From: a virus
DNA: 64,000 nucleotides
Direction: 5' to 3' (one strand)
Virus record (IMG/VR): IMGVR_UViG_3300021962_000023
Coordinates: 124,001-188,000 of that record
Every line of letters begins with the position of its first letter. Positions within the stretch are counted from its first letter, which is position 1. The position numbers and the translations under genes are program-made. The notes beneath the pieces were generated by a model. That model saw nothing but the letters and a program-made list of their open reading frames with translations, searched no databases and had not been told where the DNA came from. Of the stretch, positions 1-64,000 are shown piece after piece.

Positions 1-1098
1 TACATTTGAGTTTTCCACAACAAGTAATGCATTGTTATATTCGGTTGCCAATGAAGTTAAGAAATTACCAAAATCCTTAGTGTCAATCTTACCTCTATAT
101 TCTGCTACTTGCGAACTATCTTCAATATCAATTACTTGCGCAGTTGAAAAATCGGCTCCATCTCCACGGGCAACGTCAGCACATACCATATATTGTCTAT
201 TGTAGTTTGGATGTTCCCAAACCCACAGATTACTATCAAACCCTCTCTTTTCAACCGGCTCCATTACATAGGTATCTTTATACCAACTCAATAATGCCGG
301 TTCAATTACGGTATCACCTGAACCAATAAAGTCACAATCACATTCTTGTGCCGCTCCTTTAACTCCCAAAATACGAGTTTGTTCATCTCTCCATGCTTGA
401 TTTCTTTCAGGGTGTACAGTCCAATGTAGATTAATACAATTGAAACCATTTTGCCCAGCTTCACCGGCTACCCAAGTTTTATGGAAGAAGTTACCCACAC
501 CATTTGGTGTAGAAAGAATAATAGCAGAACCACCCGTTGATAGGGTTGATTGTGCTGATAACCAAATTTCATCGATATCTCTAATGAATGCCGCCTCATC
601 CACAACTAATAGTGATAAGGCTTCAGAACGACCTGCATCGGGAGATGATGCGATTGCTTTTACTTGCGAACCATTCTTTAATTTAAGTGATAGTTTGTTA
701 TCTTCAGCTGCCGCCGTTCCACCATCTCTTAACCATATTGGAAGTAAATCGTGCATAACTCTAACCTTTTCTACAAGGTTTTTAGCTACCGTCACTTTTG
801 TTGCAATAACCAACGCGTTGAAGTCCTGATTGAATATCATTTTCCAAAGAATAAATCCTGCCGAAAGAGTTGATAAACCCAATTGACGAGATTTAAGGAT
901 GATATTAAATCGGTTTTCCTTAAAGTCCGTTAAACAATCCTCCTGGAAAGGATAAAGGTGAAAGGGAATTTTCCCCCTCACCGGATGTTGAATAACACAA
1001 TACTTCTTCATAAAGTAAATGGGGTCAGCCGCACATTTACGATATTCTTCAGCAATTATTTCTTTTAGACTTTTCGTTGGTTTCCCTTGAACTGCCAT
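1..1098 (-). CDS. terL: Terminase large subunit, T4 gp17-like (3' end beyond window)
   Basis: This is the ATPase/nuclease motor that packages DNA into the prohead. The first 366 residues are visible and the C-terminus runs off the left edge. The ATPase domain has a Walker A-like SRQLGLST at residues 70-77, a Walker B VVDEAA at about 165-170 and a coupling STPNG at about 196-200. The nuclease domain opens with the acidic strand VCADVARGDGADFS near residue 313, where T4 gp17 has its first metal-binding aspartate. The ATG at 1098 is one base from the stop of the preceding gene, so translation is probably coupled. The family is certain; partners (small terminase, portal) are not obvious in the window. 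Confidence 0.95.
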   Translation of the reverse strand, partial: MAVQGKPTKSLKEIIAEEYRKCAADPIYFMKKYCVIQHPVRGKIPFHLYPFQEDCLTDFKENRFNIILKSRQLGLSTLSAGFILWKMIFNQDFNALVIATKVTVAKNLVEKVRVMHDLLPIWLRDGGTAAAEDNKLSLKLKNGSQVKAIASSPDAGRSEALSLLVVDEAAFIRDIDEIWLSAQSTLSTGGSAIILSTPNGVGNFFHKTWVAGEAGQNGFNCINLHWTVHPERNQAWRDEQTRILGVKGAAQECDCDFIGSGDTVIEPALLSWYKDTYVMEPVEKRGFDSNLWVWEHPNYNRQYMVCADVARGDGADFSTAQVIDIEDSSQVAEYRGKIDTKDFGNFLTSLATEYNNALLVVENSNV

Positions 1099-1099
1099 A

Positions 1100-1747
1100 T
1101 TATTTTCTTAAACGGATTTTCCAATAAACACCACCATTGATGTAAGGAGTCAATCCACCATTTGTACCATCTACTACTCTATTTGCAACACCAACACCTA
1201 AATGGAATAATTTATCCTTTTTAGTGTTTAATATAACACCTGCTCCAATGTGAGATACAACATCTTGTTTGTTGAATCCACCTTCGAATCCGTAGAATAC
1301 TTTTGTTTTAGGTAATTCTTTTACGATTGTGGTTTCTTTAATAGTTCTTTGTTTCACATTTGCATTAAAAGTTCTACCTAAGATTTTGTTTTGTGAAATC
1401 GTATCAGTTACAGCCACAATTCCTAACGAATCAGGTAATACTAACACATCTTTATATAATACTTTTGAATAGTAATCTTTAAGTAATGCCATAGTATCTA
1501 CTACTGCAGGAATTTGTACTTCCTTTTCAACGATTGTTTCGTGATAGATATCTTCACCTTTCTTAGTTACTACTTTAGTTTTGATTACATCGATTGTATC
1601 AATTTCATGTTTAATAACTTCATATTTCTTACCATCGATTCTGATAGTTTTACCTGGCATAACTCCACCTGGATTCCAAAGTTCTAATAATACAATTACA
1701 ACTAATACTGCAATTGCAATGTTCTTAATGTTTAAGAATTTTTTCAT
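1100..1747 (-). CDS. Membrane-anchored hypothetical protein
   Basis: 215 residues. Residues 1-8 are basic, followed by one hydrophobic segment (about residues 9-23, rich in I, A, V and L) that should act as an uncleaved signal anchor, with the rest outside the cytoplasm. The middle (about 45-140) is charged with repeated valine/threonine strands. The last 60 residues are glycine-rich with alternating hydrophobics (FYGFEGGF, GAGVIL, GVGVAN, YINGGVYW), suggesting a small beta-structured domain. It lies between the zinc-site protein and terminase with 1-3 base spacings. No family was recognised. A lysis or spanin role is possible from topology only and is not supported by any motif. Confidence 0.75.
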   Translation of the reverse strand: MKKFLNIKNIAIAVLVVIVLLELWNPGGVMPGKTIRIDGKKYEVIKHEIDTIDVIKTKVVTKKGEDIYHETIVEKEVQIPAVVDTMALLKDYYSKVLYKDVLVLPDSLGIVAVTDTISQNKILGRTFNANVKQRTIKETTIVKELPKTKVFYGFEGGFNKQDVVSHIGAGVILNTKKDKLFHLGVGVANRVVDGTNGGLTPYINGGVYWKIRLRK

Positions 1748-1750
1748 AAT

Positions 1751-2419
1751 TTAGTTTTTTATTAATTCTGGATGATTTAATTCACGTAACTTATCTTCTA
1801 ATGCTAACTTACGCTCTAATAACGCTTCAATAGAATCGTATGCCTCATTAATATCATTTTGTAAATCAGATTTAACTTTTTCAATATCAATATCCCATTG
1901 CCATTTACTAAAAGTTCCATCCTCATTAACCATTTCAATTTGCTGTTTGATGCCACTCAATGCTTCTTCGTATTGAACTTTCATATCTCTAGCATAATCT
2001 AACTTATTCAAAGTTATCTTATAATCTTCGTAGAAAGGCCAAGTACCATCCGCTCTCAAAGGAGTTTCTTTTTTAGCTAAGCAAGTTGCACATAATCCGG
2101 TTTTAGCTATTAACTTTTTATCAGCATTACTATATTGTATAGTTTTACAATTTTCTCCTGAGCAAGTAGTTACTTTTTTTAAGAATTCTCTAACCTCATC
2201 CATTTTAGTGGTATTGATTTTAAATCCTTCTTTTTGCTCCCACTCTTTACCATCACCATCTACCCACTTCTCACCAACTTCTCTCTTTTTCTCAGCTTCT
2301 TTTTCATAACCAAATACATTTTGATTATCATCCGTTCTACCAAAGACAGTGTCTATGATTAATTTACGAGATTTGTGAATGTGTTTATTTTTTTCTTCAA
2401 AACTTGTTCTTTTTGCCAT
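1751..2419 (-). CDS. Hypothetical protein with four-cysteine zinc site and C-terminal coiled coil
   Basis: 222 residues. A CSGENC pair near residue 91 and a CATC pair near residue 110 form a likely four-cysteine zinc site. The N-terminal third is highly charged, and the last 70 residues are heptad-like and acidic, consistent with a coiled coil that could drive oligomerisation. It is the second gene upstream of terminase in the same direction. A small terminase subunit (gp16-like) would be expected near here and is typically helical and oligomeric, but no sequence match was recognised, so that is only a positional guess. The gap before it (2420-2465) is pure AT-rich sequence, with an AAAGG about 19 bases before the ATG. 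Confidence 0.7.
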   Translation of the reverse strand: MAKRTSFEEKNKHIHKSRKLIIDTVFGRTDDNQNVFGYEKEAEKKREVGEKWVDGDGKEWEQKEGFKINTTKMDEVREFLKKVTTCSGENCKTIQYSNADKKLIAKTGLCATCLAKKETPLRADGTWPFYEDYKITLNKLDYARDMKVQYEEALSGIKQQIEMVNEDGTFSKWQWDIDIEKVKSDLQNDINEAYDSIEALLERKLALEDKLRELNHPELIKN

Positions 2420-2465
2420 AATATTCTATTTAATAACCTTTGTATATATGTATATATATAATTTT

Positions 2466-5400
2466 TTATTCGTAAAAAATACCTAATATTTGATTCAATG
2501 GTGCGAATGTACCCGTAAGTTTGTAAGTGTTTCCTTTATAAACAAATACAATACCCTCATTTGGAACTATCTTATCTTTACCACCAATACTAGCCAATCT
2601 AGCTAATTCCATTTTTAATTTAGCTATTTTAGATGGGTCACCACTTCCTCTAACTTTTTCTGCGGTTGATTTCAATCTATCCTTCATATTACGAACTGCC
2701 GCATCTGGATTTACAGTTAAAACTGAACCCATAAATGAAAGAACATCTGCCCCAACACCCAAAAATATTTCTTCAAATTGTCTAACATTATCTTTTTGTT
2801 GTTTTGCTACATTTACTTTATCGTGTTCGATTGCCCATTTTTGAGCATCTTTATCGGCAATAGTATTTAAACGGAATGATTTATCATAAAATGCCCATCT
2901 TCTAACTAATGCTTCTTTTTCTAATTTTTGTAATTTAACACCGCTTTTATTTACAAAATCTTCCCACCATGCTTGATGATATTCAGATACACCATCCTTA
3001 TCAGATAATTGGAACTGAAATTGTAGCTTTTGTAATTGAGTAAGGTATTTTGTTTGCTTTGAACTTAACTCCTCATTTTTAGGTAGTTCTGTTACAGGTG
3101 GGCCTTGTATTGTATACTTCGATTGAACATCAGCGTTTACTTGCTTAATCATTCCTGCTAACATAGTTGCTGCTCCTTGATTTGCACCAACTGCAACACC
3201 CTTCTCATCATAACAAGTTGTATTATGAAATACCAATAAAGCCTGTCCGTAAGGAATAACATTTACCGAAGTTGGCCATATTACTTCCAAATTCATAAAA
3301 CATTGTCCTTCATTAAATATCTTATTTCTTTGTGCTTCAGATAATGAACTAATTGCTGCAGATAAATCTCTCATAGCAAAATTGTAAGCATCGGTTAAAC
3401 CACCTCTACCGGCAAATTTCGATGCAACATCTTCAATACCCATAGCATTTGCTCCTGCGTTTTGTAAATGTCCTTTGTTTCTTGCTGCAATTAATCTACC
3501 ATTTTTCCAACTAATTGCCAATGCTTGTCCATCGGTTTTTTCTCTTGTCAATTCTAAGTTACCCGTCAATGCTCCTTTGATAATTTTCTTTAAATCACCA
3601 AAAGTTAAACCCATATCATCAAATGGATGACTCATATGTCCATATGCCCCACCTTCTAATATTAATCCTTCATTTATTGAGTGAGAACGGGTATCGGTTT
3701 TGAAAAAAGGACCTCTTCTAATTGTTCTGAAATCTAAACTCATTTCATTACCACCAATTTCTTTTGGTGCTATGATTTTTAATCTAACAGTCTGATTTCT
3801 ATTATCGATTCCCAATGTTTCAAATTCAATTTCAGAATACTTCTTACCTTTGAATCCTAAATTTTTACCAGTAATGAATTTATGAACCTTACCACCACTA
3901 ACGGCCTGTGCTTCATTTACAATCGTATGAGATGATGTTTGAAATTCACCCTTTCTCATTATAGTCTTAGCAATAACTTTATTTGCCATTTTTACAAATG
4001 GAATATTGATATCACTTCTCGTATCTTTAACTACGATTTGATTGTATTTATCTAAAAAATCTAAAAATTCTTTTTTGTGTCTAGCCAATCTTTTGAAGAA
4101 GCCAGTTAATTCTGGTTCTGATATTTCTTTTCCATTACGAGCATCATTTACTCTATCGAAAAAATGATTACTAAATTCTATATCAGCAGGAGATAATTCT
4201 TTATCTGCGTATTTTTCAACACTATTTAAATTGGATTGTGATAGTTTCTCTTTAAGATTTTTTTTTTCGTCTAATCCCAATTCATCGCCAACACCTGTAA
4301 TATCTCTATATCCAAAACTTCTCAATTCTCTTGCTACATCATTTCTATCTGCTTTTGGATTTTTACAAACTACTGCTGCGATTTTCTTTCTAACAAATGA
4401 ACCACCCTTATCCCACATATTCATAATTGCTTTGAATCTCCAGTCATTTGAACCAACTTCATTTACACTTTCACCTCGTGGGATTCGGAATGTAGTAGCT
4501 TGCTTACCATTGATTGTTGGCATTCCATGGTCATCAGTTCCAATATCTTTAACGGTAACTTTTTTGTTTTTAAACTTACCCATTAAAATCTCATCACCTT
4601 TATCAACATCTACATTAACATCTTCATTATAAATTTGTTTATTAATTCTACCATATTCTCTCATTAAAATTCCAGCAACTGAATGAGCTTGGTTTTCTAT
4701 TGGAGAACCATCGGCTCCATCTTGTACCGAATCTTTAATATATCCTAATTCATCTTGCTTTCTATGAACCATTTCATGTGCAATCGTTCTTAAAATATCA
4801 GCAGTTAATCTACCTTCGGTTGCAACATATATTGTTTTATCGGCTGGATTATATCCACCTAAAGATGATTTTACATTACCATATTCATTTCCTCCAACCA
4901 ATGTTATATTAGGAGTTTCTGCCAATTTTAATCTTTTAGTTGCATATTCCACAAAATGACTGATTGATTGTTTTTTTGTATCAGATAAATCTTCCTTCAT
5001 CAAATCAGCCGCTTTAGCCATTGGCTCTTGTTTTTTATATGATTGAATTGAATTTAATAATTGCTCATCATTTAGTTTATATGTTTCCATTGTTTTGGAA
5101 ACTCTACCAATTAGATTACTCAAAAATGTATTAGAATCATCGCCATTTGAGATTTCTAATAATCCCATTGTTGCGGTTGATAATCCAGCACCTGCTCCAG
5201 CTGCCTGACTTGCTCCCAATCCAAGAGATTCTAATGTAGCGTGTTTAGCAATATCTTTCATAAGGTGAGCGCCAAATCCACCTACACCATGTGTAAATGC
5301 ACCAACGGCACCATGCACAGCGGCTCCTCCGGCTGCGGCTAAACCTTGCCCTGCCATAACAGTCTTAGCTACCGCTACACCTGCTCCACCCAATGCCATT

Positions 5401-6881
5401 GAACCTAATATTAATCCAGTATCAATAGCAAAATGTTTTACATGATGTAATTGTTCTTTTCTTTTTTCATCCGAATATTCCCACTCACCTGTTTCTTTAT
5501 TTTTTGTAGAACCAATCTTTTGCCCACTAGCTAATGCTTTAACGGCATCCATTGTTCCGCCAATCATTTCCTTTTTATGCTCAGCCCAATGTTTTAATCC
5601 ATTACCAAATTGCTGTAAACCTGATTTTATATTATCTACAAATCCTTTTCTAGTTGATGAATTAGGGTCGTTTGTTGTATCTATAACATCATTTTCTTCT
5701 TTAGATAAATTTTTTCTAACAGAATCTAATTCTTCTTTTACTTTGATTTTATTCTTTTCGGAATCACTCATCTCCGCAGAAGATTTTAATTCATCTCCAC
5801 TTAATTTTTGCTCAGGAGGAGGCGCTTGTTGGCCAGATTCTTCCCCACCCTTTTTATCAGTAGTTGGTTCTTCTTTTGCTTTATCTACTTTACCTTGAGC
5901 CGTTGCTCCTTTATTTACAGGTTGTCCTGGTTGAGATGGTTTTGGTTCGTTCGCAGGTGCATCGGATGGGCCTTTAGCCATATGCTTCTGCTTTTCAGCT
6001 GCTGCTTCAGCAGGAGTTAATGCTCTCAATTTACCATTTTCCGATTTATGAGTAGCAGGTTGTCCTTTATCTTTACCATAGTATCCGCCACCCAAATGGA
6101 CTAATCCTAATTTTTCACCTTCAGATTCTTCTTTAAAATATGTTTTAACAAACTCCTCAAACATATCTTCAGCTACCGCTTTACCCAATATTTCGCTAAT
6201 TGGGTCATATAATTCGGATGTATTATGCCAATCAGGTTCGTTAGATGGATGTTCGGTTTCGTGTCTTGTTGGATGTGGCTCTGGTCTTAATTTATCAGAT
6301 GGATTTGTATTTACCGATTCGTTTAATTTGCCTGTTATCATTTTAAAAATTTCTTTATCAAATTTAGGATATGCTTTTAAAAATCCTTTTTCTTTATCTT
6401 TATTATCCTTGCCTAACCAATTACGAACATCGGTTCCACTAATTGCATTTGTTTCAGCAGGAACGGGATAAACATAACCTATTTCTTCGTATCCATATCC
6501 AGCTTTGCCTTTATATGGTTTAAAATACTTACCTTGTAATCTATTTGCATCCTTCTCTCCAACTGCTGCAATATATTGAGTTGTTTTACCATCAAATTGA
6601 GATAGTATTTCTTTTGGAGCATATGGATTACGAACTTGAACTATTTTATTTGATGGTATACCAAACATAGTAGTCATTATCTTTACCTTCTCATTAAAAT
6701 TAAAAGGGGATTTTGGACCAGAGGTATCATTAGACGTACCAATATAGACATTGTCTGTACCAAACTTTTTACAAAGTTTTAAATACGAAAGATAATGTCC
6801 TTTATGGAATGGTTGAAAACGACCCGAATATACTACTATGGTCTTTCTAACTACTGGTTTATCTACTTCGTTCAAATTCAT
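2466..6881 (-). CDS. Giant multi-enzyme polyprotein: nucleotidyltransferase, zincin, ligase-like domain
   Basis: 1471 residues with several unrelated domains. Residues 14-185 form an HxGH nucleotidylyltransferase (GRFQPFHKGH near 20-29, ISGTDVR near 148-154), NMNAT/cytidylyltransferase-like. Residues 200-460 are low-complexity, rich in P, K, E and Q. Residues 485-570 are Gly/Ala-rich and hydrophobic. A zincin-type metallopeptidase carries HEMVH at 701-705. Around 895-985 is a module starting FSNHFFDRVND, perhaps RelE/barnase-like. Residues 1077-1471 look like an ATP-dependent ligase/nucleotidyltransferase: KTDG with K1115 (motif I), LEVIWP near 1200 (III), EGIVF near 1442 (IV) and YKLTG near 1451 (V). 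Candidate prohead-protease sites (x-x-E) at E188, E808, E990, E1071 and E1076 sit near domain borders. Domain calls at both ends and the zincin are firm; overall role is inferred. Confidence 0.85.
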   Translation of the reverse strand: MNLNEVDKPVVRKTIVVYSGRFQPFHKGHYLSYLKLCKKFGTDNVYIGTSNDTSGPKSPFNFNEKVKIMTTMFGIPSNKIVQVRNPYAPKEILSQFDGKTTQYIAAVGEKDANRLQGKYFKPYKGKAGYGYEEIGYVYPVPAETNAISGTDVRNWLGKDNKDKEKGFLKAYPKFDKEIFKMITGKLNESVNTNPSDKLRPEPHPTRHETEHPSNEPDWHNTSELYDPISEILGKAVAEDMFEEFVKTYFKEESEGEKLGLVHLGGGYYGKDKGQPATHKSENGKLRALTPAEAAAEKQKHMAKGPSDAPANEPKPSQPGQPVNKGATAQGKVDKAKEEPTTDKKGGEESGQQAPPPEQKLSGDELKSSAEMSDSEKNKIKVKEELDSVRKNLSKEENDVIDTTNDPNSSTRKGFVDNIKSGLQQFGNGLKHWAEHKKEMIGGTMDAVKALASGQKIGSTKNKETGEWEYSDEKRKEQLHHVKHFAIDTGLILGSMALGGAGVAVAKTVMAGQGLAAAGGAAVHGAVGAFTHGVGGFGAHLMKDIAKHATLESLGLGASQAAGAGAGLSTATMGLLEISNGDDSNTFLSNLIGRVSKTMETYKLNDEQLLNSIQSYKKQEPMAKAADLMKEDLSDTKKQSISHFVEYATKRLKLAETPNITLVGGNEYGNVKSSLGGYNPADKTIYVATEGRLTADILRTIAHEMVHRKQDELGYIKDSVQDGADGSPIENQAHSVAGILMREYGRINKQIYNEDVNVDVDKGDEILMGKFKNKKVTVKDIGTDDHGMPTINGKQATTFRIPRGESVNEVGSNDWRFKAIMNMWDKGGSFVRKKIAAVVCKNPKADRNDVARELRSFGYRDITGVGDELGLDEKKNLKEKLSQSNLNSVEKYADKELSPADIEFSNHFFDRVNDARNGKEISEPELTGFFKRLARHKKEFLDFLDKYNQIVVKDTRSDINIPFVKMANKVIAKTIMRKGEFQTSSHTIVNEAQAVSGGKVHKFITGKNLGFKGKKYSEIEFETLGIDNRNQTVRLKIIAPKEIGGNEMSLDFRTIRRGPFFKTDTRSHSINEGLILEGGAYGHMSHPFDDMGLTFGDLKKIIKGALTGNLELTREKTDGQALAISWKNGRLIAARNKGHLQNAGANAMGIEDVASKFAGRGGLTDAYNFAMRDLSAAISSLSEAQRNKIFNEGQCFMNLEVIWPTSVNVIPYGQALLVFHNTTCYDEKGVAVGANQGAATMLAGMIKQVNADVQSKYTIQGPPVTELPKNEELSSKQTKYLTQLQKLQFQFQLSDKDGVSEYHQAWWEDFVNKSGVKLQKLEKEALVRRWAFYDKSFRLNTIADKDAQKWAIEHDKVNVAKQQKDNVRQFEEIFLGVGADVLSFMGSVLTVNPDAAVRNMKDRLKSTAEKVRGSGDPSKIAKLKMELARLASIGGKDKIVPNEGIVFVYKGNTYKLTGTFAPLNQILGIFYE

Positions 6882-6885
6882 ACAT

Positions 6886-6893
6886 ATAAATAT
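6886..6893 (-). promoter_or_regulatory. ATATTTAT box before the polyprotein gene
   Basis: The coding strand reads ATATTTAT ending 4 bases before the ATG at 6881. The same octamer precedes six other structural genes. At this spacing a -10 role would give an almost leaderless transcript, so a translation-initiation role is also possible here. Confidence 0.4.
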
Positions 6894-6907
6894 TCCAAAA
6901 GTTAAGT

Positions 6908-7027
6908 TTAGAAGTTTTTATAAACAAATGGGTCTCTTTTTTTAAGTTCTGCTAACTTTTTTTTGATTCTTTTCTTCATTTTGTATTGCTCATACAACTC
7001 TTTCAGATACTTTAATGGATTCATCAT
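6908..7027 (-). CDS. 39-residue Lys-rich small protein, ATGA-coupled
   Basis: A short ORF beginning MMNPLKYLKELYEQ and ending KKRDPFVYKNF. The ATG at 7027 overlaps the TGA of the upstream glycosyltransferase gene as ATGA, a strong sign of coupled translation. The middle is a run of lysines (KMKKRIKKKLAELKKR) predicted to be helical and strongly basic, followed by an aromatic DPFVY tail. Basic helix plus a conserved-looking tail suggests a nucleic-acid- or membrane-surface-binding peptide. I recall similar small proteins with this type of tail in other T4-like phages but cannot verify that here. It is too short for usual gene-finding cut-offs. Confidence 0.65.
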   Translation of the reverse strand: MMNPLKYLKELYEQYKMKKRIKKKLAELKKRDPFVYKNF

Positions 7028-8463
7028 AATATTGATATTTTTGGCTTTGGTACTAAATGACCTCTGCCTGTTAATTTTAAAAAGTGATGATGGTCTAACG
7101 ATATATGTTTACTTCCAATCTCATACATCAACTTTTTATTATGTATGATGTTTGGTAATAATTCTTTAATTATTTCCGTTAGTTCATCTATTGAATAACT
7201 ATTTAATCTGTTTATTTCTTTAAAAATTAGTTCTAATCTTTTTTTAGGATTTTCTTCCAAATCATAACTCTCATCAATTATAGGATGAAATGTTCTAAAT
7301 CCAAATTCCTCTTTTAAAAATTTTAAAGAATTAGCGGGCCCTATTAATATAAATGGGTGCCCATGTACTATTGGTTTCCAAATCTTTTCAGAAAGATACC
7401 CACTCTCTTCGTAAAAAAGAGTTTCCGATACAATTGATATCAATGAATTTAAATAAACTTCTTTATTTTCAAATCCATATCCCCATACATTATCTAAATT
7501 TTCATAATCTATTATTCGAGGGGATGTTTGCTTTATGTAATTTATAAATTCACTATACTCTTGTTCACCCAATCTATGTTTCATATCATCCATTGGTCCT
7601 TCTAAGAATAAATCGGCATCATAACTTATTAAGTTATTTTCAATCATATTATTTTTCCATAAAAAATATAAAACTTCTGCTCTATGGAATCTGATTCTTC
7701 TATTGAAATTATTGAACTTATGAATTTTATTATCAAAATTTGATACTTCATCTTCTGATAAGAAATTATACGATGCCTTTTTATGGTCATCTTGCCAAAA
7801 ATTATAATCGTCTTGATTTAATTTTTTAAAATATTCTTCAGCTTTGGAATTTAAAGACCAACAAAAATGAATCAATTTAGGCATATGTTCACCAAAAATT
7901 GGTTTCATCATTTTTTCCAAATTAAAATCATTGTGGCATATTATTATTTTTTTAAATGGGATGTTTAAATCCAGTAAACACTTATATAATTTAATAAGTT
8001 GAAATTTACTGATATTCCCATCAATAACATAGTTGATGACTAATTTACCACCCCATTCTCTAATTTCTTCCAATGTTTTGGATGGGATTAATTTGTTAAA
8101 TGGAATATTATTTGAAAATTTATCTAATCCTAAAAAATTTGCAATGTCACCATATGGTTCTATTAAATAATACCAATCGTAACAATTACCTCGTTCTCTT
8201 TCTCTAATAATACTATGTACCGAACGAGTCTCTATTCCAAAATAACCAGGATTTCCCTCTTCATCATTCAATTGAACATTAAATCTTGCATTAAATACCG
8301 GCCAAATTGCTTTTATTTTGTTTTTGAAATAATGTTCCGATGTATCAAAAGTCCAATCAGTATGGTAAGCAAATTCCAAATATTTTGGATTTAAACAATT
8401 TGGAACTTCATTATATGGAAATAATATATCGTATCCAATTACTATTTTTTCTTTACTATTCAT
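7024..8463 (-). CDS. Putative glycosyltransferase, exostosin/fucosyltransferase-like
   Basis: 479 residues. The C-terminal part (about 350-425) has the pattern SEKIWKPI, then GHPFIL, then GFRTF and IDESYDLEEN with an arginine four residues on. This resembles the nucleotide-sugar-binding half of GT-B enzymes such as GT10 fucosyltransferases and exostosins, where a SEK motif is followed by a small hydrophobic strand. The gene at 16278 carries the same block and is a paralogue. The N-terminal half is divergent and aromatic-rich. It overlaps the methyltransferase gene by 8 bases and the 39-residue ORF by 4, so it belongs to the leftward glycan operon. Sugar donor and acceptor cannot be told from sequence. 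Confidence 0.7.
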   Translation of the reverse strand: MNSKEKIVIGYDILFPYNEVPNCLNPKYLEFAYHTDWTFDTSEHYFKNKIKAIWPVFNARFNVQLNDEEGNPGYFGIETRSVHSIIRERERGNCYDWYYLIEPYGDIANFLGLDKFSNNIPFNKLIPSKTLEEIREWGGKLVINYVIDGNISKFQLIKLYKCLLDLNIPFKKIIICHNDFNLEKMMKPIFGEHMPKLIHFCWSLNSKAEEYFKKLNQDDYNFWQDDHKKASYNFLSEDEVSNFDNKIHKFNNFNRRIRFHRAEVLYFLWKNNMIENNLISYDADLFLEGPMDDMKHRLGEQEYSEFINYIKQTSPRIIDYENLDNVWGYGFENKEVYLNSLISIVSETLFYEESGYLSEKIWKPIVHGHPFILIGPANSLKFLKEEFGFRTFHPIIDESYDLEENPKKRLELIFKEINRLNSYSIDELTEIIKELLPNIIHNKKLMYEIGSKHISLDHHHFLKLTGRGHLVPKPKISIL

Positions 8464-9085
8464 TTACTTTTATTTCTAAAACATAAAACCTAGAATCTCT
8501 AATCCAACCATATCTCTCACATGCAATTAAACTATAAGTATAATCATTTCCACCTATTTGCATTATTTCTTCAGGTTGTATCCCACCCATATTTCCTACC
8601 AATATTATGACTCCATCCTTTTTTAAATAATTTTTAGCATATTTAAAAAAATGTTTATGAAATTCTAAATCTTGGTCTAAACATATTAATTCTTCTTCCA
8701 TACTAACATATCCACCATTTCTAGGAGATGCATAATGTGGTGCATTCATAACTATGGTATCAAACATATTATGAATTTGAAATGATTTAAATCCATCCGA
8801 TTGGATAAATTTGGTGTTCATTAAATTGTTTTGTAAAATGGTTTGCCGTATGTATGAATTGTGTGCATCGTTTATATCCGATAAAACTAAAGAATCGGCA
8901 AATCCTTCAAAGTTTAAATAAAATCCCATAAAACCTGGGCCTGAACACATTTCTAATATGTTACCCTTTTTTACAATTGATTTTACTCTTTCATCTCGCA
9001 AAGAGTTTACGCCAAACGAACTACCACCACCATCGTAAATTTCATCGTAAATGACTTTACCATTTTCTAATATTAACTCTTTCAT
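8456..9085 (-). CDS. Class I SAM-dependent methyltransferase, small-molecule or protein type
   Basis: 209 residues. The SAM-binding loop is LEMCSGPGFMG at about residues 45-54. The acidic end of strand 2 is LSDIN near 69-72, and the catalytic NAPHY at 114-118 replaces the NPPY of the N6-adenine/glutamine/RsmC-type enzymes. This motif favours methylation of a planar amino or amide nitrogen, but the change from PP to AP means the substrate is open. It lies between the TPP-enzyme half and a glycosyltransferase with end-to-start overlaps, so modification of the cluster's product or of a protein carrier is plausible. Confidence 0.8.
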   Translation of the reverse strand: MKELILENGKVIYDEIYDGGGSSFGVNSLRDERVKSIVKKGNILEMCSGPGFMGFYLNFEGFADSLVLSDINDAHNSYIRQTILQNNLMNTKFIQSDGFKSFQIHNMFDTIVMNAPHYASPRNGGYVSMEEELICLDQDLEFHKHFFKYAKNYLKKDGVIILVGNMGGIQPEEIMQIGGNDYTYSLIACERYGWIRDSRFYVLEIKVNE

Positions 9086-9624
9086 TAACTATAATAAAGT
9101 TCAGGATATTCAACTAATAAATGTATACCACCATCATTAATTGCCGATTTGTATGCCAGTTCAATATCAGATGGGGTTTTTAAATCGTGAAATTGTATAT
9201 TTTTACAAATAGATTTAAATTCTTCAAAATAATTTCCTTTGTGCTGATGACCAGGGTCTAATGGAGTATCTGCTCCTTTACCCAAACGAATTATAATATT
9301 TACTTTTTTACCAGTCATTAATTCGTATTTATCTAAATGATTAACCAATTGGTTGGTTGCCGATATAATAAAATCCCAACGAGGATAAAATGTAATAACT
9401 CTTTTACCCGTTATAGCCAATCCTAAACTCATTCCCATTTGCGTTTCTTCCATAACAGGAACTTCAATCATCTTTTCTTTAGGAACTCCTCCCAATGTTG
9501 TACTCATAGGATTTCCGGCGTAAATGATTTGTTGACCAATGAATATTGTATCATCTAATTTTGCTAAATCCGACATTGCATTTGTTAATGCATCTTTGTA
9601 AGGAGAATATTGAGGTGAACTCAT
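9085..9624 (-). CDS. Minimal TPP-dependent enzyme, E1-beta-like pyrimidine domain
   Basis: 179 residues corresponding to the pyrimidine-binding (Pyr) domain of transketolase/E1-beta subunits. Visible are the conserved glutamates in VMEETQMGMSLGLA (E59/E60), of which one should activate the thiamine N1', and the E1-beta-like stretch GKRVITFYPRWDF followed by ATNQLVNHLDKY. Usual E1-beta chains are about 325 residues and carry a C-terminal transketolase domain; this one stops after the Pyr domain. The matching diphosphate-binding half is at 20203-20832, 11 kb away. Together they would form a two-chain TPP enzyme. The start overlaps the preceding SGNH gene by 4 bases (ATGA). Confidence 0.85.
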   Translation of the reverse strand: MSSPQYSPYKDALTNAMSDLAKLDDTIFIGQQIIYAGNPMSTTLGGVPKEKMIEVPVMEETQMGMSLGLAITGKRVITFYPRWDFIISATNQLVNHLDKYELMTGKKVNIIIRLGKGADTPLDPGHQHKGNYFEEFKSICKNIQFHDLKTPSDIELAYKSAINDGGIHLLVEYPELYYS

Positions 9625-10280
9625 AGTAACTTATTTTTTTCTATATAATTAATTATTTCATTTGCTAAAACATCATGTCCTTCTTGATTCATATGAAAAT
9701 CGGTACAATTAAATTTTGCAGCTAATGTATATTTGTTTGAATTACTACCGATTTTTTTATAACTACCAGGGTCAGTCATTGTATCAAAATTAAAATTATT
9801 TAAAATATAAATAGTTCTATCTCTTACGATTTCTGAAGATAATTTACTATCAATATTGTTATCTGATAAAAGTTTTAACTCCGATTCAGTAACATCCGGC
9901 CACATCCAATGGATAAATCTAACAGGTATATTTTTATTTTCTAAGTTGATTACCATATTTTCAATAGCATCCACTTGCTCATTTATACTCATAATATGCC
10001 TACCAAATTGAGTAGTTTGAAATATTAACAATTTAATATTATGTTCATTCCAACTCGTAGCATCAATTTCATCCATAGTATATTTTATAGAACCGATATT
10101 ATTTCCACCATTCCATTGTTTTGAAATACAATTTTTATTAAAATGGTTTGATACTTTGGTTATCCACCTATTTTCAATTAAATATTTCTGATTAATTGAA
10201 TTTTGATGTGTATCTTTTGTTTCTCGCCACAATCCTTCTCCATATGTAAATGAGCAACCAGAAAATAATATACTATCCAT
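9621..10280 (-). CDS. SGNH/GDSL-type hydrolase or acyltransferase-like protein
   Basis: 219 residues. Block I is GCSFT at 8-12, placing the candidate nucleophile serine at 10. The C-terminal Asp-His pair is in DFHMNQEGH at about 194-202, followed by the ANEIINYI helix usual in the family. In glycan clusters such proteins remove or add O-acetyl groups. It is one of six SGNH-type proteins in the window, five of them in this cluster. It overlaps its neighbours by 1 and 4 bases. Whether it hydrolyses or transfers acyl groups cannot be told. Confidence 0.8.
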   Translation of the reverse strand: MDSILFSGCSFTYGEGLWRETKDTHQNSINQKYLIENRWITKVSNHFNKNCISKQWNGGNNIGSIKYTMDEIDATSWNEHNIKLLIFQTTQFGRHIMSINEQVDAIENMVINLENKNIPVRFIHWMWPDVTESELKLLSDNNIDSKLSSEIVRDRTIYILNNFNFDTMTDPGSYKKIGSNSNKYTLAAKFNCTDFHMNQEGHDVLANEIINYIEKNKLL

Positions 10281-11887
10281 TATGGCTTCGAATTAGGATT
10301 ATATAAGTGTTTATGTTCTTTATACCATTCCAATGTTTCTTTAAGAGCTTGTTTTAAATCTCTCTTTGGTTTCCATCCTAAATCATTAATTTTTTTAGAT
10401 GATAATAATCTAACTGGAATCATAGGTGCTTTGTTATTTACATAATCGATTGGTTTATCATTGTTATCCAATTCTTTAATCCAACCTAAAACTTCATTTA
10501 CACTAAATCCTTCACCATAACAAAGATTATAAATAGAATATCTATCCACCATTTCTGCTAAAAATATCATACCATCTGCCATATCTTCAACATGTAGTAA
10601 ATCTCGGATTTCAGTTCCATCACCCCATACTGGTATTGGGTCTAATCCATCTGCTACTTTACGAATGTTTGCAGGAGTAACATGACACTTTTCGAAATCA
10701 AACTTATCATTCGGTCCGAATGCATTCGAAGGTCTGATAATTATACATTGCATTGGATTTTCAATCTGATTAGAAAAGAAATCACATAACATTTCACCAT
10801 ATCGTTTCATACCACCAACTGCTTTATAAATTGGTAATAATGGGGTAGCATGTACATTAATATCTTCGGTACAAAATTCATTTTTCATATCAGGATATGT
10901 TGTGTTTGAAGAAATAAACATAAATTTCTTAACACTATTTACCCAACTTTGCTCCATCATATTAACATTCATTATAACATTTGGAGTTACATGCAACAAT
11001 GGATTAAATTTCGTATCCAATGCATTTGAAGTATTTGCTGCTAAATGGAATACAACATCAACATCTTTTGTAATTTGTTTACAAAATTCAGCATCTCGTA
11101 AATCACCCTTAATATGCTCAATAGATTGTTTATTTTCTATTGTATCAGGCAAATCTCTACTGAATGATGTAGTTCGTAGATTCCAATATCCTTTTTCTTT
11201 TAAACTCTTAACTAATTGTGAACCAATAAATCCACTTGCTCCTGTAACTAAAATTTTGTAACTTTTTCCCATATGATTTCGTTTATGAATGAATGCGCAA
11301 ATTGCTAATCTTTTTCCGTTTGTAACTGGTGTGACTTCATGCGACACCTCATTATTTATATAATCAATACATATTGCTTGTCCAAATTCAGGCGCAACAT
11401 CTATTATTTCATTTGTATTTGGGTCTATAACTCTTAGTAGACCACCATTATCAACATCATAATTTTCATTTAAGTAAAATAAAAATCCAGCCATTCTGTC
11501 GGAATCTCTACCATCAATATGTTCTTCTATAAAACATCCTTCTGTATACATTGTAACATTCCATAGAATTTCTAATGGATAATTTATATTCGGATATAAA
11601 GTTTTAAAATGCCTTTCTAACATTTTTTCAACTTCAACTCTATTTTCAGGCTTATTTAATGTATACCAAATTTGACTTAATTTAGTATTTTCATTTAAGA
11701 TTCTTTCTTTTTCTTTTTCTGAATTTTCAAATGTTTTATCAAACCCAGTTGGGAATGAATAACTTTGATTACCCACACCTTCAGCGGATGCTCGTATATT
11801 CTCTATATTAGTAGATAATTCTAAGACCTTTTTTAAAATAGATTGGTCATTAGAATCTAAAGTATATAATTTAAATGGTTGATTCAT
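10280..11887 (-). CDS. Fusion of 2-oxoglutarate/Fe(II) oxygenase and NAD-dependent sugar epimerase/dehydratase
   Basis: 535 residues. Residues 1-203 are a prolyl-4-hydroxylase-type double-stranded beta helix with iron ligands H123, D125 and H183 and the 2-oxoglutarate-binding R193. Residues 210-535 are an extended SDR with Rossmann GASGFIG at 216-222. The expected YxxxK is out of register: K361 is present but V357 stands at the tyrosine position and the nearest tyrosine is Y354. An internal ATG (M206 at 11270-11272) sits exactly at the junction and could give the SDR alone. A TTTG-N20-TATCTTTA promoter lies just upstream. The likely role is synthesis of a hydroxylated or epimerised sugar or amino-sugar intermediate. 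Confidence 0.85.
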   Translation of the reverse strand: MNQPFKLYTLDSNDQSILKKVLELSTNIENIRASAEGVGNQSYSFPTGFDKTFENSEKEKERILNENTKLSQIWYTLNKPENRVEVEKMLERHFKTLYPNINYPLEILWNVTMYTEGCFIEEHIDGRDSDRMAGFLFYLNENYDVDNGGLLRVIDPNTNEIIDVAPEFGQAICIDYINNEVSHEVTPVTNGKRLAICAFIHKRNHMGKSYKILVTGASGFIGSQLVKSLKEKGYWNLRTTSFSRDLPDTIENKQSIEHIKGDLRDAEFCKQITKDVDVVFHLAANTSNALDTKFNPLLHVTPNVIMNVNMMEQSWVNSVKKFMFISSNTTYPDMKNEFCTEDINVHATPLLPIYKAVGGMKRYGEMLCDFFSNQIENPMQCIIIRPSNAFGPNDKFDFEKCHVTPANIRKVADGLDPIPVWGDGTEIRDLLHVEDMADGMIFLAEMVDRYSIYNLCYGEGFSVNEVLGWIKELDNNDKPIDYVNNKAPMIPVRLLSSKKINDLGWKPKRDLKQALKETLEWYKEHKHLYNPNSKP

Positions 11888-11906
11888 ATTATTTGGTATT
11901 AATCTA

Positions 11907-11938
11907 TAAAGATACTAATTTTTTTTGATATTAACAAA
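11907..11938 (-). promoter_or_regulatory. Host-type promoter TTTG-N20-TATCTTTA
   Basis: On the minus strand a TTTG (11935-11938) is followed after exactly 20 bases by TATCTTTA (11907-11914). This matches the Bacteroidota -33 TTTG and -7 TAnnTTTG pattern apart from the last base. It leaves a leader of roughly 13 bases before the ATG at 11887. Two other gaps carry the same arrangement with the same spacing. Confidence 0.6.
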
Positions 11939-12542
11939 AATTTAGATAACATTTTCTTTGATATCCACTAACTTTTTTAACACCATGCTTTACATCATTT
12001 TTTGTAAAATCCATTATAGCAACATTACCAATTATTGGCTTAACTTCAACATTACCATTTAGTATTAATTCTCCGCCAGTTTGTAATTCATCTTCTTTAT
12101 TTAGATAAATTAATATAACGCATTTATATTTTGAATTTGGATTAAATCCATCACAATGCTCTATTAAAAAGCAATCATCATTATACATCGTTATATAAGA
12201 ACTATGATGAAATTCATCAATACCTTCATTATAAAAAAAATTCTTTATTTTATTTAATAATGGTTTTTTAAACTTATCTTTATTTACATCATTGTAATAC
12301 CAGATTTCGTATAAATTATTTTTTTTAGTAGAATTTTTTATTTCTTCTAAATTTTCAAATGAATCTTTTATAAATGTAGCTTCTTCCGAATGTATATTTT
12401 TATATCGTAAAGTTTTAAATTCAACATTACTCATAGAATACAATTCATTCAATGAATTATGAATTTCAACATCATCTATATCATATAAATTAAATGTTGT
12501 ATATCCTTTTTCGAATAATTCTATTTTATTTAATTCAGTCAT
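11931..12542 (-). CDS. 2-oxoglutarate/Fe(II) oxygenase, P4H type
   Basis: 203 residues counted from the ATG at 12542, which overlaps the stop of the preceding gene (TAATG). An upstream in-frame TTG would add seven residues and is less likely. Iron ligands are H129, D131 and H186, with R196 as the 2-oxoglutarate anchor, in the order typical of prolyl-4-hydroxylase-like dioxygenases. The GNVAIMDF strand before the distal histidine matches the next gene (GNVAILDF). It and 12542-13204 are tandem paralogues. The substrate is unknown; in this setting hydroxylation of a sugar, lipid or carrier residue is possible. Confidence 0.85.
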   Translation of the reverse strand: MTELNKIELFEKGYTTFNLYDIDDVEIHNSLNELYSMSNVEFKTLRYKNIHSEEATFIKDSFENLEEIKNSTKKNNLYEIWYYNDVNKDKFKKPLLNKIKNFFYNEGIDEFHHSSYITMYNDDCFLIEHCDGFNPNSKYKCVILIYLNKEDELQTGGELILNGNVEVKPIIGNVAIMDFTKNDVKHGVKKVSGYQRKCYLNFC

Positions 12543-13204
12543 TAGCAAAAGCTTATAAAACAATATCTGTTATATCCAATTACTTTTTCAACTCTATGCC
12601 ATACATCATGTTTTGTAAAATCCAATATAGCAACATTACCATATATTGGCTCTACTATCAATTCAGTTTCATTGTGGGATGATAATACCAATTCGCCACC
12701 TTTTCCTTTTTCATAATCGGTTGATAGATAAAATAATATAGCACATCTTCTAAACCCACTATATTCACCATTGCCATCACGATGATTTTTAAGATAACAG
12801 CCATCATTATACAATGTAACTTGTGAATTAGCTGCTTCCAATTCACTATCATAAAATTTATTAAATATGGGTCTTACTATTCTATCTAATGGATTATTTT
12901 CCGTATTTACATTGAATAGCCAATCGTAAAACCAAACTTGATTACAATCCGATTCATAATTATTTATGATATCTTTTTTTATAATATCAAGCTCTTCAAA
13001 TGATTTCTTCATTAAAGATTGATTATTATATTGGTATCCAATATCTACCGGTATGGCGTGTTTTAAATTTTTAAACATTTCCGGTTTTAAATTACCAATT
13101 GGAAATATACTTTCAAAATTATTGTAAATATTTTCATCTAAATTTTTTAAATGAAAAGATATATACCCATTATTTAATAATTCTTCTTTTAATAAAGATT
13201 CCAT
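12542..13204 (-). CDS. 2-oxoglutarate/Fe(II) oxygenase, P4H type (tandem paralogue)
   Basis: 220 residues. Ligands are H141, D143 (HRD), H203 and the anchor R213. The core from YNDGCYLKNHRDG to the C-terminus aligns with the adjacent 203-residue oxygenase, and both end in a short FC tail, so they arose by duplication. The N-terminal 120 residues differ more. Its start overlaps the preceding SGNH-like gene by 16 bases, consistent with one operon. Like its neighbour it has all residues for activity; the substrate cannot be inferred. Confidence 0.85.
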   Translation of the reverse strand: MESLLKEELLNNGYISFHLKNLDENIYNNFESIFPIGNLKPEMFKNLKHAIPVDIGYQYNNQSLMKKSFEELDIIKKDIINNYESDCNQVWFYDWLFNVNTENNPLDRIVRPIFNKFYDSELEAANSQVTLYNDGCYLKNHRDGNGEYSGFRRCAILFYLSTDYEKGKGGELVLSSHNETELIVEPIYGNVAILDFTKHDVWHRVEKVIGYNRYCFISFC

Positions 13205-14274
13205 TTAGATACAATTTCTTTTACAAATTTTCTATATAAGCTAGCCGATACATGTCCTAACGGGCAATTACCATCTTTATAAATATCAATTAAACTCTCT
13301 TCTGTATGTATTACACCTCTTCTATATTGTTCCATAAATAAAACATTAGCACTTATACCATCATTATAATTGATATCAAAATTTCTAATAGCCCATTCGG
13401 TAACTCCGCCAAATTTATGTAAATTTTCTTCTTCATAGAACCAAAACGAATCCCAATCAATCATATTGTAATAATGATTCAAATATGGATTTTCAAAATA
13501 TTCCATTTTAGAATTCCAAGTATTTGGTATATATTTATTTTTAATTAGTTCATACATTTCATTATTCTTAGAACCATTTGGTTTAAAAATAGGAAATCCT
13601 CCTCCATTTACACAATTCAATACATATTCATCTGAAAAGTTATTAGCAATATTAAACATTTTGTATTTAATACCATTTGATTTAAAATACATTTGTAGCA
13701 TTACAATTGTTTCTAAAAATACTAATAGACGTTCTTCATACGAATGTAAATGTCCTAAATTAAGATAAGCAAATTCTTTCATAGGATTTTTTATGTGGTC
13801 CATACCAAATCCACCCGAAAGAAAATAATATCCTTTTTCACCTATTTGATTTTTTTCTTCCACAAAATCATTAATATGTGCATAATCATCATCCCATCTC
13901 TTACGATGTTGTGGTAATTTTAATTTTGGATTTTCTTCTTGTTTAGATGGTGATACAAAATATGCATTTCTATAAAAAGATGACCATTGAACTATTACTG
14001 ATATATCCGAAGGCGATATTCCTTCTTTTTTCATTTTTTCTATTTTGTATATCAGATTTCTAGCTATAACTTGATTATCATTTGTGACATTTCCTAAATT
14101 GATTACTTTTAATTCAGAATTTAACAATTGAATCCAGTGTGGATAATAATTAAATTCAGATGAATCACCGTGACCGGACATATCATCTTCTTTTATAAAA
14201 TTACTATCTGTAACATCTATATTGATTCTACCTGCTCTTGTAAAAGAACATCCGTTTGTAATTACATATTTCAT
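13189..14274 (-). CDS. Large SGNH-like protein
   Basis: 361 residues. The N-terminus has GCSFT at 8-12 (candidate serine 10), and the C-terminal catalytic histidine is probably H341 in LGHVSASLYRKF. The next gene upstream has the same plan (GHPSALMWRKF), and both share an NFSDE/NFSSN and WFYEEE/WFYEIE framework, so they are tandem paralogues. At about 340-360 residues they are longer than ordinary SGNH hydrolases, with an aromatic-rich insert between the blocks. An acyl-esterase or O-acyltransferase acting on a glycan is the working guess. Confidence 0.7.
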   Translation of the reverse strand: MKYVITNGCSFTRAGRINIDVTDSNFIKEDDMSGHGDSSEFNYYPHWIQLLNSELKVINLGNVTNDNQVIARNLIYKIEKMKKEGISPSDISVIVQWSSFYRNAYFVSPSKQEENPKLKLPQHRKRWDDDYAHINDFVEEKNQIGEKGYYFLSGGFGMDHIKNPMKEFAYLNLGHLHSYEERLLVFLETIVMLQMYFKSNGIKYKMFNIANNFSDEYVLNCVNGGGFPIFKPNGSKNNEMYELIKNKYIPNTWNSKMEYFENPYLNHYYNMIDWDSFWFYEEENLHKFGGVTEWAIRNFDINYNDGISANVLFMEQYRRGVIHTEESLIDIYKDGNCPLGHVSASLYRKFVKEIVSKWNLY

Positions 14275-15287
14275 AAAAAATTAGGTTTTAAAACTTCAAA
14301 ATAAAATTTTCTCCACATCAATGCAGATGGGTGGCCATATGAACGATGTTTGAAATAATCTGCCTTTTCTTGTTCACTCAATCCTTCCATTTCAAAATAT
14401 ACCAATTCACTCAATCCAAATCCAGAATCATCTTTTACACCACTCCCCCATTCTCCAATAGACCATTCTATTGCACCACCAAACTTATGATAATTTTCTA
14501 TTTCATAAAACCAAAAATCGTTTAAATCGATTAATTCAAATAAATAATTAATGTAAGGTATATCGATTAATATCGATGCATTCCAGTTATCCCCAACAAG
14601 TCTTTTTTCCAAAATATCAGGTCTGATATCCATATGCGGCTCTTGCTGTGTTTTAAGTTTTTTATTTATATCTTCGTATTTTGTAAATATGTTCGATGAA
14701 AAATTATTTCCCATCGTAAAAAATTTATATTTTATTCCATTTGATTTACAAAAGCTTGAAATAAAAATTATATTTTTTAAAAAACTTATTATTCTTTCTT
14801 CATTTGAATATTCCATACCCAAATAATTGAATACAATATCATTAAGTTCATCTAAATTATTTGTTCGATTGTATCCACCTGTTAAATATTTAAATCCGTG
14901 TTCGTATTTGTATCGTTTTTCCGTTATAAAATCGTTAGTATGTGTAGTTACGCCCATCTTACTTCTATCCACCATTCCTTTTGGAATAAAAAATGAATTC
15001 CTACTTACAGCAGACCATTGTATTATAACTTCTATATCCGATTTATCTACACCTTCTTTTAATAATTTATTAATACCATATAATACGCTTTCTACAATAG
15101 TATCATTATCATTGGTAGGACATCCGTAATTATGAATTTGATATTTATCTCCTTCGTAATGTTGTATCCATTCTATCCAAGTCCATGTAGTTTTGTCTTT
15201 TTTTGCCAAATCATATTCGGTTGGCATATCTACATTTGGCTTTACCAAACTAGAAAAAGAACATCCTGCCGCTACTAAATGTTTCAT
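14271..15287 (-). CDS. Large SGNH-like protein (tandem paralogue)
   Basis: 338 residues. Block I is GCSFSS at 8-13, and the candidate C-terminal histidine is H319 in YGHPSALMWRKF. The central region shares the IQWS and KFGGAxEW patterns with the protein encoded at 13189-14274. The ATG overlaps the stop of the epimerase gene by one base and its stop overlaps the next start (ATGA), so translation is coupled. Function beyond an SGNH-type fold is unknown. Confidence 0.7.
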   Translation of the reverse strand: MKHLVAAGCSFSSLVKPNVDMPTEYDLAKKDKTTWTWIEWIQHYEGDKYQIHNYGCPTNDNDTIVESVLYGINKLLKEGVDKSDIEVIIQWSAVSRNSFFIPKGMVDRSKMGVTTHTNDFITEKRYKYEHGFKYLTGGYNRTNNLDELNDIVFNYLGMEYSNEERIISFLKNIIFISSFCKSNGIKYKFFTMGNNFSSNIFTKYEDINKKLKTQQEPHMDIRPDILEKRLVGDNWNASILIDIPYINYLFELIDLNDFWFYEIENYHKFGGAIEWSIGEWGSGVKDDSGFGLSELVYFEMEGLSEQEKADYFKHRSYGHPSALMWRKFYFEVLKPNFL

Positions 15288-16288
15288 TATAATCTGCTTT
15301 TATATTCTAAAATTGATTTTTTTAATCCTTCTTTTAAAGTAGTTTGTGGTAGGATTCCATATTGTTTTTGTTTTTTAGAACCTAAACATCTAATTGGGTC
15401 TCCGTTTGTTTTAGTTTCATCCCAAATAATATTTTTAGTTTTACCTGTGATTTCGGTATAACATTCAACAATAGTTTCAATTGTTTCTTTAATGGTTACT
15501 GCTTCCGCACACCCAAAGTTAATAATATCTTTAACTTCCTTCTTAACAACATCAATGGTGGCTTGAGCTACATCATCTCCAAATACAAAATCTCGTTTAG
15601 AAGAACCATTTCCCCAGCAAACCATATCATCTCCTTCTACATTAAATAACTTCCATATATTAGAACTAATTACAGTTGCATCTTGTGCGAAATTATCGTT
15701 TGTTCCATATATGTTTGAAGGTCTGATTACAGTCCAATTATCCCAACCATACTGAACTCTTAATGAATCCAATGTGAGTTCTCCCATTCTCTTTGTCCAA
15801 CCTGGATGCCAATCTAAACGAGATGGAGTCGATGCCCAAGTTTCTTCTTGTGACCAAATATCTTCTTCATTCATTACATCCGTTGGTTTATATACACCTA
15901 CCGATGAAAGATAAACGAACCAATCAACTTTTGCATCAAATGATGCTTTAATCATATTAGTATTGAACATCAACATTGGGAATAGATAATCAGCTGGATT
16001 TTGTGATGAACGGGCTGGTGAACCTTTTACTCCGGCAATATGAAGAACGATATCTATTTTAAAATCGTGAAATAAATTTTCGCAATGCGATAAATATGTT
16101 AAATCAGTTTTAACAAGTATTAGTTTTTCTCTACCATACTTCATTTGTAATGATTCTAATTTTTTTCCAATGTTTAAATCAACTGCTATCACCTTATCGG
16201 CTCCTTCTTCTAAACATTTTTCAATAGTTGGTAATCCTACCAAACCATTTGCACCCGTAACTAAAACTCTTTTTCCTTTAAATTCCAT
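15287..16288 (-). CDS. NAD-dependent nucleotide-sugar epimerase/dehydratase (extended SDR)
   Basis: 333 residues. The Rossmann motif is GANGLVG at 12-18, and the NAD-binding acid is in VDLNIG near 36-41. The strand HIAG near 83-86 and the serine-containing YLSSVG near 126-131 are in place, and RPSNIYG follows. The catalytic-site pattern is HPGWTKRMGE: lysine K166 is present, but the residue four before it, normally tyrosine, is P162. The same loss is seen in the fusion protein at 10280. A sugar-nucleotide substrate is likely from family and neighbours. The start overlaps the upstream glycosyltransferase by 11 bases. Confidence 0.85.
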   Translation of the reverse strand: MEFKGKRVLVTGANGLVGLPTIEKCLEEGADKVIAVDLNIGKKLESLQMKYGREKLILVKTDLTYLSHCENLFHDFKIDIVLHIAGVKGSPARSSQNPADYLFPMLMFNTNMIKASFDAKVDWFVYLSSVGVYKPTDVMNEEDIWSQEETWASTPSRLDWHPGWTKRMGELTLDSLRVQYGWDNWTVIRPSNIYGTNDNFAQDATVISSNIWKLFNVEGDDMVCWGNGSSKRDFVFGDDVAQATIDVVKKEVKDIINFGCAEAVTIKETIETIVECYTEITGKTKNIIWDETKTNGDPIRCLGSKKQKQYGILPQTTLKEGLKKSILEYKSRL

Positions 16289-17594
16289 AGTTTTTTATTT
16301 TTTGTAAACAATTGTAGAAGTAATCGTAATTGGTAAATTTTAATAAATGTTGCCTGTTATGTATATACACTTCTTTATAAGATAAATATAATTTATTTAA
16401 TTCTGAAATATCCATTTGTGATAATCTTAATATTTCATCGCATACCATTTTAAATCTTTTTTGAGAATTTTCTTCTAAATCATAACTCTCATCAATCAAT
16501 CCATCGAATGTTCTAAATCCTAATCTTTTTAGTTCCTGCAAATGTCCGTTTGAAGAAAATATAATAAATGGTTGTAAATTTATTATTGGATGAAATGTTT
16601 TTTCGGATATGAATACTTTGTTATTTGAAAATGTTGTTTCGGTAACAATATTAATTACAGAATCTTCGTATGCAGGTTTATAATATATTTCAGATACTCT
16701 AAATGCATGTAGATTATTTTGATTCTTTAAATATCGAGTATCAACATGCATTGGTATTTTTGATTTAAAAGAAGTATGGAATTCGCCATATGAATTGAAA
16801 TCATTCATAGAAAGAGTTTCAAAACATTGATTAACATCATCCATCATATGTAAAAAACTAAAATAACCTTTATCCCATAAGTTGTGTTTTTCTAAAAACA
16901 AACCAAAGGCGTATCGATGTGGTCTACTAACCTGTCTATTTAATGATATAAAATGTTTAGATTTATATTTGTTAAATGCATCGTAATTAACTATTTCAGA
17001 ACTCCAATCAAAATCATTGTTCATATTTTTAGCAGTGTTATGTGTTAAAAATAATTTTAAAGAATTTGCTGTATTTTGTAAGAAAAAATGGTCTGATATA
17101 TAATTTATTTTTGATGTGTTTTTTATATTGTTTGCACTCGTCAATATGAAAACTAAATTAATATCTAAATTATGTTTTTCGAATTCTGATTCTAAACTTG
17201 AGTTTATTCTATCATCATATAGTGCTTCACCTGCCCAATTGAATATAACTTTTATATTTTTATTTTTTAATTTATCAAATACCTTCGAATCCATATTTTG
17301 AATAAATGTATCCAAATAAGGAGATGGTTCGTAACTCTCACATAGATAAATTAAATTATCATCATTTATATTTGTTGTGGATAATTTTTTAGTATGAGCA
17401 TATGCTCTATAAAATGTACTTAATGATTTGGTAGAATATCCATTTTGAATAAATGAATCCCAATCATATTTTTCGGAACACAAAGTATTGTAATGATTCA
17501 ATTCATCCTTTGATAGATTATTTGGTAATATTCTTCCAAATTTATCAACATTCTCAAAATAGAACTTAAACGAAATTTCTTCATTTTGCATCAT
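16278..17594 (-). CDS. Putative glycosyltransferase, paralogue of the one at 7024
   Basis: 438 residues from the ATG at 17594; an in-frame TTG six bases earlier gives 440 and is less likely. The C-terminal block FISEKTFHPI, PFIIF, GFRTF and IDESYDLEEN repeats that of the protein at 7024-8463. The two share this about 70-residue block but little in the N-terminal half, as expected when acceptor-binding halves diverge. GT-B fold of the exostosin/fucosyltransferase kind is inferred. The 22-base gap before it contains nothing recognisable. Confidence 0.7.
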   Translation of the reverse strand: MMQNEEISFKFYFENVDKFGRILPNNLSKDELNHYNTLCSEKYDWDSFIQNGYSTKSLSTFYRAYAHTKKLSTTNINDDNLIYLCESYEPSPYLDTFIQNMDSKVFDKLKNKNIKVIFNWAGEALYDDRINSSLESEFEKHNLDINLVFILTSANNIKNTSKINYISDHFFLQNTANSLKLFLTHNTAKNMNNDFDWSSEIVNYDAFNKYKSKHFISLNRQVSRPHRYAFGLFLEKHNLWDKGYFSFLHMMDDVNQCFETLSMNDFNSYGEFHTSFKSKIPMHVDTRYLKNQNNLHAFRVSEIYYKPAYEDSVINIVTETTFSNNKVFISEKTFHPIINLQPFIIFSSNGHLQELKRLGFRTFDGLIDESYDLEENSQKRFKMVCDEILRLSQMDISELNKLYLSYKEVYIHNRQHLLKFTNYDYFYNCLQKIKNYGI

Positions 17595-17615
17595 AACCAA
17601 TTATCTTTATTATAA

Positions 17616-18572
17616 CTATCTTCTATCTACTTTTTTAATAATATTTCTAACAAATTTATTATCATGCTTAAAACTATCGAATAGAGTTTCATTTTGTATG
17701 TATCCCCTTTGACACATTTTATCAAACATAAAGTCGCCAAATTCTATTTGTGGCGAATATAAATGTGAAAGTGATATATTGGATTTTATATAGTGCTTTA
17801 TTCCATCTATTATTTTTTTCTTATCTTCAAAATCGGATTCGGTGATTTCCCAATCAGCATTAATAAATTCGCCATTTATCAAATCAATATGCGTTCCAAC
17901 TTTATCTACAAAAACGGATTCAAAAAATATTATATTATCTTTAAATTTTGTTTCATAAAATGGATATAATCCTTCTGCATCGTTTATAGGCAAATTACCT
18001 TTGTATGTAAAATACTTTCCTATGAACTTATAACCATAAACTTTTTCCAAATAATATTGCGTTGTTCCCTGAAATCCACTATCTACCATTACAATTTTTT
18101 TTGCAGAACCAATTACATCATCTATATATTTTTTATATTCAATTCTAAGTTCATTTGATTTGATAATAATCGTTTCAATCCACTTATTCAAATCAGGCAA
18201 TTCTTTCTTTGTATCAATCCATTGATTTTCCGTATTAGTTTTAATACCAAATCTATCAAATAATAAATCGTTTATATCACCCTCATATCTATGCAACTTA
18301 AATGAATCATATATTTCAATTTCATTTGTAAATGATATCATCGATGCCAATTTACGAGATGTTTTAAAATATACACTCTTTGGTAAATCGTATTCATTTT
18401 TATAGATTTCCCAAATTTGTTTTAAGAAATATCCTTCTCTAGAATTAAATAAAACCAAATCGGCACCATTTAAATTATCAATTAACCATTTAAAGTAATT
18501 GAATACTAGAGGACCAATATAGGTTGAACCTAATTCTTCTAATGTTTGCGGATTTCTATTAATCAATAACAT
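17616..18572 (-). CDS. HAD-superfamily-like protein of glycan clusters (COG5610-like)
   Basis: 318 residues from the ATG at 18572. A longer reading from a TTG at 18614 would overlap the previous gene by 56 bases, so the ATG is preferred. The pattern LVLFNSREGYFLKQIWEIY near 39-57, then TSRKLAS, then VDSGFQGTTQYYL near 180-192, resembles large proteins in polysaccharide loci annotated as HAD-like (FLxRDGxL, YxSRK, VDIGxxGSxQ). A classic DxDxT is absent, so phosphatase activity is doubtful. It sits beside a small genuine HAD phosphatase, and the two may act together. Confidence 0.6.
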   Translation of the reverse strand: MLLINRNPQTLEELGSTYIGPLVFNYFKWLIDNLNGADLVLFNSREGYFLKQIWEIYKNEYDLPKSVYFKTSRKLASMISFTNEIEIYDSFKLHRYEGDINDLLFDRFGIKTNTENQWIDTKKELPDLNKWIETIIIKSNELRIEYKKYIDDVIGSAKKIVMVDSGFQGTTQYYLEKVYGYKFIGKYFTYKGNLPINDAEGLYPFYETKFKDNIIFFESVFVDKVGTHIDLINGEFINADWEITESDFEDKKKIIDGIKHYIKSNISLSHLYSPQIEFGDFMFDKMCQRGYIQNETLFDSFKHDNKFVRNIIKKVDRR

Positions 18573-18999
18573 AAACTTTAAAACAAGGTATTCCCATTTC
18601 AATCCACATATCAATTATTCGTTGGTCATCATCGTATGCACAAAATACATCTTCTTTGATATAAGTTTTATACATTTTCTTTTTGTAATTTGGTGCTTTT
18701 AAAAAATTGTCTTCCCAACTTCTCATAATTAATTGGTCATATTGGATTTCATATTTTTTTAACCATTCTTCTGTAACTTCTCTAACCGATTCCGGTCTAC
18801 CCGTAAGCAATATAATTTCAAATCCATCTTTTTTATATTTTTTTGCTAAATCAATCATAGGATAAAATGGGTCATCCATTAAAATATTGTTAGGAATGTG
18901 CGCAGCTTCCCAATCAATTTTTCCATTAGGTTTTGTTGCCAATGCAAATCTTATGTTACTATTACATAATGTATTATCTATATCAATTATTACTTTCAT
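18559..18999 (-). CDS. Small HAD phosphatase
   Basis: 146 residues. Motif I is DIDNTL with the nucleophile D6 and D8, motif II is LTGR at 65-68, and motif III is the acidic DDDQR near 123-127. This set matches phage and bacterial HAD phosphatases of the polynucleotide-kinase-phosphatase/sugar-phosphatase kind. There is no kinase domain. Placed between a radical SAM enzyme and a COG5610-like protein in a sugar cluster, removal of phosphate from a sugar phosphate is a reasonable role. It overlaps the radical SAM gene by 4 bases. Confidence 0.85.
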   Translation of the reverse strand: MKVIIDIDNTLCNSNIRFALATKPNGKIDWEAAHIPNNILMDDPFYPMIDLAKKYKKDGFEIILLTGRPESVREVTEEWLKKYEIQYDQLIMRSWEDNFLKAPNYKKKMYKTYIKEDVFCAYDDDQRIIDMWIEMGIPCFKVYVID

Positions 19000-20201
19000 A
19001 AATCTCGTATTCCTTGTTTTTCGTAACTTACTGGTACTTTAATTCCGGTATTACATCCATTGCAATTATCGCAAAATGTGATGTATCCTAAATCAGTATA
19101 ACCCAAATCAAACTTTAGTAATTCTTCTTTTGAAATTGTGTTTATATCCACATAGTCATTTTCATTTAATGGAAATAACTTTGTTAATACAGCGCTAGTA
19201 TTAAGATGGCAATAATAAAACTTACCATCATTTAATCCTCTAAATGGTGCAGTACAACTATCAAAATGTTTGATTAGTCTATCGGTTGGTAGATTTTTCT
19301 TAATTCTTAAATCGCCAAAATCATACCATTCAATTTCATTTCTAACATAATGGTTGATATTTTGAGATTTTAAAGTTTCTATTACTTTTAAAACTTTTAC
19401 TTTTATATTTTCTAATTTATCTGTATAATCACTTACACTCAAAATAACATCACTACTTTTTAATAAATCCAATGTACTCTGCTTTGGAAGAATTGTACCA
19501 TTTGTTGTTATTATTAATTTATCTATTTTGAATGAATAGTTTGAAACAATATATCTAATAACATCTTCTATATGTGGATATAAAAATGGTTCACCACCTA
19601 CCAAATGAAATACACTAACATAATCTACTTTATTAAAAAATAAATCAATATCCGATTTTATTATTTCAAAATCTCTATGATTTGGTGATACAAAATGTGG
19701 CATAAACATATTACAATGAGAACATGCCAATGTACATCGTTCCGTTACCAAAACATCCGTTTGAAATATATGAACTTTATTTTCATATTTGAAAGGCCAA
19801 ATTGATACAATATTTTTATACCAAGTATATTTTATATTATGTTCATCTAAATATGTTGTATAAAGTTGTTTATAAACATCGGTTGTTATAATAACTTTTT
19901 CATCTATTTCAGCGGAGAAATCATCGATATGAATTAACTTTATATTTCTTCTATCGATTTTAATATTTTTGGATTGTCTAAAAAAGGAACTGATTTCATT
20001 TATGTCATCTACATTTGTAGTATCTTTTATACTATGGTCTACTATGTATTTAATTTTTAATTTCCTATCTCCCAATAATAAATCTAAACTTCTAATGAAT
20101 TGAACGCATTCTTTACTTGCACCAAATAAAACATATTCGGTATCTAAGTTCCACTCCGAAACGAACTTATCAAAATTATGTAATTCATCTTTATATAACA
20201 T
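18996..20201 (-). CDS. Radical SAM enzyme with N-terminal Rossmann-like region
   Basis: 401 residues. The [4Fe-4S]/SAM-binding cysteines are C156, C160 and C163 (CTLACSHC), and the SAM-contacting GGEP is at 202-205. Four more cysteines near the C-terminus (FCDNCNGC region, about 379-387, plus C-T-A-P earlier) may hold an auxiliary cluster of the SPASM/twitch kind. The first 140 residues (VLFGASKECVQFI, then IIT and KYTWYKN) look like a small nucleotide-binding fold. It is directly downstream of the TPP E1-alpha-like gene with a one-base gap. Substrate unknown; a radical step on a sugar or on a peptide is possible. Confidence 0.85.
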   Translation of the reverse strand: MLYKDELHNFDKFVSEWNLDTEYVLFGASKECVQFIRSLDLLLGDRKLKIKYIVDHSIKDTTNVDDINEISSFFRQSKNIKIDRRNIKLIHIDDFSAEIDEKVIITTDVYKQLYTTYLDEHNIKYTWYKNIVSIWPFKYENKVHIFQTDVLVTERCTLACSHCNMFMPHFVSPNHRDFEIIKSDIDLFFNKVDYVSVFHLVGGEPFLYPHIEDVIRYIVSNYSFKIDKLIITTNGTILPKQSTLDLLKSSDVILSVSDYTDKLENIKVKVLKVIETLKSQNINHYVRNEIEWYDFGDLRIKKNLPTDRLIKHFDSCTAPFRGLNDGKFYYCHLNTSAVLTKLFPLNENDYVDINTISKEELLKFDLGYTDLGYITFCDNCNGCNTGIKVPVSYEKQGIRDL

Positions 20202-20202
20202 A

Positions 20203-20832
20203 TTAAAATGCTATCCACTTACCCGTTCCGTAATGTGGAAATTTTGATTTGTATTTGTAATAAATTACATCCGAAGGTACTTCTCTTTTTGTATTCCAAG
20301 TTGCTTTGGTTGGTGTATAAGTTGAAACATCATTATCTTCAACTACAAAATAAAGTGGTAAATCAAAGTTTCTTGCGTATTTGTGAACCTCATAGAATAT
20401 ACCACTTTCAAAACTCATATCTCCTATGAAACACCAAACCTTTTCATCGCTTCCTTTTTCTTTTATTCCCATTGCTACACCCAATGCAATAGATAAAGTT
20501 CCACCTACAATAGCAGATGAATAAAATTTCTCATCCGAATTACAAATAGTTATAGATTTTCCTTTAAGAATTTCTTCTTCAATCCAAACAGGACACACTT
20601 CTTTTAATAAAGCATGATAATGAGAACGCCATGTACTGAATATCCAATCCGTTGTTTTAATTCGTTTGAATATTTCTATAAGTTGTTCTTCGTTTCCATT
20701 TGATAAATGTATTGGGCCTCTGATTTTGGCATCTTCCCAATGCTTTATTATTAGTTCTTCAAATTCAATTAAAGATTGTGTAGTTTGGTTGATATCTCTT
20801 ATAATTGGATATTTTTCTAAATTTTTTATCAT
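20203..20832 (-). CDS. Minimal TPP-dependent enzyme, E1-alpha-like diphosphate-binding domain
   Basis: 209 residues. The thiamine-diphosphate/metal motif is GDMSFESG at 137-144 followed by EDND at 165-168, spaced as in the GDG-x(25-30)-NN motif. Upstream are HYHA at 71-74 and SSAIVGG near 105-111, as in pyruvate/branched-chain dehydrogenase E1-alpha subunits. Those are usually 320-400 residues, so this is a cut-down version. The beta-like half is encoded at 9085-9624. Being in a sugar cluster, transfer of a two-carbon unit onto a nucleotide sugar (as YerE does for yersiniose) is one possibility. It overlaps the SGNH gene upstream by 4 bases. Confidence 0.85.
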   Translation of the reverse strand: MIKNLEKYPIIRDINQTTQSLIEFEELIIKHWEDAKIRGPIHLSNGNEEQLIEIFKRIKTTDWIFSTWRSHYHALLKEVCPVWIEEEILKGKSITICNSDEKFYSSAIVGGTLSIALGVAMGIKEKGSDEKVWCFIGDMSFESGIFYEVHKYARNFDLPLYFVVEDNDVSTYTPTKATWNTKREVPSDVIYYKYKSKFPHYGTGKWIAF

Positions 20833-21584
20833 ATAACTTTTGTTTTTCTATTTTTTATTTTTTGATACATAAGTTTTGCAGCTTCCATATGACCTTCTAA
20901 ATTAAGATGTGGGTCTGGCACGGGACAATTGGGTATATCCATAATTCTCAATTTATTTTTTTCAGCCCAAGCTCCCATATTATCTCCATTAAATTTTATA
21001 AACTTATCGGATTCAGTAAACTGCATTGGATTGCCATCGTATGATAACCACAATGTATCAACTCCTTTATATCGTAACCAATTATCATACAATTCAATAT
21101 TTTTTTCTAAATTAGAAACCACATTATCTTCATTATAAATAAATGATAAATAGTTTGTATAGTAATCGTGTAATGGTTTAAATTCGGCTGAACCATAAAA
21201 TGGTGGTTCTTCGAATTCCGTTCTATTTAATTTTATAAACTTTTTTGCATAATCATAATAAACATGCTGTCTTGTAAACATCGTAACTTGCCCTATAAAT
21301 AATATTCGTTTAGTTACAACATTTCCTTTAAAATAATCGTATATTTTTTGAAAAATCAAATCATTCGATGACATCGATTCTCCAAAATTTATATATTTGC
21401 ATTCAAAGAGTTCTGATAAATAAGATATAAAATTATTATTATATTTAAAATTTAGTACATCTGGGTGCATGAATCCAATCGAATCATCGTTTATATTTTT
21501 TATAAATTTATAAACATTTGGATTATCCAATCCCCCACCTTCGGTAAAGCTACATCCAAATCCTATTATTAAATCGTAGTTCAT
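20829..21584 (-). CDS. SGNH/GDSL-type hydrolase-like protein
   Basis: 251 residues. Block I is GFGCSFTEGGG near 8-18, with the candidate serine at 12. The C-terminal catalytic pair is in DPHLNLEGHMEAAKLMYQKI, the most canonical DxxH-type ending in the window. The adjacent gene at 21581 encodes a second SGNH protein, and the two overlap by 4 bases. Probable deacylase or acyltransferase acting on glycan O-acyl groups. Confidence 0.85.
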   Translation of the reverse strand: MNYDLIIGFGCSFTEGGGLDNPNVYKFIKNINDDSIGFMHPDVLNFKYNNNFISYLSELFECKYINFGESMSSNDLIFQKIYDYFKGNVVTKRILFIGQVTMFTRQHVYYDYAKKFIKLNRTEFEEPPFYGSAEFKPLHDYYTNYLSFIYNEDNVVSNLEKNIELYDNWLRYKGVDTLWLSYDGNPMQFTESDKFIKFNGDNMGAWAEKNKLRIMDIPNCPVPDPHLNLEGHMEAAKLMYQKIKNRKTKVI

Positions 21585-22414
21585 ATTATATTGTCGGGTT
21601 TAATTTTTTTATTTATATTCAATCTATTTAACATAATATTTGCAAACCAAAGGTGTCCTTTTTTTGACAAATGGAAATCATATATTGATTCTTCGGTATC
21701 GTGCCAAATCGTTAATTTTAATTTACGAAATATATTGAGCCATCCATAATCGAATGTATCTACTCCAGTATACTCTGTATCATATAAAGAAAAATCATAC
21801 ATTTCGGAATAATCATCGAATATATTGAATACCAATGGTTGTTTATTTGGAACATAATCGGTTCTAATTGATTCTAAATTCCAAAAGATAGTATTTTTTA
21901 CTATATTTGATTTATGTAAATATTTTGCCATATTTACCAAATTCATTAAACTTCTTTTGTAATAATATGTAGATGGTAACATATATTGCATAAAATCTTT
22001 ACTAGCTTTATATTCAATCTCACTTATGGGGTTTCCATCGTAAGTTTCAAAATCATTTCGTATCATATCATATGATATAGAATCCATTTCGTTTAAAAAA
22101 TATATATAGCCATCCGTAACTTCCTTTTTTTCTTTATTTTTATCATAAAACGGAAATTCGTATCGCGTAATAGTACTGCTACCAATGATAACAATATCAT
22201 CTTTAGTAAAATTTTCTAAATTTTCTATTACTCTAAGTAAAATTAGTTCATTTGTACTACCATTCATACTACAATCTTTCAAATCATAATCCAATGTAGT
22301 AGCTAATAATTTCGTCCATTTATAATTCTTATCAGCATGTTGATATTCAGGTATCTCTCCGTTCATACCATGCCCTGCTGTAAATGAATCACCAAATGTC
22401 CAAAGTGTAGGCAT
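21581..22414 (-). CDS. SGNH/GDSL-type hydrolase-like protein
   Basis: 277 residues. Block I is FGDSFTAGHG at 7-16, the classical GDSx form with serine 10. The C-terminal pair is in DFHLSKKGHLWFANIML. A central GSST and a following N match block III-type positions only loosely. It lies immediately downstream of the RmlC-like epimerase with a one-base overlap, suggesting action on the same sugar. Of the window's six SGNH-type proteins this one and 59104-59880 keep the GDS signature, the others having GCS. Confidence 0.85.
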   Translation of the reverse strand: MPTLWTFGDSFTAGHGMNGEIPEYQHADKNYKWTKLLATTLDYDLKDCSMNGSTNELILLRVIENLENFTKDDIVIIGSSTITRYEFPFYDKNKEKKEVTDGYIYFLNEMDSISYDMIRNDFETYDGNPISEIEYKASKDFMQYMLPSTYYYKRSLMNLVNMAKYLHKSNIVKNTIFWNLESIRTDYVPNKQPLVFNIFDDYSEMYDFSLYDTEYTGVDTFDYGWLNIFRKLKLTIWHDTEESIYDFHLSKKGHLWFANIMLNRLNINKKIKPDNII

Positions 22415-22950
22415 TATCTATCTCGTTTTTGTAATATTGGTTTATCAGTTGGCCATTCCATTTGGTATTCCGGGTCATTCCATTTAACAACACCTTGCTC
22501 ATCTGCATCAACATATCCATCTTTGTAGAATAGATTATAATGAAACATACAATCAGTTAATGCATAATGTCCATTTGCAAAACCCGGTGGAACTAATACC
22601 TGATTTCTTAATCTTTCTGAAATTATATAAGATTCCCAATCTCCATAAGTAGGGGAATCTTTTCTCATATCCAAAACAACTAAGTAAATATCACCAACTG
22701 CGGCTTGAACCAATTTCCAAGTTTTAGTATCCCAATGCAATCCTCTTAATACTCCTTTGTATGAACGAGAGAATCTTCCGTGAATTTCACATCCTTCGCT
22801 CACATAATTCATTACGGGATGTTCTTTCGAATGAAAGGTTGTAAATATTTCACCTCTATATTCTCTAAATACGGATGGTTGAAATAATGGAACTTGATAT
22901 CCAAATATGTTTGATGGAGTTTCTATGAACTCATCCCATTTATTACTCAT
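22414..22950 (-). CDS. rfbC: dTDP-4-dehydrorhamnose 3,5-epimerase-like cupin (RmlC family)
   Basis: 178 residues, the usual length of RmlC. The family signature FREYRGE near 28-34 and GVLRGLHWD near 66-74 is present, with the histidine at 72 as expected catalytic base, then the cupin strand AAVGDIYLVVLD and the PPGFANGHYAL turn near 116-126. RmlC epimerises a 4-keto-6-deoxy nucleotide sugar. The adjacent SDR at 22953 is its likely partner. No RmlA or RmlD is seen in the window, so the precursor may come from the host. Confidence 0.9.
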   Translation of the reverse strand: MSNKWDEFIETPSNIFGYQVPLFQPSVFREYRGEIFTTFHSKEHPVMNYVSEGCEIHGRFSRSYKGVLRGLHWDTKTWKLVQAAVGDIYLVVLDMRKDSPTYGDWESYIISERLRNQVLVPPGFANGHYALTDCMFHYNLFYKDGYVDADEQGVVKWNDPEYQMEWPTDKPILQKRDR

Positions 22951-22952
22951 AG

Positions 22953-23918
22953 TTAAAAATTTTGTGCATATCCTAACGGAAACCCATTTCTAAATTCAGA
23001 ACTCATTTTTGGAACTACCATTTGATATGCCATTATTAGTTCGGCAATACCCCCATCCAAACTCCATTCAGGATACCAACCAGTCGCTTCTATTTTAGCG
23101 TTGGATACGATGTAATCCCTTTTATCAGGGTCCTCATAAAAGTCGTTGTATGATACCGCAAAATCCCTTACATGCAATTGTATTTTTTCTAACAATTCTT
23201 GCTTACTCAAATTTGCATCACTCAATCCAACATTAAATACTTCACCTCTATAATCATCATAATTTTCTAACATAAAAAGAAATGCAGATGCTACATCTTG
23301 AATATGAATAAAATTTCGTTTAAATGTTTTTTCAAATACAACAATGTATTTATCGGTAATTGCTTTATAAGTAAAATCATTTACTAATAAATCGGTTCTC
23401 ATTCTCGGAGATACACCAAATACAGTTGCCAACCTAAATGTAATTGCCGATGTGTTTGCTCTTAAAAAGTTTTCTGCATCGCATTTAGTTTGTCCATAAA
23501 CTGAAATAGGAGTGAGTGGTGATTCTTCCGTACATTTTGTTTGTCCAACTCCAATTCCATATCCACTATTTGTATTTGGATATAGAATCTTCTTATTTTT
23601 TGCAAATTTTACAATATTAAAGATTTGGTCAAAGTTAATTTCTTTTGCCAATTTAGGGTCAGCTGCACAAGCGGGAAATCCTACAATAGCAGCTAAAGGA
23701 ATAACAACTTCTGCATCATTACAAAGTTGTTCTAATAGAGTTACATTACGAACATCTCCATAAATAAATTTAAATTTTAGGTTAGATGTATATTGTAACA
23801 ATGAGGTTTGATTAAATAGTAATTTATCCAATACCACAACTTCATGTCCGGCATTTAACATTTTACCAACAATAACCGAACCTAAGTAACCGGCTCCACC
23901 TGTGATTAATACTTTCAT
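22953..23918 (-). CDS. NAD-dependent nucleotide-sugar epimerase/dehydratase (extended SDR)
   Basis: 321 residues. The Rossmann motif is GGAGYLG at 7-13, the adenine-ribose acid is D31, and the catalytic YGQTK gives Y141 and K145, so unlike the two other SDRs in the cluster this one has the full triad layout. A proline-rich AAIVGFPACAADP segment and the TFRLATVFG strand resemble bacterial and cyanophage NDP-sugar epimerases/reductases. It is paired with the RmlC-like gene (2-base gap). Confidence 0.9.
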   Translation of the reverse strand: MKVLITGGAGYLGSVIVGKMLNAGHEVVVLDKLLFNQTSLLQYTSNLKFKFIYGDVRNVTLLEQLCNDAEVVIPLAAIVGFPACAADPKLAKEINFDQIFNIVKFAKNKKILYPNTNSGYGIGVGQTKCTEESPLTPISVYGQTKCDAENFLRANTSAITFRLATVFGVSPRMRTDLLVNDFTYKAITDKYIVVFEKTFKRNFIHIQDVASAFLFMLENYDDYRGEVFNVGLSDANLSKQELLEKIQLHVRDFAVSYNDFYEDPDKRDYIVSNAKIEATGWYPEWSLDGGIAELIMAYQMVVPKMSSEFRNGFPLGYAQNF

Positions 23919-23919
23919 A

Positions 23920-24654
23920 TTATAACTTTTCTAAATCTTTACAATGTTTCATTAAGTGATTATTATTTCCAGTCATGTCCCAAAATTTATAATCAGTTTC
24001 AGTTTTGAAATCAAAACAACACAATAAACCTAATTCATTTTTAGTTAAACATCTGAATCCATGTTTATTTTCTTTTACATATTTATCGATGTTTTTTCTG
24101 AAATCATTTATTGTAGAACCATCTAATTTTTTGTTAGATACTGTGAAGAAATCAGTATAACATTCTTGTGCCCAACTAAAGTCACCTTTAGTATCAGCTG
24201 CTCCAATAAAATAAGGTGCGTTGATATAATCTCTCAACTTACCTGCCAATGTTTCGGAATAAACTAATTCATCATCTATCCAAAATTCATAGGTAAATGT
24301 TTCACCATCCCAATTTAATGTAAATAAATGTGGTTCATTCCAAAATGCTTCATCTTTATAGAATAAAATTTTATCAGCATATTTTTCTTCTTCGTTTTCA
24401 ACATACCAAAAATTTAACATCAACATATCAGGCTTTCTATAAACGATTCCCGTATGTAATCCTCTTCTCATAAAGATTCCAGCCATATCATCTATTTTAG
24501 AATCATCTTCACTTCGTTTCCAAGTTCCACTTATAGTCCAACTTGATTCATTCATTACATAAAACGCAGAGGTATCAATGATACCATAAGCGTTGTGTGG
24601 CCACCAAGGTAAATCTGCTAAAATTAATGGCGCTTTGTGTGATACTTTATACAT
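23920..24654 (-). CDS. Concanavalin A-like/LamG-type domain protein
   Basis: 244 residues with no signal peptide. The pattern of short strands (WTISGTWKR, FMRRGLHTGIVYR, LFTLNWDGETFTYEFWIDDELVYSE, YFIGAADTKG) is that of a LamG/concanavalin A-like jelly-roll, a carbohydrate-binding fold. Related domains form the C-terminal parts of the two GT7-like proteins and part of the giant virion protein at 45044. It overlaps the radical SAM gene by one base. It may bind the glycan product or be displayed on the virion. Confidence 0.7.
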   Translation of the reverse strand: MYKVSHKAPLILADLPWWPHNAYGIIDTSAFYVMNESSWTISGTWKRSEDDSKIDDMAGIFMRRGLHTGIVYRKPDMLMLNFWYVENEEEKYADKILFYKDEAFWNEPHLFTLNWDGETFTYEFWIDDELVYSETLAGKLRDYINAPYFIGAADTKGDFSWAQECYTDFFTVSNKKLDGSTINDFRKNIDKYVKENKHGFRCLTKNELGLLCCFDFKTETDYKFWDMTGNNNHLMKHCKDLEKL

Positions 24655-26054
24655 TATAACTTAATTTCTTTTGTAAAGTGATAAAATTCTTCTAATTCAG
24701 GGAATGTTTTACAAAAATCAGTTCCTCTTCTTTTATCATGTTCGCTGAAGAATTTATAAAAATTGTAACGTGATTTATGTAATTCCATAGCATCGATAGG
24801 CGAAATCGCCCAATCGTATGTTCTTTTTAATTTTTGAATTTCCAAATCGGAATATCCAACATACCCCTTTGAATAATATGGAATTCCATAATAGAATGCC
24901 AATTGAGCTTGGTCAAATATGTTTTGTTTAAATTGATGTGGAAGTACTTGAACAGTTTGATGACGAGGATGTCTTAAATATGATGTATCCAATAATACTG
25001 GCGATAACCAGTATCTATCATCACCAGCATATTCTCTTTTCAAATCATATACTCCTTTAATTAATTTATCAAAACTGAATACTGATAACATATTGTATGT
25101 TACCATAAATGTAATAGTGATTCTTGGAACTTCTCTTAAAATTCTATTTACATTATTCCAAAAACGATTAAACTCCAATCCATTACGAATATATTCAGCT
25201 TGCTCACCCCATCCATCGCATGATGTAAATAACACAAATCCTTTTACTTTATCTTCTTCGGTAATTCTTTTTAATTTTTCAATTAATTTAGTAATCAACT
25301 CATCGGGTACACCTAAATTTGAATTGATTGAAAAATCTAAATTTTTATTTGGATTTGGTTCATCAATAATATAATCCAATACTTTCCAAGTATCTTTATG
25401 CATTAAAGGTTCACCGCCAGTAATTCTAAAGGTATGTAAATCCCTATATAAGTCAGGCCACCATTTCCAAAATGCTTCTACATATGGATTATGTTCTCTC
25501 AATGGAATTGGCATCTTTTGTTCTGCTGCCAAATGTTTTAAATCATTAAAACTATCCGTTGTATTATATGCACCATATTGTTGAATTTCCTCCATCCATT
25601 TAGTAGAAAATGTAGGTGAACAATATGAACATGCAAAGTTACAAGCATTTGAGAATGCAACTTCTACATAACGTGGGTTAAAATCATCTCTCCAATTTGA
25701 ATTAATGATTTGGTCTGCTAAAGGCCAACTCCAATCTTCCGATGATTTAAAAACTCTATCAGAATACAAATCGGAATTATCCTCAACCCCCCAACAATAA
25801 TCACATTCAGAAGGTCTTGCGCCATTCATCATTTCTTTTCTTCTTTGCTTTTTAAACAAAGTGTTATGGAGTGCTGATGGATTCCGTTTAATCTCTTGTT
25901 CGGAAACTTTATGAGTATTAGGGTGGTGACACGAGTGATTGTGACCAGTGTGTAAGTGCGTTGTGACTTGTGTCCATTTCGCCAAACACATTCCCTTACC
26001 TACATTATCCAATGTATTCTTTACTTCTTCGTAAAGTGGTTTTTTATATGCCAT
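24654..26054 (-). CDS. Radical SAM protein, twitch-type
   Basis: 466 residues. The iron-sulfur cysteines are C138, C142 and C145 (CNFACSYC), with GGEP at 213-216. Before these is a Cys/His-rich N-terminus (CLAKW at 23, several His around 33-48, CDYC at 84-87) that may hold a second metal site. Phage and marine bacterial proteins with this plan are usually labelled twitch-domain radical SAM. It is a second radical SAM enzyme in the same cluster but is not a close relative of the one at 18996. Target unknown. Confidence 0.85.
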   Translation of the reverse strand: MAYKKPLYEEVKNTLDNVGKGMCLAKWTQVTTHLHTGHNHSCHHPNTHKVSEQEIKRNPSALHNTLFKKQRRKEMMNGARPSECDYCWGVEDNSDLYSDRVFKSSEDWSWPLADQIINSNWRDDFNPRYVEVAFSNACNFACSYCSPTFSTKWMEEIQQYGAYNTTDSFNDLKHLAAEQKMPIPLREHNPYVEAFWKWWPDLYRDLHTFRITGGEPLMHKDTWKVLDYIIDEPNPNKNLDFSINSNLGVPDELITKLIEKLKRITEEDKVKGFVLFTSCDGWGEQAEYIRNGLEFNRFWNNVNRILREVPRITITFMVTYNMLSVFSFDKLIKGVYDLKREYAGDDRYWLSPVLLDTSYLRHPRHQTVQVLPHQFKQNIFDQAQLAFYYGIPYYSKGYVGYSDLEIQKLKRTYDWAISPIDAMELHKSRYNFYKFFSEHDKRRGTDFCKTFPELEEFYHFTKEIKL

Positions 26055-26056
26055 AA

Positions 26057-27463
26057 CTATGCTTTAACATTTATTAATTTGTGTTTATTATATATAGTAT
26101 CAATTGATAATAATTCGTATTTCATAGAATTTATACCATCCGATTTGTAATCAATACTTCCTTGCTGCATTTGTAAAACATATCGTCTTTCGTTTCTTGC
26201 AGTGGTTTCACCTTTTGCCCATTTATCTATTCCACCTTCATTTATCAACCCTTCCGTTTGATGAGGTAAACATCTAAATTTACCATTTCTTCTATGTGGT
26301 AATATCGTATGTGGTATTTCTATTTTTTCTTTTCTATATTCAACATTTGTAGATTCTCCAAAATCCAAATTCATAGTAAATAAATCTAAAACTAAATTAT
26401 CTTCTGGAAATTTGATGTGTAAATTTTTAATTTCTTTAGGAGTCAAACATCTATCCCACATTGCTATCGATGCAACTGCTCCTTTAAAAAAAGATTCAAC
26501 GGGAGATTTTGAATATCCAATATAAAACGGCTCCATACCATATCGTTTCAATGGTTCATTATATATTAAGGGAGATTGTGTACCCGTTCCCAATCTTGCA
26601 TCACTTTCTCTACCATTTAAATAGAAATGTATTTTTTTATTATCTGCATCAACAGCCATTGTAATCCAACTCCATTGATTCTCATATCTTTTAATCCATT
26701 GATACAAATGCCCTTTCATTCTATCCCAAAGTTGCATTGTATATGCTCTACTATTATTAAACGATAATCCCCAATCATAACCAGGTTTTCTGAAGATTGG
26801 ATATTCCATAAATTGTCTATTATTATCTCCAATTAGCCAAATAGGAACTTTTTCAATTTGCTGTTCAGCTTTTACTAATACTGAAATAGTATGTGAGTTT
26901 GAAATACAATTCTTTTGTTCTCTCGAAGGTCTAAATTCTATTTTCGAATCTACACCATTAAAATATGCTACAACTTGCTCTTCGTTATAATCTAATTTAG
27001 TTTTTTCAGCATATCCTTCCATCACACATCTCCAAAATAAATCATCATCTTCCATTCCCCAATCCCAATAATCATTAGAGTACCCATTAGTTCGTTCAAC
27101 TTGTTCCTTAGAAAACACAACCGCTCCTCCAAAGTATTCTTCATATTTTAATTGATAATCCGATTGTGAGATACGAACTGCAATGTGTTGGGGATTATCA
27201 TTAGGAAACGAATAATCACAACTCTCATCTTCAGGAACCATATCTATATCATGCCAAACGATGTAATCACATCCATCATCAAATGCATGTTTAGCTGCAA
27301 TGTTTTTCATTAAACCTCTATTGAATAATTTATCATCACATTGATGTGCTAAATAAATTGTATGTTCAATTCCCCTCTCTTCCAAAAACTTTGAAACATG
27401 AGGAACAAACTCATTCATATGAGCTTCTCTATTTCTATATGGTACACATACTCCTAATTTCAT
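26057..27463 (-). CDS. GT7-like galactosyltransferase fused to a LamG domain
   Basis: 468 residues in three parts. Residues 1-155 are a GT-A glycosyltransferase resembling the beta-1,4-galactosyltransferase family GT7: VPYRNR at 7-12, FNRG at 47-50, metal-binding DID at 72-74, and the acceptor-side NGYSNDYWDWGMEDDD ending at 141. Residues about 170-370 are a LamG/concanavalin A-like domain with a YLNGRE hairpin. The last 80 residues (IPHTILPHRR onward) recur in the next gene. Pairing of a transferase with a lectin-like domain suggests processive or surface-anchored action. It precedes the radical SAM gene by 2 bases. Confidence 0.85.
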   Translation of the reverse strand: MKLGVCVPYRNREAHMNEFVPHVSKFLEERGIEHTIYLAHQCDDKLFNRGLMKNIAAKHAFDDGCDYIVWHDIDMVPEDESCDYSFPNDNPQHIAVRISQSDYQLKYEEYFGGAVVFSKEQVERTNGYSNDYWDWGMEDDDLFWRCVMEGYAEKTKLDYNEEQVVAYFNGVDSKIEFRPSREQKNCISNSHTISVLVKAEQQIEKVPIWLIGDNNRQFMEYPIFRKPGYDWGLSFNNSRAYTMQLWDRMKGHLYQWIKRYENQWSWITMAVDADNKKIHFYLNGRESDARLGTGTQSPLIYNEPLKRYGMEPFYIGYSKSPVESFFKGAVASIAMWDRCLTPKEIKNLHIKFPEDNLVLDLFTMNLDFGESTNVEYRKEKIEIPHTILPHRRNGKFRCLPHQTEGLINEGGIDKWAKGETTARNERRYVLQMQQGSIDYKSDGINSMKYELLSIDTIYNKHKLINVKA

Positions 27464-28875
27464 TATATACCTACATTTATTATTCTAATATTTTTATCAG
27501 ATTTTTTAACACCATGTTCTATGAATTCCAAAGTTGATAAACCATCATTTTTTAATAATTCATCATTATCAATTACTTCGTTTACAAATCGTAATTGATT
27601 CCATCGAGTACATTCATTTTTCCATTTATTTCCTAAAAAGCCATTTTCATCATGTTTTAATGATTTAAATTTACTCTTTCTTCTATGTGGAATTAAATAT
27701 TTAATTTCATCGGAATCCGATGTTTCTACCATTTCACAAGCAATTATATCTGCATAATTTTTATGACCTGATAAATCTTTTAATCTATACTCATAAATTT
27801 TAGATGCATCATAATACATTTGTAAAGAAGTAGATTTTGGTAGTAATTCATCCAATTCAGTTCCCATTTTATAGATGGTATCCTCATTTAAAACTTCATC
27901 AAAATAAGCAAACGATTTAAAATATCCTTTAAACCAATTTGGTATAAGTTCTCTGTTTGGATTCCCTACTCCAATATAAAACTCTTTAGCAATTTTATAA
28001 TCAACTAAAAATTTTCTAATACTATCAGTTTTACCAACACAAATACCATCTTGATAAACGCTTATAATCTTTTCATCTGAATCATAAGTCAATGTAATAT
28101 TTGTTAAGTAGTTTGGTTTAATTTCTGAATTTATAAAATGAGAATTTAGTTTATAATCAAATGCACAAAAGTTGTATCTATGAAATGATGTATATGAAAT
28201 AGCAAAATCATATCCAGGTATACTGAATATTGTAAATTCATCAGATTCTTTATTGTGGTCTAATTTTAATTCATCTGGACAAAATGTCAATGATAAAGTA
28301 AAATGATAATTAAAGTCTATTATATTTTTTACTTTTATATAAGAATCAATTCCATTTAATTTTAAAAGTTTACGATTTCCAATATTTTTAAAATATTTAG
28401 TATCAAGTGATACATTATACTTTTTACATCTTAATAATAAATCATCATCTTCATAACCCCATCCCCAATATTTATTAGAATACCCATCAATTGATTCAAA
28501 TACTTTTGTTGGAAACATTGTTACACCACCAAAGTAAGTATCAAATATTTCTCTCTTTTTTTCATCAATAGAGTATTGAAAATCGGTTGCTAAATGTAAT
28601 GGTATATCTGAATAAGAATAATCAACACTCAATGGAATCATATCTACATCGTGAAATACTACATAATCGCATTTTAGTTTTTTTGCATAAGTAAATCCAA
28701 TATTAAGAAGCATACCACGATTGAATAATTTAGCATCATCTTGTTCAACTATAATTAATTCGTAATCGATACGAGCACTACTGAAGTAATTAATCAATGA
28801 TTGCTTAAATGCTTCTAAATGTTCGTATCGATTTCTATATGGTACAATGATTCCTAATTTGTGATTAGTCTGCAT
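27463..28875 (-). CDS. GT7-like galactosyltransferase fused to a LamG domain (paralogue)
   Basis: 470 residues from the ATG at 28875; a GTG one codon earlier is possible. The plan is that of the gene at 26057: VPYRNR near 11-16, FNRGMLLN, DVD at 76-78, NGYSN-type GYSNKYWGWGYEDDD ending at 145, then a LamG-like region (about 175-375) and the same C-terminal LIPHRR tail. The two are tandem duplicates, with the more canonical GT7 motifs here. The start overlaps the small gene upstream by 11 bases. Confidence 0.85.
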   Translation of the reverse strand: MQTNHKLGIIVPYRNRYEHLEAFKQSLINYFSSARIDYELIIVEQDDAKLFNRGMLLNIGFTYAKKLKCDYVVFHDVDMIPLSVDYSYSDIPLHLATDFQYSIDEKKREIFDTYFGGVTMFPTKVFESIDGYSNKYWGWGYEDDDLLLRCKKYNVSLDTKYFKNIGNRKLLKLNGIDSYIKVKNIIDFNYHFTLSLTFCPDELKLDHNKESDEFTIFSIPGYDFAISYTSFHRYNFCAFDYKLNSHFINSEIKPNYLTNITLTYDSDEKIISVYQDGICVGKTDSIRKFLVDYKIAKEFYIGVGNPNRELIPNWFKGYFKSFAYFDEVLNEDTIYKMGTELDELLPKSTSLQMYYDASKIYEYRLKDLSGHKNYADIIACEMVETSDSDEIKYLIPHRRKSKFKSLKHDENGFLGNKWKNECTRWNQLRFVNEVIDNDELLKNDGLSTLEFIEHGVKKSDKNIRIINVGI

Positions 28876-29077
28876 CACCCTCTACTACCTTTTTGTGAAA
28901 TTCAGCTAAATACCATTGTATTCTTTCACCCCACTCATCTTTATCAATTTCTTCAAACCAAACAGTTAATGCATCTAAAGAGTTTGCAATCTTTTCTAAT
29001 GCTTTAACTTTTTTAGCTTCTAATAATAATAATTCAGATGCTTCTTGCGTTTCTTGTTGTTCTTTTTTTGTAGACAT
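28865..29077 (-). CDS. Small acidic hypothetical protein, first gene after a host-type promoter
   Basis: 70 residues, strongly charged and helical (two blocks, KKEQQETQEASELLLLEAKK and the WFEEIDKDEWGERIQWYL region). No family recognised. It is the first ORF after the TTTG-N20-TATCTTTA promoter at 29094-29125 and leads the part of the glycan cluster that runs leftward from 29 kb. The composition suggests a small protein-protein partner. Confidence 0.65.
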   Translation of the reverse strand: MSTKKEQQETQEASELLLLEAKKVKALEKIANSLDALTVWFEEIDKDEWGERIQWYLAEFHKKVVEGDAD

Positions 29078-29093
29078 AACTTTATTATTTTTA

Positions 29094-29125
29094 TAAAGAT
29101 AATATATTTTATTTAAAATTCCAAA
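29094..29125 (-). promoter_or_regulatory. Host-type promoter TTTG-N20-TATCTTTA
   Basis: TTTG at 29122-29125 and TATCTTTA at 29094-29101 on the minus strand are separated by exactly 20 bases. The -7 element is followed by an ATG at 29077, giving a leader of about 11 bases. The 48-base gap contains little else, which strengthens the call. Confidence 0.65.
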
Positions 29126-29968
29126 TTATATTGTAACTATTTTTTGAATTAATTCTGACCATTTTGAGTATTCTCCTTGCTGAATATATTCCATACCAAA
29201 TTCCGAATTAGCAATATCAATTTCAAAATTATTTCTTCTAATTGCTTGGTACATTTTTAAATATTCTGATGAATATGCATAATCTTTTCTAATATCGGCT
29301 ACTGCTTTAATTCTTTCTACACAAGTACTATCCCATTTAAAATGATGAACCTGTGCATTATATTTATCAATAGGTGCTATTAGTTTATTTTCAGTTTGTG
29401 GGCCCCATAAAGTTTCTCCATTTACTTTTGCATAATGTTGGCCTGAAGTTATCTCAACATATCCTTTCATTACACATACTTTATTTGGACACGCACCACT
29501 TAATGGGTATCTAAAGAATCCTGCAAGTGGAAATTGGTCAAATATATTTTTATAAGGTAATATTTCAGGAAAACTTCCAAATGTACCAATTCTATCTATA
29601 AACCCACCTCTAACAATATCCCATCCATTTTCTTCACAATCTTCAATCATAAATGGTAATGGCATTGAATATACATGCAATTCATCATCATCCGAAACTA
29701 CCCACCAATCATCGGGATGTAATACCTTAGTTTCATTATATAATTGGGTTACATATTCCCAATTAAACTTTTCTTTCTTTTCAACTCTAACTACTTTTGC
29801 TGTTGGGAAATTTTTAAGTATTTCACCTACTTCATCTAAAATAGACATACCTTCCCATTCATATACTACAACATAAATTTCATCAACTATATGCTTGTAG
29901 TGATTCAACATATGCCAGAGAGTGTTTGTTCTACTTCCTGTCACTGTTACTAATCTTACTTTTTTCAT
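29126..29968 (-). CDS. GT2/GT92-like glycosyltransferase
   Basis: 280 residues. The N-terminus has the strand RLVTVTGSRTNTL, then the nucleotide-sugar region YNET and the metal-binding DDDE at 93-96 (a DxD motif), and further on a GGFIDR strand and a ground-state GxH-like VNGETLWGP segment. This is the order of GT-A inverting transferases with a single domain. It is followed after 48 bases by the small gene with its own promoter. Donor sugar unknown. Confidence 0.75.
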   Translation of the reverse strand: MKKVRLVTVTGSRTNTLWHMLNHYKHIVDEIYVVVYEWEGMSILDEVGEILKNFPTAKVVRVEKKEKFNWEYVTQLYNETKVLHPDDWWVVSDDDELHVYSMPLPFMIEDCEENGWDIVRGGFIDRIGTFGSFPEILPYKNIFDQFPLAGFFRYPLSGACPNKVCVMKGYVEITSGQHYAKVNGETLWGPQTENKLIAPIDKYNAQVHHFKWDSTCVERIKAVADIRKDYAYSSEYLKMYQAIRRNNFEIDIANSEFGMEYIQQGEYSKWSELIQKIVTI

Positions 29969-29980
29969 TTAATTTTTATT

Positions 29981-30745
29981 TTAACTTTTTCTTGTTAGTA
30001 GTGTCAGTCCTGTCGAGGTTGGTCTTTTTGTTCCAAATATACGAAAATTTTTTAAATTTACCAAATTCCAATCGGTATTGTTTTCTAATTCTTTTACAAA
30101 TTTTGCAGGCCCATCAAATGTGGCAAAATCTTTTTTTGCATCTTCAGTAACAATAAATGTATCGTGATATAATTGGTCAGTATCATGAATAGTTATGATT
30201 CCATTTTCGGATATTATAGTTGAATATAAATCAAAATCTTTTTTAACTCCTTCATACGAATGGTCGCCATCTATATGTAGATAATCAATTTTAATATCCT
30301 GTCTAACAAAGTAATCGTAAAATGCTCTCTCCGAAGTTTCTAATATAATTTGAGGGCTGAAATGTTTTCTAAGGAATGAATCTTCTTCAGTCCAATCGGT
30401 AAATCCACCCACCCCATTTGAGGCATCTACTATAATAGTTGTACCAACATCGCCCCACTCATTTGATGAATTTCCTTCAAATATATTTTGAGAATGTAAA
30501 TCAACTCTGGCTTGAGTCATTAATCGTGGAATAAATCCACCACCACTTCCAATACACACACATACCTTTGCTCTTATAAATTGTATGAATGAATATACCA
30601 ATAACCCATCTCCCAAATGTAAATCAGTTGCACCATGCGTCCAACGATAGTTTATAGGAGTATGTATTTGATTACCCTCTTCATCAAATTGATGATTATT
30701 AGTAAGGTAATCTTTAACTATATTTAAATTTATAAGACTTTGCAT
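29981..30745 (-). CDS. Class I methyltransferase, Methyltransf_24 type
   Basis: 254 residues from the ATG at 30745; an upstream TTG adds five residues and is less likely. The SAM loop is GSGGGF at 66-71, and the typical acidic motif IDGDHSYEG is at 158-166, followed by IITIHDTD. This pattern is that of the methyltransferase family found in rhamnosyl and other O-methyltransferases of polysaccharide loci. It overlaps the upstream glycosyltransferase by 16 bases. O-methylation of the glycan is likely. Confidence 0.85.
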   Translation of the reverse strand: MQSLINLNIVKDYLTNNHQFDEEGNQIHTPINYRWTHGATDLHLGDGLLVYSFIQFIRAKVCVCIGSGGGFIPRLMTQARVDLHSQNIFEGNSSNEWGDVGTTIIVDASNGVGGFTDWTEEDSFLRKHFSPQIILETSERAFYDYFVRQDIKIDYLHIDGDHSYEGVKKDFDLYSTIISENGIITIHDTDQLYHDTFIVTEDAKKDFATFDGPAKFVKELENNTDWNLVNLKNFRIFGTKRPTSTGLTLLTRKS

Positions 30746-31704
30746 ATTTCCGTAACCCAATTTTGTTTATTTGTAAATTTTTCTAATCCTTTCTTTAACC
30801 TATCGAATTGTTTTTTATTTTTTTCAAAACCATCTTCCAATATTCTTAAATACTGATAATGGAATTGTTTTTTATTGATTGCTCTATATCGATACTTTAT
30901 ATCCCTCATCCAGTCCGAATGTATAATTGGTAATTTACCATTATCAATCGCATCAAATATTGCATACCCAAATGGTTCTTTAGTATAACAACCATGAAAT
31001 ATCTTAAATTGTTTTTCAAAAAATTTGTTGTGAAAACGATAATCAAATTCTATGAAAGTATGTACATCTGCGTTTATCTTACTACCCTCTAACATTCGTT
31101 TGTAATCGTATTTGTTTGAGAATATGAAAGCAGGAATTGCATCCAAATAATGTGCATTCTTTCGTGTTTCACACCTTGCCGCATATCCAATTTTATTACT
31201 TGCTACATCTTCGAATGGTTTATTATTTTTCCATTCGTAATAATTTGGTATTGTAATTGTATTTGGAAAATATGTGTGTATCGTATCTTTTTCATAACCT
31301 ATCCATACAATATTTTTGGAATTATCTAAAATATCTTTTTGCCAATGCCAATCCAATCGTGTCATTAGATTTTCGTATTCATCGTTTAACCCTAACATAT
31401 CAGGAATAAATGCATGAACAAATGTTGTGTGAGTTTTGTGAAGATACTTTTTGATTATAGGATTTGGTTTGTAAGAATGATGTAGAAAAACTATCTTATC
31501 ACACTCATCTAATATCTTATCTATTTCTTCATCGTTTTGAAAAGTGTAAATTGCCCCTTTTTCTGGTAACAAAGGTCTGCCATCAACTACAATTTTGTAA
31601 TCTTCCGTAACTAATGGTAAAACATTCTCCATAAAGTTATTACACCATATATCAGAACCTCCTATTATATTTTTTCCGTAACCTGTTGTTATGAATACTA
31701 TCAT
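30730..31704 (-). CDS. GT-B glycosyltransferase, GT4-like
   Basis: 324 residues. The N-terminal strand IVFITTGYGKNIIGGSDIW contains a glycine-rich loop. The C-terminal half has a GYAARCETRKN turn near 190 and the donor-binding EPFGYAIFDAIDNG near 238-251, where a second glutamate typical of GT4 EX7E is replaced by aspartate. That pattern suits a retaining GT4 transferase. It is the first gene of the cluster after the tail fibres, with an 11-base gap and no terminator, so read-through from the fibre genes is expected. Confidence 0.75.
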   Translation of the reverse strand: MIVFITTGYGKNIIGGSDIWCNNFMENVLPLVTEDYKIVVDGRPLLPEKGAIYTFQNDEEIDKILDECDKIVFLHHSYKPNPIIKKYLHKTHTTFVHAFIPDMLGLNDEYENLMTRLDWHWQKDILDNSKNIVWIGYEKDTIHTYFPNTITIPNYYEWKNNKPFEDVASNKIGYAARCETRKNAHYLDAIPAFIFSNKYDYKRMLEGSKINADVHTFIEFDYRFHNKFFEKQFKIFHGCYTKEPFGYAIFDAIDNGKLPIIHSDWMRDIKYRYRAINKKQFHYQYLRILEDGFEKNKKQFDRLKKGLEKFTNKQNWVTEICKVL

Positions 31705-31715
31705 ATTTTATTTAT

Positions 31716-33257
31716 TTATACAATTCCACCTCCGCTTCCATCGCATTTAATAGCAGTACCTAATGTTCCATTCCAATACCTAATCCAAGCACCATCCGAA
31801 TAATATCCTTCCGGCGGCGAACCTGTTCCATTTGAGTATAAATAGAATTCTGTTGCGAATTTCCAACTATTATCGTATTGTCCGATATAATATGTACTAG
31901 TTATATTACTACAAGCCGTTTGTGCATCATAATCAAATCCTAAATAAACTTCGGGATAATAAATCCATCCACAATATGTAGAATTTGTTTCAACATTTAC
32001 CCAAGTATAGCCACCACTTCCGTCGTGATATTTTTGTTGCTTTGTATAGCCAGAACATTGATATTCGGTAGGACTAACAGGCCCATATGATGGAACTTGT
32101 ATTGGACAATTTGCTCTTGAACCAAATGGCTGTGCAATCGTTGTAGCTCCATATCCTTTGCCTATCGGAACATATCTACCATTGTAACTAAGATAACCAA
32201 TTGTAACAGTGGTTGGATATGATGAAAAATAGCTAGAAATAAATGTACTTGCATTTTCAAATGTAGCACCCGTTGGCATTTCGACTGTTATATTTGTATA
32301 CGATGAATCACATCCACCATTGGTTCCAGATGGAACACCTGCTGATGCTTCTCTAAATCGTACTCCCAAATAATTTGGTGGAGCTGGTAAATTAAATGTT
32401 ATTTCATTAAAACTTACAACATTACCAACACTATCAGCGATAAATGCTATATATGAGCCATTTGCTAAATTTAAAGCATAATCCCCAATTGCTCTATGAG
32501 TTGCATCCGTATTTAAATACCAATAATATCCCGTTCCGCTACCACCGCTCGCCGATGTAACTCTAATATAAGCTTCCCCTGCATATGTTCCGCCGGATGT
32601 TATAGTACCTGTCAATGATGGATAATTACAATTGATGACATATCCAAATTTATCTCTAGTATTATTAGCACTATCTCGTATTTGTATCATCCAGTTACCA
32701 TTTGGTAATATACCGCCGGTTGTACCAGTACCATATATCCAATTTGAATAGGATGAATCGGGGTCTGTTTCTATTTTGTATCTCCAAGTATAAGGTGCGC
32801 CGCTTCCTGCACTAAATGAACTAACATTTATATATCCTTTATTTGGTGCATTTGATTGACAACCATAACTTGTTACTGCATTTAAATTCAATGTACAACT
32901 TCCATTAGAATTTACATATGCTTGTCCTTCGGTATTAAAATTACTATCACCACTTGCTAAAGCATTTGCATTTGCTTGTGAAATGTATGATGTATATGTT
33001 TTTGTAAATGTAACACTACCGGCATCGTATCCACTAGCACAATTGTTTCTTGTAAAAGTTCCACTTCTAGTTGCGTTATAATATACCGATGATTTACCAT
33101 AAAATTCAGACATTTGTAAATCATTACTACCATCGGTTGTGTACGAAACCGAATAGGCAGTTCCAGCTGAAGCTAAATCTATTTGTGTACCCGATGCGAT
33201 TCCTCTATCGGTATTAAATAAATTCATTGTAAGTTCTCCACTAGCAGGTATAGCCAT
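31716..33257 (-). CDS. Tail-fibre/adhesin protein with DUF5977-like module
   Basis: 513 residues, rich in G, S, T, Y and N. The N-terminal LQMSEFYGK segment is like that of phage fibre hinge proteins. Residues about 58-130 form a module with the pattern FTRNNCASGYDAGSVTFT and ISQANANALA and TEGQAYVNSNGSC, which is the DUF5977 repeat found in Bacteroidota surface and phage proteins. The C-terminal 150 residues are rich in Y, W and C (CSGYTKQQKYHDGSGGYTW region). Two or more beta-sandwich domains are likely. It is one base from the S74 fibre gene. A receptor-binding role is inferred from position and composition. Confidence 0.7.
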   Translation of the reverse strand: MAIPASGELTMNLFNTDRGIASGTQIDLASAGTAYSVSYTTDGSNDLQMSEFYGKSSVYYNATRSGTFTRNNCASGYDAGSVTFTKTYTSYISQANANALASGDSNFNTEGQAYVNSNGSCTLNLNAVTSYGCQSNAPNKGYINVSSFSAGSGAPYTWRYKIETDPDSSYSNWIYGTGTTGGILPNGNWMIQIRDSANNTRDKFGYVINCNYPSLTGTITSGGTYAGEAYIRVTSASGGSGTGYYWYLNTDATHRAIGDYALNLANGSYIAFIADSVGNVVSFNEITFNLPAPPNYLGVRFREASAGVPSGTNGGCDSSYTNITVEMPTGATFENASTFISSYFSSYPTTVTIGYLSYNGRYVPIGKGYGATTIAQPFGSRANCPIQVPSYGPVSPTEYQCSGYTKQQKYHDGSGGYTWVNVETNSTYCGWIYYPEVYLGFDYDAQTACSNITSTYYIGQYDNSWKFATEFYLYSNGTGSPPEGYYSDGAWIRYWNGTLGTAIKCDGSGGGIV

Positions 33258-36200
33258 TATTTGTTATTTTTTAATTCGGTAATTTCTTTTTTCAATTCTT
33301 TTATGGATTCTATCAACAAAGGAATTATTTTTTCGTATCTAACCGCCAAATATCCATCTTCTCTTTTCATAACAACTTCAGGTAAAACTTCTTCTATTTG
33401 TTGAGCGATGACTCCGATATCGTGCTTTTTGATTAAACTTTGTGCATCTTTATCATCACCAACTTCCTTTTCCATATACTCTTCTGTCCAATCAAATTCA
33501 ACTCCATCAATTTTATCAATTTTATCTAATGCGTTTTCTATTGGAATAATGTTTTCTTTCAATCTTTTATCCGATGAAGCGTATGCCGTAATATTTCCCG
33601 TTGCGGATAATGAACCACCGATTTTAACATATGCTCCAGTAAATGAACTTCTATCAATTCTTAAATAAGTATCTTGTGCATTTACTACTTGAAACCCTTT
33701 ATCTGTAATTTCAGTTGCTTCAACCGATGATGCTATCGAAACATTTGAAACGGAACTACTTTTTGCATAAAATTGAGTAGTAGCAGTTGTATTACTATAT
33801 TGTGTTCTCCTCCAAACTAATCTAGCATAATATGTACCAGATGTGGCTGCAGAAAATGCTATACTATTAGTGGATGCTGAAATAGAAACAGTTCCTGTGC
33901 TACTTATACCATTACTACCCACTGTACCTGTACCAACTATGTTATTGAAATTAATATCAGATGCAATTTCCCAACCTACACCGACCCACAAATATCCACT
34001 CCAACCACCAGGAGTAGTAGCTATACCACCAACTGCGGCCATTGATATTGTTCCACTATATGTACCGGCTGCAGATACACTAAATGAGAATCCACTACCA
34101 TATAATGATTGAGAACCTATGGTTGATACCGCATCCGACCAAGACATAACATTATTACTACCAAATGAAATAGTTAAACTATTTCCAGCTCCTAAATCTG
34201 TCAAATCACCTGCTCTGATTGTTAATTTTGGGTTTCCAGATGTATTATTAACTGCTATTAATGGAGATGGTGAGAAAGTTAATCTACTATAACCACTACC
34301 ATCAGGTGGAGATGATAATTTATCAGGATTGATAGTCCATCCACCAATTTGACCGGTCGTAAATACTGCATTTTTACCAGAAAATTCTAATGCGGATATG
34401 TGGGATGCATCTAATGTATTTGCTACAACTTTTCCCGTTGTAATAGAATTATCATCTATATAAGTTGCATTTACGGAATTTCTAGTAGCTAAAGAACCTA
34501 ATCCCGATACCGATGCGTTTGGTACTGTAACACCTGCTTGCAATGTTAAAGATGTAGCGGTGATACCACCTTGAATAGCTAAATTTGTACCATCAAATGT
34601 CAATTTACTACCCAATGAAAATATATCAGTAGAGCCCGATTTAAAATAAAATGGAGTATTTGAATTATTATATGTACCCGTACCTACATAAATTGCCTTA
34701 TTAGTACCATCTAATGTTATACCATTAGTACCTACTTTTAAAACATTTGAAATATATCCATTTGCACCTGCTATAACGGGGGATATGATACTATCATTAC
34801 TAATCAATGTTCCACCCGAATATGTGCCATTTGCTATACTGTCTGCTACTGATTTTGCATTTGTAAATGCCGCCGAAGCCGATAGTGCCGCATTAGAACC
34901 TGCTAAAGAAGCGGCCGCTGAACCCGATGTGACCGCATTTGTTCCTATTGTGTTTGCATAGGTTTGCGTTGCCGCATTTCCACCTGTTACATTTATTGTA
35001 CCATTTACTTCCAAAGAACTACCATTCCATTTCAATTGGTCTTTTAATGAAAATTGTCCGGCACTATCTAAATAAATTGCCGTATTTGAGTTATTGTATG
35101 TACCTGTTCCTATGTATATTTTACGAGTAGTGGTTCTTGCATCCAAATTAATTTGTGCTGCAGAGGTATCACCAACTGTAAATAATTCTTTTATATATCC
35201 AACTTGTCCACCAATTGCAGGAGAATAAATTGTAGTATCACCTATAAATGAACCACTATATTGTCCATCTGCTAATTCTTGTACTTTTGATAAAGAAGAT
35301 GATAAAATTATTGAATTTGAAGAACTTACTGATGAACTCAATGATGTAATGGATGAACTTACCGATGAACTCAATGATGTAATACTACCACTTGCAGATG
35401 AACTATAAACAGTCATCGTTCCACTAATAGAAGATGATACTGCGTATAATTGTGATAACGAAGAAGATGCCGATGAACTAATTAATGTTATCGTTCCACC
35501 TAAATTATTATTACCACCTGTAAATAATGCTGATTGGGTAACTGCAACTGGCACATAGTTATTATTTACATCGTAAAATTCAAAATTAAATTCATAAGTT
35601 TCATTACCAATCACAGTTGGCATTGATGTTACAAATTCAATTTCAGATGGTGAAAATGCAGTATCTTGTGTTAATTTTAAACTAACATTTCCTAAATGCC
35701 ATTCACTTTGTGATTGTGAAAAATATAAACTTGCAGTTGGTTCTGCATTTGGTAATGTAAATTGAATAGTTTGGTCTTTTAAATTCTTTGTAGGAGTTAT
35801 TCCATATAAAGTACCAACCAAATACTCACCATTATTTGAACCACTAATATAAATACCCAAATTACTTGCAGTTGATGATGAATAAAATGCATCAATCCCT
35901 AATTCATACACACTTATATCTGATAAATTTAATGATGAACTATATTTAAAATATCCACCACCATTTAATTTAACACCATTATCAATTCGACTTGAAGTCA
36001 ATTGAGTAGTTACCCCATCTGCAATCCATAATTTTTCTAAAGTTTCGGATGTAAATAATCCAGCATTTCCAACTACACTACCACTTAATTCATAAGTTGT
36101 AAGTAATTCTTTCGATTCAACCAAAATATCTTGTATTAAATCGGAATCGGAAATATCACCCAAAGAAGTTCTAAATACCTTTATCCTTTTAACATCACCT

Positions 36201-36826
36201 GCAAATGTTTCCATTTGAGATATTTTAATATTAGCAAAGGATGATACAACATTTGATTCAACTTTTAAACCATCAACTATTGTGTAAATTGGTGAAAGAG
36301 TTTCACTAATACTCGCCGATGGTCTTCTATAAAAACGAATTTTAGTTGTATTCGCTAAAGATGGATTAACATTTATTTGTTTTTGCCACTTTACATTATA
36401 TTGACCTTCCCATTCAAATGGAATAGGAGTATTTAATCCATTATTATTATATGATGATAATTCACCTAATATTGTAATTGTAGCAGGCCCATATGCCGTA
36501 TCGGGGTAAATGTGAACCGCTACTACTTTGGAAACACCCTCATAATATTCGGTAACAATTTCAGTTCCACCAACTGATGATGAAACTATACCTTCCCCTG
36601 GTTCGTGATAAATTACATTACCACTAGCATCTTTTATTTCTATCTTAATTAAGGTATCTGGTACCAAATATTCAGAACCTTGTATTAAAAATGCATTCTT
36701 ACCACCCGTTAAGGTATCTGCTAATTCGGTTATTTTAAAATATTCACTATTCGGATTAGTATCAGTAACAAATGTTTGATATCTATCCAAATTTTCAGCA
36801 AATAAAGTTTTTTGTATTACAGCCAT
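33257..36826 (-). CDS. Large tail fibre with C-terminal S74 intramolecular chaperone
   Basis: 1189 residues. The C-terminal 100 residues begin SSDKRLKENI near 1083 and continue HDIGVIAQQIEEVLPEVV, the signature of Peptidase_S74/endosialidase-type chaperones, which trimerise the fibre and cut themselves off at the serine. Residues about 460-510 are a serine-rich repeat (SSSVSSSITSL type) with heptad spacing, likely a flexible or coiled stalk. Two GTGTYNNSNT modules follow, beta-helical in type. The N-terminal 400 residues should attach to the tail. It starts 100 bases from the divergently read RHH gene. Confidence 0.9.
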   Translation of the reverse strand: MAVIQKTLFAENLDRYQTFVTDTNPNSEYFKITELADTLTGGKNAFLIQGSEYLVPDTLIKIEIKDASGNVIYHEPGEGIVSSSVGGTEIVTEYYEGVSKVVAVHIYPDTAYGPATITILGELSSYNNNGLNTPIPFEWEGQYNVKWQKQINVNPSLANTTKIRFYRRPSASISETLSPIYTIVDGLKVESNVVSSFANIKISQMETFAGDVKRIKVFRTSLGDISDSDLIQDILVESKELLTTYELSGSVVGNAGLFTSETLEKLWIADGVTTQLTSSRIDNGVKLNGGGYFKYSSSLNLSDISVYELGIDAFYSSSTASNLGIYISGSNNGEYLVGTLYGITPTKNLKDQTIQFTLPNAEPTASLYFSQSQSEWHLGNVSLKLTQDTAFSPSEIEFVTSMPTVIGNETYEFNFEFYDVNNNYVPVAVTQSALFTGGNNNLGGTITLISSSASSSLSQLYAVSSSISGTMTVYSSSASGSITSLSSSVSSSITSLSSSVSSSNSIILSSSLSKVQELADGQYSGSFIGDTTIYSPAIGGQVGYIKELFTVGDTSAAQINLDARTTTRKIYIGTGTYNNSNTAIYLDSAGQFSLKDQLKWNGSSLEVNGTINVTGGNAATQTYANTIGTNAVTSGSAAASLAGSNAALSASAAFTNAKSVADSIANGTYSGGTLISNDSIISPVIAGANGYISNVLKVGTNGITLDGTNKAIYVGTGTYNNSNTPFYFKSGSTDIFSLGSKLTFDGTNLAIQGGITATSLTLQAGVTVPNASVSGLGSLATRNSVNATYIDDNSITTGKVVANTLDASHISALEFSGKNAVFTTGQIGGWTINPDKLSSPPDGSGYSRLTFSPSPLIAVNNTSGNPKLTIRAGDLTDLGAGNSLTISFGSNNVMSWSDAVSTIGSQSLYGSGFSFSVSAAGTYSGTISMAAVGGIATTPGGWSGYLWVGVGWEIASDINFNNIVGTGTVGSNGISSTGTVSISASTNSIAFSAATSGTYYARLVWRRTQYSNTTATTQFYAKSSSVSNVSIASSVEATEITDKGFQVVNAQDTYLRIDRSSFTGAYVKIGGSLSATGNITAYASSDKRLKENIIPIENALDKIDKIDGVEFDWTEEYMEKEVGDDKDAQSLIKKHDIGVIAQQIEEVLPEVVMKREDGYLAVRYEKIIPLLIESIKELKKEITELKNNK

Positions 36827-36840
36827 TATTCTCTTTTTAA

Positions 36841-36848
36841 ATAAATAT
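36841..36848 (-). promoter_or_regulatory. ATATTTAT box before the S74 fibre gene
   Basis: Coding-strand ATATTTAT, 14 bases before the ATG at 36826. It shares the divergent gap with a correctly oriented TATAAATA at 36871-36878, so either could be the late element here. Confidence 0.4.
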
Positions 36849-36870
36849 TCTTAAAAAAATAAATCTACCA

Positions 36871-36878
36871 TATTTATA
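36871..36878 (-). promoter_or_regulatory. TATAAATA, exact T4 late-promoter core in the correct orientation
   Basis: The minus strand reads TATAAATA at 36878-36871, about 44 bases before the fibre-gene ATG. This is the T4 gp55-dependent late -10 sequence, and it is oriented toward the fibre gene, unlike the octamers near other structural starts. AT-rich sequence makes chance matches possible. Confidence 0.35.
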
Positions 36879-36879
36879 T

Positions 36880-36922
36880 AAAGAAAACTAATGAATAGTT
36901 TATTAAACTAAAGAAAACTAAA
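36880..36922 (+). promoter_or_regulatory. Candidate operator: palindrome flanked by two direct repeats
   Basis: AAAGAAAACTAA occurs at 36880-36891 and again at 36910-36921, with a 30-base period. Between them is a 15-base perfect palindrome, TAGTTTA-T-TAAACTA, at 36896-36910. It ends 17 bases before the ATG of the RHH gene. RHH proteins often repress their own gene by binding short repeats of this sort, so autoregulation is a reasonable inference. Confidence 0.5.
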
Positions 36923-36927
36923 GAGTT

Positions 36928-37107
36928 ATGAAATACGCTATGTTACAAATAAAAAAAGAAACCCATGAACTTCTCAAAAATTATTGCGAAGAACACGGGT
37001 TTAAAATGGGAAGTTTAGTGGAAAACTTAATTAAGAAACATGTTGGTGTAACTAAACCTCAAGCTAGTGTGTTGAAAGCTGACAAGGTTAGAAGTCAATC
37101 TTACTAA
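36928..37107 (+). CDS. Ribbon-helix-helix-like small DNA-binding protein; only plus-strand gene
   Basis: 59 residues starting MKYAMLQIKKETHELLKNY and continuing HGFKMGSLVENLIKKHV. A short strand (AMLQI) followed by a helix, a turn (HGFKMGS) and a second helix (LVENLIKKHV) fits the RHH (Arc/CopG-like) fold, which acts as a dimer. It lies opposite to all other genes and its 3' end overlaps that of the fused gp47/gp46 gene by 20 bases. The upstream palindrome and repeats (36880-36922) are a likely operator. An early or switch regulator is plausible. The ORF is clear and the fold assignment is moderately confident. Confidence 0.7.
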   Translation: MKYAMLQIKKETHELLKNYCEEHGFKMGSLVENLIKKHVGVTKPQASVLKADKVRSQSY

Positions 37108-40100
37108 ATCCATTTTCTTTTTTTATTTCTATCAATCCATCTACGATATCTCGCATTTGTTCTAAGTGAGAAATTACCCAAATGAAATCAAATTGAGTTT
37201 TAAGATACTGCATCATCATAAATAAGGATGATAAGTTATCACTATCCAATGTACCAAATCCTTCATCGATTACTAAAAAGTTTGGACGAGGTAAATTACA
37301 TACATTGATAAGTGCAACTCTAATAGCCAATCCACTTACGAATTTCTCCATACCACTACACATTTCTAATGGCCACTCTTGGTCATCATAAACTATTTTT
37401 GCATTAATTGATTTACCATCAACTTCCATTACAACTCCAAAATCTACTACTTGTGAAAGAATATTATTCACTTCATTTTCGATTACTGGCAATGCTTTAG
37501 AAATCAACTCATAAGGTATGCCATCTCTCTTAACTGCATCTAAATAATAGGTGTATAGGCGATTCTTTTCTTCTAATTCCTTAACATCATTCATCTTACC
37601 TTTTATCCCCTCTATAAACGAAGATATGGAAGAAATAGAACCATTCACACTTGCTATATCTTTAGTTACTTTTTTGATTTCACCTTCTATTTCGGATTTA
37701 GTTCTTTTTAAACCAGATATCACTTCGTTAATTTGTGCATTCTTTTTAATAGTTGCTTCATTGTCGTGATATTTCTGAATATTAACCTTAACCGATTCTA
37801 ATTGATGTTCTAATAATTCTTCTTTAGTATTCAATCCTTGCAATTCTGCTTCAGATTTTTCTTTAATAACAATTGCTTTACCATATTTAGCTCGCAACTC
37901 TAACATAGAATCGTATTGAGATTTTGCATCTTCAAACATATTCATAACATTAGAAAATCCACTTAAATCGTTTAAAGCTTCATCTACATTAACCTCTAAA
38001 TATTCCAAATCTTCTTTTGCTTTCATTGCATCTTTTACGAATACATTATCACAACAAAATTTACAATTAGGGTCATATTGGTGTGAATCCAAATGTTTAA
38101 TCTTCTCTTCCGCTGCTTCTAAAGTTTTTTGAGCAACATAGTAAATATTGTTTGCTACATTAAAATCCTTTTCGGCTTGTACATAATTGGAATTTGCTTC
38201 CTCAATATCAATATAATCATCTTCTGAAAAATAGAATTTCTTTTTATCTTCCATTGATGCTGATATCTCACTTATAACCTTTGTATAATTTTCTATATTT
38301 TCTACTTTGGCTTTCTTTTCTGCAAGAATGTGTAGGATATCTCTACCAATTGAATTTTGTTGTTTAGTTAAACTATCTAAATCCAAATTACCATCCATTG
38401 GAGTAAGTTCTGCACTTAATCCAACAATTCTATTATTTAAATCAGTAGCATCATCGTTTAATCTACCCAATTCTTTTTCTAAATCCTTTAATTCAACCTT
38501 CTTATCTTTTAATTCAGTTGCCTTATCAGCCAATTCAGATGTGAAATCGGTTTTCTTAAAGTTCTTAATTAGAACGGATACTTCTTTGATATCTTCGGTT
38601 GCAGTTTCATACAATTTATCGAATACATTCAATCCCATAAATTGTGCTAATAAATCTTTTCTTTCCGATTGTGATTTATCAATGAATAATGCGTTATTAC
38701 CTTGTAATGAAAGAGCAGTTAATACGAAATCTTCATACTTGCCAACATATTGTTCAATGATTTGGTTTGTATCTCGTCTCTCCGTTCCATTTAAAGATGT
38801 TTTATCATCCCCATCTTGTCTCCAGAATTGTACATCTACTTTAACATTCTTTCCTTTGTTAATTGTCTTTGCGGTTCTTTCGATATGATAATCCAATCCA
38901 TCAATTTGAAAGTGTAAATGACAAGAGAATTCTGATTTACGATTATTTAGAATATTAGCTGCTTTGTAAGCTCTACTACTCTTATCATATAAACAAAATG
39001 ATACTGCATCAAATAAAGATGATTTACCCTGTGCATTTGGTGCAAATAATCCCATCAATCCACCTAACTTTGTGAAATCAATTTTGTTATTCTCTCCATA
39101 ACTAAACATATTTGAAAACTCAAACTTAATTGGTTTCCATTGAATATTTCTTTGTACATCTTCATTTACAATTCTACTATTAATATCTCTATTGATTATT
39201 TGTAATTTATCCAAATCTTCTTTAACTACAAACGGCATCATTCTCTCAACATATTCATTGATAAGAGAGTTCTGATAATTGATATCCGAAATATCTTCAA
39301 AATCTAATTTGTTTAATCTATTACCTGTTTTTGATTTAGAAAGAGAATCGGTTCTGATAATTGTGAAATCCTCAACACCATACCTCATCTTAATTTCAGC
39401 CATTACTCTTTTAGTATCAGCAGAATCAGTATTAGATAAACGAACTCTTAAACGAGGTTTCTTTGGCATATCCGATACAATAGGAACTTTCCCATTATCA
39501 ATATCCATTGTGTAATATCCATAATCGTTGTGAATATCAACCGATTCGTAAGTCATTGTATCCAAATTCCAAACAAGGAATCCGTGCTTATCCAAAGTTT
39601 CACCAAAGTTTTGTTGAACCAATGAACCGGCATAAACTACTTTACAACCTTTTGGAGAAATCATCTCTTGTCTTTTATGAATATCACCTAATAAGGCTAA
39701 ATCATACCCATCGAACATATCGGTTGTAAAATGTCTACTACTTACAACATATCCAATATCTGTCATTGAATTATCAACTGGCCCGTGAAATAAAGCAATC
39801 TTTTTATTTCCACTTAAAGTTTCTGCTTTAGGCCAATTAGATTTATCATCAAAAATACTGAATACACCAAAATCCACTCCACCAATAGAGTAAACTTGCG
39901 TATCCCTCAAATATGTAAAGTTTGGTAAATTTAATGCCTCCACAATTGGAGTAAGTACATCCAATCTATCGGAATTATTCATATTACAATCGTGATTACC
40001 TGTAATAAGAATAGTTTCACAATGTTTAGAACATTCCGTAAATAACCAACTAATCTCTCTCACTAATTCGGGAGAAAGTTCCAATTTAGCATGAGCTATA

Positions 40101-40249
40101 TCACCCGCTAAATAAATGATTGAATCTTCAGTTCCTCTTTGACGGATTTCTTCAAACATTTTTTCAAACACCTGTCTATACTCATTGTGTCTTTTCACAT
40201 TACGGATGTGTACATCGGCAATATGATAAATCTTTTTTAATTTACTCAT
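37088..40249 (-). CDS. Fused gp47-gp46 (Mre11/SbcD-Rad50/SbcC-like) recombination nuclease
   Basis: 1053 residues combining two proteins that are separate in T4. Residues 1-340 are the metallophosphoesterase (D12-x-H14, D50 in LAGD, GNHD at 84-87). Residues about 360-1050 are the Rad50-like ATPase: Walker A APNAQGKSS near 400-408, two long coiled-coil arms, a zinc hook CKFC near 728-731, and Walker B LVIDEGFGTLD near 990-1000. The complex resects DNA ends to feed replication and recombination. The start overlaps the primase stop by 4 bases, so both are in one operon. Confidence 0.95.
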   Translation of the reverse strand: MSKLKKIYHIADVHIRNVKRHNEYRQVFEKMFEEIRQRGTEDSIIYLAGDIAHAKLELSPELVREISWLFTECSKHCETILITGNHDCNMNNSDRLDVLTPIVEALNLPNFTYLRDTQVYSIGGVDFGVFSIFDDKSNWPKAETLSGNKKIALFHGPVDNSMTDIGYVVSSRHFTTDMFDGYDLALLGDIHKRQEMISPKGCKVVYAGSLVQQNFGETLDKHGFLVWNLDTMTYESVDIHNDYGYYTMDIDNGKVPIVSDMPKKPRLRVRLSNTDSADTKRVMAEIKMRYGVEDFTIIRTDSLSKSKTGNRLNKLDFEDISDINYQNSLINEYVERMMPFVVKEDLDKLQIINRDINSRIVNEDVQRNIQWKPIKFEFSNMFSYGENNKIDFTKLGGLMGLFAPNAQGKSSLFDAVSFCLYDKSSRAYKAANILNNRKSEFSCHLHFQIDGLDYHIERTAKTINKGKNVKVDVQFWRQDGDDKTSLNGTERRDTNQIIEQYVGKYEDFVLTALSLQGNNALFIDKSQSERKDLLAQFMGLNVFDKLYETATEDIKEVSVLIKNFKKTDFTSELADKATELKDKKVELKDLEKELGRLNDDATDLNNRIVGLSAELTPMDGNLDLDSLTKQQNSIGRDILHILAEKKAKVENIENYTKVISEISASMEDKKKFYFSEDDYIDIEEANSNYVQAEKDFNVANNIYYVAQKTLEAAEEKIKHLDSHQYDPNCKFCCDNVFVKDAMKAKEDLEYLEVNVDEALNDLSGFSNVMNMFEDAKSQYDSMLELRAKYGKAIVIKEKSEAELQGLNTKEELLEHQLESVKVNIQKYHDNEATIKKNAQINEVISGLKRTKSEIEGEIKKVTKDIASVNGSISSISSFIEGIKGKMNDVKELEEKNRLYTYYLDAVKRDGIPYELISKALPVIENEVNNILSQVVDFGVVMEVDGKSINAKIVYDDQEWPLEMCSGMEKFVSGLAIRVALINVCNLPRPNFLVIDEGFGTLDSDNLSSLFMMMQYLKTQFDFIWVISHLEQMRDIVDGLIEIKKENGFSKIDF

Positions 40250-41205
40250 AAACTCATAATCTTGTTTAACAATAATTCCTCCGATGAAAACTCTTTAGTT
40301 TTCTTTAGTTCTTCATAAAACTTATCGTATCCAATTTCGGATGCATCTTTATCTTTCATATACATCATCTTAACATTGATACCTTGCTTACGAAAATATT
40401 CTGCTGCTTTAAGTGCTTCATTAATTGCATCATTATCCAATGAAATAATAATATCACTAACTCCACTCATAAAGATTTTTTCTACTAATAATTTTGATGG
40501 AAACTTACCTAATAATGGGATTGCGTTTCTTTTAATTGTAATTGCATCAAAAACCCCCTCACATAATATGATTGGTTCATTCCAATTAACTTGCGATTCC
40601 AAACAAATTACATTTTTACTGATTGGTGGGTTTTTGTATTTCATTTTCTCTTCTGGGTAATATGAACGAGAAACAAAGTAGTTTAATTGTCCATCGCAAT
40701 TATATGATGGTATAATTACTCTCCTACTATATAAACCTTCTTTACAATAACCTATGTTGTACTTAATAATTTCCTTTTGAGTGATTCCTCTTTCATTTAA
40801 ATAGTGAATAGCATGTTTATATTCGGGATTAAATCCCTTTGGTTCTTCTACTAAACTAATAAATTCTTTTGGTAACTGAATGAATACTTTTGTACCTTCA
40901 TCTTCGTTTTGAAGATTATAATTGGAATCCCCATATATTTCTCTAATAATGGATATGGTTTTTCTATCAACATCCAATCTCTTTAATAAAGAAGTTAATT
41001 TCTTACCACCACTATTACAAGTCCAACAATGCCATTTTTGAGTTTCGGTATTGACTTGTAGTTTTTGTTTGTGGTGATTACAAAATGGACAATAAAATGC
41101 TAATTCGTTACCCCTTAAATTGGAATAACTACCCAACGCATTAGAAAGCGTAGATACTACGATATTTTTGTCAGTACTTTTCAACACAATCCAAAGATAC
41201 GACAA
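40246..41205 (-). CDS. 61: DNA primase, T4 gp61-like
   Basis: 319 residues in the reading from a TTG at 41205. There is no ATG near the start, and other candidates are GTG at 41187 and TTG at 41184. Zinc-binding cysteines C39, C42, C60 and C63 (CPFC and CWTC) form the primase zinc ribbon. A Toprim core follows with CEGVFD near 214-219 and the acidic LDND near 251-254. It makes RNA primers for lagging-strand synthesis; no helicase is in the window. A host-type promoter (41192-41223) overlaps the proposed start, so the 5' end needs care. Confidence 0.85.
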   Translation of the reverse strand: MSYLWIVLKSTDKNIVVSTLSNALGSYSNLRGNELAFYCPFCNHHKQKLQVNTETQKWHCWTCNSGGKKLTSLLKRLDVDRKTISIIREIYGDSNYNLQNEDEGTKVFIQLPKEFISLVEEPKGFNPEYKHAIHYLNERGITQKEIIKYNIGYCKEGLYSRRVIIPSYNCDGQLNYFVSRSYYPEEKMKYKNPPISKNVICLESQVNWNEPIILCEGVFDAITIKRNAIPLLGKFPSKLLVEKIFMSGVSDIIISLDNDAINEALKAAEYFRKQGINVKMMYMKDKDASEIGYDKFYEELKKTKEFSSEELLLNKIMSL

Positions 41206-41223
41206 ATATTTTATATTTCCAAA
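41192..41223 (-). promoter_or_regulatory. Host-type promoter TTTG-N20-TATCTTTG
   Basis: TTTG at 41220-41223 and TATCTTTG at 41192-41199 are separated by 20 bases on the minus strand, a full match to Bacteroidota TAnnTTTG. The -7 element ends just upstream of the candidate GTG/TTG start codons of the primase, implying a very short or leaderless transcript, or that the longer TTG start is wrong. Confidence 0.55.
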
Positions 41224-41227
41224 TATT

Positions 41228-41632
41228 TTAGAACCAATCTTCCGGTATTACCTTATCGGCATACTTAAATCCGTTCTTATCGCACCAATCTGCGTAAGTA
41301 GTTTTTGAGTTTTTACTTATCTTGTTCTTTGAATTGGAGAATACGAATCGTATATCCAAGTTGGGGTTTTGTTGTTTAACCAATAGATGTTTCTTTCTAT
41401 CAGCTGCAAGGAATCTGCCTTTGGTTTCTACGAAAATACCATTAGGCAACTTAAAATCAGGATTGTAAGTATGTTTAGAAGCAGGTATAATATAATCCAC
41501 TTTTTCGGACTCATATTTAACCTCAATCCCTTTACTTTCGATTTGTATTGAAATATTTTCTTCAAGACCAGATTTAAATCCGTATTTTCTAGCAACCCAA
41601 CTGCTAGATTTCTTTGTAACTTTTTTAGCCAT
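41228..41632 (-). CDS. T7-type endonuclease I (Holliday junction resolvase)
   Basis: 134 residues. Catalytic residues E24, D59, E69 and K71 have the same spacing (35, 10, 2) as E20, D55, E65 and K67 of T7 gp3. The surrounding NPDFKLPNG, VETKGRF and a C-terminal TTYADWCDKNGF are family typical. It resolves branched DNA before packaging; T4 itself uses gp49 (endonuclease VII), so this is a replacement. It lies upstream of primase and the fused nuclease, forming a recombination block. The stop of the small gene before it is about 10 bases away. Confidence 0.9.
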   Translation of the reverse strand: MAKKVTKKSSSWVARKYGFKSGLEENISIQIESKGIEVKYESEKVDYIIPASKHTYNPDFKLPNGIFVETKGRFLAADRKKHLLVKQQNPNLDIRFVFSNSKNKISKNSKTTYADWCDKNGFKYADKVIPEDWF

Positions 41633-41641
41633 TAAATTGGT

Positions 41642-41851
41642 TTATTTTTTTGCTTTATCAGAATATTTTTCTGCTTTTAATTCACCACCTCTACCTGCTT
41701 TATATTTTGCAGCTGTTAATACTTGTTCATCTACTTTTTTATTATCATTAGTAGTATATGGTGTTTTTGCCGCAACTCCTGCATCAAACCCAATTTTATC
41801 AACACCCAATGCTGATTGAGCTGCTTTGTATAATTCTAAAATCTTTGACAT
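41642..41851 (-). CDS. Small hypothetical protein
   Basis: 69 residues, basic and alanine/lysine-rich, ending GELKAEKYSDKAKK. No motif recognised. It has the ATATTTAT box (41870-41877) and a good AAAGGA Shine-Dalgarno sequence six bases before the ATG, one of the few in the window, suggesting high expression. That and its place beside virion genes make a small virion or assembly protein likely. It could start the late transcript that includes endonuclease I. Confidence 0.65.
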   Translation of the reverse strand: MSKILELYKAAQSALGVDKIGFDAGVAAKTPYTTNDNKKVDEQVLTAAKYKAGRGGELKAEKYSDKAKK

Positions 41852-41869
41852 ATTTTCCTTTGTTTAGTA

Positions 41870-41877
41870 ATAAATAT
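41870..41877 (-). promoter_or_regulatory. ATATTTAT box before the 69-residue gene
   Basis: Coding-strand ATATTTAT, 18 bases before the ATG at 41851. It is part of a 20-base sequence (41861-41880) repeated exactly at 56657-56676. Confidence 0.5.
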
Positions 41878-41880
41878 AAA

Positions 41881-43077
41881 TTATAAATCAAAACGAACAA
41901 TAAAATTGACTGGGATATCTGGTTCCGATTTGATTGGTTGTGGTAATTTTGCAACTGCTACTAAATCCATTTCATCATCATATAATCCAATTGTTGTTAT
42001 AAATGGTGCTAAGAATGAACCAGTAGTATCGATTGAACCACTCAAATCATAATGTTCAAATCCTGCAAAATGAGTAGAAGAACTTACAGAAGATGTGTAT
42101 CTAAAATCCAAACTATTTCCATTTTCTAATATAGATTTTTTACGAATATATTTAGTTCCGGCATTTGTTATAGCTTTATATACTTTACCATCGGTACCAG
42201 TAACATATTCCGATACCTTACCTACTTCAACTACTGCCGATGGGTTTTGTGATACATTAAATTCATCTTGATTAACAACCAAAAGATATTCATGCTCATA
42301 TATTGTTTGTGTAGATTTATATGATAAATCCCAATTGGTGTTAAGTAAATCATTAACGGCTCTCGTTATTACAATTAACCCCTGTGCATAAAATACATTA
42401 CCAATTTTATCAGTAGCTGCTGCTCCTTGTAAAAATGGTATATTATCGACAACCATTACACCACTCTCTACATCAAAACTGATAATATTCATATCATAGT
42501 CTACACCTTGATATCTTAAATTAAAACTACCTGATTGGATATCCCAATTTCCCGTACCCGTTTGAACGGATGCAGTATATCCTGCGCTTAGTAAATCTTC
42601 AAATAATAATACATTTGATTCCAACTCAACCGATACTATTGTAATAGTATCACCTTTTGCACTTATTAAATTACCATCACCATCATCTATAAATGGGTTA
42701 TCTGCGCCATCTAATAGATAAACAGAACCCTTCTTAATACCCTCACCAACATATACTTGTGGAATTGAAATTACCTTTGCACTTCCACTTAAAAATCTAT
42801 CTCTACCAGCCGATTCGGTTACATATGTATTAGATTTAGTACCACTTCTTAAAAATGGATTATCTTCATGTCCGTTGTAGAATTGAGCTCTTAATTGACC
42901 AAATATTGCTCTTTTTTGAAAAGATAAATCAGCATCAGTCGATAATGATGCAGATAAGTAATTACCATCCTCAGCTTCTAATAAAGAAATTGTATTTGAA
43001 GATTCATCAAAACTCCATTCTTTATAGGCTTTAAACGGCCTTATACTAATATCCGATTTTGGTATTCTTTTTAACAT
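41881..43077 (-). CDS. Virion structural protein, paralogue of 43150 at its C-terminus
   Basis: 398 residues, mostly beta strands with G, S and T. The C-terminal 35 residues (ITTIGLYDDEMDLVAVAKLPQPIK, shown in part) match the end of the protein at 43150 (ITTVGLYNDANELLAVAKTSKPI). In T4-like phages such paired proteins with this type of ending lie among tail and baseplate genes. No enzyme motif is present. A tail-associated role is inferred from position. Confidence 0.7.
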   Translation of the reverse strand: MLKRIPKSDISIRPFKAYKEWSFDESSNTISLLEAEDGNYLSASLSTDADLSFQKRAIFGQLRAQFYNGHEDNPFLRSGTKSNTYVTESAGRDRFLSGSAKVISIPQVYVGEGIKKGSVYLLDGADNPFIDDGDGNLISAKGDTITIVSVELESNVLLFEDLLSAGYTASVQTGTGNWDIQSGSFNLRYQGVDYDMNIISFDVESGVMVVDNIPFLQGAAATDKIGNVFYAQGLIVITRAVNDLLNTNWDLSYKSTQTIYEHEYLLVVNQDEFNVSQNPSAVVEVGKVSEYVTGTDGKVYKAITNAGTKYIRKKSILENGNSLDFRYTSSVSSSTHFAGFEHYDLSGSIDTTGSFLAPFITTIGLYDDEMDLVAVAKLPQPIKSEPDIPVNFIVRFDL

Positions 43078-43084
43078 ATCGTAT

Positions 43085-43092
43085 ATAAATAT
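43085..43092 (-). promoter_or_regulatory. ATATTTAT box before the 398-residue virion gene
   Basis: Coding-strand ATATTTAT, 7 bases before the ATG at 43077 and directly after a terminator hairpin (43103-43125), the usual order for a new transcript. Confidence 0.45.
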
Positions 43093-43102
43093 CTCTGAAA
43101 CT

Positions 43103-43125
43103 AAAAACCCACCAATTAGGTGGGT
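43103..43125 (-). terminator. Intrinsic terminator
   Basis: On the minus strand ACCCACC-TAATT-GGTGGGT is followed by TTTT. The 7-base-pair stem is GC-rich in an AT-rich genome, and the loop is 5 bases. It follows the 404-residue virion gene (stop at 43150) and precedes the ATATTTAT box of the next gene, so it separates two transcription units. Confidence 0.8.
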
Positions 43126-43149
43126 CTAAAGTTCATTAGTTACTCTCTA

Positions 43150-44364
43150 TTAAAAATCTAACTTTACTTTTATTGCTACTTCCTTATCAAATGATTTTTC
43201 AATTGGTTTGGATGTTTTTGCTACTGCTAATAATTCGTTTGCATCATTATATAAACCAACCGTTGTAATATACACATGCGGGTCTTTTTCAAATGATGAA
43301 TTTGCAAATGCTCCTACCGAACCACTTACGAATGTTGGGTTGTTTGAGAAGTTGAATTCTCTATTATTTGCTCTTACGAAATAATGTGATGTAGAAACAT
43401 TTTCAGTTCTACGAGCTTGGAAATCGGCTCCCTTATTAAGTGCATCTAATAATTTTAATGAACCAGATGCTGAACCCGATTGGTGATATTGTGCCGTAGT
43501 TGAACCAACTGCCGCCATTAAGTTACCACCTACCGATGCTGATAATGCTGATGGGTTTAATAACACAACACCCATATCTGGGTAGAATAAACCAAATCCT
43601 GCTCCATTAGATGCCGTATATGTATTGATTGATGCAGTTAATGCTGAGCCAATATTTAATGAACCACTTGCTAAATAATAAACTCTACCAGCAGTTGTTA
43701 CATTTTCATCAGTACCACCACTATTATCAATCAATGTTACCAATCCAACCGAACCTGATAGGTTGATTGAAATGTTACCCGGGTCTAATCTTTCTTTGTA
43801 TCTTGCTCTATTTACATTAATTGCGTAGAATGATGTCATATTATTTCCAGCATAATCCGTAAAATATGTATCAGCAGAATCTAACAATACATTTTTTAAT
43901 TGATTATAAACTGCTTTTGTAGAAAGAGTAGATGAATCATCTTGTGTTAAAGTTGGCGCACCATATCCGTTTACATCACCATATGCGATTGAAAACTGAA
44001 CTTCGGATGAACCCGTTGCTGCCGAATCATATACATCTAAGTAATACTTACCCGTTGCCGAATTAAGTTGTACCGCTGATGTGTAAAATGCGTTTAATGA
44101 ACCTGTATCACCACTCCAAATACCTGAAGTTACGATTTCAGTTCTATTAGTTACTTTATCAATTGCTCCGAATTTTTTATAAATACCATTTGTGATGGTA
44201 GTTAAGTCAGAACTAATTTGCTCACCAGTTCCTAAAAATTGGTTCATCAATCTAACTAATTCGTTAGTATCAATGGGAGTACCAGCCGTATTGGCTGCGC
44301 CTGCTAAGTATTGTGATATATTACTTGCTAAAAGGGCTCCTCTATTATCTCTTATTAATGCCAT
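43150..44364 (-). CDS. Virion structural protein, T4-like tail-associated
   Basis: 404 residues. The N-terminus is helical (NRGALLASNISQYLAGA), followed by beta-rich S/T/G sequence, and it ends with the ITTVGLYNDANELLAVAK type tail shared with 41881. No catalytic motif. The ATG is seven bases from the stop of the 207-residue protein. A terminator follows the stop, suggesting strong, separate expression. Confidence 0.75.
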   Translation of the reverse strand: MALIRDNRGALLASNISQYLAGAANTAGTPIDTNELVRLMNQFLGTGEQISSDLTTITNGIYKKFGAIDKVTNRTEIVTSGIWSGDTGSLNAFYTSAVQLNSATGKYYLDVYDSAATGSSEVQFSIAYGDVNGYGAPTLTQDDSSTLSTKAVYNQLKNVLLDSADTYFTDYAGNNMTSFYAINVNRARYKERLDPGNISINLSGSVGLVTLIDNSGGTDENVTTAGRVYYLASGSLNIGSALTASINTYTASNGAGFGLFYPDMGVVLLNPSALSASVGGNLMAAVGSTTAQYHQSGSASGSLKLLDALNKGADFQARRTENVSTSHYFVRANNREFNFSNNPTFVSGSVGAFANSSFEKDPHVYITTVGLYNDANELLAVAKTSKPIEKSFDKEVAIKVKLDF

Positions 44365-44371
44365 AGTTTAA

Positions 44372-44995
44372 TTATTGTACATATGTTACGGTGATTGGAA
44401 TAGTTTGTGAACCACCTGTTTCGTTACCATAAACAGTTATAGTTGTTCTGATAGTCGAAGTTAAAGATGGGTTAGGAATAAACTTAAATGTTAATCCTTT
44501 TGCGATTGCTGCAGTTGCAGATACATCATCACCAATGAAAACAGGTACTGAACCTACATCGGATGTTACACCTTCTCCTACAATATCACCGGCATTTTTG
44601 TTAGATAATACAATAGTATATCCCAAACTTCTATTTCCGGCTGGAGATGTTGTTGGAGATAATGCTACCTCACCACTTTTTTGATTAACTGAAATGTTAG
44701 GAACACCAAATTCCACAACAGGAATACGAGTTGTATTTTTAGGAAGTGTTACTAATTTATATTTCATTACCTGAGTCTCATCAGGGTTTGCTTCTAAAAC
44801 TGGCATATTCTTAATTGCTGCATCATAATATGCAGAACCAAGTGGATGCGCTGGTTCATAAAGAGTATAATCAATCTCATCATCTGCTAAAGCAAATTGA
44901 GTGATGTTTAATCCTTGTCCAGCTGCCAATTTTTCTCTACCTTTTTTTGTTAAGATAGCATCAACTGTTAATTCGGTATTACTTAAATATCCCAT
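44372..44995 (-). CDS. Virion structural protein
   Basis: 207 residues. The N-terminal helical segment is DAILTKKGREKLAAGQGLNITQFALADDEIDY, in part similar to T4-like virion proteins that begin with a GRE-K-LA-G helix. The rest is beta-rich (FKFIPNPSLTSTIRTTI, VFIGDDV). It is the first gene after the ATATTTAT box at 45018, and is followed seven bases on by the 404-residue protein, so the two are co-transcribed. Confidence 0.7.
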   Translation of the reverse strand: MGYLSNTELTVDAILTKKGREKLAAGQGLNITQFALADDEIDYTLYEPAHPLGSAYYDAAIKNMPVLEANPDETQVMKYKLVTLPKNTTRIPVVEFGVPNISVNQKSGEVALSPTTSPAGNRSLGYTIVLSNKNAGDIVGEGVTSDVGSVPVFIGDDVSATAAIAKGLTFKFIPNPSLTSTIRTTITVYGNETGGSQTIPITVTYVQ

Positions 44996-45017
44996 AGTAT
45001 ATTATTATTCTTTGTTT

Positions 45018-45025
45018 ATAAATAT
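45018..45025 (-). promoter_or_regulatory. ATATTTAT box before the 207-residue virion gene
   Basis: Coding-strand ATATTTAT, 22 bases before the ATG at 44995. Confidence 0.45.
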
Positions 45026-45043
45026 AATTATTTTAAAAATCCG

Positions 45044-48000
45044 TTATTCTACTTCCAAAATTGGTTCATTAGATGCTCTACCTGCTTTATTTACTTTCAA
45101 TGTATTTGGATTAGATACAAATGTTTCAATTGGAGAACTACCATCCAATGTTGTTGCGGCTGTATTTTTACTTCCTAAATAATAAGAATTTCTTAATCCG
45201 GTTGTTAAATCCGAAGTAAATTTATTATGAGTTGGTAAGTATCCATCGATATTTTTAACTGCTATAATATCTCCACCAATCGTAGGAGGAGTTGAACCAC
45301 TAAATGGTTGTATATTTAATTTAGTTTCAGTATAAACAGATGATGTTAATTCATACCCACCTCTAGGGTCACCTTTACCACCAATTACTATTTTAAATTT
45401 AGAAACTTCTCTTTCTTTTTGTTCAGTCACCAATTGAACTCTAACTCTTTCTTTTACTCGTCTACCATCTTTATCGAAATATGTTCTAATAGCAGAGCCA
45501 CTTTGTGCATAAATACCAAATCCAATATTTTCATAATCAGTTTGACCTACAACTTCATTTGATGATAAAATATCAAATTCAGTAAGAATAGTTGGTAAAT
45601 CTAATTTAGCATCTATACTAACTTCTTCTTGATAACTAACACCACTTGCATCAGTATCAGCTACATAATCATAAGTTGATTCGTATTGATAATTTTCTGC
45701 AATAGTTCTATCAACCGATGCTGTATAAATAATTGCATCATATTGATTATTTTCCGAACTAATATTGTATTCTGATGTAGTATCTAATGTTACTTCGTTT
45801 TGATTATTTTCAGAACTTAATATTGTTGTATCACTATAATGGATAACACTTTCTTGTTGATATTCTTCTCCGCTTGGTTTTTTATGTGCAACTTTACTTC
45901 TTTCCAAGATATGTGGTTCTATTAATAAACCAGTAGTTGCTTTAACTCTTGCCGGCAACATTTTCTTAATATCTTCAAACATAGATTTCTCATATAGTTT
46001 GATTAAGTTAATGTATTCGTAAATATCTCTACCATCAAATCGTTGGAAATAATAATTTCTTAAATTATCCAATCGTTTGTAATTTGGTTTGTAACTATCC
46101 GATGGGTCACCAATGTAGTTATCTAAATTAATTCCACCAAATGATTTAGCAATATCAATATTCAACTCTTTTGTAGGAGAGAAGAATAAACCAACTCTAT
46201 TAGAATCGGTTGGAGATTGGTCAAATGCTTTTTTAGTTGCTCTACTTTTATGTGATAAATCTGAAACTAATTCTTGTGATTCAAATCTAACTTTATTTGT
46301 AGAATATCTACCAGCTCCCAAGTCAGGTATTTCCAATACTACACTTCTATCAATTGCTTCAAATTGGAATGGGTATATCCCTATATCAACAAACCCACTT
46401 GCACTTGCATATAGTAATGGTGCCGCATTAGTAGAGTTAAGTTGTATCAATGAACCACTTTCGTAATCATTTCTACTATATCCATTTTCAAAGTAAATGT
46501 TTGTATCAACATTTATTAAAGAAGCAGTTGCATATAAATTTTTAGGATATTCAAAATCCAAACGGAAATATAAATCATCCGTTGAAGATGAAATATGATT
46601 ACCATTAATCATTTCAGGGAATGAAACGTGTTCATAAAATCTTTCAGTATTTAATACTTCAGACCACATACGGAATTCATCCATTGAACCACTATATATA
46701 GAGCCAACTGTTAATATTGAATTACTTTCCCAATCAACTGAAATGGATTGTGATATAGAAGTACCAAATATAGTTCTTTCTTTATCGGCTTGTCTAACAT
46801 TCAATTGAATACCATTTGAACCAGAACTTACAGATAATCCAAAAAATTTTCCATTAAATATTGGTAGTGATGGTGTTTGAAATGTAGAGGAACTACCACT
46901 AAATTTAACTACACCATAATCACTATTTAATGAACCATTTAAAGTTACACTCCAATTATCCGTTTCCAATAATGTCCAATCCCCACCATATGCCGGCTTA
47001 ACAAACATTTCCAATGTAGATGGTTTTATACCTTTATCAGTATCTTTCCAATCCATAGAAATAGATGAACCACTATTGAATTTAAGAGCAGTAGTAACAT
47101 TATCCATTACTAATTTACTTTTAGTAGCTTCCGTTACTTCTGGTCCACCAAATTCTAAAATAGAAAGATTAGATGATGGAATACCATAACAACTTAATAA
47201 TGCATATACACCTCTTCGTGTTCCTTTATGTTTTAGTAGATAAGGTAAGTTATTTACAATTCTTCGCCAAACTTCATATGTTCTTTGTTTAGCAGGAGAT
47301 AAATTTTTAGTATTACCATCCTTATCCAATCCAAACACATAATTCCATAATTGAGCATCTGCTGCCAAATTCTTTGCATCCCAACCAAATGATTGTAATA
47401 CATCGAATAATAATTTATCAGAAATACCATCTTTAGCTTTATACCCCAATCCCCTGCTCTTTTCAATAGCTTTTGTATGATAGTATATATTATCAAAGTG
47501 CTGACCAATCATTGAAAAGAATAATAACAAACTATCGTTATCATCGTTATTAACAATGTATTGTGGAATATTATTTTGAACCCAGTTTTGATTTTCAATA
47601 TCAAAATTCTCAGCTAATGAAATTATATTATCATACCAAGGTCTAACATTAACAATATCAGTAGATGATAATCTAACACCATTATTATAAGGCCAAGTTA
47701 TAGAACTACTATCCGATGTTGTATATGTAGATGATGAAGTATATAAGAATTTTTCAAATCCATCAAATCCTTGTATTAATTGTTGTTTTTTAATTTTATT
47801 TCTTTCAACATCTTGTCTTGCTGCAATCGAACCAGTGTATGTGGATGGATATAAATCATATCCATACAATGAACCACTAATATTTGCACCACTATCCGTA
47901 GATGAACTTAATATTAATTCCTCATATGATTCTATCAATTGAACTTTATAAACAAAGTTATCCACCCTTTCTTTTGCAGAACTGAAGTGAACAAAATTAT

Positions 48001-50104
48001 CCCAAGCATATGTAGAACTTGATACATATTCTATATTTAAATCCGTTGTATCTATGAAAGATGAGCTCAAATATGTACCAATTAATTCATTTGATGATGT
48101 TGAACCACTTAAAATCAAATTATCTAATGATTCAAAATTAGTTGATTGTCCAGTTACGAAATCAACTTCTATATCAAAGTTAGGTCCTTTTAATGGAGGA
48201 CATTTTAATTCATCTTGTTCATTTAATATAACAGTTTCAATTAATGGATTAGTCATCAACTTCGTAATCCAAAATGTTGAATTATTTACTACATTCGATG
48301 GTATTGGTGAATATAATTTTAATATTATAGATTCAACTACATCTTCATCCTTTACATACACATTACCCAATTCATCTTCTGATTTTTTGGATAGAGTCCA
48401 ATTATCATTTTCCCAAGATGAAACTATAATTTGCTCATCGTTGCCAAAATTAGCAAGATGTGTTAAATATTTACTATCTGGCTCCGGTTCTACTACACTT
48501 ATTTTTTCAGCAAATGCTTGAAATAATGCAGTAGATAATATATCCTCATCTAATTGTAATGTAGGTAAAGTTAATTTAGTAACAACTTCATATTCATTAC
48601 CAATTAACTCTTCTGCACCACCTCTATTGTATGGTTTTAATATTAATGTTACACTATCACTACCACTCCAATTAGGATATGATTCTCTTAATGTTTTAAG
48701 ATTTATTTTTAAACTTCCATTTGGAGATTGATTACTCATCAATCCAATTTTAGTTCCATCTTTTTGTTTTAACCAAACATCAACCGATGTTGCTGCAAAT
48801 GTTGAATACTTAACTTCGTATTCTATATTGAAATCAGAAAAAGATGGTACATCAATCAAATCGGCAACAATTGTTTCCGTTATGGATGGAAAATCATTTA
48901 TAGCAGTGAATGTAACTAATGCCTCTGCTTTTTGACCAGTTCCATAATTATTACTTTCTGCTACTAATATTACTTTCTTAGTACCATATATTTCCTTGAA
49001 ATCTTTTTGGAAATATAAAGTAGTACTACCATTTGAGGCAGGTACTTCTATTGCATTGTTCGAATCAATATATATCAATACTCTATCAGCATTTTCAGTA
49101 TTAAATGAAATAGCAACAGGCTTTTCAGTATCAGATTCTTTTACAGCAATCGTATATTGCGTTCTACCTAAAGTTATTTTAGGTTCTGCAAATTTAACTT
49201 CTCTACCTGCATCAACTACAACTAAAACTGTATTTTTTAATTGAGAAGCAGGTATAGTAAATGCATATGGTACTTTATTTAATCTACTAAAATCTCCATT
49301 ATATTGAGATGAAATACCGCTATAAATTTGTTCTACAAAAATACCATCCGGAGTATTACCTTTAACTTCAAAATTTACCGATGCATTATCTAAAATTTGA
49401 TTCGATAATTCTTTGAAAATATTGTTACCCATTTCAATATTTCCAGAATCTATTATTGAACCACCATACACAATTTGATATGATAGTGTTAAACTATTAC
49501 TTAATTCATTTTGTAAATTTGAAAAGAATCCCATTTCAATTTGAGAATTGGGATTGGCAGTTGAAATTGTTGTTTGTACAATTTCAGTTTCAATTGGTAA
49601 TGTTGGAATTAATGTTTTTACATTTTCAACATTAAAATTTAATGTTATAGTTCCTGATGTAAAGTTAAAAGTGCGTGGAAATGGTTGTTCTACCCATTGT
49701 TCATTTTCCCACTTATATTCGATTACTCTAATTCCTTCTGTATATTGACTTGTACCATCGTAATTAAATGAATCAAATTTAATAATAGCAACTATAAATT
49801 TAGAAAGAACTTTTCCATTATTTATACTTGCTGTATATTCTCTTCTTGAACCAAATGCAGTTGATGGGTTATGTACTACAAATGTACTAACTCCAAACCC
49901 CTTAGATTTACTATCTTCAAAGAATTCAACCGCAGAACCATTATTGGTTGACATTTGTATTTTCAATGGATTTTGGTCCACCGGTGGAACATATGGTGGC
50001 GGATTACTAATTGGCGCAGAGTTACCTCCTCCACCTCCAGTATCCGGATTTAGAAGTTCTGATGAATTAAAATCGTAAAGTCTTTCTATTGGAGTAATAG
50101 CCAT
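45044..50104 (-). CDS. Giant baseplate/tail structural protein with LamG domain and 19-residue repeats
   Basis: 1686 residues. The N-terminus is glycine/proline-rich (GGGGNSAPISNPPPYVPPV). A long beta-rich stretch with Ig-like segments follows (to about 560). Near 965-1005 is a helical region with RRGVYALLSCYGIP. Residues about 1000-1185 are a LamG/concanavalin A-like domain with SGSMDEFRMW. Five exact-length 19-residue repeats span residues 1413-1507. The C-terminal region is basic and beta-rich. Size and position between baseplate genes and tail proteins suggest a baseplate wedge or short-fibre component, with the LamG part as a possible glycan-contact module. Confidence 0.75.
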   Translation of the reverse strand: MAITPIERLYDFNSSELLNPDTGGGGGNSAPISNPPPYVPPVDQNPLKIQMSTNNGSAVEFFEDSKSKGFGVSTFVVHNPSTAFGSRREYTASINNGKVLSKFIVAIIKFDSFNYDGTSQYTEGIRVIEYKWENEQWVEQPFPRTFNFTSGTITLNFNVENVKTLIPTLPIETEIVQTTISTANPNSQIEMGFFSNLQNELSNSLTLSYQIVYGGSIIDSGNIEMGNNIFKELSNQILDNASVNFEVKGNTPDGIFVEQIYSGISSQYNGDFSRLNKVPYAFTIPASQLKNTVLVVVDAGREVKFAEPKITLGRTQYTIAVKESDTEKPVAISFNTENADRVLIYIDSNNAIEVPASNGSTTLYFQKDFKEIYGTKKVILVAESNNYGTGQKAEALVTFTAINDFPSITETIVADLIDVPSFSDFNIEYEVKYSTFAATSVDVWLKQKDGTKIGLMSNQSPNGSLKINLKTLRESYPNWSGSDSVTLILKPYNRGGAEELIGNEYEVVTKLTLPTLQLDEDILSTALFQAFAEKISVVEPEPDSKYLTHLANFGNDEQIIVSSWENDNWTLSKKSEDELGNVYVKDEDVVESIILKLYSPIPSNVVNNSTFWITKLMTNPLIETVILNEQDELKCPPLKGPNFDIEVDFVTGQSTNFESLDNLILSGSTSSNELIGTYLSSSFIDTTDLNIEYVSSSTYAWDNFVHFSSAKERVDNFVYKVQLIESYEELILSSSTDSGANISGSLYGYDLYPSTYTGSIAARQDVERNKIKKQQLIQGFDGFEKFLYTSSSTYTTSDSSSITWPYNNGVRLSSTDIVNVRPWYDNIISLAENFDIENQNWVQNNIPQYIVNNDDNDSLLLFFSMIGQHFDNIYYHTKAIEKSRGLGYKAKDGISDKLLFDVLQSFGWDAKNLAADAQLWNYVFGLDKDGNTKNLSPAKQRTYEVWRRIVNNLPYLLKHKGTRRGVYALLSCYGIPSSNLSILEFGGPEVTEATKSKLVMDNVTTALKFNSGSSISMDWKDTDKGIKPSTLEMFVKPAYGGDWTLLETDNWSVTLNGSLNSDYGVVKFSGSSSTFQTPSLPIFNGKFFGLSVSSGSNGIQLNVRQADKERTIFGTSISQSISVDWESNSILTVGSIYSGSMDEFRMWSEVLNTERFYEHVSFPEMINGNHISSSTDDLYFRLDFEYPKNLYATASLINVDTNIYFENGYSRNDYESGSLIQLNSTNAAPLLYASASGFVDIGIYPFQFEAIDRSVVLEIPDLGAGRYSTNKVRFESQELVSDLSHKSRATKKAFDQSPTDSNRVGLFFSPTKELNIDIAKSFGGINLDNYIGDPSDSYKPNYKRLDNLRNYYFQRFDGRDIYEYINLIKLYEKSMFEDIKKMLPARVKATTGLLIEPHILERSKVAHKKPSGEEYQQESVIHYSDTTILSSENNQNEVTLDTTSEYNISSENNQYDAIIYTASVDRTIAENYQYESTYDYVADTDASGVSYQEEVSIDAKLDLPTILTEFDILSSNEVVGQTDYENIGFGIYAQSGSAIRTYFDKDGRRVKERVRVQLVTEQKEREVSKFKIVIGGKGDPRGGYELTSSVYTETKLNIQPFSGSTPPTIGGDIIAVKNIDGYLPTHNKFTSDLTTGLRNSYYLGSKNTAATTLDGSSPIETFVSNPNTLKVNKAGRASNEPILEVE
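45584..45868 (-). repeat. Five tandem 19-residue (57-bp) protein repeats inside the giant virion gene
   Basis: The repeats begin EEYQQESV, ENNQNEVT, ENNQYDAI, ENYQYEST and VSYQEEVS. Glutamine is fixed at position 4, an acidic residue at 6 and a hydrophobic or aromatic at 9-11. The period is exactly 19 residues in all five. They lie near the C-terminus of the 1686-residue protein and could form a short beta-solenoid or stalk. Confidence 0.8.
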
Positions 50105-50117
50105 TTAATCTTTTATT

Positions 50118-50125
50118 ATAAATAT
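50118..50125 (-). promoter_or_regulatory. ATATTTAT box before the giant virion gene
   Basis: Coding-strand ATATTTAT, 13 bases before the ATG at 50104. Confidence 0.45.
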
Positions 50126-50137
50126 TTTAATATTTTT

Positions 50138-51451
50138 TTATTGGAACTGCTCTTCCATTCTATCCCTATTAATATAGCCATCATTATAGTATCTATCATT
50201 ATATGTCATACCACCTCCACCGCCACCACTATATACAGGCTGCTCTACAACAGGCATTGGTGTTGGTTTTGATATTGGCTCCGGCGTAGGTGCCGGTGGT
50301 GGTGAAACCTCAGGCGTTTCCACTATTGGTTGAGGTTTTGGTAGTGGCACGGGTGTTGGTTCTGGCATTGGTTTTTCTATTACAACTTCTTTTTCTATAA
50401 CAGTTGTAATTGGTGGCAATTCCTTAGTACCTATTACTTTAACATCAACTTTATCAGGAGAATAGATATTTCTTTTAATATCAATTTTAGTTTGGAATGA
50501 TTCTAAATTATCTTGTATTTGTTTTCTCAACTCCACAATACCAAATTCTTTTGGAACTTGATTATAATTAACACTTCTTCTTTTTAATGTTTTTATATTA
50601 AACGAAATACAATTATTTAAAATAGATTGAATTTCGGTTAATAAGATATTAAAATCATATTGTTCACAATCTTCAAACCTAGTTTCGGATGGTTTACCAA
50701 AAGTAGATTGAGATATATCGTAATATCTATTGTTTACCCAATTCTTTACACTATCTCTAAAATTTTCAAATACTCTCTTATTAAAAGTATCCAAATCTCT
50801 TAAACCAAAATCCTTTCTAATAGTTGCTCTAAAATCATTTCCAAATTTAGCAACCAACGCATCATCTATTACTGATAATGAATTTGCTTCAAATTTATCA
50901 ATCGCATCTAATATATTTTTCTTATAATATTTAAAATCTTTACTTAGATTATTTATCTTTTTAAATTCAGATTTAGTTATATTATTTATATTCTCATCTT
51001 TTGTTTTTAATGGAATGATACGAATTTCTTCTCTTGAAGGGGATATTTCTTGTATCCAAACTCTTTGTAATTCATTATCTGAACCAACTTTGTTTCTAAC
51101 AAAATTTATATTAATTTTAAGAATACCATTTTTAAATCCCAAATCATTTAATAGTTTTTCAATGTCAATAGCTATTTCCTTTTGGCCGCCCCCATTTACT
51201 AAACTATACATATAATTTTTAATATCTTGCTTTTTTATATAAGCAACATTATTTCCCGATTTTTGTGGTAATAAATTACTATTAATATCGTAAACAGATA
51301 CTTCCATAACATCATACTTACAGTCGCCAAAATCAGTATCTTCTATTTCATTTTTAGAAACAATAAAGAAATCTTCTGGTTGTAAAAAACGACCTTCATT
51401 ATCTATCTTAGCATTTACTGCTTCGAAGTTTGTATATTTTTTAATACTCAT
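50138..51451 (-). CDS. Baseplate/tail-associated protein with proline-rich tail
   Basis: 437 residues. The first 330 are mixed with lysine-rich helices (KNWVNNRYYDISQS region). Residues about 340-410 are strongly proline/glutamate-rich (PMPEPTPVPLPKPQP type), then a GGGGGG run and a YNDRYYNDGYINRDRM tail. A proline-rich arm ending in glycine and tyrosine suggests an extended linker. It is followed by the giant virion gene. No homologous family recognised; the position inside the baseplate block supports a structural role. Confidence 0.65.
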   Translation of the reverse strand: MSIKKYTNFEAVNAKIDNEGRFLQPEDFFIVSKNEIEDTDFGDCKYDVMEVSVYDINSNLLPQKSGNNVAYIKKQDIKNYMYSLVNGGGQKEIAIDIEKLLNDLGFKNGILKININFVRNKVGSDNELQRVWIQEISPSREEIRIIPLKTKDENINNITKSEFKKINNLSKDFKYYKKNILDAIDKFEANSLSVIDDALVAKFGNDFRATIRKDFGLRDLDTFNKRVFENFRDSVKNWVNNRYYDISQSTFGKPSETRFEDCEQYDFNILLTEIQSILNNCISFNIKTLKRRSVNYNQVPKEFGIVELRKQIQDNLESFQTKIDIKRNIYSPDKVDVKVIGTKELPPITTVIEKEVVIEKPMPEPTPVPLPKPQPIVETPEVSPPPAPTPEPISKPTPMPVVEQPVYSGGGGGGMTYNDRYYNDGYINRDRMEEQFQ

Positions 51452-51457
51452 AATTTA

Positions 51458-52600
51458 TTAAAATGATTTTGGATGATTTTTTACAAAATGAATTGTATAT
51501 GATTTCAATTCAGTACTACCATCAGCTCGTTTAACATTAACAGTCATAGTTGTATCGTATCCTCTACTTTTGCCCCATCCACTAATCCATCCACCATATT
51601 CAGGGTCTATACCATCTCCACCACTTTTACTTATTGATAATTTTAAACTTTCATCTTTACCACCCTCTATTTGGAAATTTGATTTTGGAAATATTAACCA
51701 AGGTTTTTTCATTCCACCGCCAACGGGTGCTGCTAGTTCAATTGTAACAGGTTGAGTATCGTTATTTACAAATCTCAATGTTCCACCTGTTACGAATTTA
51801 GTATCACCATTATCAGGATTCAATTTACCAACTAATTTATAATTTGGTTCTTCTTTAGGTCCTTCAAATGTCAATACTACAACTTTATTTATCACATCAC
51901 CACCACTAGCAGCTGCGGAATTGACGGTTGATTGTTGAATCGCTTGTTGTTGTTGAACCGCTCCCAATTGTGCTTGTAAACCACGGATAATTGCATTCAA
52001 TGAATCAATTTGCTTTATTAAAGCATTAATTTGAGCTTTAAAACCTGTATTTTGGGATTGTAAAGATGCTCTTAATATGGATTCATCAACTGATTTTTGT
52101 AAAGATGTTGAAATTTGTCCACTTATATCACCAATTGTACCACCCAATGTATCTAACTGATTTGCTAATAAATCATTGGTTTGTTCTATATTTAACTTTT
52201 GATTTATTTCAGTTTGTAATTTAGTATTCAAAGATGAAACTTCATTTGTTAAATCACTAACATCATTTGTTAATTTTTCAACTTCTTTTCGTAAATCTTC
52301 AACTTCGGTTACTTTTTCATCATATAATGGTTTGGGTACTAAATCACGATTTATGGTAGGGATATCCGGCTTTAATTCCTTTACTTCTACATCAATCGCT
52401 TTCACCAATTCAACATCATCCAACTTTGTTTTAGTTAATGATTTGAATAATAAAGAAGATGCTACATTTTTATCATCTACAATAGTTACACCATATTGAT
52501 TTTTAGCAATAGCAGATGAACCCGATACACTTAATATCGATTCTAATCTTGCTTTTTTTTCTTCTTCTAACTTTAATGCTATTGCTTCTAAATTAGTCAT
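51458..52600 (-). CDS. Structural protein with central coiled coil and C-terminal beta-sandwich
   Basis: 380 residues. Residues about 85-215 are a long coiled coil (VEKLTNDVSDLTNEVSSLNT type heptads, later IDSLNAIIRGLQAQL) ending in a Q-rich segment. The C-terminal 130 residues (GTLRFVNNDTQPVTIEL, WISGWGKSRGYDTTMTV) form a probable Ig-like beta-sandwich. The shape is of a fibrous rod with a globular head, as in baseplate whiskers or short fibres. It is six bases from the preceding gene. Confidence 0.7.
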   Translation of the reverse strand: MTNLEAIALKLEEEKKARLESILSVSGSSAIAKNQYGVTIVDDKNVASSLLFKSLTKTKLDDVELVKAIDVEVKELKPDIPTINRDLVPKPLYDEKVTEVEDLRKEVEKLTNDVSDLTNEVSSLNTKLQTEINQKLNIEQTNDLLANQLDTLGGTIGDISGQISTSLQKSVDESILRASLQSQNTGFKAQINALIKQIDSLNAIIRGLQAQLGAVQQQQAIQQSTVNSAAASGGDVINKVVVLTFEGPKEEPNYKLVGKLNPDNGDTKFVTGGTLRFVNNDTQPVTIELAAPVGGGMKKPWLIFPKSNFQIEGGKDESLKLSISKSGGDGIDPEYGGWISGWGKSRGYDTTMTVNVKRADGSTELKSYTIHFVKNHPKSF

Positions 52601-52601
52601 A

Positions 52602-53687
52602 TTATACTATTTCGAATGTTAATTTATCATCAATTATGTATGTGATGCCCGATTGAATTACTTTTATTTTTAACTTATACACTCTATTGAATGGTAAAGT
52701 ATTCAAATCTAATATGAAATAACTTCCGTTTGAATCACAACTTAACTTTGTATATTCGCCAAATGGATATATAACCTCATTAGTTACATAATCTTCTAAT
52801 TGATAATAAGATGTAGTTGGTAAATAGCTTGTATTATCATAATCAAATGTTCCAGAGAATGTTCTCAATGGATACAATTCTCTACCTTTAACTCTTATTT
52901 TTACTTTAGTATTTTTTTCATATTTTGCTTTTAAATTGGATAGTACCACTTTAAAATTTTCAGAAGGTATAGCCGATAGTGAGCCTGTTACAAATGATGA
53001 ATCATCCCAAACTAATTCTAATTTTGGTTCGTATATTGTATGAGTTTCTTTTGAGAAAAACTTCAATACACCATAATCTAATGTATCATTTTCGGCATTC
53101 AAACTATGATGAATAATCATACCATTATTAGATATAGAACCACTCAACCACATATTTACCATATTGGTTACATCCATTCTAACATCATCTGGTTCATAAT
53201 TAAATGATTGAGAAGCGGAGCCACTTAAATACCAAACACCACCTTCTGCATTTGCCGAACCCGTTGTAGTATTTCCCGTTGTAGGATATATAGCAGTTCC
53301 CCCCGTCGTATCATATTCAACCCATTTATCTACTCCATTTCTATATTTCCAACTAACACCATCGGTTGATATATTATCAAACTTAGTGCCAGTTCCCATA
53401 TTCCAACTTGAAGAAATGGCATTTGCATAAATCGAATATTCTAATGGAATTTCTTCTGAATTAGCTGATTTCAAATTTAAATATGCTTTCCAGCTGCCCG
53501 TTATTTCTCCACTAACTATTGATGCAGAAATAGAAGATACATCAAACTTAATTAGAGTTCTGTATATATCCTTTATATCTCCGTAATAAAGTTTACCTAC
53601 TTCCAATATTTCATCTCTACCTGCATTTTGGTCAGGTTGTTGTAAGTAGATACTTGCATCGTATGATGATGTATAAAATTTATGCAT
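52602..53687 (-). CDS. Virion protein with DNRLRE-like beta-sandwich
   Basis: 361 residues. The N-terminus has YDASIYLQQPDQNAGRDEI followed by RTLIKFDVSSI, then WNMGTG and VTNMVNMWLSGSISNNGMIIH, the pattern of the DNRLRE/TT1 domains of bacterial surface proteins (aligned with D-x-x-[IV]-x, then LIKFDLS, then V-W-x-G-x-NNG). The last 100 residues are a separate beta domain. It overlaps gp6 by one base. A baseplate-associated decoration or fibre role is likely. Confidence 0.7.
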   Translation of the reverse strand: MHKFYTSSYDASIYLQQPDQNAGRDEILEVGKLYYGDIKDIYRTLIKFDVSSISASIVSGEITGSWKAYLNLKSANSEEIPLEYSIYANAISSSWNMGTGTKFDNISTDGVSWKYRNGVDKWVEYDTTGGTAIYPTTGNTTTGSANAEGGVWYLSGSASQSFNYEPDDVRMDVTNMVNMWLSGSISNNGMIIHHSLNAENDTLDYGVLKFFSKETHTIYEPKLELVWDDSSFVTGSLSAIPSENFKVVLSNLKAKYEKNTKVKIRVKGRELYPLRTFSGTFDYDNTSYLPTTSYYQLEDYVTNEVIYPFGEYTKLSCDSNGSYFILDLNTLPFNRVYKLKIKVIQSGITYIIDDKLTFEIV

Positions 53688-55699
53688 TATAAAGCCCTCC
53701 CTTTTATGTCTTTGTTTGGATATTTTACTTCAAATATAGATGGGTCTAACGATGGATAAATAATTTTACCTTTAGTTGCTTGCTCTATATTATATCTATT
53801 TGTTGAATAATTACCATCCCCACCACATAAATTATGAATTTTTACAGATGGAACGCTCATAACTCCTTCTACATTTGCCAATATTAATTCTATTTCCGAA
53901 ATATTGATTGGTTTATTAAATGTCCAATTATCTATATCGAAATATTTTTGCATTTCTATCAAACAACTAGCTAATACTTCGTTTTTATTATAATTTTGAT
54001 AACAAATTACTTCAAAATCCAACCCAACATTTATAATAAATCCATTTATAATATTAACTGCATCGGTAATCATTCTATATTCACCTAAATAGGTTTTAAG
54101 ATTTTGTTTAACCGCATCGTTTATATTTGTTAAATTTTTATTAGAATCATATCCCAAAATATACATATTGATTGCAAACGGATTATTTACTTCCGATATT
54201 GCTGTTTTCTTTTGAGTAAGATATTTAACTAATTCTTTTTGAATATCCGATTTAGATTTATCTTTTAATCCCTCTACAACACCTACAAATTCGGTAATAT
54301 TTTTTGGGTTAGCAAGTATTGATGCCGGTGAATTATTATCAATTTCCCCATCAGGAGAAACATATGCCTTAGCAATACTACCATATCTTTCTGGCATAGA
54401 TAATGCTCTTACAATGTAATCCTGTCTAGTCACTGCTCTATTTTGAGAACCAAACATTGCCAATGCATTTTGTCTAATTTCTTCAATAGATTCACTACCT
54501 CTACCACCAACTGCAGGTTCTAAGTTTTCAACCGCAATCGATTGTTTCATAGCATCATACAATGATTGATTTGTTATTGAGATTAAATCTTCATCAAAAT
54601 CAATTTTATTTAATTTTACCAAATCGCCAGTATTAACATTCGAACTAACTCCCCCACCAACTAGATATTTAACAGTTATGGTTGTATTAGTAGGAACTAC
54701 ACCAAATGTATTTGTTTTTAAGAAATTTGATGGGTCAATACCTTCATTCAATCTATTAATAGAATTAGCTAACCCCAATCCTACATTTTTTGGATTTGGT
54801 AATAAAATTTCATCATTCATAGATGTATCACCACTACCAAATTGTATATCCATAGTATTATCAGAATTTACCTTTACGGAAAATCTTCTTGGAACTTTTT
54901 GTACTTCCAAAATATATGGAACATCGGATACATTTGAATATAAATCCGAATTGGCTTCTATATTTGGTTTTTCAACAAATATACTTTCTTGTGCCAAATA
55001 TGGAACTTCATAGTATTTGTTATTATCACTATCCGTAACTGATACTATTGAAATTATATTCTCATCATTTAACTCTATCTTAGGATATGATTCATATGAA
55101 GCAAATGAATACGATGTTTCTTTTTGTATAGCAGAAATTGCTTTGACTTTTTTAGTCAACAAATAAAAAGTAGGTTCGCCATTCCCATCTCTCTCATGCA
55201 CATCAACTTCTCTACTTCCTGTTAATGAAAAATCAACTATATCGGTAGTTCTAAAAACTACATTTGAATTGGTGGTAGAACTAATCTCCATCCCTTCTTT
55301 TATTCTAACACAATATGTTTCATCGGGTCTATTGTTATCACCACTACCAATTGCTGGTAATAATTGATATACAGTTATAGTTGTTACCGCTGGTGATGTT
55401 ACTTTTGGTTTATATCCCATAGTTTGTGCCAATGCAACTACATTCTTTCGTTCGGTTGCATGTGATAACATCGATTCTTTTAATTGTGTATCTTGGTAAA
55501 ACGCAAGAATATCACCGATAGCTGATGCTTGTTCAATGAACACCATACCAGGCGAAGCTTCATTGAAATCTGAATATGTATTTGGAAAATAAGTTTTAGC
55601 ATATTCAATAAGATTTTCTTTAAACGTGGCAAAATCTTTACCAACATAATTTATATTCTTACCGCTACCAAAACTCTTATCAACAGACTTTATTGCCAT
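53687..55699 (-). CDS. 6: Baseplate wedge protein gp6-like (J-family)
   Basis: 670 residues. The N-terminal region VGKDFATFKENLIEYAKTYFPN followed by PGMVFIEQASAIGDILAFYQD is the gp6/baseplate-J signature, with AVGGRGSESIEEIRQNAL near 395-412 and a TRQDYIVRAL motif near 425. gp6 dimers make the inner ring of the baseplate. The start is 2 bases after the gp25 stop, the arrangement often found in T4-like phages. It is probably translated together with gp25. Confidence 0.92.
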   Translation of the reverse strand: MAIKSVDKSFGSGKNINYVGKDFATFKENLIEYAKTYFPNTYSDFNEASPGMVFIEQASAIGDILAFYQDTQLKESMLSHATERKNVVALAQTMGYKPKVTSPAVTTITVYQLLPAIGSGDNNRPDETYCVRIKEGMEISSTTNSNVVFRTTDIVDFSLTGSREVDVHERDGNGEPTFYLLTKKVKAISAIQKETSYSFASYESYPKIELNDENIISIVSVTDSDNNKYYEVPYLAQESIFVEKPNIEANSDLYSNVSDVPYILEVQKVPRRFSVKVNSDNTMDIQFGSGDTSMNDEILLPNPKNVGLGLANSINRLNEGIDPSNFLKTNTFGVVPTNTTITVKYLVGGGVSSNVNTGDLVKLNKIDFDEDLISITNQSLYDAMKQSIAVENLEPAVGGRGSESIEEIRQNALAMFGSQNRAVTRQDYIVRALSMPERYGSIAKAYVSPDGEIDNNSPASILANPKNITEFVGVVEGLKDKSKSDIQKELVKYLTQKKTAISEVNNPFAINMYILGYDSNKNLTNINDAVKQNLKTYLGEYRMITDAVNIINGFIINVGLDFEVICYQNYNKNEVLASCLIEMQKYFDIDNWTFNKPINISEIELILANVEGVMSVPSVKIHNLCGGDGNYSTNRYNIEQATKGKIIYPSLDPSIFEVKYPNKDIKGRAL

Positions 55700-55701
55700 T
55701 A

Positions 55702-56139
55702 TTAATTATTTATATCTATTTGTACTGAATCTTGTATGTTTTTATTTGATTTCAAAGAGAATTTTAAATCTAAGCTAATTCTATTGGCATCAATATCATT
55801 TTCATCATAATCAAATATAATTTCATCGATATTCAAATATGGTAACCATGTATCAACTGCTTCCAATATAGTTCTCTCTATATCCCCTTCTATTTTATCT
55901 TCTATAATTGGTTCAAATAAAATTTTCCAAATATCACAACCAAATTCCGGCTGCATTAACCTTTCACCTTTATGAGTTAAGATTAAGTTTTTTAAATTAT
56001 TTTTAGCTTGAGAAATTGTAGTAAAATTAACAGCAAATACGCCATTGGAATCCGATGTAGTGTTTACACCAATTCCCAATATTTTATAATCGTTTTCAGC
56101 TAAATCCGTTACATTAACTTTACCAAGCTCTATTGCCAT
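55702..56139 (-). CDS. 25: Baseplate wedge protein gp25-like
   Basis: 145 residues, the usual gp25 length. The conserved core TISQAKNNLKNLILTHKGER and MQPEFGCDIWKILFEP (EPR-like motif region) is present. gp25 binds gp53 and gp6 at the hub-facing side of the wedge and is related to the type VI secretion protein TssE. It is sandwiched between the small upstream protein and gp6 with one- or two-base spacing. Confidence 0.92.
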   Translation of the reverse strand: MAIELGKVNVTDLAENDYKILGIGVNTTSDSNGVFAVNFTTISQAKNNLKNLILTHKGERLMQPEFGCDIWKILFEPIIEDKIEGDIERTILEAVDTWLPYLNIDEIIFDYDENDIDANRISLDLKFSLKSNKNIQDSVQIDINN

Positions 56140-56642
56140 TATTTAAATCTCTTTACTAATTCTGAATAATCTCTTGTTAATGCTTTTATAGTAGCATCTT
56201 GCAACCCATCGCCAGTTGATTCGAATTGAGGAGTGCCAGTTGGTACATCCACATCTCTAAAATCCATAGTTTCCCATTCACTCTCATCAACTCTCAATTC
56301 AGGTTTAATCATATCCAATACACTACCAACTGCACTTGCGCCTTCTTTTCTTTGCTCTGCTGTAAATGGTTGTGTCATATTAAGAATCTCATTAATCATA
56401 GGGTCTTTTGAAAATTCCTTTTGAATTTGAGGTCTTTGTTGTTGTACAATTGGTTGTTGCTTTCTAACAGGAGTAGGAGCAACTTCTGTCATCTCTCTCA
56501 ATGATGGAGTAGATGGTTTTCGTTGTGAGTTTAATGTAACCGCACCAGATTTAATTAATTTAGCTAATTCTTCTTTAACTTGTTGTTTAACTTCATTTTT
56601 AACAACTTCCTTAATTAAACCTACTAATAATTTTGAATCCAT
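56139..56642 (-). CDS. Small helical structural-region protein
   Basis: 167 residues from the ATG at 56642 (MDSKLLVGLIKEVVKNEVKQQ); a longer reading to 56714 would use a non-ATG start and add an unlikely hydrophobic stretch. The N-terminal 40 residues are a strongly amphipathic helix, followed by a P/Q-rich linker and a mixed C-terminal part. It is encoded directly before gp25, after an ATATTTAT box. gp53 or another wedge component is possible by position. No motif recognised. Confidence 0.7.
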   Translation of the reverse strand: MDSKLLVGLIKEVVKNEVKQQVKEELAKLIKSGAVTLNSQRKPSTPSLREMTEVAPTPVRKQQPIVQQQRPQIQKEFSKDPMINEILNMTQPFTAEQRKEGASAVGSVLDMIKPELRVDESEWETMDFRDVDVPTGTPQFESTGDGLQDATIKALTRDYSELVKRFK

Positions 56643-56665
56643 AGTAATTGTGTATATGTTTAGTA

Positions 56666-56673
56666 ATAAATAT
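56666..56673 (-). promoter_or_regulatory. ATATTTAT box before the gene preceding gp25
   Basis: Coding-strand ATATTTAT, 23 bases before the ATG at 56642. The 20-base context at 56657-56676 is identical to that at 41861-41880. Confidence 0.5.
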
Positions 56674-56686
56674 AAAAAGATTAAAT

Positions 56687-57490
56687 TTAATCGGAAACCG
56701 AATATCCGGACCATTGCAATACCGATGGAGCAGGGGGGGCAGGTGGTGGATACTGACTAAATAATAAAAATATACCACCCACAGTAAATAAATGTATTTT
56801 AGCACATAAAATAAATGTATCCAAAAACATATTAGAATCCATATTGGGAAATATTGGGAGTTTAGTCCAAGTTCCTGGATTTAATACTAAATTAGGTGAT
56901 GGTATTTTTATTGATTTAAAATCTTGCATCTCAACAAACGCATCAAATATTTCTTGCTCCGTTAATAAAGATGATGGATATTTCTTTTTTAAAATTCCTT
57001 CTATGATTTCCTTCAATGTTAATTCACCATAATCTTTTGTTTTTATTTTTTTATTAAAATCCACTTTAGGCTTTAATGCTTTTTGGGCTGCTGCATCTGC
57101 TGCTAATAATATGGGATTAACCATTATATTTGAAATCGAACCGGGAGCAGGTATTGTGCCCGGCCATCCCGTTGGATTTATTGTTGGATTTGGCATTGGT
57201 GCCATTCTAGCTCCCATCCAATATGCCATTACAGCCGGCCCCAACGCATCTAATAAATCTATTTTAGTTCCACCATTTTTTTGTGTCTTTTTAAGTAATA
57301 GAGTTAAAATTATTACAAATAATTTTTTATTTCCTTTACCAACTGGAACTCCATTTAATAAATCACCACCTCTTTTTAAACATGCATCATATTCATCTAC
57401 AAAAGCTAAAGCAAATTCCTCTATACTACCACCAAAGGCTTTAGATTCGAATTTAGGAAGTAAATTTGCTTTGAATGTATTCCAAGACAT
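56687..57490 (-). CDS. Hypothetical baseplate-region protein
   Basis: 267 residues. A helical N-terminal half with a hydrophobic stretch (KLFVIILTLLLKK near 55-67) and an APMPNPTINPTGWPGTIPAPG proline/glycine turn near 96-116, then a helical C-terminal part with a hydrophobic FLDTFILCAKIHLFTVGGIFLLF segment near 225-247. The two hydrophobic segments could be transmembrane or buried. It sits between the spike gene and the gp25 leader. Conserved-looking but no family recognised. Confidence 0.65.
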   Translation of the reverse strand: MSWNTFKANLLPKFESKAFGGSIEEFALAFVDEYDACLKRGGDLLNGVPVGKGNKKLFVIILTLLLKKTQKNGGTKIDLLDALGPAVMAYWMGARMAPMPNPTINPTGWPGTIPAPGSISNIMVNPILLAADAAAQKALKPKVDFNKKIKTKDYGELTLKEIIEGILKKKYPSSLLTEQEIFDAFVEMQDFKSIKIPSPNLVLNPGTWTKLPIFPNMDSNMFLDTFILCAKIHLFTVGGIFLLFSQYPPPAPPAPSVLQWSGYSVSD

Positions 57491-57491
57491 A

Positions 57492-58700
57492 TTATTTGGA
57501 TAAATAGTTTCTAGCCGAAAGGATAGTTTTCAATTTAGATTTAATTGCTGAGAAAGCGGCTGCATTAACTGGTCCAGTTGCGGTTGGTCCTGTTGGAGTT
57601 GCATATATTTGTTGATTTATTGCATCAATCAAATCACTCATTATTTGAACTAGCTCACCCCCTAATACCATTTTTTGCACATCTGCTCCAGCATCACCAA
57701 CTCCTTTATCTTTACCTAAAAATATTTTACCATTTTCAGAATTAAGGAATATTTGATTTGCTCCTGATGAATGTATTGTTACATTTTTATTAGTATGAAC
57801 ATATACATCTTTTTCGGCATCAATTGAATATTGACCATCGGTAATCACACCAGTGTTTCCTTTACCATAAATGATGAATTCACTAGCTTTTGCAGATAAT
57901 AATATTCTATCCGAATTTATAAATAATTGGTCACCTTTTAATTTATCAGATGGTGGAAAATCTTTAAATGCTTTCTTTTCTTTCTTTATAGTTTCCTTAA
58001 ATGGGATTTTTACTTTATTTGATGTAATATAAATCGATGTACCATCTTTATTAATATCTTCATCAACTAATGTACCAACTGGTTTAGAATTTAATTCTAA
58101 ATTTTGTTTATTACGAATAAAAATAGATGGAGATGATGTTTTACCATCTTCCGTTAAATGAAACTCACTAAATCTAATTGTATTACCAACTCTACCACTT
58201 ATAATAGTATCACCTTCTTTTGGATTTAAAAATTTAATAGCATCATTTATCTTATATGCTTTTTCAGAAGATTTTGTTTTTACGGGTGGAGTATTTGCTA
58301 TACCCGTTTCTTTTGATTCGCTATATTCTTTATTTTTGTTTTTTGATGATACTTCTTCAATTGGTTTTTCTTTATTAATTTCAGAAGTTTTATAATCTTC
58401 TCTATAATTTGGATAATGATTATTGGAATATGGCAACCAAAAATAATCATTACCAATTACGATAATCATTACAGTTTCTCCCAATATGGGATATGTCATA
58501 TTATTTTTATCAAATGGAAATGCATATGCTTCTTGGGAAATAGAAGATTCTCTTTTAAATTCAATAGCACCTAAAAATCTAACATCATTATCATCAAATG
58601 ATGGATTTTCACTATATTTTTTTATGTAATCCTTATCTTTACTTAATGGTTTATCGGATTTCAAATAAACTTTAGTAACAGCTGCTAAGAATGCTTCCAT
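57492..58700 (-). CDS. 5: Baseplate central spike, gp5-like, without a lysozyme domain
   Basis: 402 residues. An N-terminal OB-like part includes RFLGAIEF and MTYPILGETVMIIVI near 75-90 and YFWLPYSNNHYP near 95-110, as in gp5 OB folds of tail hubs. The central region is low-complexity and charged, and the C-terminal third (about 265-350) has repeating short strands (DQLFINSDRILLSAKASEF, DVYVHTNKNVTIHSSG, IFLNSENGKIFLG) typical of the gp5/VgrG beta-helix spike. The T4 gp5 lysozyme domain is missing. It should pierce the outer membrane. Confidence 0.8.
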   Translation of the reverse strand: MEAFLAAVTKVYLKSDKPLSKDKDYIKKYSENPSFDDNDVRFLGAIEFKRESSISQEAYAFPFDKNNMTYPILGETVMIIVIGNDYFWLPYSNNHYPNYREDYKTSEINKEKPIEEVSSKNKNKEYSESKETGIANTPPVKTKSSEKAYKINDAIKFLNPKEGDTIISGRVGNTIRFSEFHLTEDGKTSSPSIFIRNKQNLELNSKPVGTLVDEDINKDGTSIYITSNKVKIPFKETIKKEKKAFKDFPPSDKLKGDQLFINSDRILLSAKASEFIIYGKGNTGVITDGQYSIDAEKDVYVHTNKNVTIHSSGANQIFLNSENGKIFLGKDKGVGDAGADVQKMVLGGELVQIMSDLIDAINQQIYATPTGPTATGPVNAAAFSAIKSKLKTILSARNYLSK

Positions 58701-59104
58701 TATAATTTAGTTTTTATTTCTTCTATTTCAATTTGAATATCGCCTAATTTTTCATCGGCTTTTTTCTCCACTTCATTTATAGTATCTTCCATATCTTGCA
58801 ATAATTGAGCTTTTTCATTTTCACTCAACCAACCATCTTCGCCAATACCTTTAGCTTCTGCTGCCGCTAATCTTTGTGCAATTGTTGCAAGTTTAATTAG
58901 ATGGTCATCGTTTTTAATAGATGCATCTATAAGGTCTTTTATGATTGGTGCAAGGACTGTTGCTTCACCTACATTACGAATTAATTTACGAAGAGATTCA
59001 ATCATTTCTGAAATATTCTTCTTCTTAGTTTGTTGATTATCGTAAATATCTTTAAATAATGATGATAAGTTTTTACCATCAAATAATTGAAATTCTGTTG
59101 CCAT
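58700..59104 (-). CDS. Small coiled-coil protein
   Basis: 134 residues, nearly all helical. The final 40 residues are acidic heptads (QLLQDMEDTINEVEKKADEKLG type). No enzymatic motif. Its start overlaps the SGNH gene by one base and its stop overlaps the spike gene by one base, so it is translated with them. An assembly factor or chaperone for the spike is a guess. Confidence 0.65.
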   Translation of the reverse strand: MATEFQLFDGKNLSSLFKDIYDNQQTKKKNISEMIESLRKLIRNVGEATVLAPIIKDLIDASIKNDDHLIKLATIAQRLAAAEAKGIGEDGWLSENEKAQLLQDMEDTINEVEKKADEKLGDIQIEIEEIKTKL

Positions 59105-59880
59105 TATATTAATTTGTTTCCTACTATATAATTATAAAGTTCTTCACTTATTAGTTTGTAACCTTCTTTGTTAGGATGCTGTGCTATCTTCATTGGGTTT
59201 GGAGTTTTTTGTTCCCATATAGGTTGACCTGAATAATTTTTCATCATCCATTGCTCCATTGATATTTTAGCAAATCCCCAATAATTGTTTTTATTTATCA
59301 AATAAGTAATATCATCTTCTTTATTTAAACTCTGAACCATTAAGTCAAAAGCATCGCACATAATATACTTTATATTGTAAGATTCTAACATTTTTTGAAG
59401 AAAGATAATGTAATTTTGATTAATGATATTATAATAATTTTGATTAAACATATTTCCTATAAAGAATTGTTTATATTCAGCTAAGAATGAATTAAATTTA
59501 TCATCACCATATGTATATGAATTAAAAAACTTTTGAGGTAATTTAGCTAATTCATTTTGTCCCCAACTAATCCATTCACCTTTAGGTAAAAAGGGAACAT
59601 AATCTCTTAAAGAAGAACTCCACATAATTGTTACAAAATCTCCTTTATGAATTTTACCATTTCTTAAATCATTAATTACATCATTGAATATCACATTATT
59701 GGCTTTTCCACTCCAACCATTATTTACATATTCCAACCCAAATCTAACAGCAAGGTGATTTGCCCAACTATGTTCATTTCTAAATAATTGTAATTGTAAT
59801 CTATCTTTGAATTGCTCTTCTTCGGGCCAGTTTGCTCCTTCACCTTCAGTCCAACTATCGCCGTATGCGTGTAATTTCAT
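59104..59880 (-). CDS. SGNH-type protein next to the carbamoyltransferase
   Basis: 258 residues. Block I is YGDSWTEGEG near 6-15 (serine 9 in a GDSW context). The C-terminal histidine is likely in AQHPNKEGYKLISEEL. It is the sixth SGNH-type protein and lies outside the main cluster, between the spike operon and a carbamoyltransferase. Together they may decorate a sugar or a virion component with carbamoyl and acyl groups. Confidence 0.75.
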   Translation of the reverse strand: MKLHAYGDSWTEGEGANWPEEEQFKDRLQLQLFRNEHSWANHLAVRFGLEYVNNGWSGKANNVIFNDVINDLRNGKIHKGDFVTIMWSSSLRDYVPFLPKGEWISWGQNELAKLPQKFFNSYTYGDDKFNSFLAEYKQFFIGNMFNQNYYNIINQNYIIFLQKMLESYNIKYIMCDAFDLMVQSLNKEDDITYLINKNNYWGFAKISMEQWMMKNYSGQPIWEQKTPNPMKIAQHPNKEGYKLISEELYNYIVGNKLI

Positions 59881-59887
59881 AACTTAT

Positions 59888-61585
59888 TTATTTCTTTTTA
59901 TGAACTATAAATCCACTAATAGCTAAATAATCCATATCACAATTTAAAAATGTTTCAATTGCGGTTTTAGGGTCATTTACCATAGTTTGTCCTCTTAAAT
60001 TAAATGATGTATTTAAAAGTATTGGAGTTCCACTTATTTTTTTAAATTGTTTAAGTAATTTATAATATAGAGGATTTTGCTCTTTCTTTACAGTTTGTAT
60101 TCTCGCCGAATTATCAACATGGGTTACTGATGGAATCTTTTTATAATTTGTAACTTTAACAACTTGATTCATATAAGGAACATCTTCTTCTGAAGTAAAA
60201 TATTTCGTATATTCATCGTGAGTTACCGATGGGGCAAATGGTCTAAACATTTCTCTTTTCTTTACAACTTTATTAATTCTATCTCTAATATCGGATATAT
60301 GTGGGTTTCCTAATATAGAACGATTACCCAATGCTCTAGCACCAAATTCAGTTCTACCTTGAAACCATCCTACGATATTACCTTCGTTGATTAAATTAGC
60401 AACTTGCTCTACTAATAATTTATCAGTTGGATATGATGAAACCTCTATCCCATCAAATGTATTCAATATATCCAATATTTCATTGATATCAAATTCTTCT
60501 CCTAAATATGGAGATTGATTATCCCCACCCTTTATCTTTGGATGGTTCATCATATCATGCCAAAAGTATAAACAAGCTCCAATAGCAGAACCAGCATCGG
60601 ATGGTGCATATGGAATCCATACATTCTTAACTCCACAATGTTTTTTGATTTTACCATTAGCAGTACCATTATAAGCAGAACCACCTCCTAATACTAAATT
60701 AGAACTTTTAATGTGAGAAGTTGCATGATTAATTAAATAGTATAGACATCCTTCATACCATTTTTGTAAAGAAGCTGCAAGTTCCATATGATGCAATTCT
60801 ATTTCAGATTCTGGCATTCTTGGCTCGAATCCTATCAATTCAACTAAATCATATGTAAACATATCGGTATTTGAGTATTCCCAAGTAAAATATTTCTGAT
60901 TTATATTAATTAAATTCTCACCACCAAATGATGTAAATCTATTGAATATATCATAGTATTTATCCGAATTACCATATGGTGCTAATCCCATAACTTTATA
61001 TTCTCCACTATTTGGTTTAAATCCTAAATAAGCAGTTATAGTAGAATACACCAATCCCAATGAATTTGGAAATTTAATTGTTTTTATTTCGGAAATTCCA
61101 TTTAAATCACATTTGGCCATAGAAACAGTATCCCATTCACCTACCCCATCGATTGATAATCCAATTGCATCATCAAATGGCGATGTATAAAATGAAAGAG
61201 CTAAATGAGATAAGTGATGTTTTACAAACACCAAAGAGCCGGTATATCCAATTCCCTCTAATATTGCCTCCAATGCACCTTCACCGGCTTTCCAATCTTT
61301 TTTAAACTTATTCCAACTTTTCCATTGAGATATCCATCTATTACCTAAAGTCTTTTCAACTCTATCGTATTTTATATCCGAATCCTCATACCAACATACC
61401 ACATCAACTTCATCAATAGTAATGTGTGCATAATCCAAACATTTTTGAATTGCTTTAAACGGAAAAGAGTTGTCATGCTTTATGCCCGACAACTTCTCTT
61501 CTTCTATTGCGAATATTACCTTACCATCTATTAATAAAGCTGCTGCTGAATCATGGTAAAATGCGGATAATCCTAATTTAATCAT
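59888..61585 (-). CDS. Carbamoyltransferase, NodU/TobZ/CmcH family
   Basis: 565 residues, a normal family length. The N-terminal GLSAFYHDSAAALL and FAIEEEKLSGIK open the YrdC/Kae1-like domain, KHHLSH near 111-116 gives the metal-binding histidines, and SIDGVGEWDT and KVMGLAPYG follow. The C-terminal GRTEFGARALGNRSILG near 405-421 and FRPFAPSV complete the family pattern. The enzyme forms carbamoyl-adenylate and transfers the carbamoyl to a hydroxyl, usually on a sugar. Related genes occur in marine T4-like phages, where the target is unclear. Confidence 0.92.
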   Translation of the reverse strand: MIKLGLSAFYHDSAAALLIDGKVIFAIEEEKLSGIKHDNSFPFKAIQKCLDYAHITIDEVDVVCWYEDSDIKYDRVEKTLGNRWISQWKSWNKFKKDWKAGEGALEAILEGIGYTGSLVFVKHHLSHLALSFYTSPFDDAIGLSIDGVGEWDTVSMAKCDLNGISEIKTIKFPNSLGLVYSTITAYLGFKPNSGEYKVMGLAPYGNSDKYYDIFNRFTSFGGENLININQKYFTWEYSNTDMFTYDLVELIGFEPRMPESEIELHHMELAASLQKWYEGCLYYLINHATSHIKSSNLVLGGGSAYNGTANGKIKKHCGVKNVWIPYAPSDAGSAIGACLYFWHDMMNHPKIKGGDNQSPYLGEEFDINEILDILNTFDGIEVSSYPTDKLLVEQVANLINEGNIVGWFQGRTEFGARALGNRSILGNPHISDIRDRINKVVKKREMFRPFAPSVTHDEYTKYFTSEEDVPYMNQVVKVTNYKKIPSVTHVDNSARIQTVKKEQNPLYYKLLKQFKKISGTPILLNTSFNLRGQTMVNDPKTAIETFLNCDMDYLAISGFIVHKKK

Positions 61586-61588
61586 AAT

Positions 61589-62278
61589 TTAGATTTTTAT
61601 GTCACCTTCATCCATGAACTGATTAAAAAGTTCCATTTGTTTTTCTCTCATTTTAGTAACAACCTTTGTTATATAATGAGTTGGATGTCCGGTCATTTCT
61701 CTAATAAGTAGATATAAACTCTTTTTATTGAAATTTTCTATATATTCTGCTCTTCTAAATAACTCTAAAACGGCATCTGCTATTTGCATATCTCGTTTCT
61801 TTGGAAAATAATTTTCTAAATGTTCATCCCAATATGCTAACATTCTTTTGTTAAAGATTTTATACTCATTGTTAGTATCTTCTTCTTTCCAATTATTTTC
61901 GGTATCAAATGATTCTGGCATAGCAGACATTATATCCGTATCTTTGTATCGTTTATAGTTTGCGTTATTTGTAAGAATCAAATAGTTTCTTGCAACAATA
62001 GTAAAATAAGAAAATGCTTTACCTTTACCTGCTTTGTACATATGAATCTTTTCAATCATAAATGTAACAACCTCACTCATCACATCTTGTGGGTCATCAT
62101 CGAAATATGTAAATTTCCATTTGTTATATACAATCTCTGCTAGTTTATCAAATGCAGGTTTAATTCTATCTCTATAAACTCTATCCTTAATTCTTTGGTC
62201 ATCGGTTGAGTTATATTCTATGATAGCATCTTCCGTATCTTTAGTAAAATATTGTTTATTTCTGGGTTTTCTTGGCAT
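61589..62278 (-). CDS. 55: Late-transcription sigma factor, gp55-like
   Basis: 229 residues. Residues about 62-110 contain DDDPQDVMSEVVTFMIEK followed by GKGKAFSYFTIVARNYLI, a region-2-like core with aromatic residues for promoter opening, as in gp55 of T4-like phages. The length and the isolated sigma-2 plan without region 4 match gp55. It would direct host RNA polymerase to late promoters with the clamp and gp33, which are not in the window. Its likely targets are the ATATTTAT or TATAAATA elements. Confidence 0.85.
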   Translation of the reverse strand: MPRKPRNKQYFTKDTEDAIIEYNSTDDQRIKDRVYRDRIKPAFDKLAEIVYNKWKFTYFDDDPQDVMSEVVTFMIEKIHMYKAGKGKAFSYFTIVARNYLILTNNANYKRYKDTDIMSAMPESFDTENNWKEEDTNNEYKIFNKRMLAYWDEHLENYFPKKRDMQIADAVLELFRRAEYIENFNKKSLYLLIREMTGHPTHYITKVVTKMREKQMELFNQFMDEGDIKI

Positions 62279-62520
62279 TAGTTAAATTTTTTGAATCTTT
62301 CGATAGTTTCTTTTATTTGATAAAATATAGAACCTACTTCATCATCCTTCTCAAACATTTCACGCGAATCTATTTCACGCAATGCCTCCAGTAATGCTTG
62401 GTTTCTTTGTAATTCTTCTTCTACAAAATCTTCATATTTTTCTAATTTATTAAGAAGATTATAAATCGTATATCCAGCAACTGCTAAAAATACAATAGAT
62501 AGTGTTAATATTATTTCCAT
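62278..62520 (-). CDS. Small single-pass membrane protein, T4-like conserved type
   Basis: 80 residues from the ATG at 62520; an in-frame TTG at 62529 would add three residues and overlap the deformylase gene. A hydrophobic helix (IILTLSIVFLAVAGYTIYNLL) is followed by an acidic coiled-coil tail ending DDEVGSIFYQIKETIERFK. The stop overlaps the gp55-like start by one base. Similar small proteins accompany gp55 in T4-like genomes, to my recollection. Function unknown. Confidence 0.75.
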   Translation of the reverse strand: MEIILTLSIVFLAVAGYTIYNLLNKLEKYEDFVEEELQRNQALLEALREIDSREMFEKDDEVGSIFYQIKETIERFKKFN

Positions 62521-62521
62521 A

Positions 62522-63163
62522 TTAAACAATTTCGTATCCTTTTAAGAAAAATTTGTTAGCATGTTTATACTTAACTTCTTCCATTTCACCCGATGGGGAT
62601 TTCATTACAATTAAATCATTTCTACCATAAGTTTGTTTTTTAACAACTTGTGTATTATATACTCTATCTTTAATGGTAATACCATCTAAGTGGTCAATTT
62701 CATGTTGAACTATTACAGTCATCATAGTTTCTACCGAAATTTGCTCTTTATCTCCTTCTGGATTGATTTCAAATGTTAATTCACCTAAATTATCAGTCAT
62801 TACAACAACTTTACATGCTCTAATGGTTCTAATTGATTTCTCTAATGTTTTTGGAATAGATAAGCACCCCTCATAGAAAATAAATCCCTCATTAGAACGA
62901 GATGTAATAACTGGGTTTAGTAAAAATAGTTCTCTACCATTTTCTTCATCTCCAAACTTAATATAGCAAGCTCTTTTTTTAATTCCTAATTGAGTTGCTG
63001 AAATACCCAAACCTGGATATTTTTTCATACCCTCTTTTAGAATATTTTCCAATTCATCTGCTTCCGATTGAGTAAATTCTGATTTGGCTATTGGAGTTTT
63101 TAAATACTCAATGAATTCTTTTGATGTTAATCCATTACTCCCTTTGTCTACGATTAATTTCAT
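62522..63163 (-). CDS. def: Peptide deformylase
   Basis: 213 residues. All three motifs are present: GLGISATQ at 51-58 (motif 1), EGCLS at 98-102 with the metal cysteine C100 (motif 2), and HEIDHLDG from 154 with metal histidines 154 and 158 and E155 (motif 3). Removes formyl groups from nascent proteins. Phage copies often lack the C-terminal helix, but here about 50 residues follow motif 3. It sits 5 bases from the UV endonuclease. It may serve proteins made late in infection when the host enzyme is limiting. Confidence 0.95.
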   Translation of the reverse strand: MKLIVDKGSNGLTSKEFIEYLKTPIAKSEFTQSEADELENILKEGMKKYPGLGISATQLGIKKRACYIKFGDEENGRELFLLNPVITSRSNEGFIFYEGCLSIPKTLEKSIRTIRACKVVVMTDNLGELTFEINPEGDKEQISVETMMTVIVQHEIDHLDGITIKDRVYNTQVVKKQTYGRNDLIVMKSPSGEMEEVKYKHANKFFLKGYEIV

Positions 63164-63168
63164 TTGTT

Positions 63169-64000
63169 TTATTTTATAAATTGTAATATTGCTAATTCTT
63201 TTGCTTTTGCTTCTACCATAATATCTACATTATTACCATATGTTTGTGGTAATGATTCGATATAATCAGAATGAGCTTGTGGTTTACCACCTGCTTTGGA
63301 TTCTGAATAATGAACTACGGGCGTAATACCTTCTGGCCAAGTTGATGTTGCTAACTCTAATGCTTCTTGCTCCGATAAATCACCTGTACAAAACTTATGG
63401 TGATGATAATCGAATACAATAGGAATTTTGATTGCGTTATGGATATACATTAAATCTTTAACAGAATACATAGATGCCTTGTCATCATTCTCTATTGTTA
63501 AGCGATTTTGTACTGATTTAGAGAGTCTTTGGAAGTTTTTGATGAATCTATCCATTGCAGAGATTTTATCTCCGTAAACACCATTACAATGGATATTAAT
63601 CTTATTGTAGGGAGTTTGAGATAATCCCATCATATCGAAGATTTTACCATGCAATTCTAAATCTGCAATTGTAGCTTGGATTACTTTCTCATTTGGAGAA
63701 ACTAACACATTAAATGGACCTGGATGTGATGTGATACGAATATTATTTAATTTAGCATAATCACCTGCTTTTTCCAACTCACTTTTAATTTCTTTGTAAT
63801 CTTTTAGTTGAGTTAAATCTAAGTTATCACCCCACGGAATGATTGCAGAAGATAAACGAAAGAAATGAATCTTATGTTCCTTATTCCACTCTAAAATTTT
63901 AATAATATCTTTAGCATTTGCTAATGACAACTCCGAAACATAATCCAAGCCTTTGGCATTGAATGTTTTCTTCACCATTGAACGATTGGTGGTAACTTTC
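63169..64000 (-). CDS. uvdE: UV DNA-damage endonuclease (UVDE), 5' end beyond window
   Basis: At least 277 residues. An ATG at 63978 exists, but upstream in-frame codons read KVTTNRS before it, matching the TTNRS(M/L) segment that lies inside UVDE proteins, so the true start is beyond 64000. Visible are ELSLANAKDIIKILEWN, FFRLSSAIIPWG, ITSHPGPF near 100, INIHCNG, TIENDD, and FDYHHHKF and PVVHYSES near the end, the TIM-barrel metal ligands (His, Glu, Asp) of the family. It cuts 5' to UV photoproducts, useful to a phage of sunlit water. Confidence 0.95.
   Translation of the reverse strand, partial: KVTTNRSMVKKTFNAKGLDYVSELSLANAKDIIKILEWNKEHKIHFFRLSSAIIPWGDNLDLTQLKDYKEIKSELEKAGDYAKLNNIRITSHPGPFNVLVSPNEKVIQATIADLELHGKIFDMMGLSQTPYNKINIHCNGVYGDKISAMDRFIKNFQRLSKSVQNRLTIENDDKASMYSVKDLMYIHNAIKIPIVFDYHHHKFCTGDLSEQEALELATSTWPEGITPVVHYSESKAGGKPQAHSDYIESLPQTYGNNVDIMVEAKAKELAILQFIK

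Follow-up and report, generated by a model that had tools for sequence, protein, structure and literature searches.

The gene studied here most likely encodes a polyprotein of virion cargo in a T4-like phage, which would be cut by the head protease and whose released enzymes would be injected together with the DNA; from sequence comparison, we give this reading a probability of about three in four. The complete gene occupies positions 2466..6881 on the minus strand of the window (the whole stretch of DNA analysed, 64,000 nucleotides) as a single unbroken reading frame of 1471 aa with recognizable homologues, the plus-strand reading of the same positions being riddled with stops. In the proposed mechanism, a short propeptide at the N-terminus would target the polyprotein to the capsid and carry it into the prohead core, and a gp21-type head protease would cut after the glutamate of the [L/I/V/F]-x-E sites that are present between the domains. 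Cutting would set free the nucleotidyltransferase, the linker with its hydrophobic stretch, a piece with the zincin, the small basic modules, the RegB/BECR-like RNase, and the RNA-ligase-like enzyme. Ejected with the DNA, these would be active during the opening minutes of infection; RNA repair and counter-defence are their likeliest roles, with tRNA or other RNA cut by the host being resealed and selected RNAs being cut, and perhaps with a nucleotide cofactor restored as well. An injected multi-enzyme cargo had already been proposed in a sequence-only reading of this DNA, and the idea is well supported at the sequence level by the module shuffling, the head-protease-type junction sites, the capsid-targeting-like N-termini, the protease, and the position next to the terminase, with the amendment that the cargo would probably arrive as pieces and not as one chain.

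We also consider it probable, with somewhat less assurance, that this is a delivery format new among tailed phages, combining one N-terminal tag, preset head-protease sites, swappable co-injected enzymes, mobile cassettes, and a new RNA-ligase-like enzyme. We read the protein as a variant, itself new, of the polyvalent proteins and of the T4 internal head proteins; in the literature covered, which lies mostly outside the subscription journals, we found no published case of a prohead protease cleaving a polyprotein of a phage in this way and no virion-proteomics papers for the phages immuto or Mel-JY01. If the mechanism is correct, the head-protease motif in a sequence alone would predict, cassette by cassette, which enzymes of T4-like phages are delivered before gene expression, and it would explain how these phages assemble and renew their injected arsenal.

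Genomic setting and modules of the chain

The gene adjoins packaging and virion genes, as the genes of phage polyvalent proteins do. The large terminase gene, TerL, whose N-terminal part lies inside the window (1..1098, minus strand), is found two genes downstream, and the terminase-proximal position noticed earlier is general, given that 231/231 loci that carry the polyprotein gene have TerL downstream of it and on its strand, at a median distance of 1.4 kb. That a single chain unites domains of several unrelated enzymes was likewise borne out by domain matches and by motifs, namely GRFQPFHKGH (residues 20-29), ISGTDVR (147-153), HEMVH (702-706), KTDG (1115-1118), ARNK (1133-1136), LEVIWP (1198-1203), EGIVF (1442-1446), and YKLTG (1453-1457).

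Residues 1-188 (6318..6881; this and all following modules on the minus strand) form a HIGH-superfamily nucleotidyltransferase resembling NMN adenylyltransferases, as had been suggested, with both the HxGH and ISxTxxR motifs, a PF01467 score of 24.3 bits against a cut-off of 21, and a match to phrog_395 (E 1.8e-12); the GxFxPxHxGH pattern appeared in 0/2000 shuffles and is thus more than chance. This domain is preceded by a short propeptide-like MNLNE↓V (the arrow marks the bond after the glutamate) and closes at the predicted site LNE188↓S. According to sequence and hydropathy, residues 189-630 (4992..6317) comprise a low-complexity linker (about 189-480) and a Gly/Ala-rich hydrophobic stretch (about 484-575); this region varies in length among homologues and ends in the predicted site MKE630↓D. 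The zincin metallopeptidase-like module follows at residues 631-756 (4614..4991), with HEMVH, ENQAH (729-733), and a match to the metallo-protease family phrog_87 (E 0.0019); the sequence-only reading was right about motif and module, and misplaced the motif by one residue (701-705). About 5% of shuffles contain an HExxH, and this protein has a second one, in the linker at 207-211; nevertheless, 81/81 zincin modules retain HE..H, and in 57/81 a downstream glutamate follows in an EN[QE]A no more than 30 aa away. The module has a stand-alone homologue in cyanophage S-SRM01.

Three small modules and an RNase-like one complete the middle part of the chain. Module K, beta-rich and recognized by its module profile, spans residues 757-808 (4458..4613) and is followed by the predicted site VNE808↓V, and the helical module S (SNDWxFKAIM; AF2 pLDDT ~80-93) spans residues 809-878 (4248..4457) and is followed by LKE878↓K. 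Module F, at residues 991-1071 (3669..3911), precedes the predicted site INE1071↓G. Between S and F, residues 879-990 (3912..4247, predicted site VNE990↓A after the module) are a conserved module, 51% identical in Flavobacterium phage immuto, that by sequence is weakly RegB/BECR-RNase-like; the possible nuclease-like module placed earlier at about 890-990 is therefore real, and its nature has been narrowed to this weak resemblance. The match to RegB (PF10715) reaches E 0.008 here and E 8e-4 in a homologue, with 16.7 and 19.9 bits, both under the gathering cut-off of 27. The H and R of its HxxxR (906-910) align with those in the N-terminal helix of T4 RegB, and a C-terminal T is conserved as in the description of the PBECR RNases, whereas the second His of RegB is not conserved in the alignment. 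The AF2 prediction of the S and RegB-like modules together gave a pLDDT of ~45 for the latter, with no usable model.

Junction sites, head protease, and N-termini

The homologues range from 974 to 2026 aa; the ligase-like end is almost always kept and the nucleotidyltransferase mostly, while the middle modules are shuffled, and the junctions between modules carry [L/I/V/F]-x-E at conserved positions. In the window protein, the C-terminal domain is preceded by a doubled predicted site, INE↓GLILE↓ (residues 1069-1076, 3654..3677). Among 68 unrelated contexts before the ligase-like domain, P3 is L, I, or V in 68/68 and P1 is E in 67/68, and 62% have another E five residues before it. Upstream of the other modules, P1 is E in 23/23 unrelated polyprotein contexts for K, 13/13 for S, 8/8 for F, 8/8 for C, 83% for Z, and 77% for R, against a background of 6% for E and 1.8% for [ILVMF]xE, the F2 and NT upstream sites being less regular in this fixed-offset test. 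Where segments shared between homologues end, an [ILVMF]xE is no more than 3 aa away in 39.5% of cases, compared with 12.4% for random positions; D, N, Q, and S show no comparable excess, and K shows little. Junctions 630 and 878 of the window protein are weak candidates. Cleavage of the 160-kDa chain at its predicted sites would yield pieces of about 21, 47, 20, 8, 13, 9, and 44 kDa. Microcystis phage Mel-JY01 has a version with two domains, in which the candidate site is IIAE↓GGLGGHM, and the tagged proteins of Flavobacterium phage immuto are found at the corresponding place.

The polyprotein thus looks like a set of cassettes that would be gained, lost, and swapped freely because they are bounded by cutting sites, and the homologues match this in their sequences. 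The cargo also appears in two forms, as tagged stand-alone proteins and as polyprotein modules; the same kinase is a stand-alone protein with a capsid-targeting-like N-terminus in this phage and a module elsewhere, with homology starting at the site. No CCA-enzyme core was found by motif search, and the cassettes or tagged stand-alone proteins of these phages include RNA-ligase-like, RNase-like, kinase, acetyltransferase, zincin, CCA-enzyme-tail, and SAM-lyase-like ones.

T4 gp21 cleaves after L/I-X-E (PMC9026906), and a gp21-family Peptidase_S77 is encoded in this same genome (L006:17828-18418, E 5.7e-30), as is an S77 prohead protease in 16/16 contigs tested. In this phage and three relatives, the major capsid protein has a shared [L/I/V]xE↓A near its N-terminus, ahead of the mature part. 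In other clades of the family, the capsid-targeting-like N-termini are clear, e.g., MNKLTKWLVESILTE↓A and MKGLAKFLVETILGE↓A, which resemble MKTYQEFIAE↓A of T4 IPII/IPIII, while the window protein has only the very short MNLNE↓V, resembling MELITE↓L of T4 Alt. T4 Alt is also a precedent for injected enzymes, and IPI-III and Alt share with this family both capsid-targeting-like N-termini ending in L/I-x-E and an S77 head protease in the genome (PMC9026906); the T4 cargo, in contrast, consists of single enzymes with terminal propeptides, whereas the window protein is multi-enzyme with internal sites. Similarly, the prohead protease of phiKZ and SPN3US cuts head proteins after E, at several sites in some substrates, but the extra cuts there fall inside propeptides that are removed and not between enzyme domains (PMC10052503).

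Alternative readings of the chain and of its role

The closest relatives in design are the polyvalent proteins (Iyer et al. 2017, PMC5512222), which are also long chains of unrelated enzymes with zincins and BECR-type RNases, as well as GNAT domains, found elsewhere in our family, and which are phage-encoded near packaging genes, strongly mosaic, and predicted to be injected. They suggest a whole chain packaged, injected intact, and working as a multi-domain enzyme, as in the N4 virion RNA polymerase, packaged unprocessed, and the conjugative polyvalent proteins, transferred whole (PMC5512222), and the domains do share one ORF in most homologues. We regard such an uncut chain as unlikely, because the L/I-x-E conserved at the junctions of otherwise unrelated modules would serve no purpose in it, and the phage encodes a matching protease; gp21-type sites at most module junctions, together with a design whose core pairs a HIGH nucleotidyltransferase with an RNA-ligase-like domain, set this family apart from the polyvalent proteins. 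In the latter, processing was proposed mainly by internal zincins, and in few by fused assemblin-like peptidases (PMC5512222), and about half of our homologues have an HExxH zincin module that might process its own chain. As the main mechanism we rejected this, rating it highly improbable: 41/80 non-redundant full-length homologues have no HExxH at all, yet [L/I]-x-E stands before the C-terminal domain in 39/40 of those counted, and the site fits the S77 protease rule and the propeptide ends of the capsid proteins. The coincidence of breakpoints with sites could also mean that the glutamates are recombination scars or domain caps in an intracellular late or early enzyme that is not virion cargo. 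The constraint, however, is at the amino-acid level: P3 is written with seven codons and P1 with GAA as well as GAG, P2 varies freely, and from this codon diversity we rejected a DNA-repeat or recombination-scar origin; the capsid-targeting-like N-termini and the location within the terminase/head cluster argue against an intracellular enzyme, so that we find this explanation quite improbable.

As for the role of the cargo, the N-terminal domain might, as an NMN adenylyltransferase, replenish NAD+ to counter NADase defences, with the C-terminal domain as an auxiliary, given that its best sub-family matches are NMN adenylyltransferases (E ~1e-5; PDB 2qjt, E 0.0036) and that the reconstitution of NAD+ by phages has been described (PMC9503650). 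This remains rather doubtful. The NMNAT models score far under their cut-offs, with 23.9 bits vs. 397 for the best NadM/NadR equivalog and 22 vs. 181 for the archaeal NMNAT. Phage NadM was reported always together with NadV (PMC9503650), but a NadV-like NAPRTase is absent from this record and was found in only 2/8 records searched, and NAD salvage is accordingly disfavoured as the main role. The NAD-pool role raised in the earlier reading is thus weaker than a role of the polyprotein in RNA repair and anti-defence.

The C-terminal RNA-ligase-like domain

Residues 1077-1471 (2469..3653) are, according to sequence motifs and structure prediction, a new family of RNA-ligase-like enzyme belonging to the covalent nucleotidyltransferases. 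Motifs I (KxDG, with K1115 as the predicted nucleotidyl lysine), III (E1199), IV (EG, E1442), and V (K1454) are in order, and EKxDG, [NS][LIV]E[VIL][ILM], EG[IVL]VF, and K[LF]TG are each found in 238/238 C-terminal domains. The AF2 model (pLDDT 80.7) has a ligase-like fold, and the ten best Foldseek matches in the PDB are all RNA ligases, with Rnl3, Rnl1, and Rnl2 best, each match being individually weak (best E 0.09). The ATP-dependent ligase-like domain proposed earlier thus stands as a member of the ligase superfamily, one whose resemblance is to the RNA ligases and not to the DNA ligases; a DNA ligase was discarded, since PF01068 is absent from the genome and the fold matches are RNA ligases. 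Structure prediction by segment, as then suggested, succeeded for this domain and failed for the RNase-like one.

The likeness to T4 Rnl1 (gp63) and other RNA ligases extends to the basic residues downstream of KxDG, to the EG and K of motifs IV and V, and to a motif III of the form E...P.......Y with the same +4/+12 spacing. Unlike them, this family carries some 170 additional, mainly helical residues between motifs III and IV and its own N-terminal motif, GGxYGHMxHPFDD, and none of the ligases in Pfam or the PDB matches it significantly in sequence: hmmscan of the domain and the searches of the record itself gave no PF09414, PF09511, or other Pfam ligase match, PDB sequence searches with the domain profile returned only low-complexity look-alikes such as eS6, and when its profile was compared with T4 Rnl1, the correct motifs were paired but the score is not significant. 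With at least 550 matches in IMG/VR, this RNA-ligase-like family is widespread and so far unannotated. In loci L017 and L018, a split intein sits exactly between the EK and TDG of this domain, and it accounts for the gap in L017, for which an intron was dismissed, there being no Rfam match.

Domains and genomic setting of the polyprotein

The gene under study reads without interruption through 1471 codons (2466-6881, minus strand) on a T4-like virus contig of 198.5 kb from IMG/VR, which may be incomplete, and the motifs listed in the sequence-only reading were all found in its product, with HEMVH placed at residues 702-706 instead of 701-705. Residues 1-188 are cytidylyltransferase-like (PF01467, 24.3 bits against a cut-off of 21; phrog_395, E 1.8e-12), with the NMN adenylyltransferases nearest, yet scoring far under the cut-offs of those models. 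After a low-complexity linker and a Gly/Ala-rich hydrophobic stretch (189-630) comes a zincin (631-756; phrog_87, E 0.0019), HE..H being present in 81/81 such modules, and small modules with no fold assigned lie at 757-808, 809-878 and 991-1071. Residues 879-990 are RegB-like by weak matches, both under cut-off (PF10715, E 0.008; best homologue, 8e-4), and their alignment brings an invariant His and Arg into register with HxxxR of T4 RegB, while the conserved C-terminal Thr is also consistent with the PBECR description by Iyer et al. This RNase is the weakest of the domain assignments, followed by the exact substrates on which the nucleotidyltransferase and the ligase-like domain would act.

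The C-terminal domain (1077-1471) matched no Pfam family. An alignment of 46 sequences shows little or no variation in EKxDG, ARNK, an E followed by P at +4 and Y at +12, EGxVF and KLTG. The catalytic-type motifs are present in 238/238 homologues, and hhalign matches KxDG and the E/P/Y motif to their counterparts in T4 Rnl1 at a weak score (E 0.07). Structure prediction by segment with AF2, as proposed in the earlier reading, gave no fold for the 879-990 module and a model for 1077-1471 (pLDDT 80.7), whose best ten PDB matches are all RNA ligases, of Rnl3 and Rnl1 type, followed by Rnl2 and Naegleria ligases, none of these individual matches being significant (best E 0.09). In BFVD its own family ranks first, followed by a 389-aa protein of the Ackermannviridae (E 3e-7) and then by many annotated viral RNA ligases with weak E values. 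The rest of the record gave no RNA ligase matching PF09414 or PF09511.

The same record encodes gp23 (E 8e-77) and a Peptidase_S77 head protease of the gp21 type (E 6e-30), with the large terminase (TerL) a short way downstream of the polyprotein gene. In 231/231 loci having both genes, the polyprotein gene precedes TerL on a common strand. A long stretch of sugar- or surface-modification-like genes (8456-31704) separates the polyprotein from the tail genes, including a nucleotide-sugar epimerase (10280-11887), a radical SAM protein (24654-26054) and SGNH-hydrolase-looking and glycosyltransferase-like ORFs. Genome positions 29045-30664 encode a 539-aa phage protein whose N-terminus reads like chaperonin GroEL.

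Shuffled cassettes and their junctions

Relatives of the polyprotein are abundant in freshwater and marine viral contigs, and the full-length ones have 974-2026 aa. The ligase-like end is kept nearly always and the nucleotidyltransferase mostly (30/33 diverse members), and the modules between them are shuffled, duplicated, lost or replaced, with further cassettes such as a zeta-toxin-like kinase, GNAT, DUF5661, an additional zinc protease-like module and a CCA-adding/poly(A) polymerase tail. In a jumbo phage (429-462 kb), the ligase-like domain stands alone after MKFLKSYEEFLNE-NLILE/GG (slashes mark cut sites, predicted in this family, or, in the last section, intein borders), with a nucleotidyltransferase in the next gene. 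One polyprotein, starting at a contig end (L243:1-600), opens with a CCA-adding/poly(A) polymerase RNA-binding tail (PF12627, E 6e-7) that closes with a VINE/V site. A cassette of about 270 aa with STF and NEVVL motifs (region L050:9693-10500; L080, residues about 208-470; L243, residues about 200-490) recalls ADP-ribosyltransferases, T4 Alt having NEMEVIL, and had no significant match in the PDB.

In 68 contexts upstream of the C-terminal domain, with less than 40% identity over the preceding 15 residues, P3 is L/I/V in 68/68 and P1 is E in 67/68, with an additional E five residues upstream in 62%. Seven codons are used for P3 and both GAA and GAG for P1, with P2 free, so the constraint acts on the protein and not on the DNA. 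The junction E also appears in 77-100% of unrelated contexts for six other modules; in this fixed-offset test the starts of modules NT, F2, V and X were less regular, the boundaries of V and X having been set inexactly by hand, and their flank lists nonetheless include E-ended junctions. Among homologues, 39.5% of shared-segment ends lie within 3 residues of [ILVMF]xE against 12.4% at random, counts that are not independent because breakpoints are common to homologues; D, N, Q and S gave no enrichment and K little.

T4 gp21 cleaves after L/I-X-E (PMC9026906). The major capsid proteins of this phage group close their N-terminal region with LLDE/A, LISE/A, IVSE/A or LLKE/A, the same [L/I/V]xE rule as in the polyprotein junctions, and the head protease is present in 16/16 contigs tested. 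Of the homologues, half (41/80) have no HExxH at all and still keep the site, and therefore the sites are not there for the zincin.

Targeting-like peptides and predicted head cargo

Many relatives start with a peptide of 12-20 residues closing in ILxE/A, FLxE/A or similar, resembling MKTYQEFIAE/A of T4 IPII and IPIII, and the clade of our protein starts with MNLNE/V or MNLINE/V, resembling MELITE/L of T4 Alt, whose propeptide is reported as 7 residues (PMC9026906). Proteins starting MI[KR]LKxLL...E are encoded at 7.2-9.4 kb and elsewhere in the phage's own genome. One of them, a stand-alone zeta-toxin/AAA_33-like kinase (genome 7887-8639) with a start resembling a capsid-targeting sequence (MIKLKDLLNSNILNE/G), recurs as a polyprotein module in three contigs (L192, L199 and L200), where homology begins at the xNE/G site, and the tagged protein at genome 26057-27016 matches a module in another (L168). 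The same proteins thus occur interchangeably as tagged singles and as modules, the strongest sign that the polyprotein may be a string of head cargo. An S-adenosylmethionine lyase family protein (genome 7189-7890; PF23780, E 3e-13) has the propeptide-like start MIKAGRYDLNE/AS and is possibly a virion-delivered anti-restriction enzyme. In cultured Flavobacterium phage immuto, several separate proteins take the polyprotein's place upstream of TerL (112.2-118.9 kb), with tag-like N-termini such as MRLLELLREA and MADNFNLRSFLTE, and one includes the RegB-like module.

The constant end, the shuffled cassettes and the protease-rule junction motifs are read from the sequence, as are the protease in the genome, the targeting-like N-termini and the terminase position. 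The polyprotein would enter the prohead and be cut by the S77 protease, and its products would be ejected and then become active in the cell. We favour RNA repair and counter-defence as the function, given the RNA-ligase-like enzyme, the RNase, and the kinases and CCA-enzyme tail that other family members carry. The N-terminal enzyme may possibly restore NAD+, but a NadV partner is absent from the own record and from most records searched.

This protein agrees with what Iyer et al. describe as polyvalent proteins, for which they proposed processing by a zincin or an assemblin-like peptidase (PMC5512222), and it would work like the T4 internal head proteins (PMC9026906). In SPN3US, one protein is cut several times by the prohead protease, within propeptides (PMC10052503). 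The literature searched, mostly outside subscription journals, held no enzyme polyprotein with cassettes bounded by gp21-type sites, and we therefore regard the predicted gp21-type delimitation as new within an already known kind, with a new RNA-ligase-like family inside the protein.

Split inteins

Active sites are favoured insertion places of inteins. In two contigs (L017:12120-14458 and L018:7281-9649), the polyprotein gene is interrupted by a relative of the split intein NrdJ-1 (PDB match, E 7e-7). It sits precisely between K and T in motif I of the ligase-like domain, EK/TDG, an independent hint of the function of this domain. Its halves, CIAGDT... and ...VHN/T, flank a separate endonuclease-like ORF of 244 aa, and these polyproteins would require protein trans-splicing. 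In L017, TerL (15832-17459) breaks off in intein-like sequence (AQECD/CLWGESKVQV...), followed by an ORF resembling the 244-aa one, and probably carries a second split intein.
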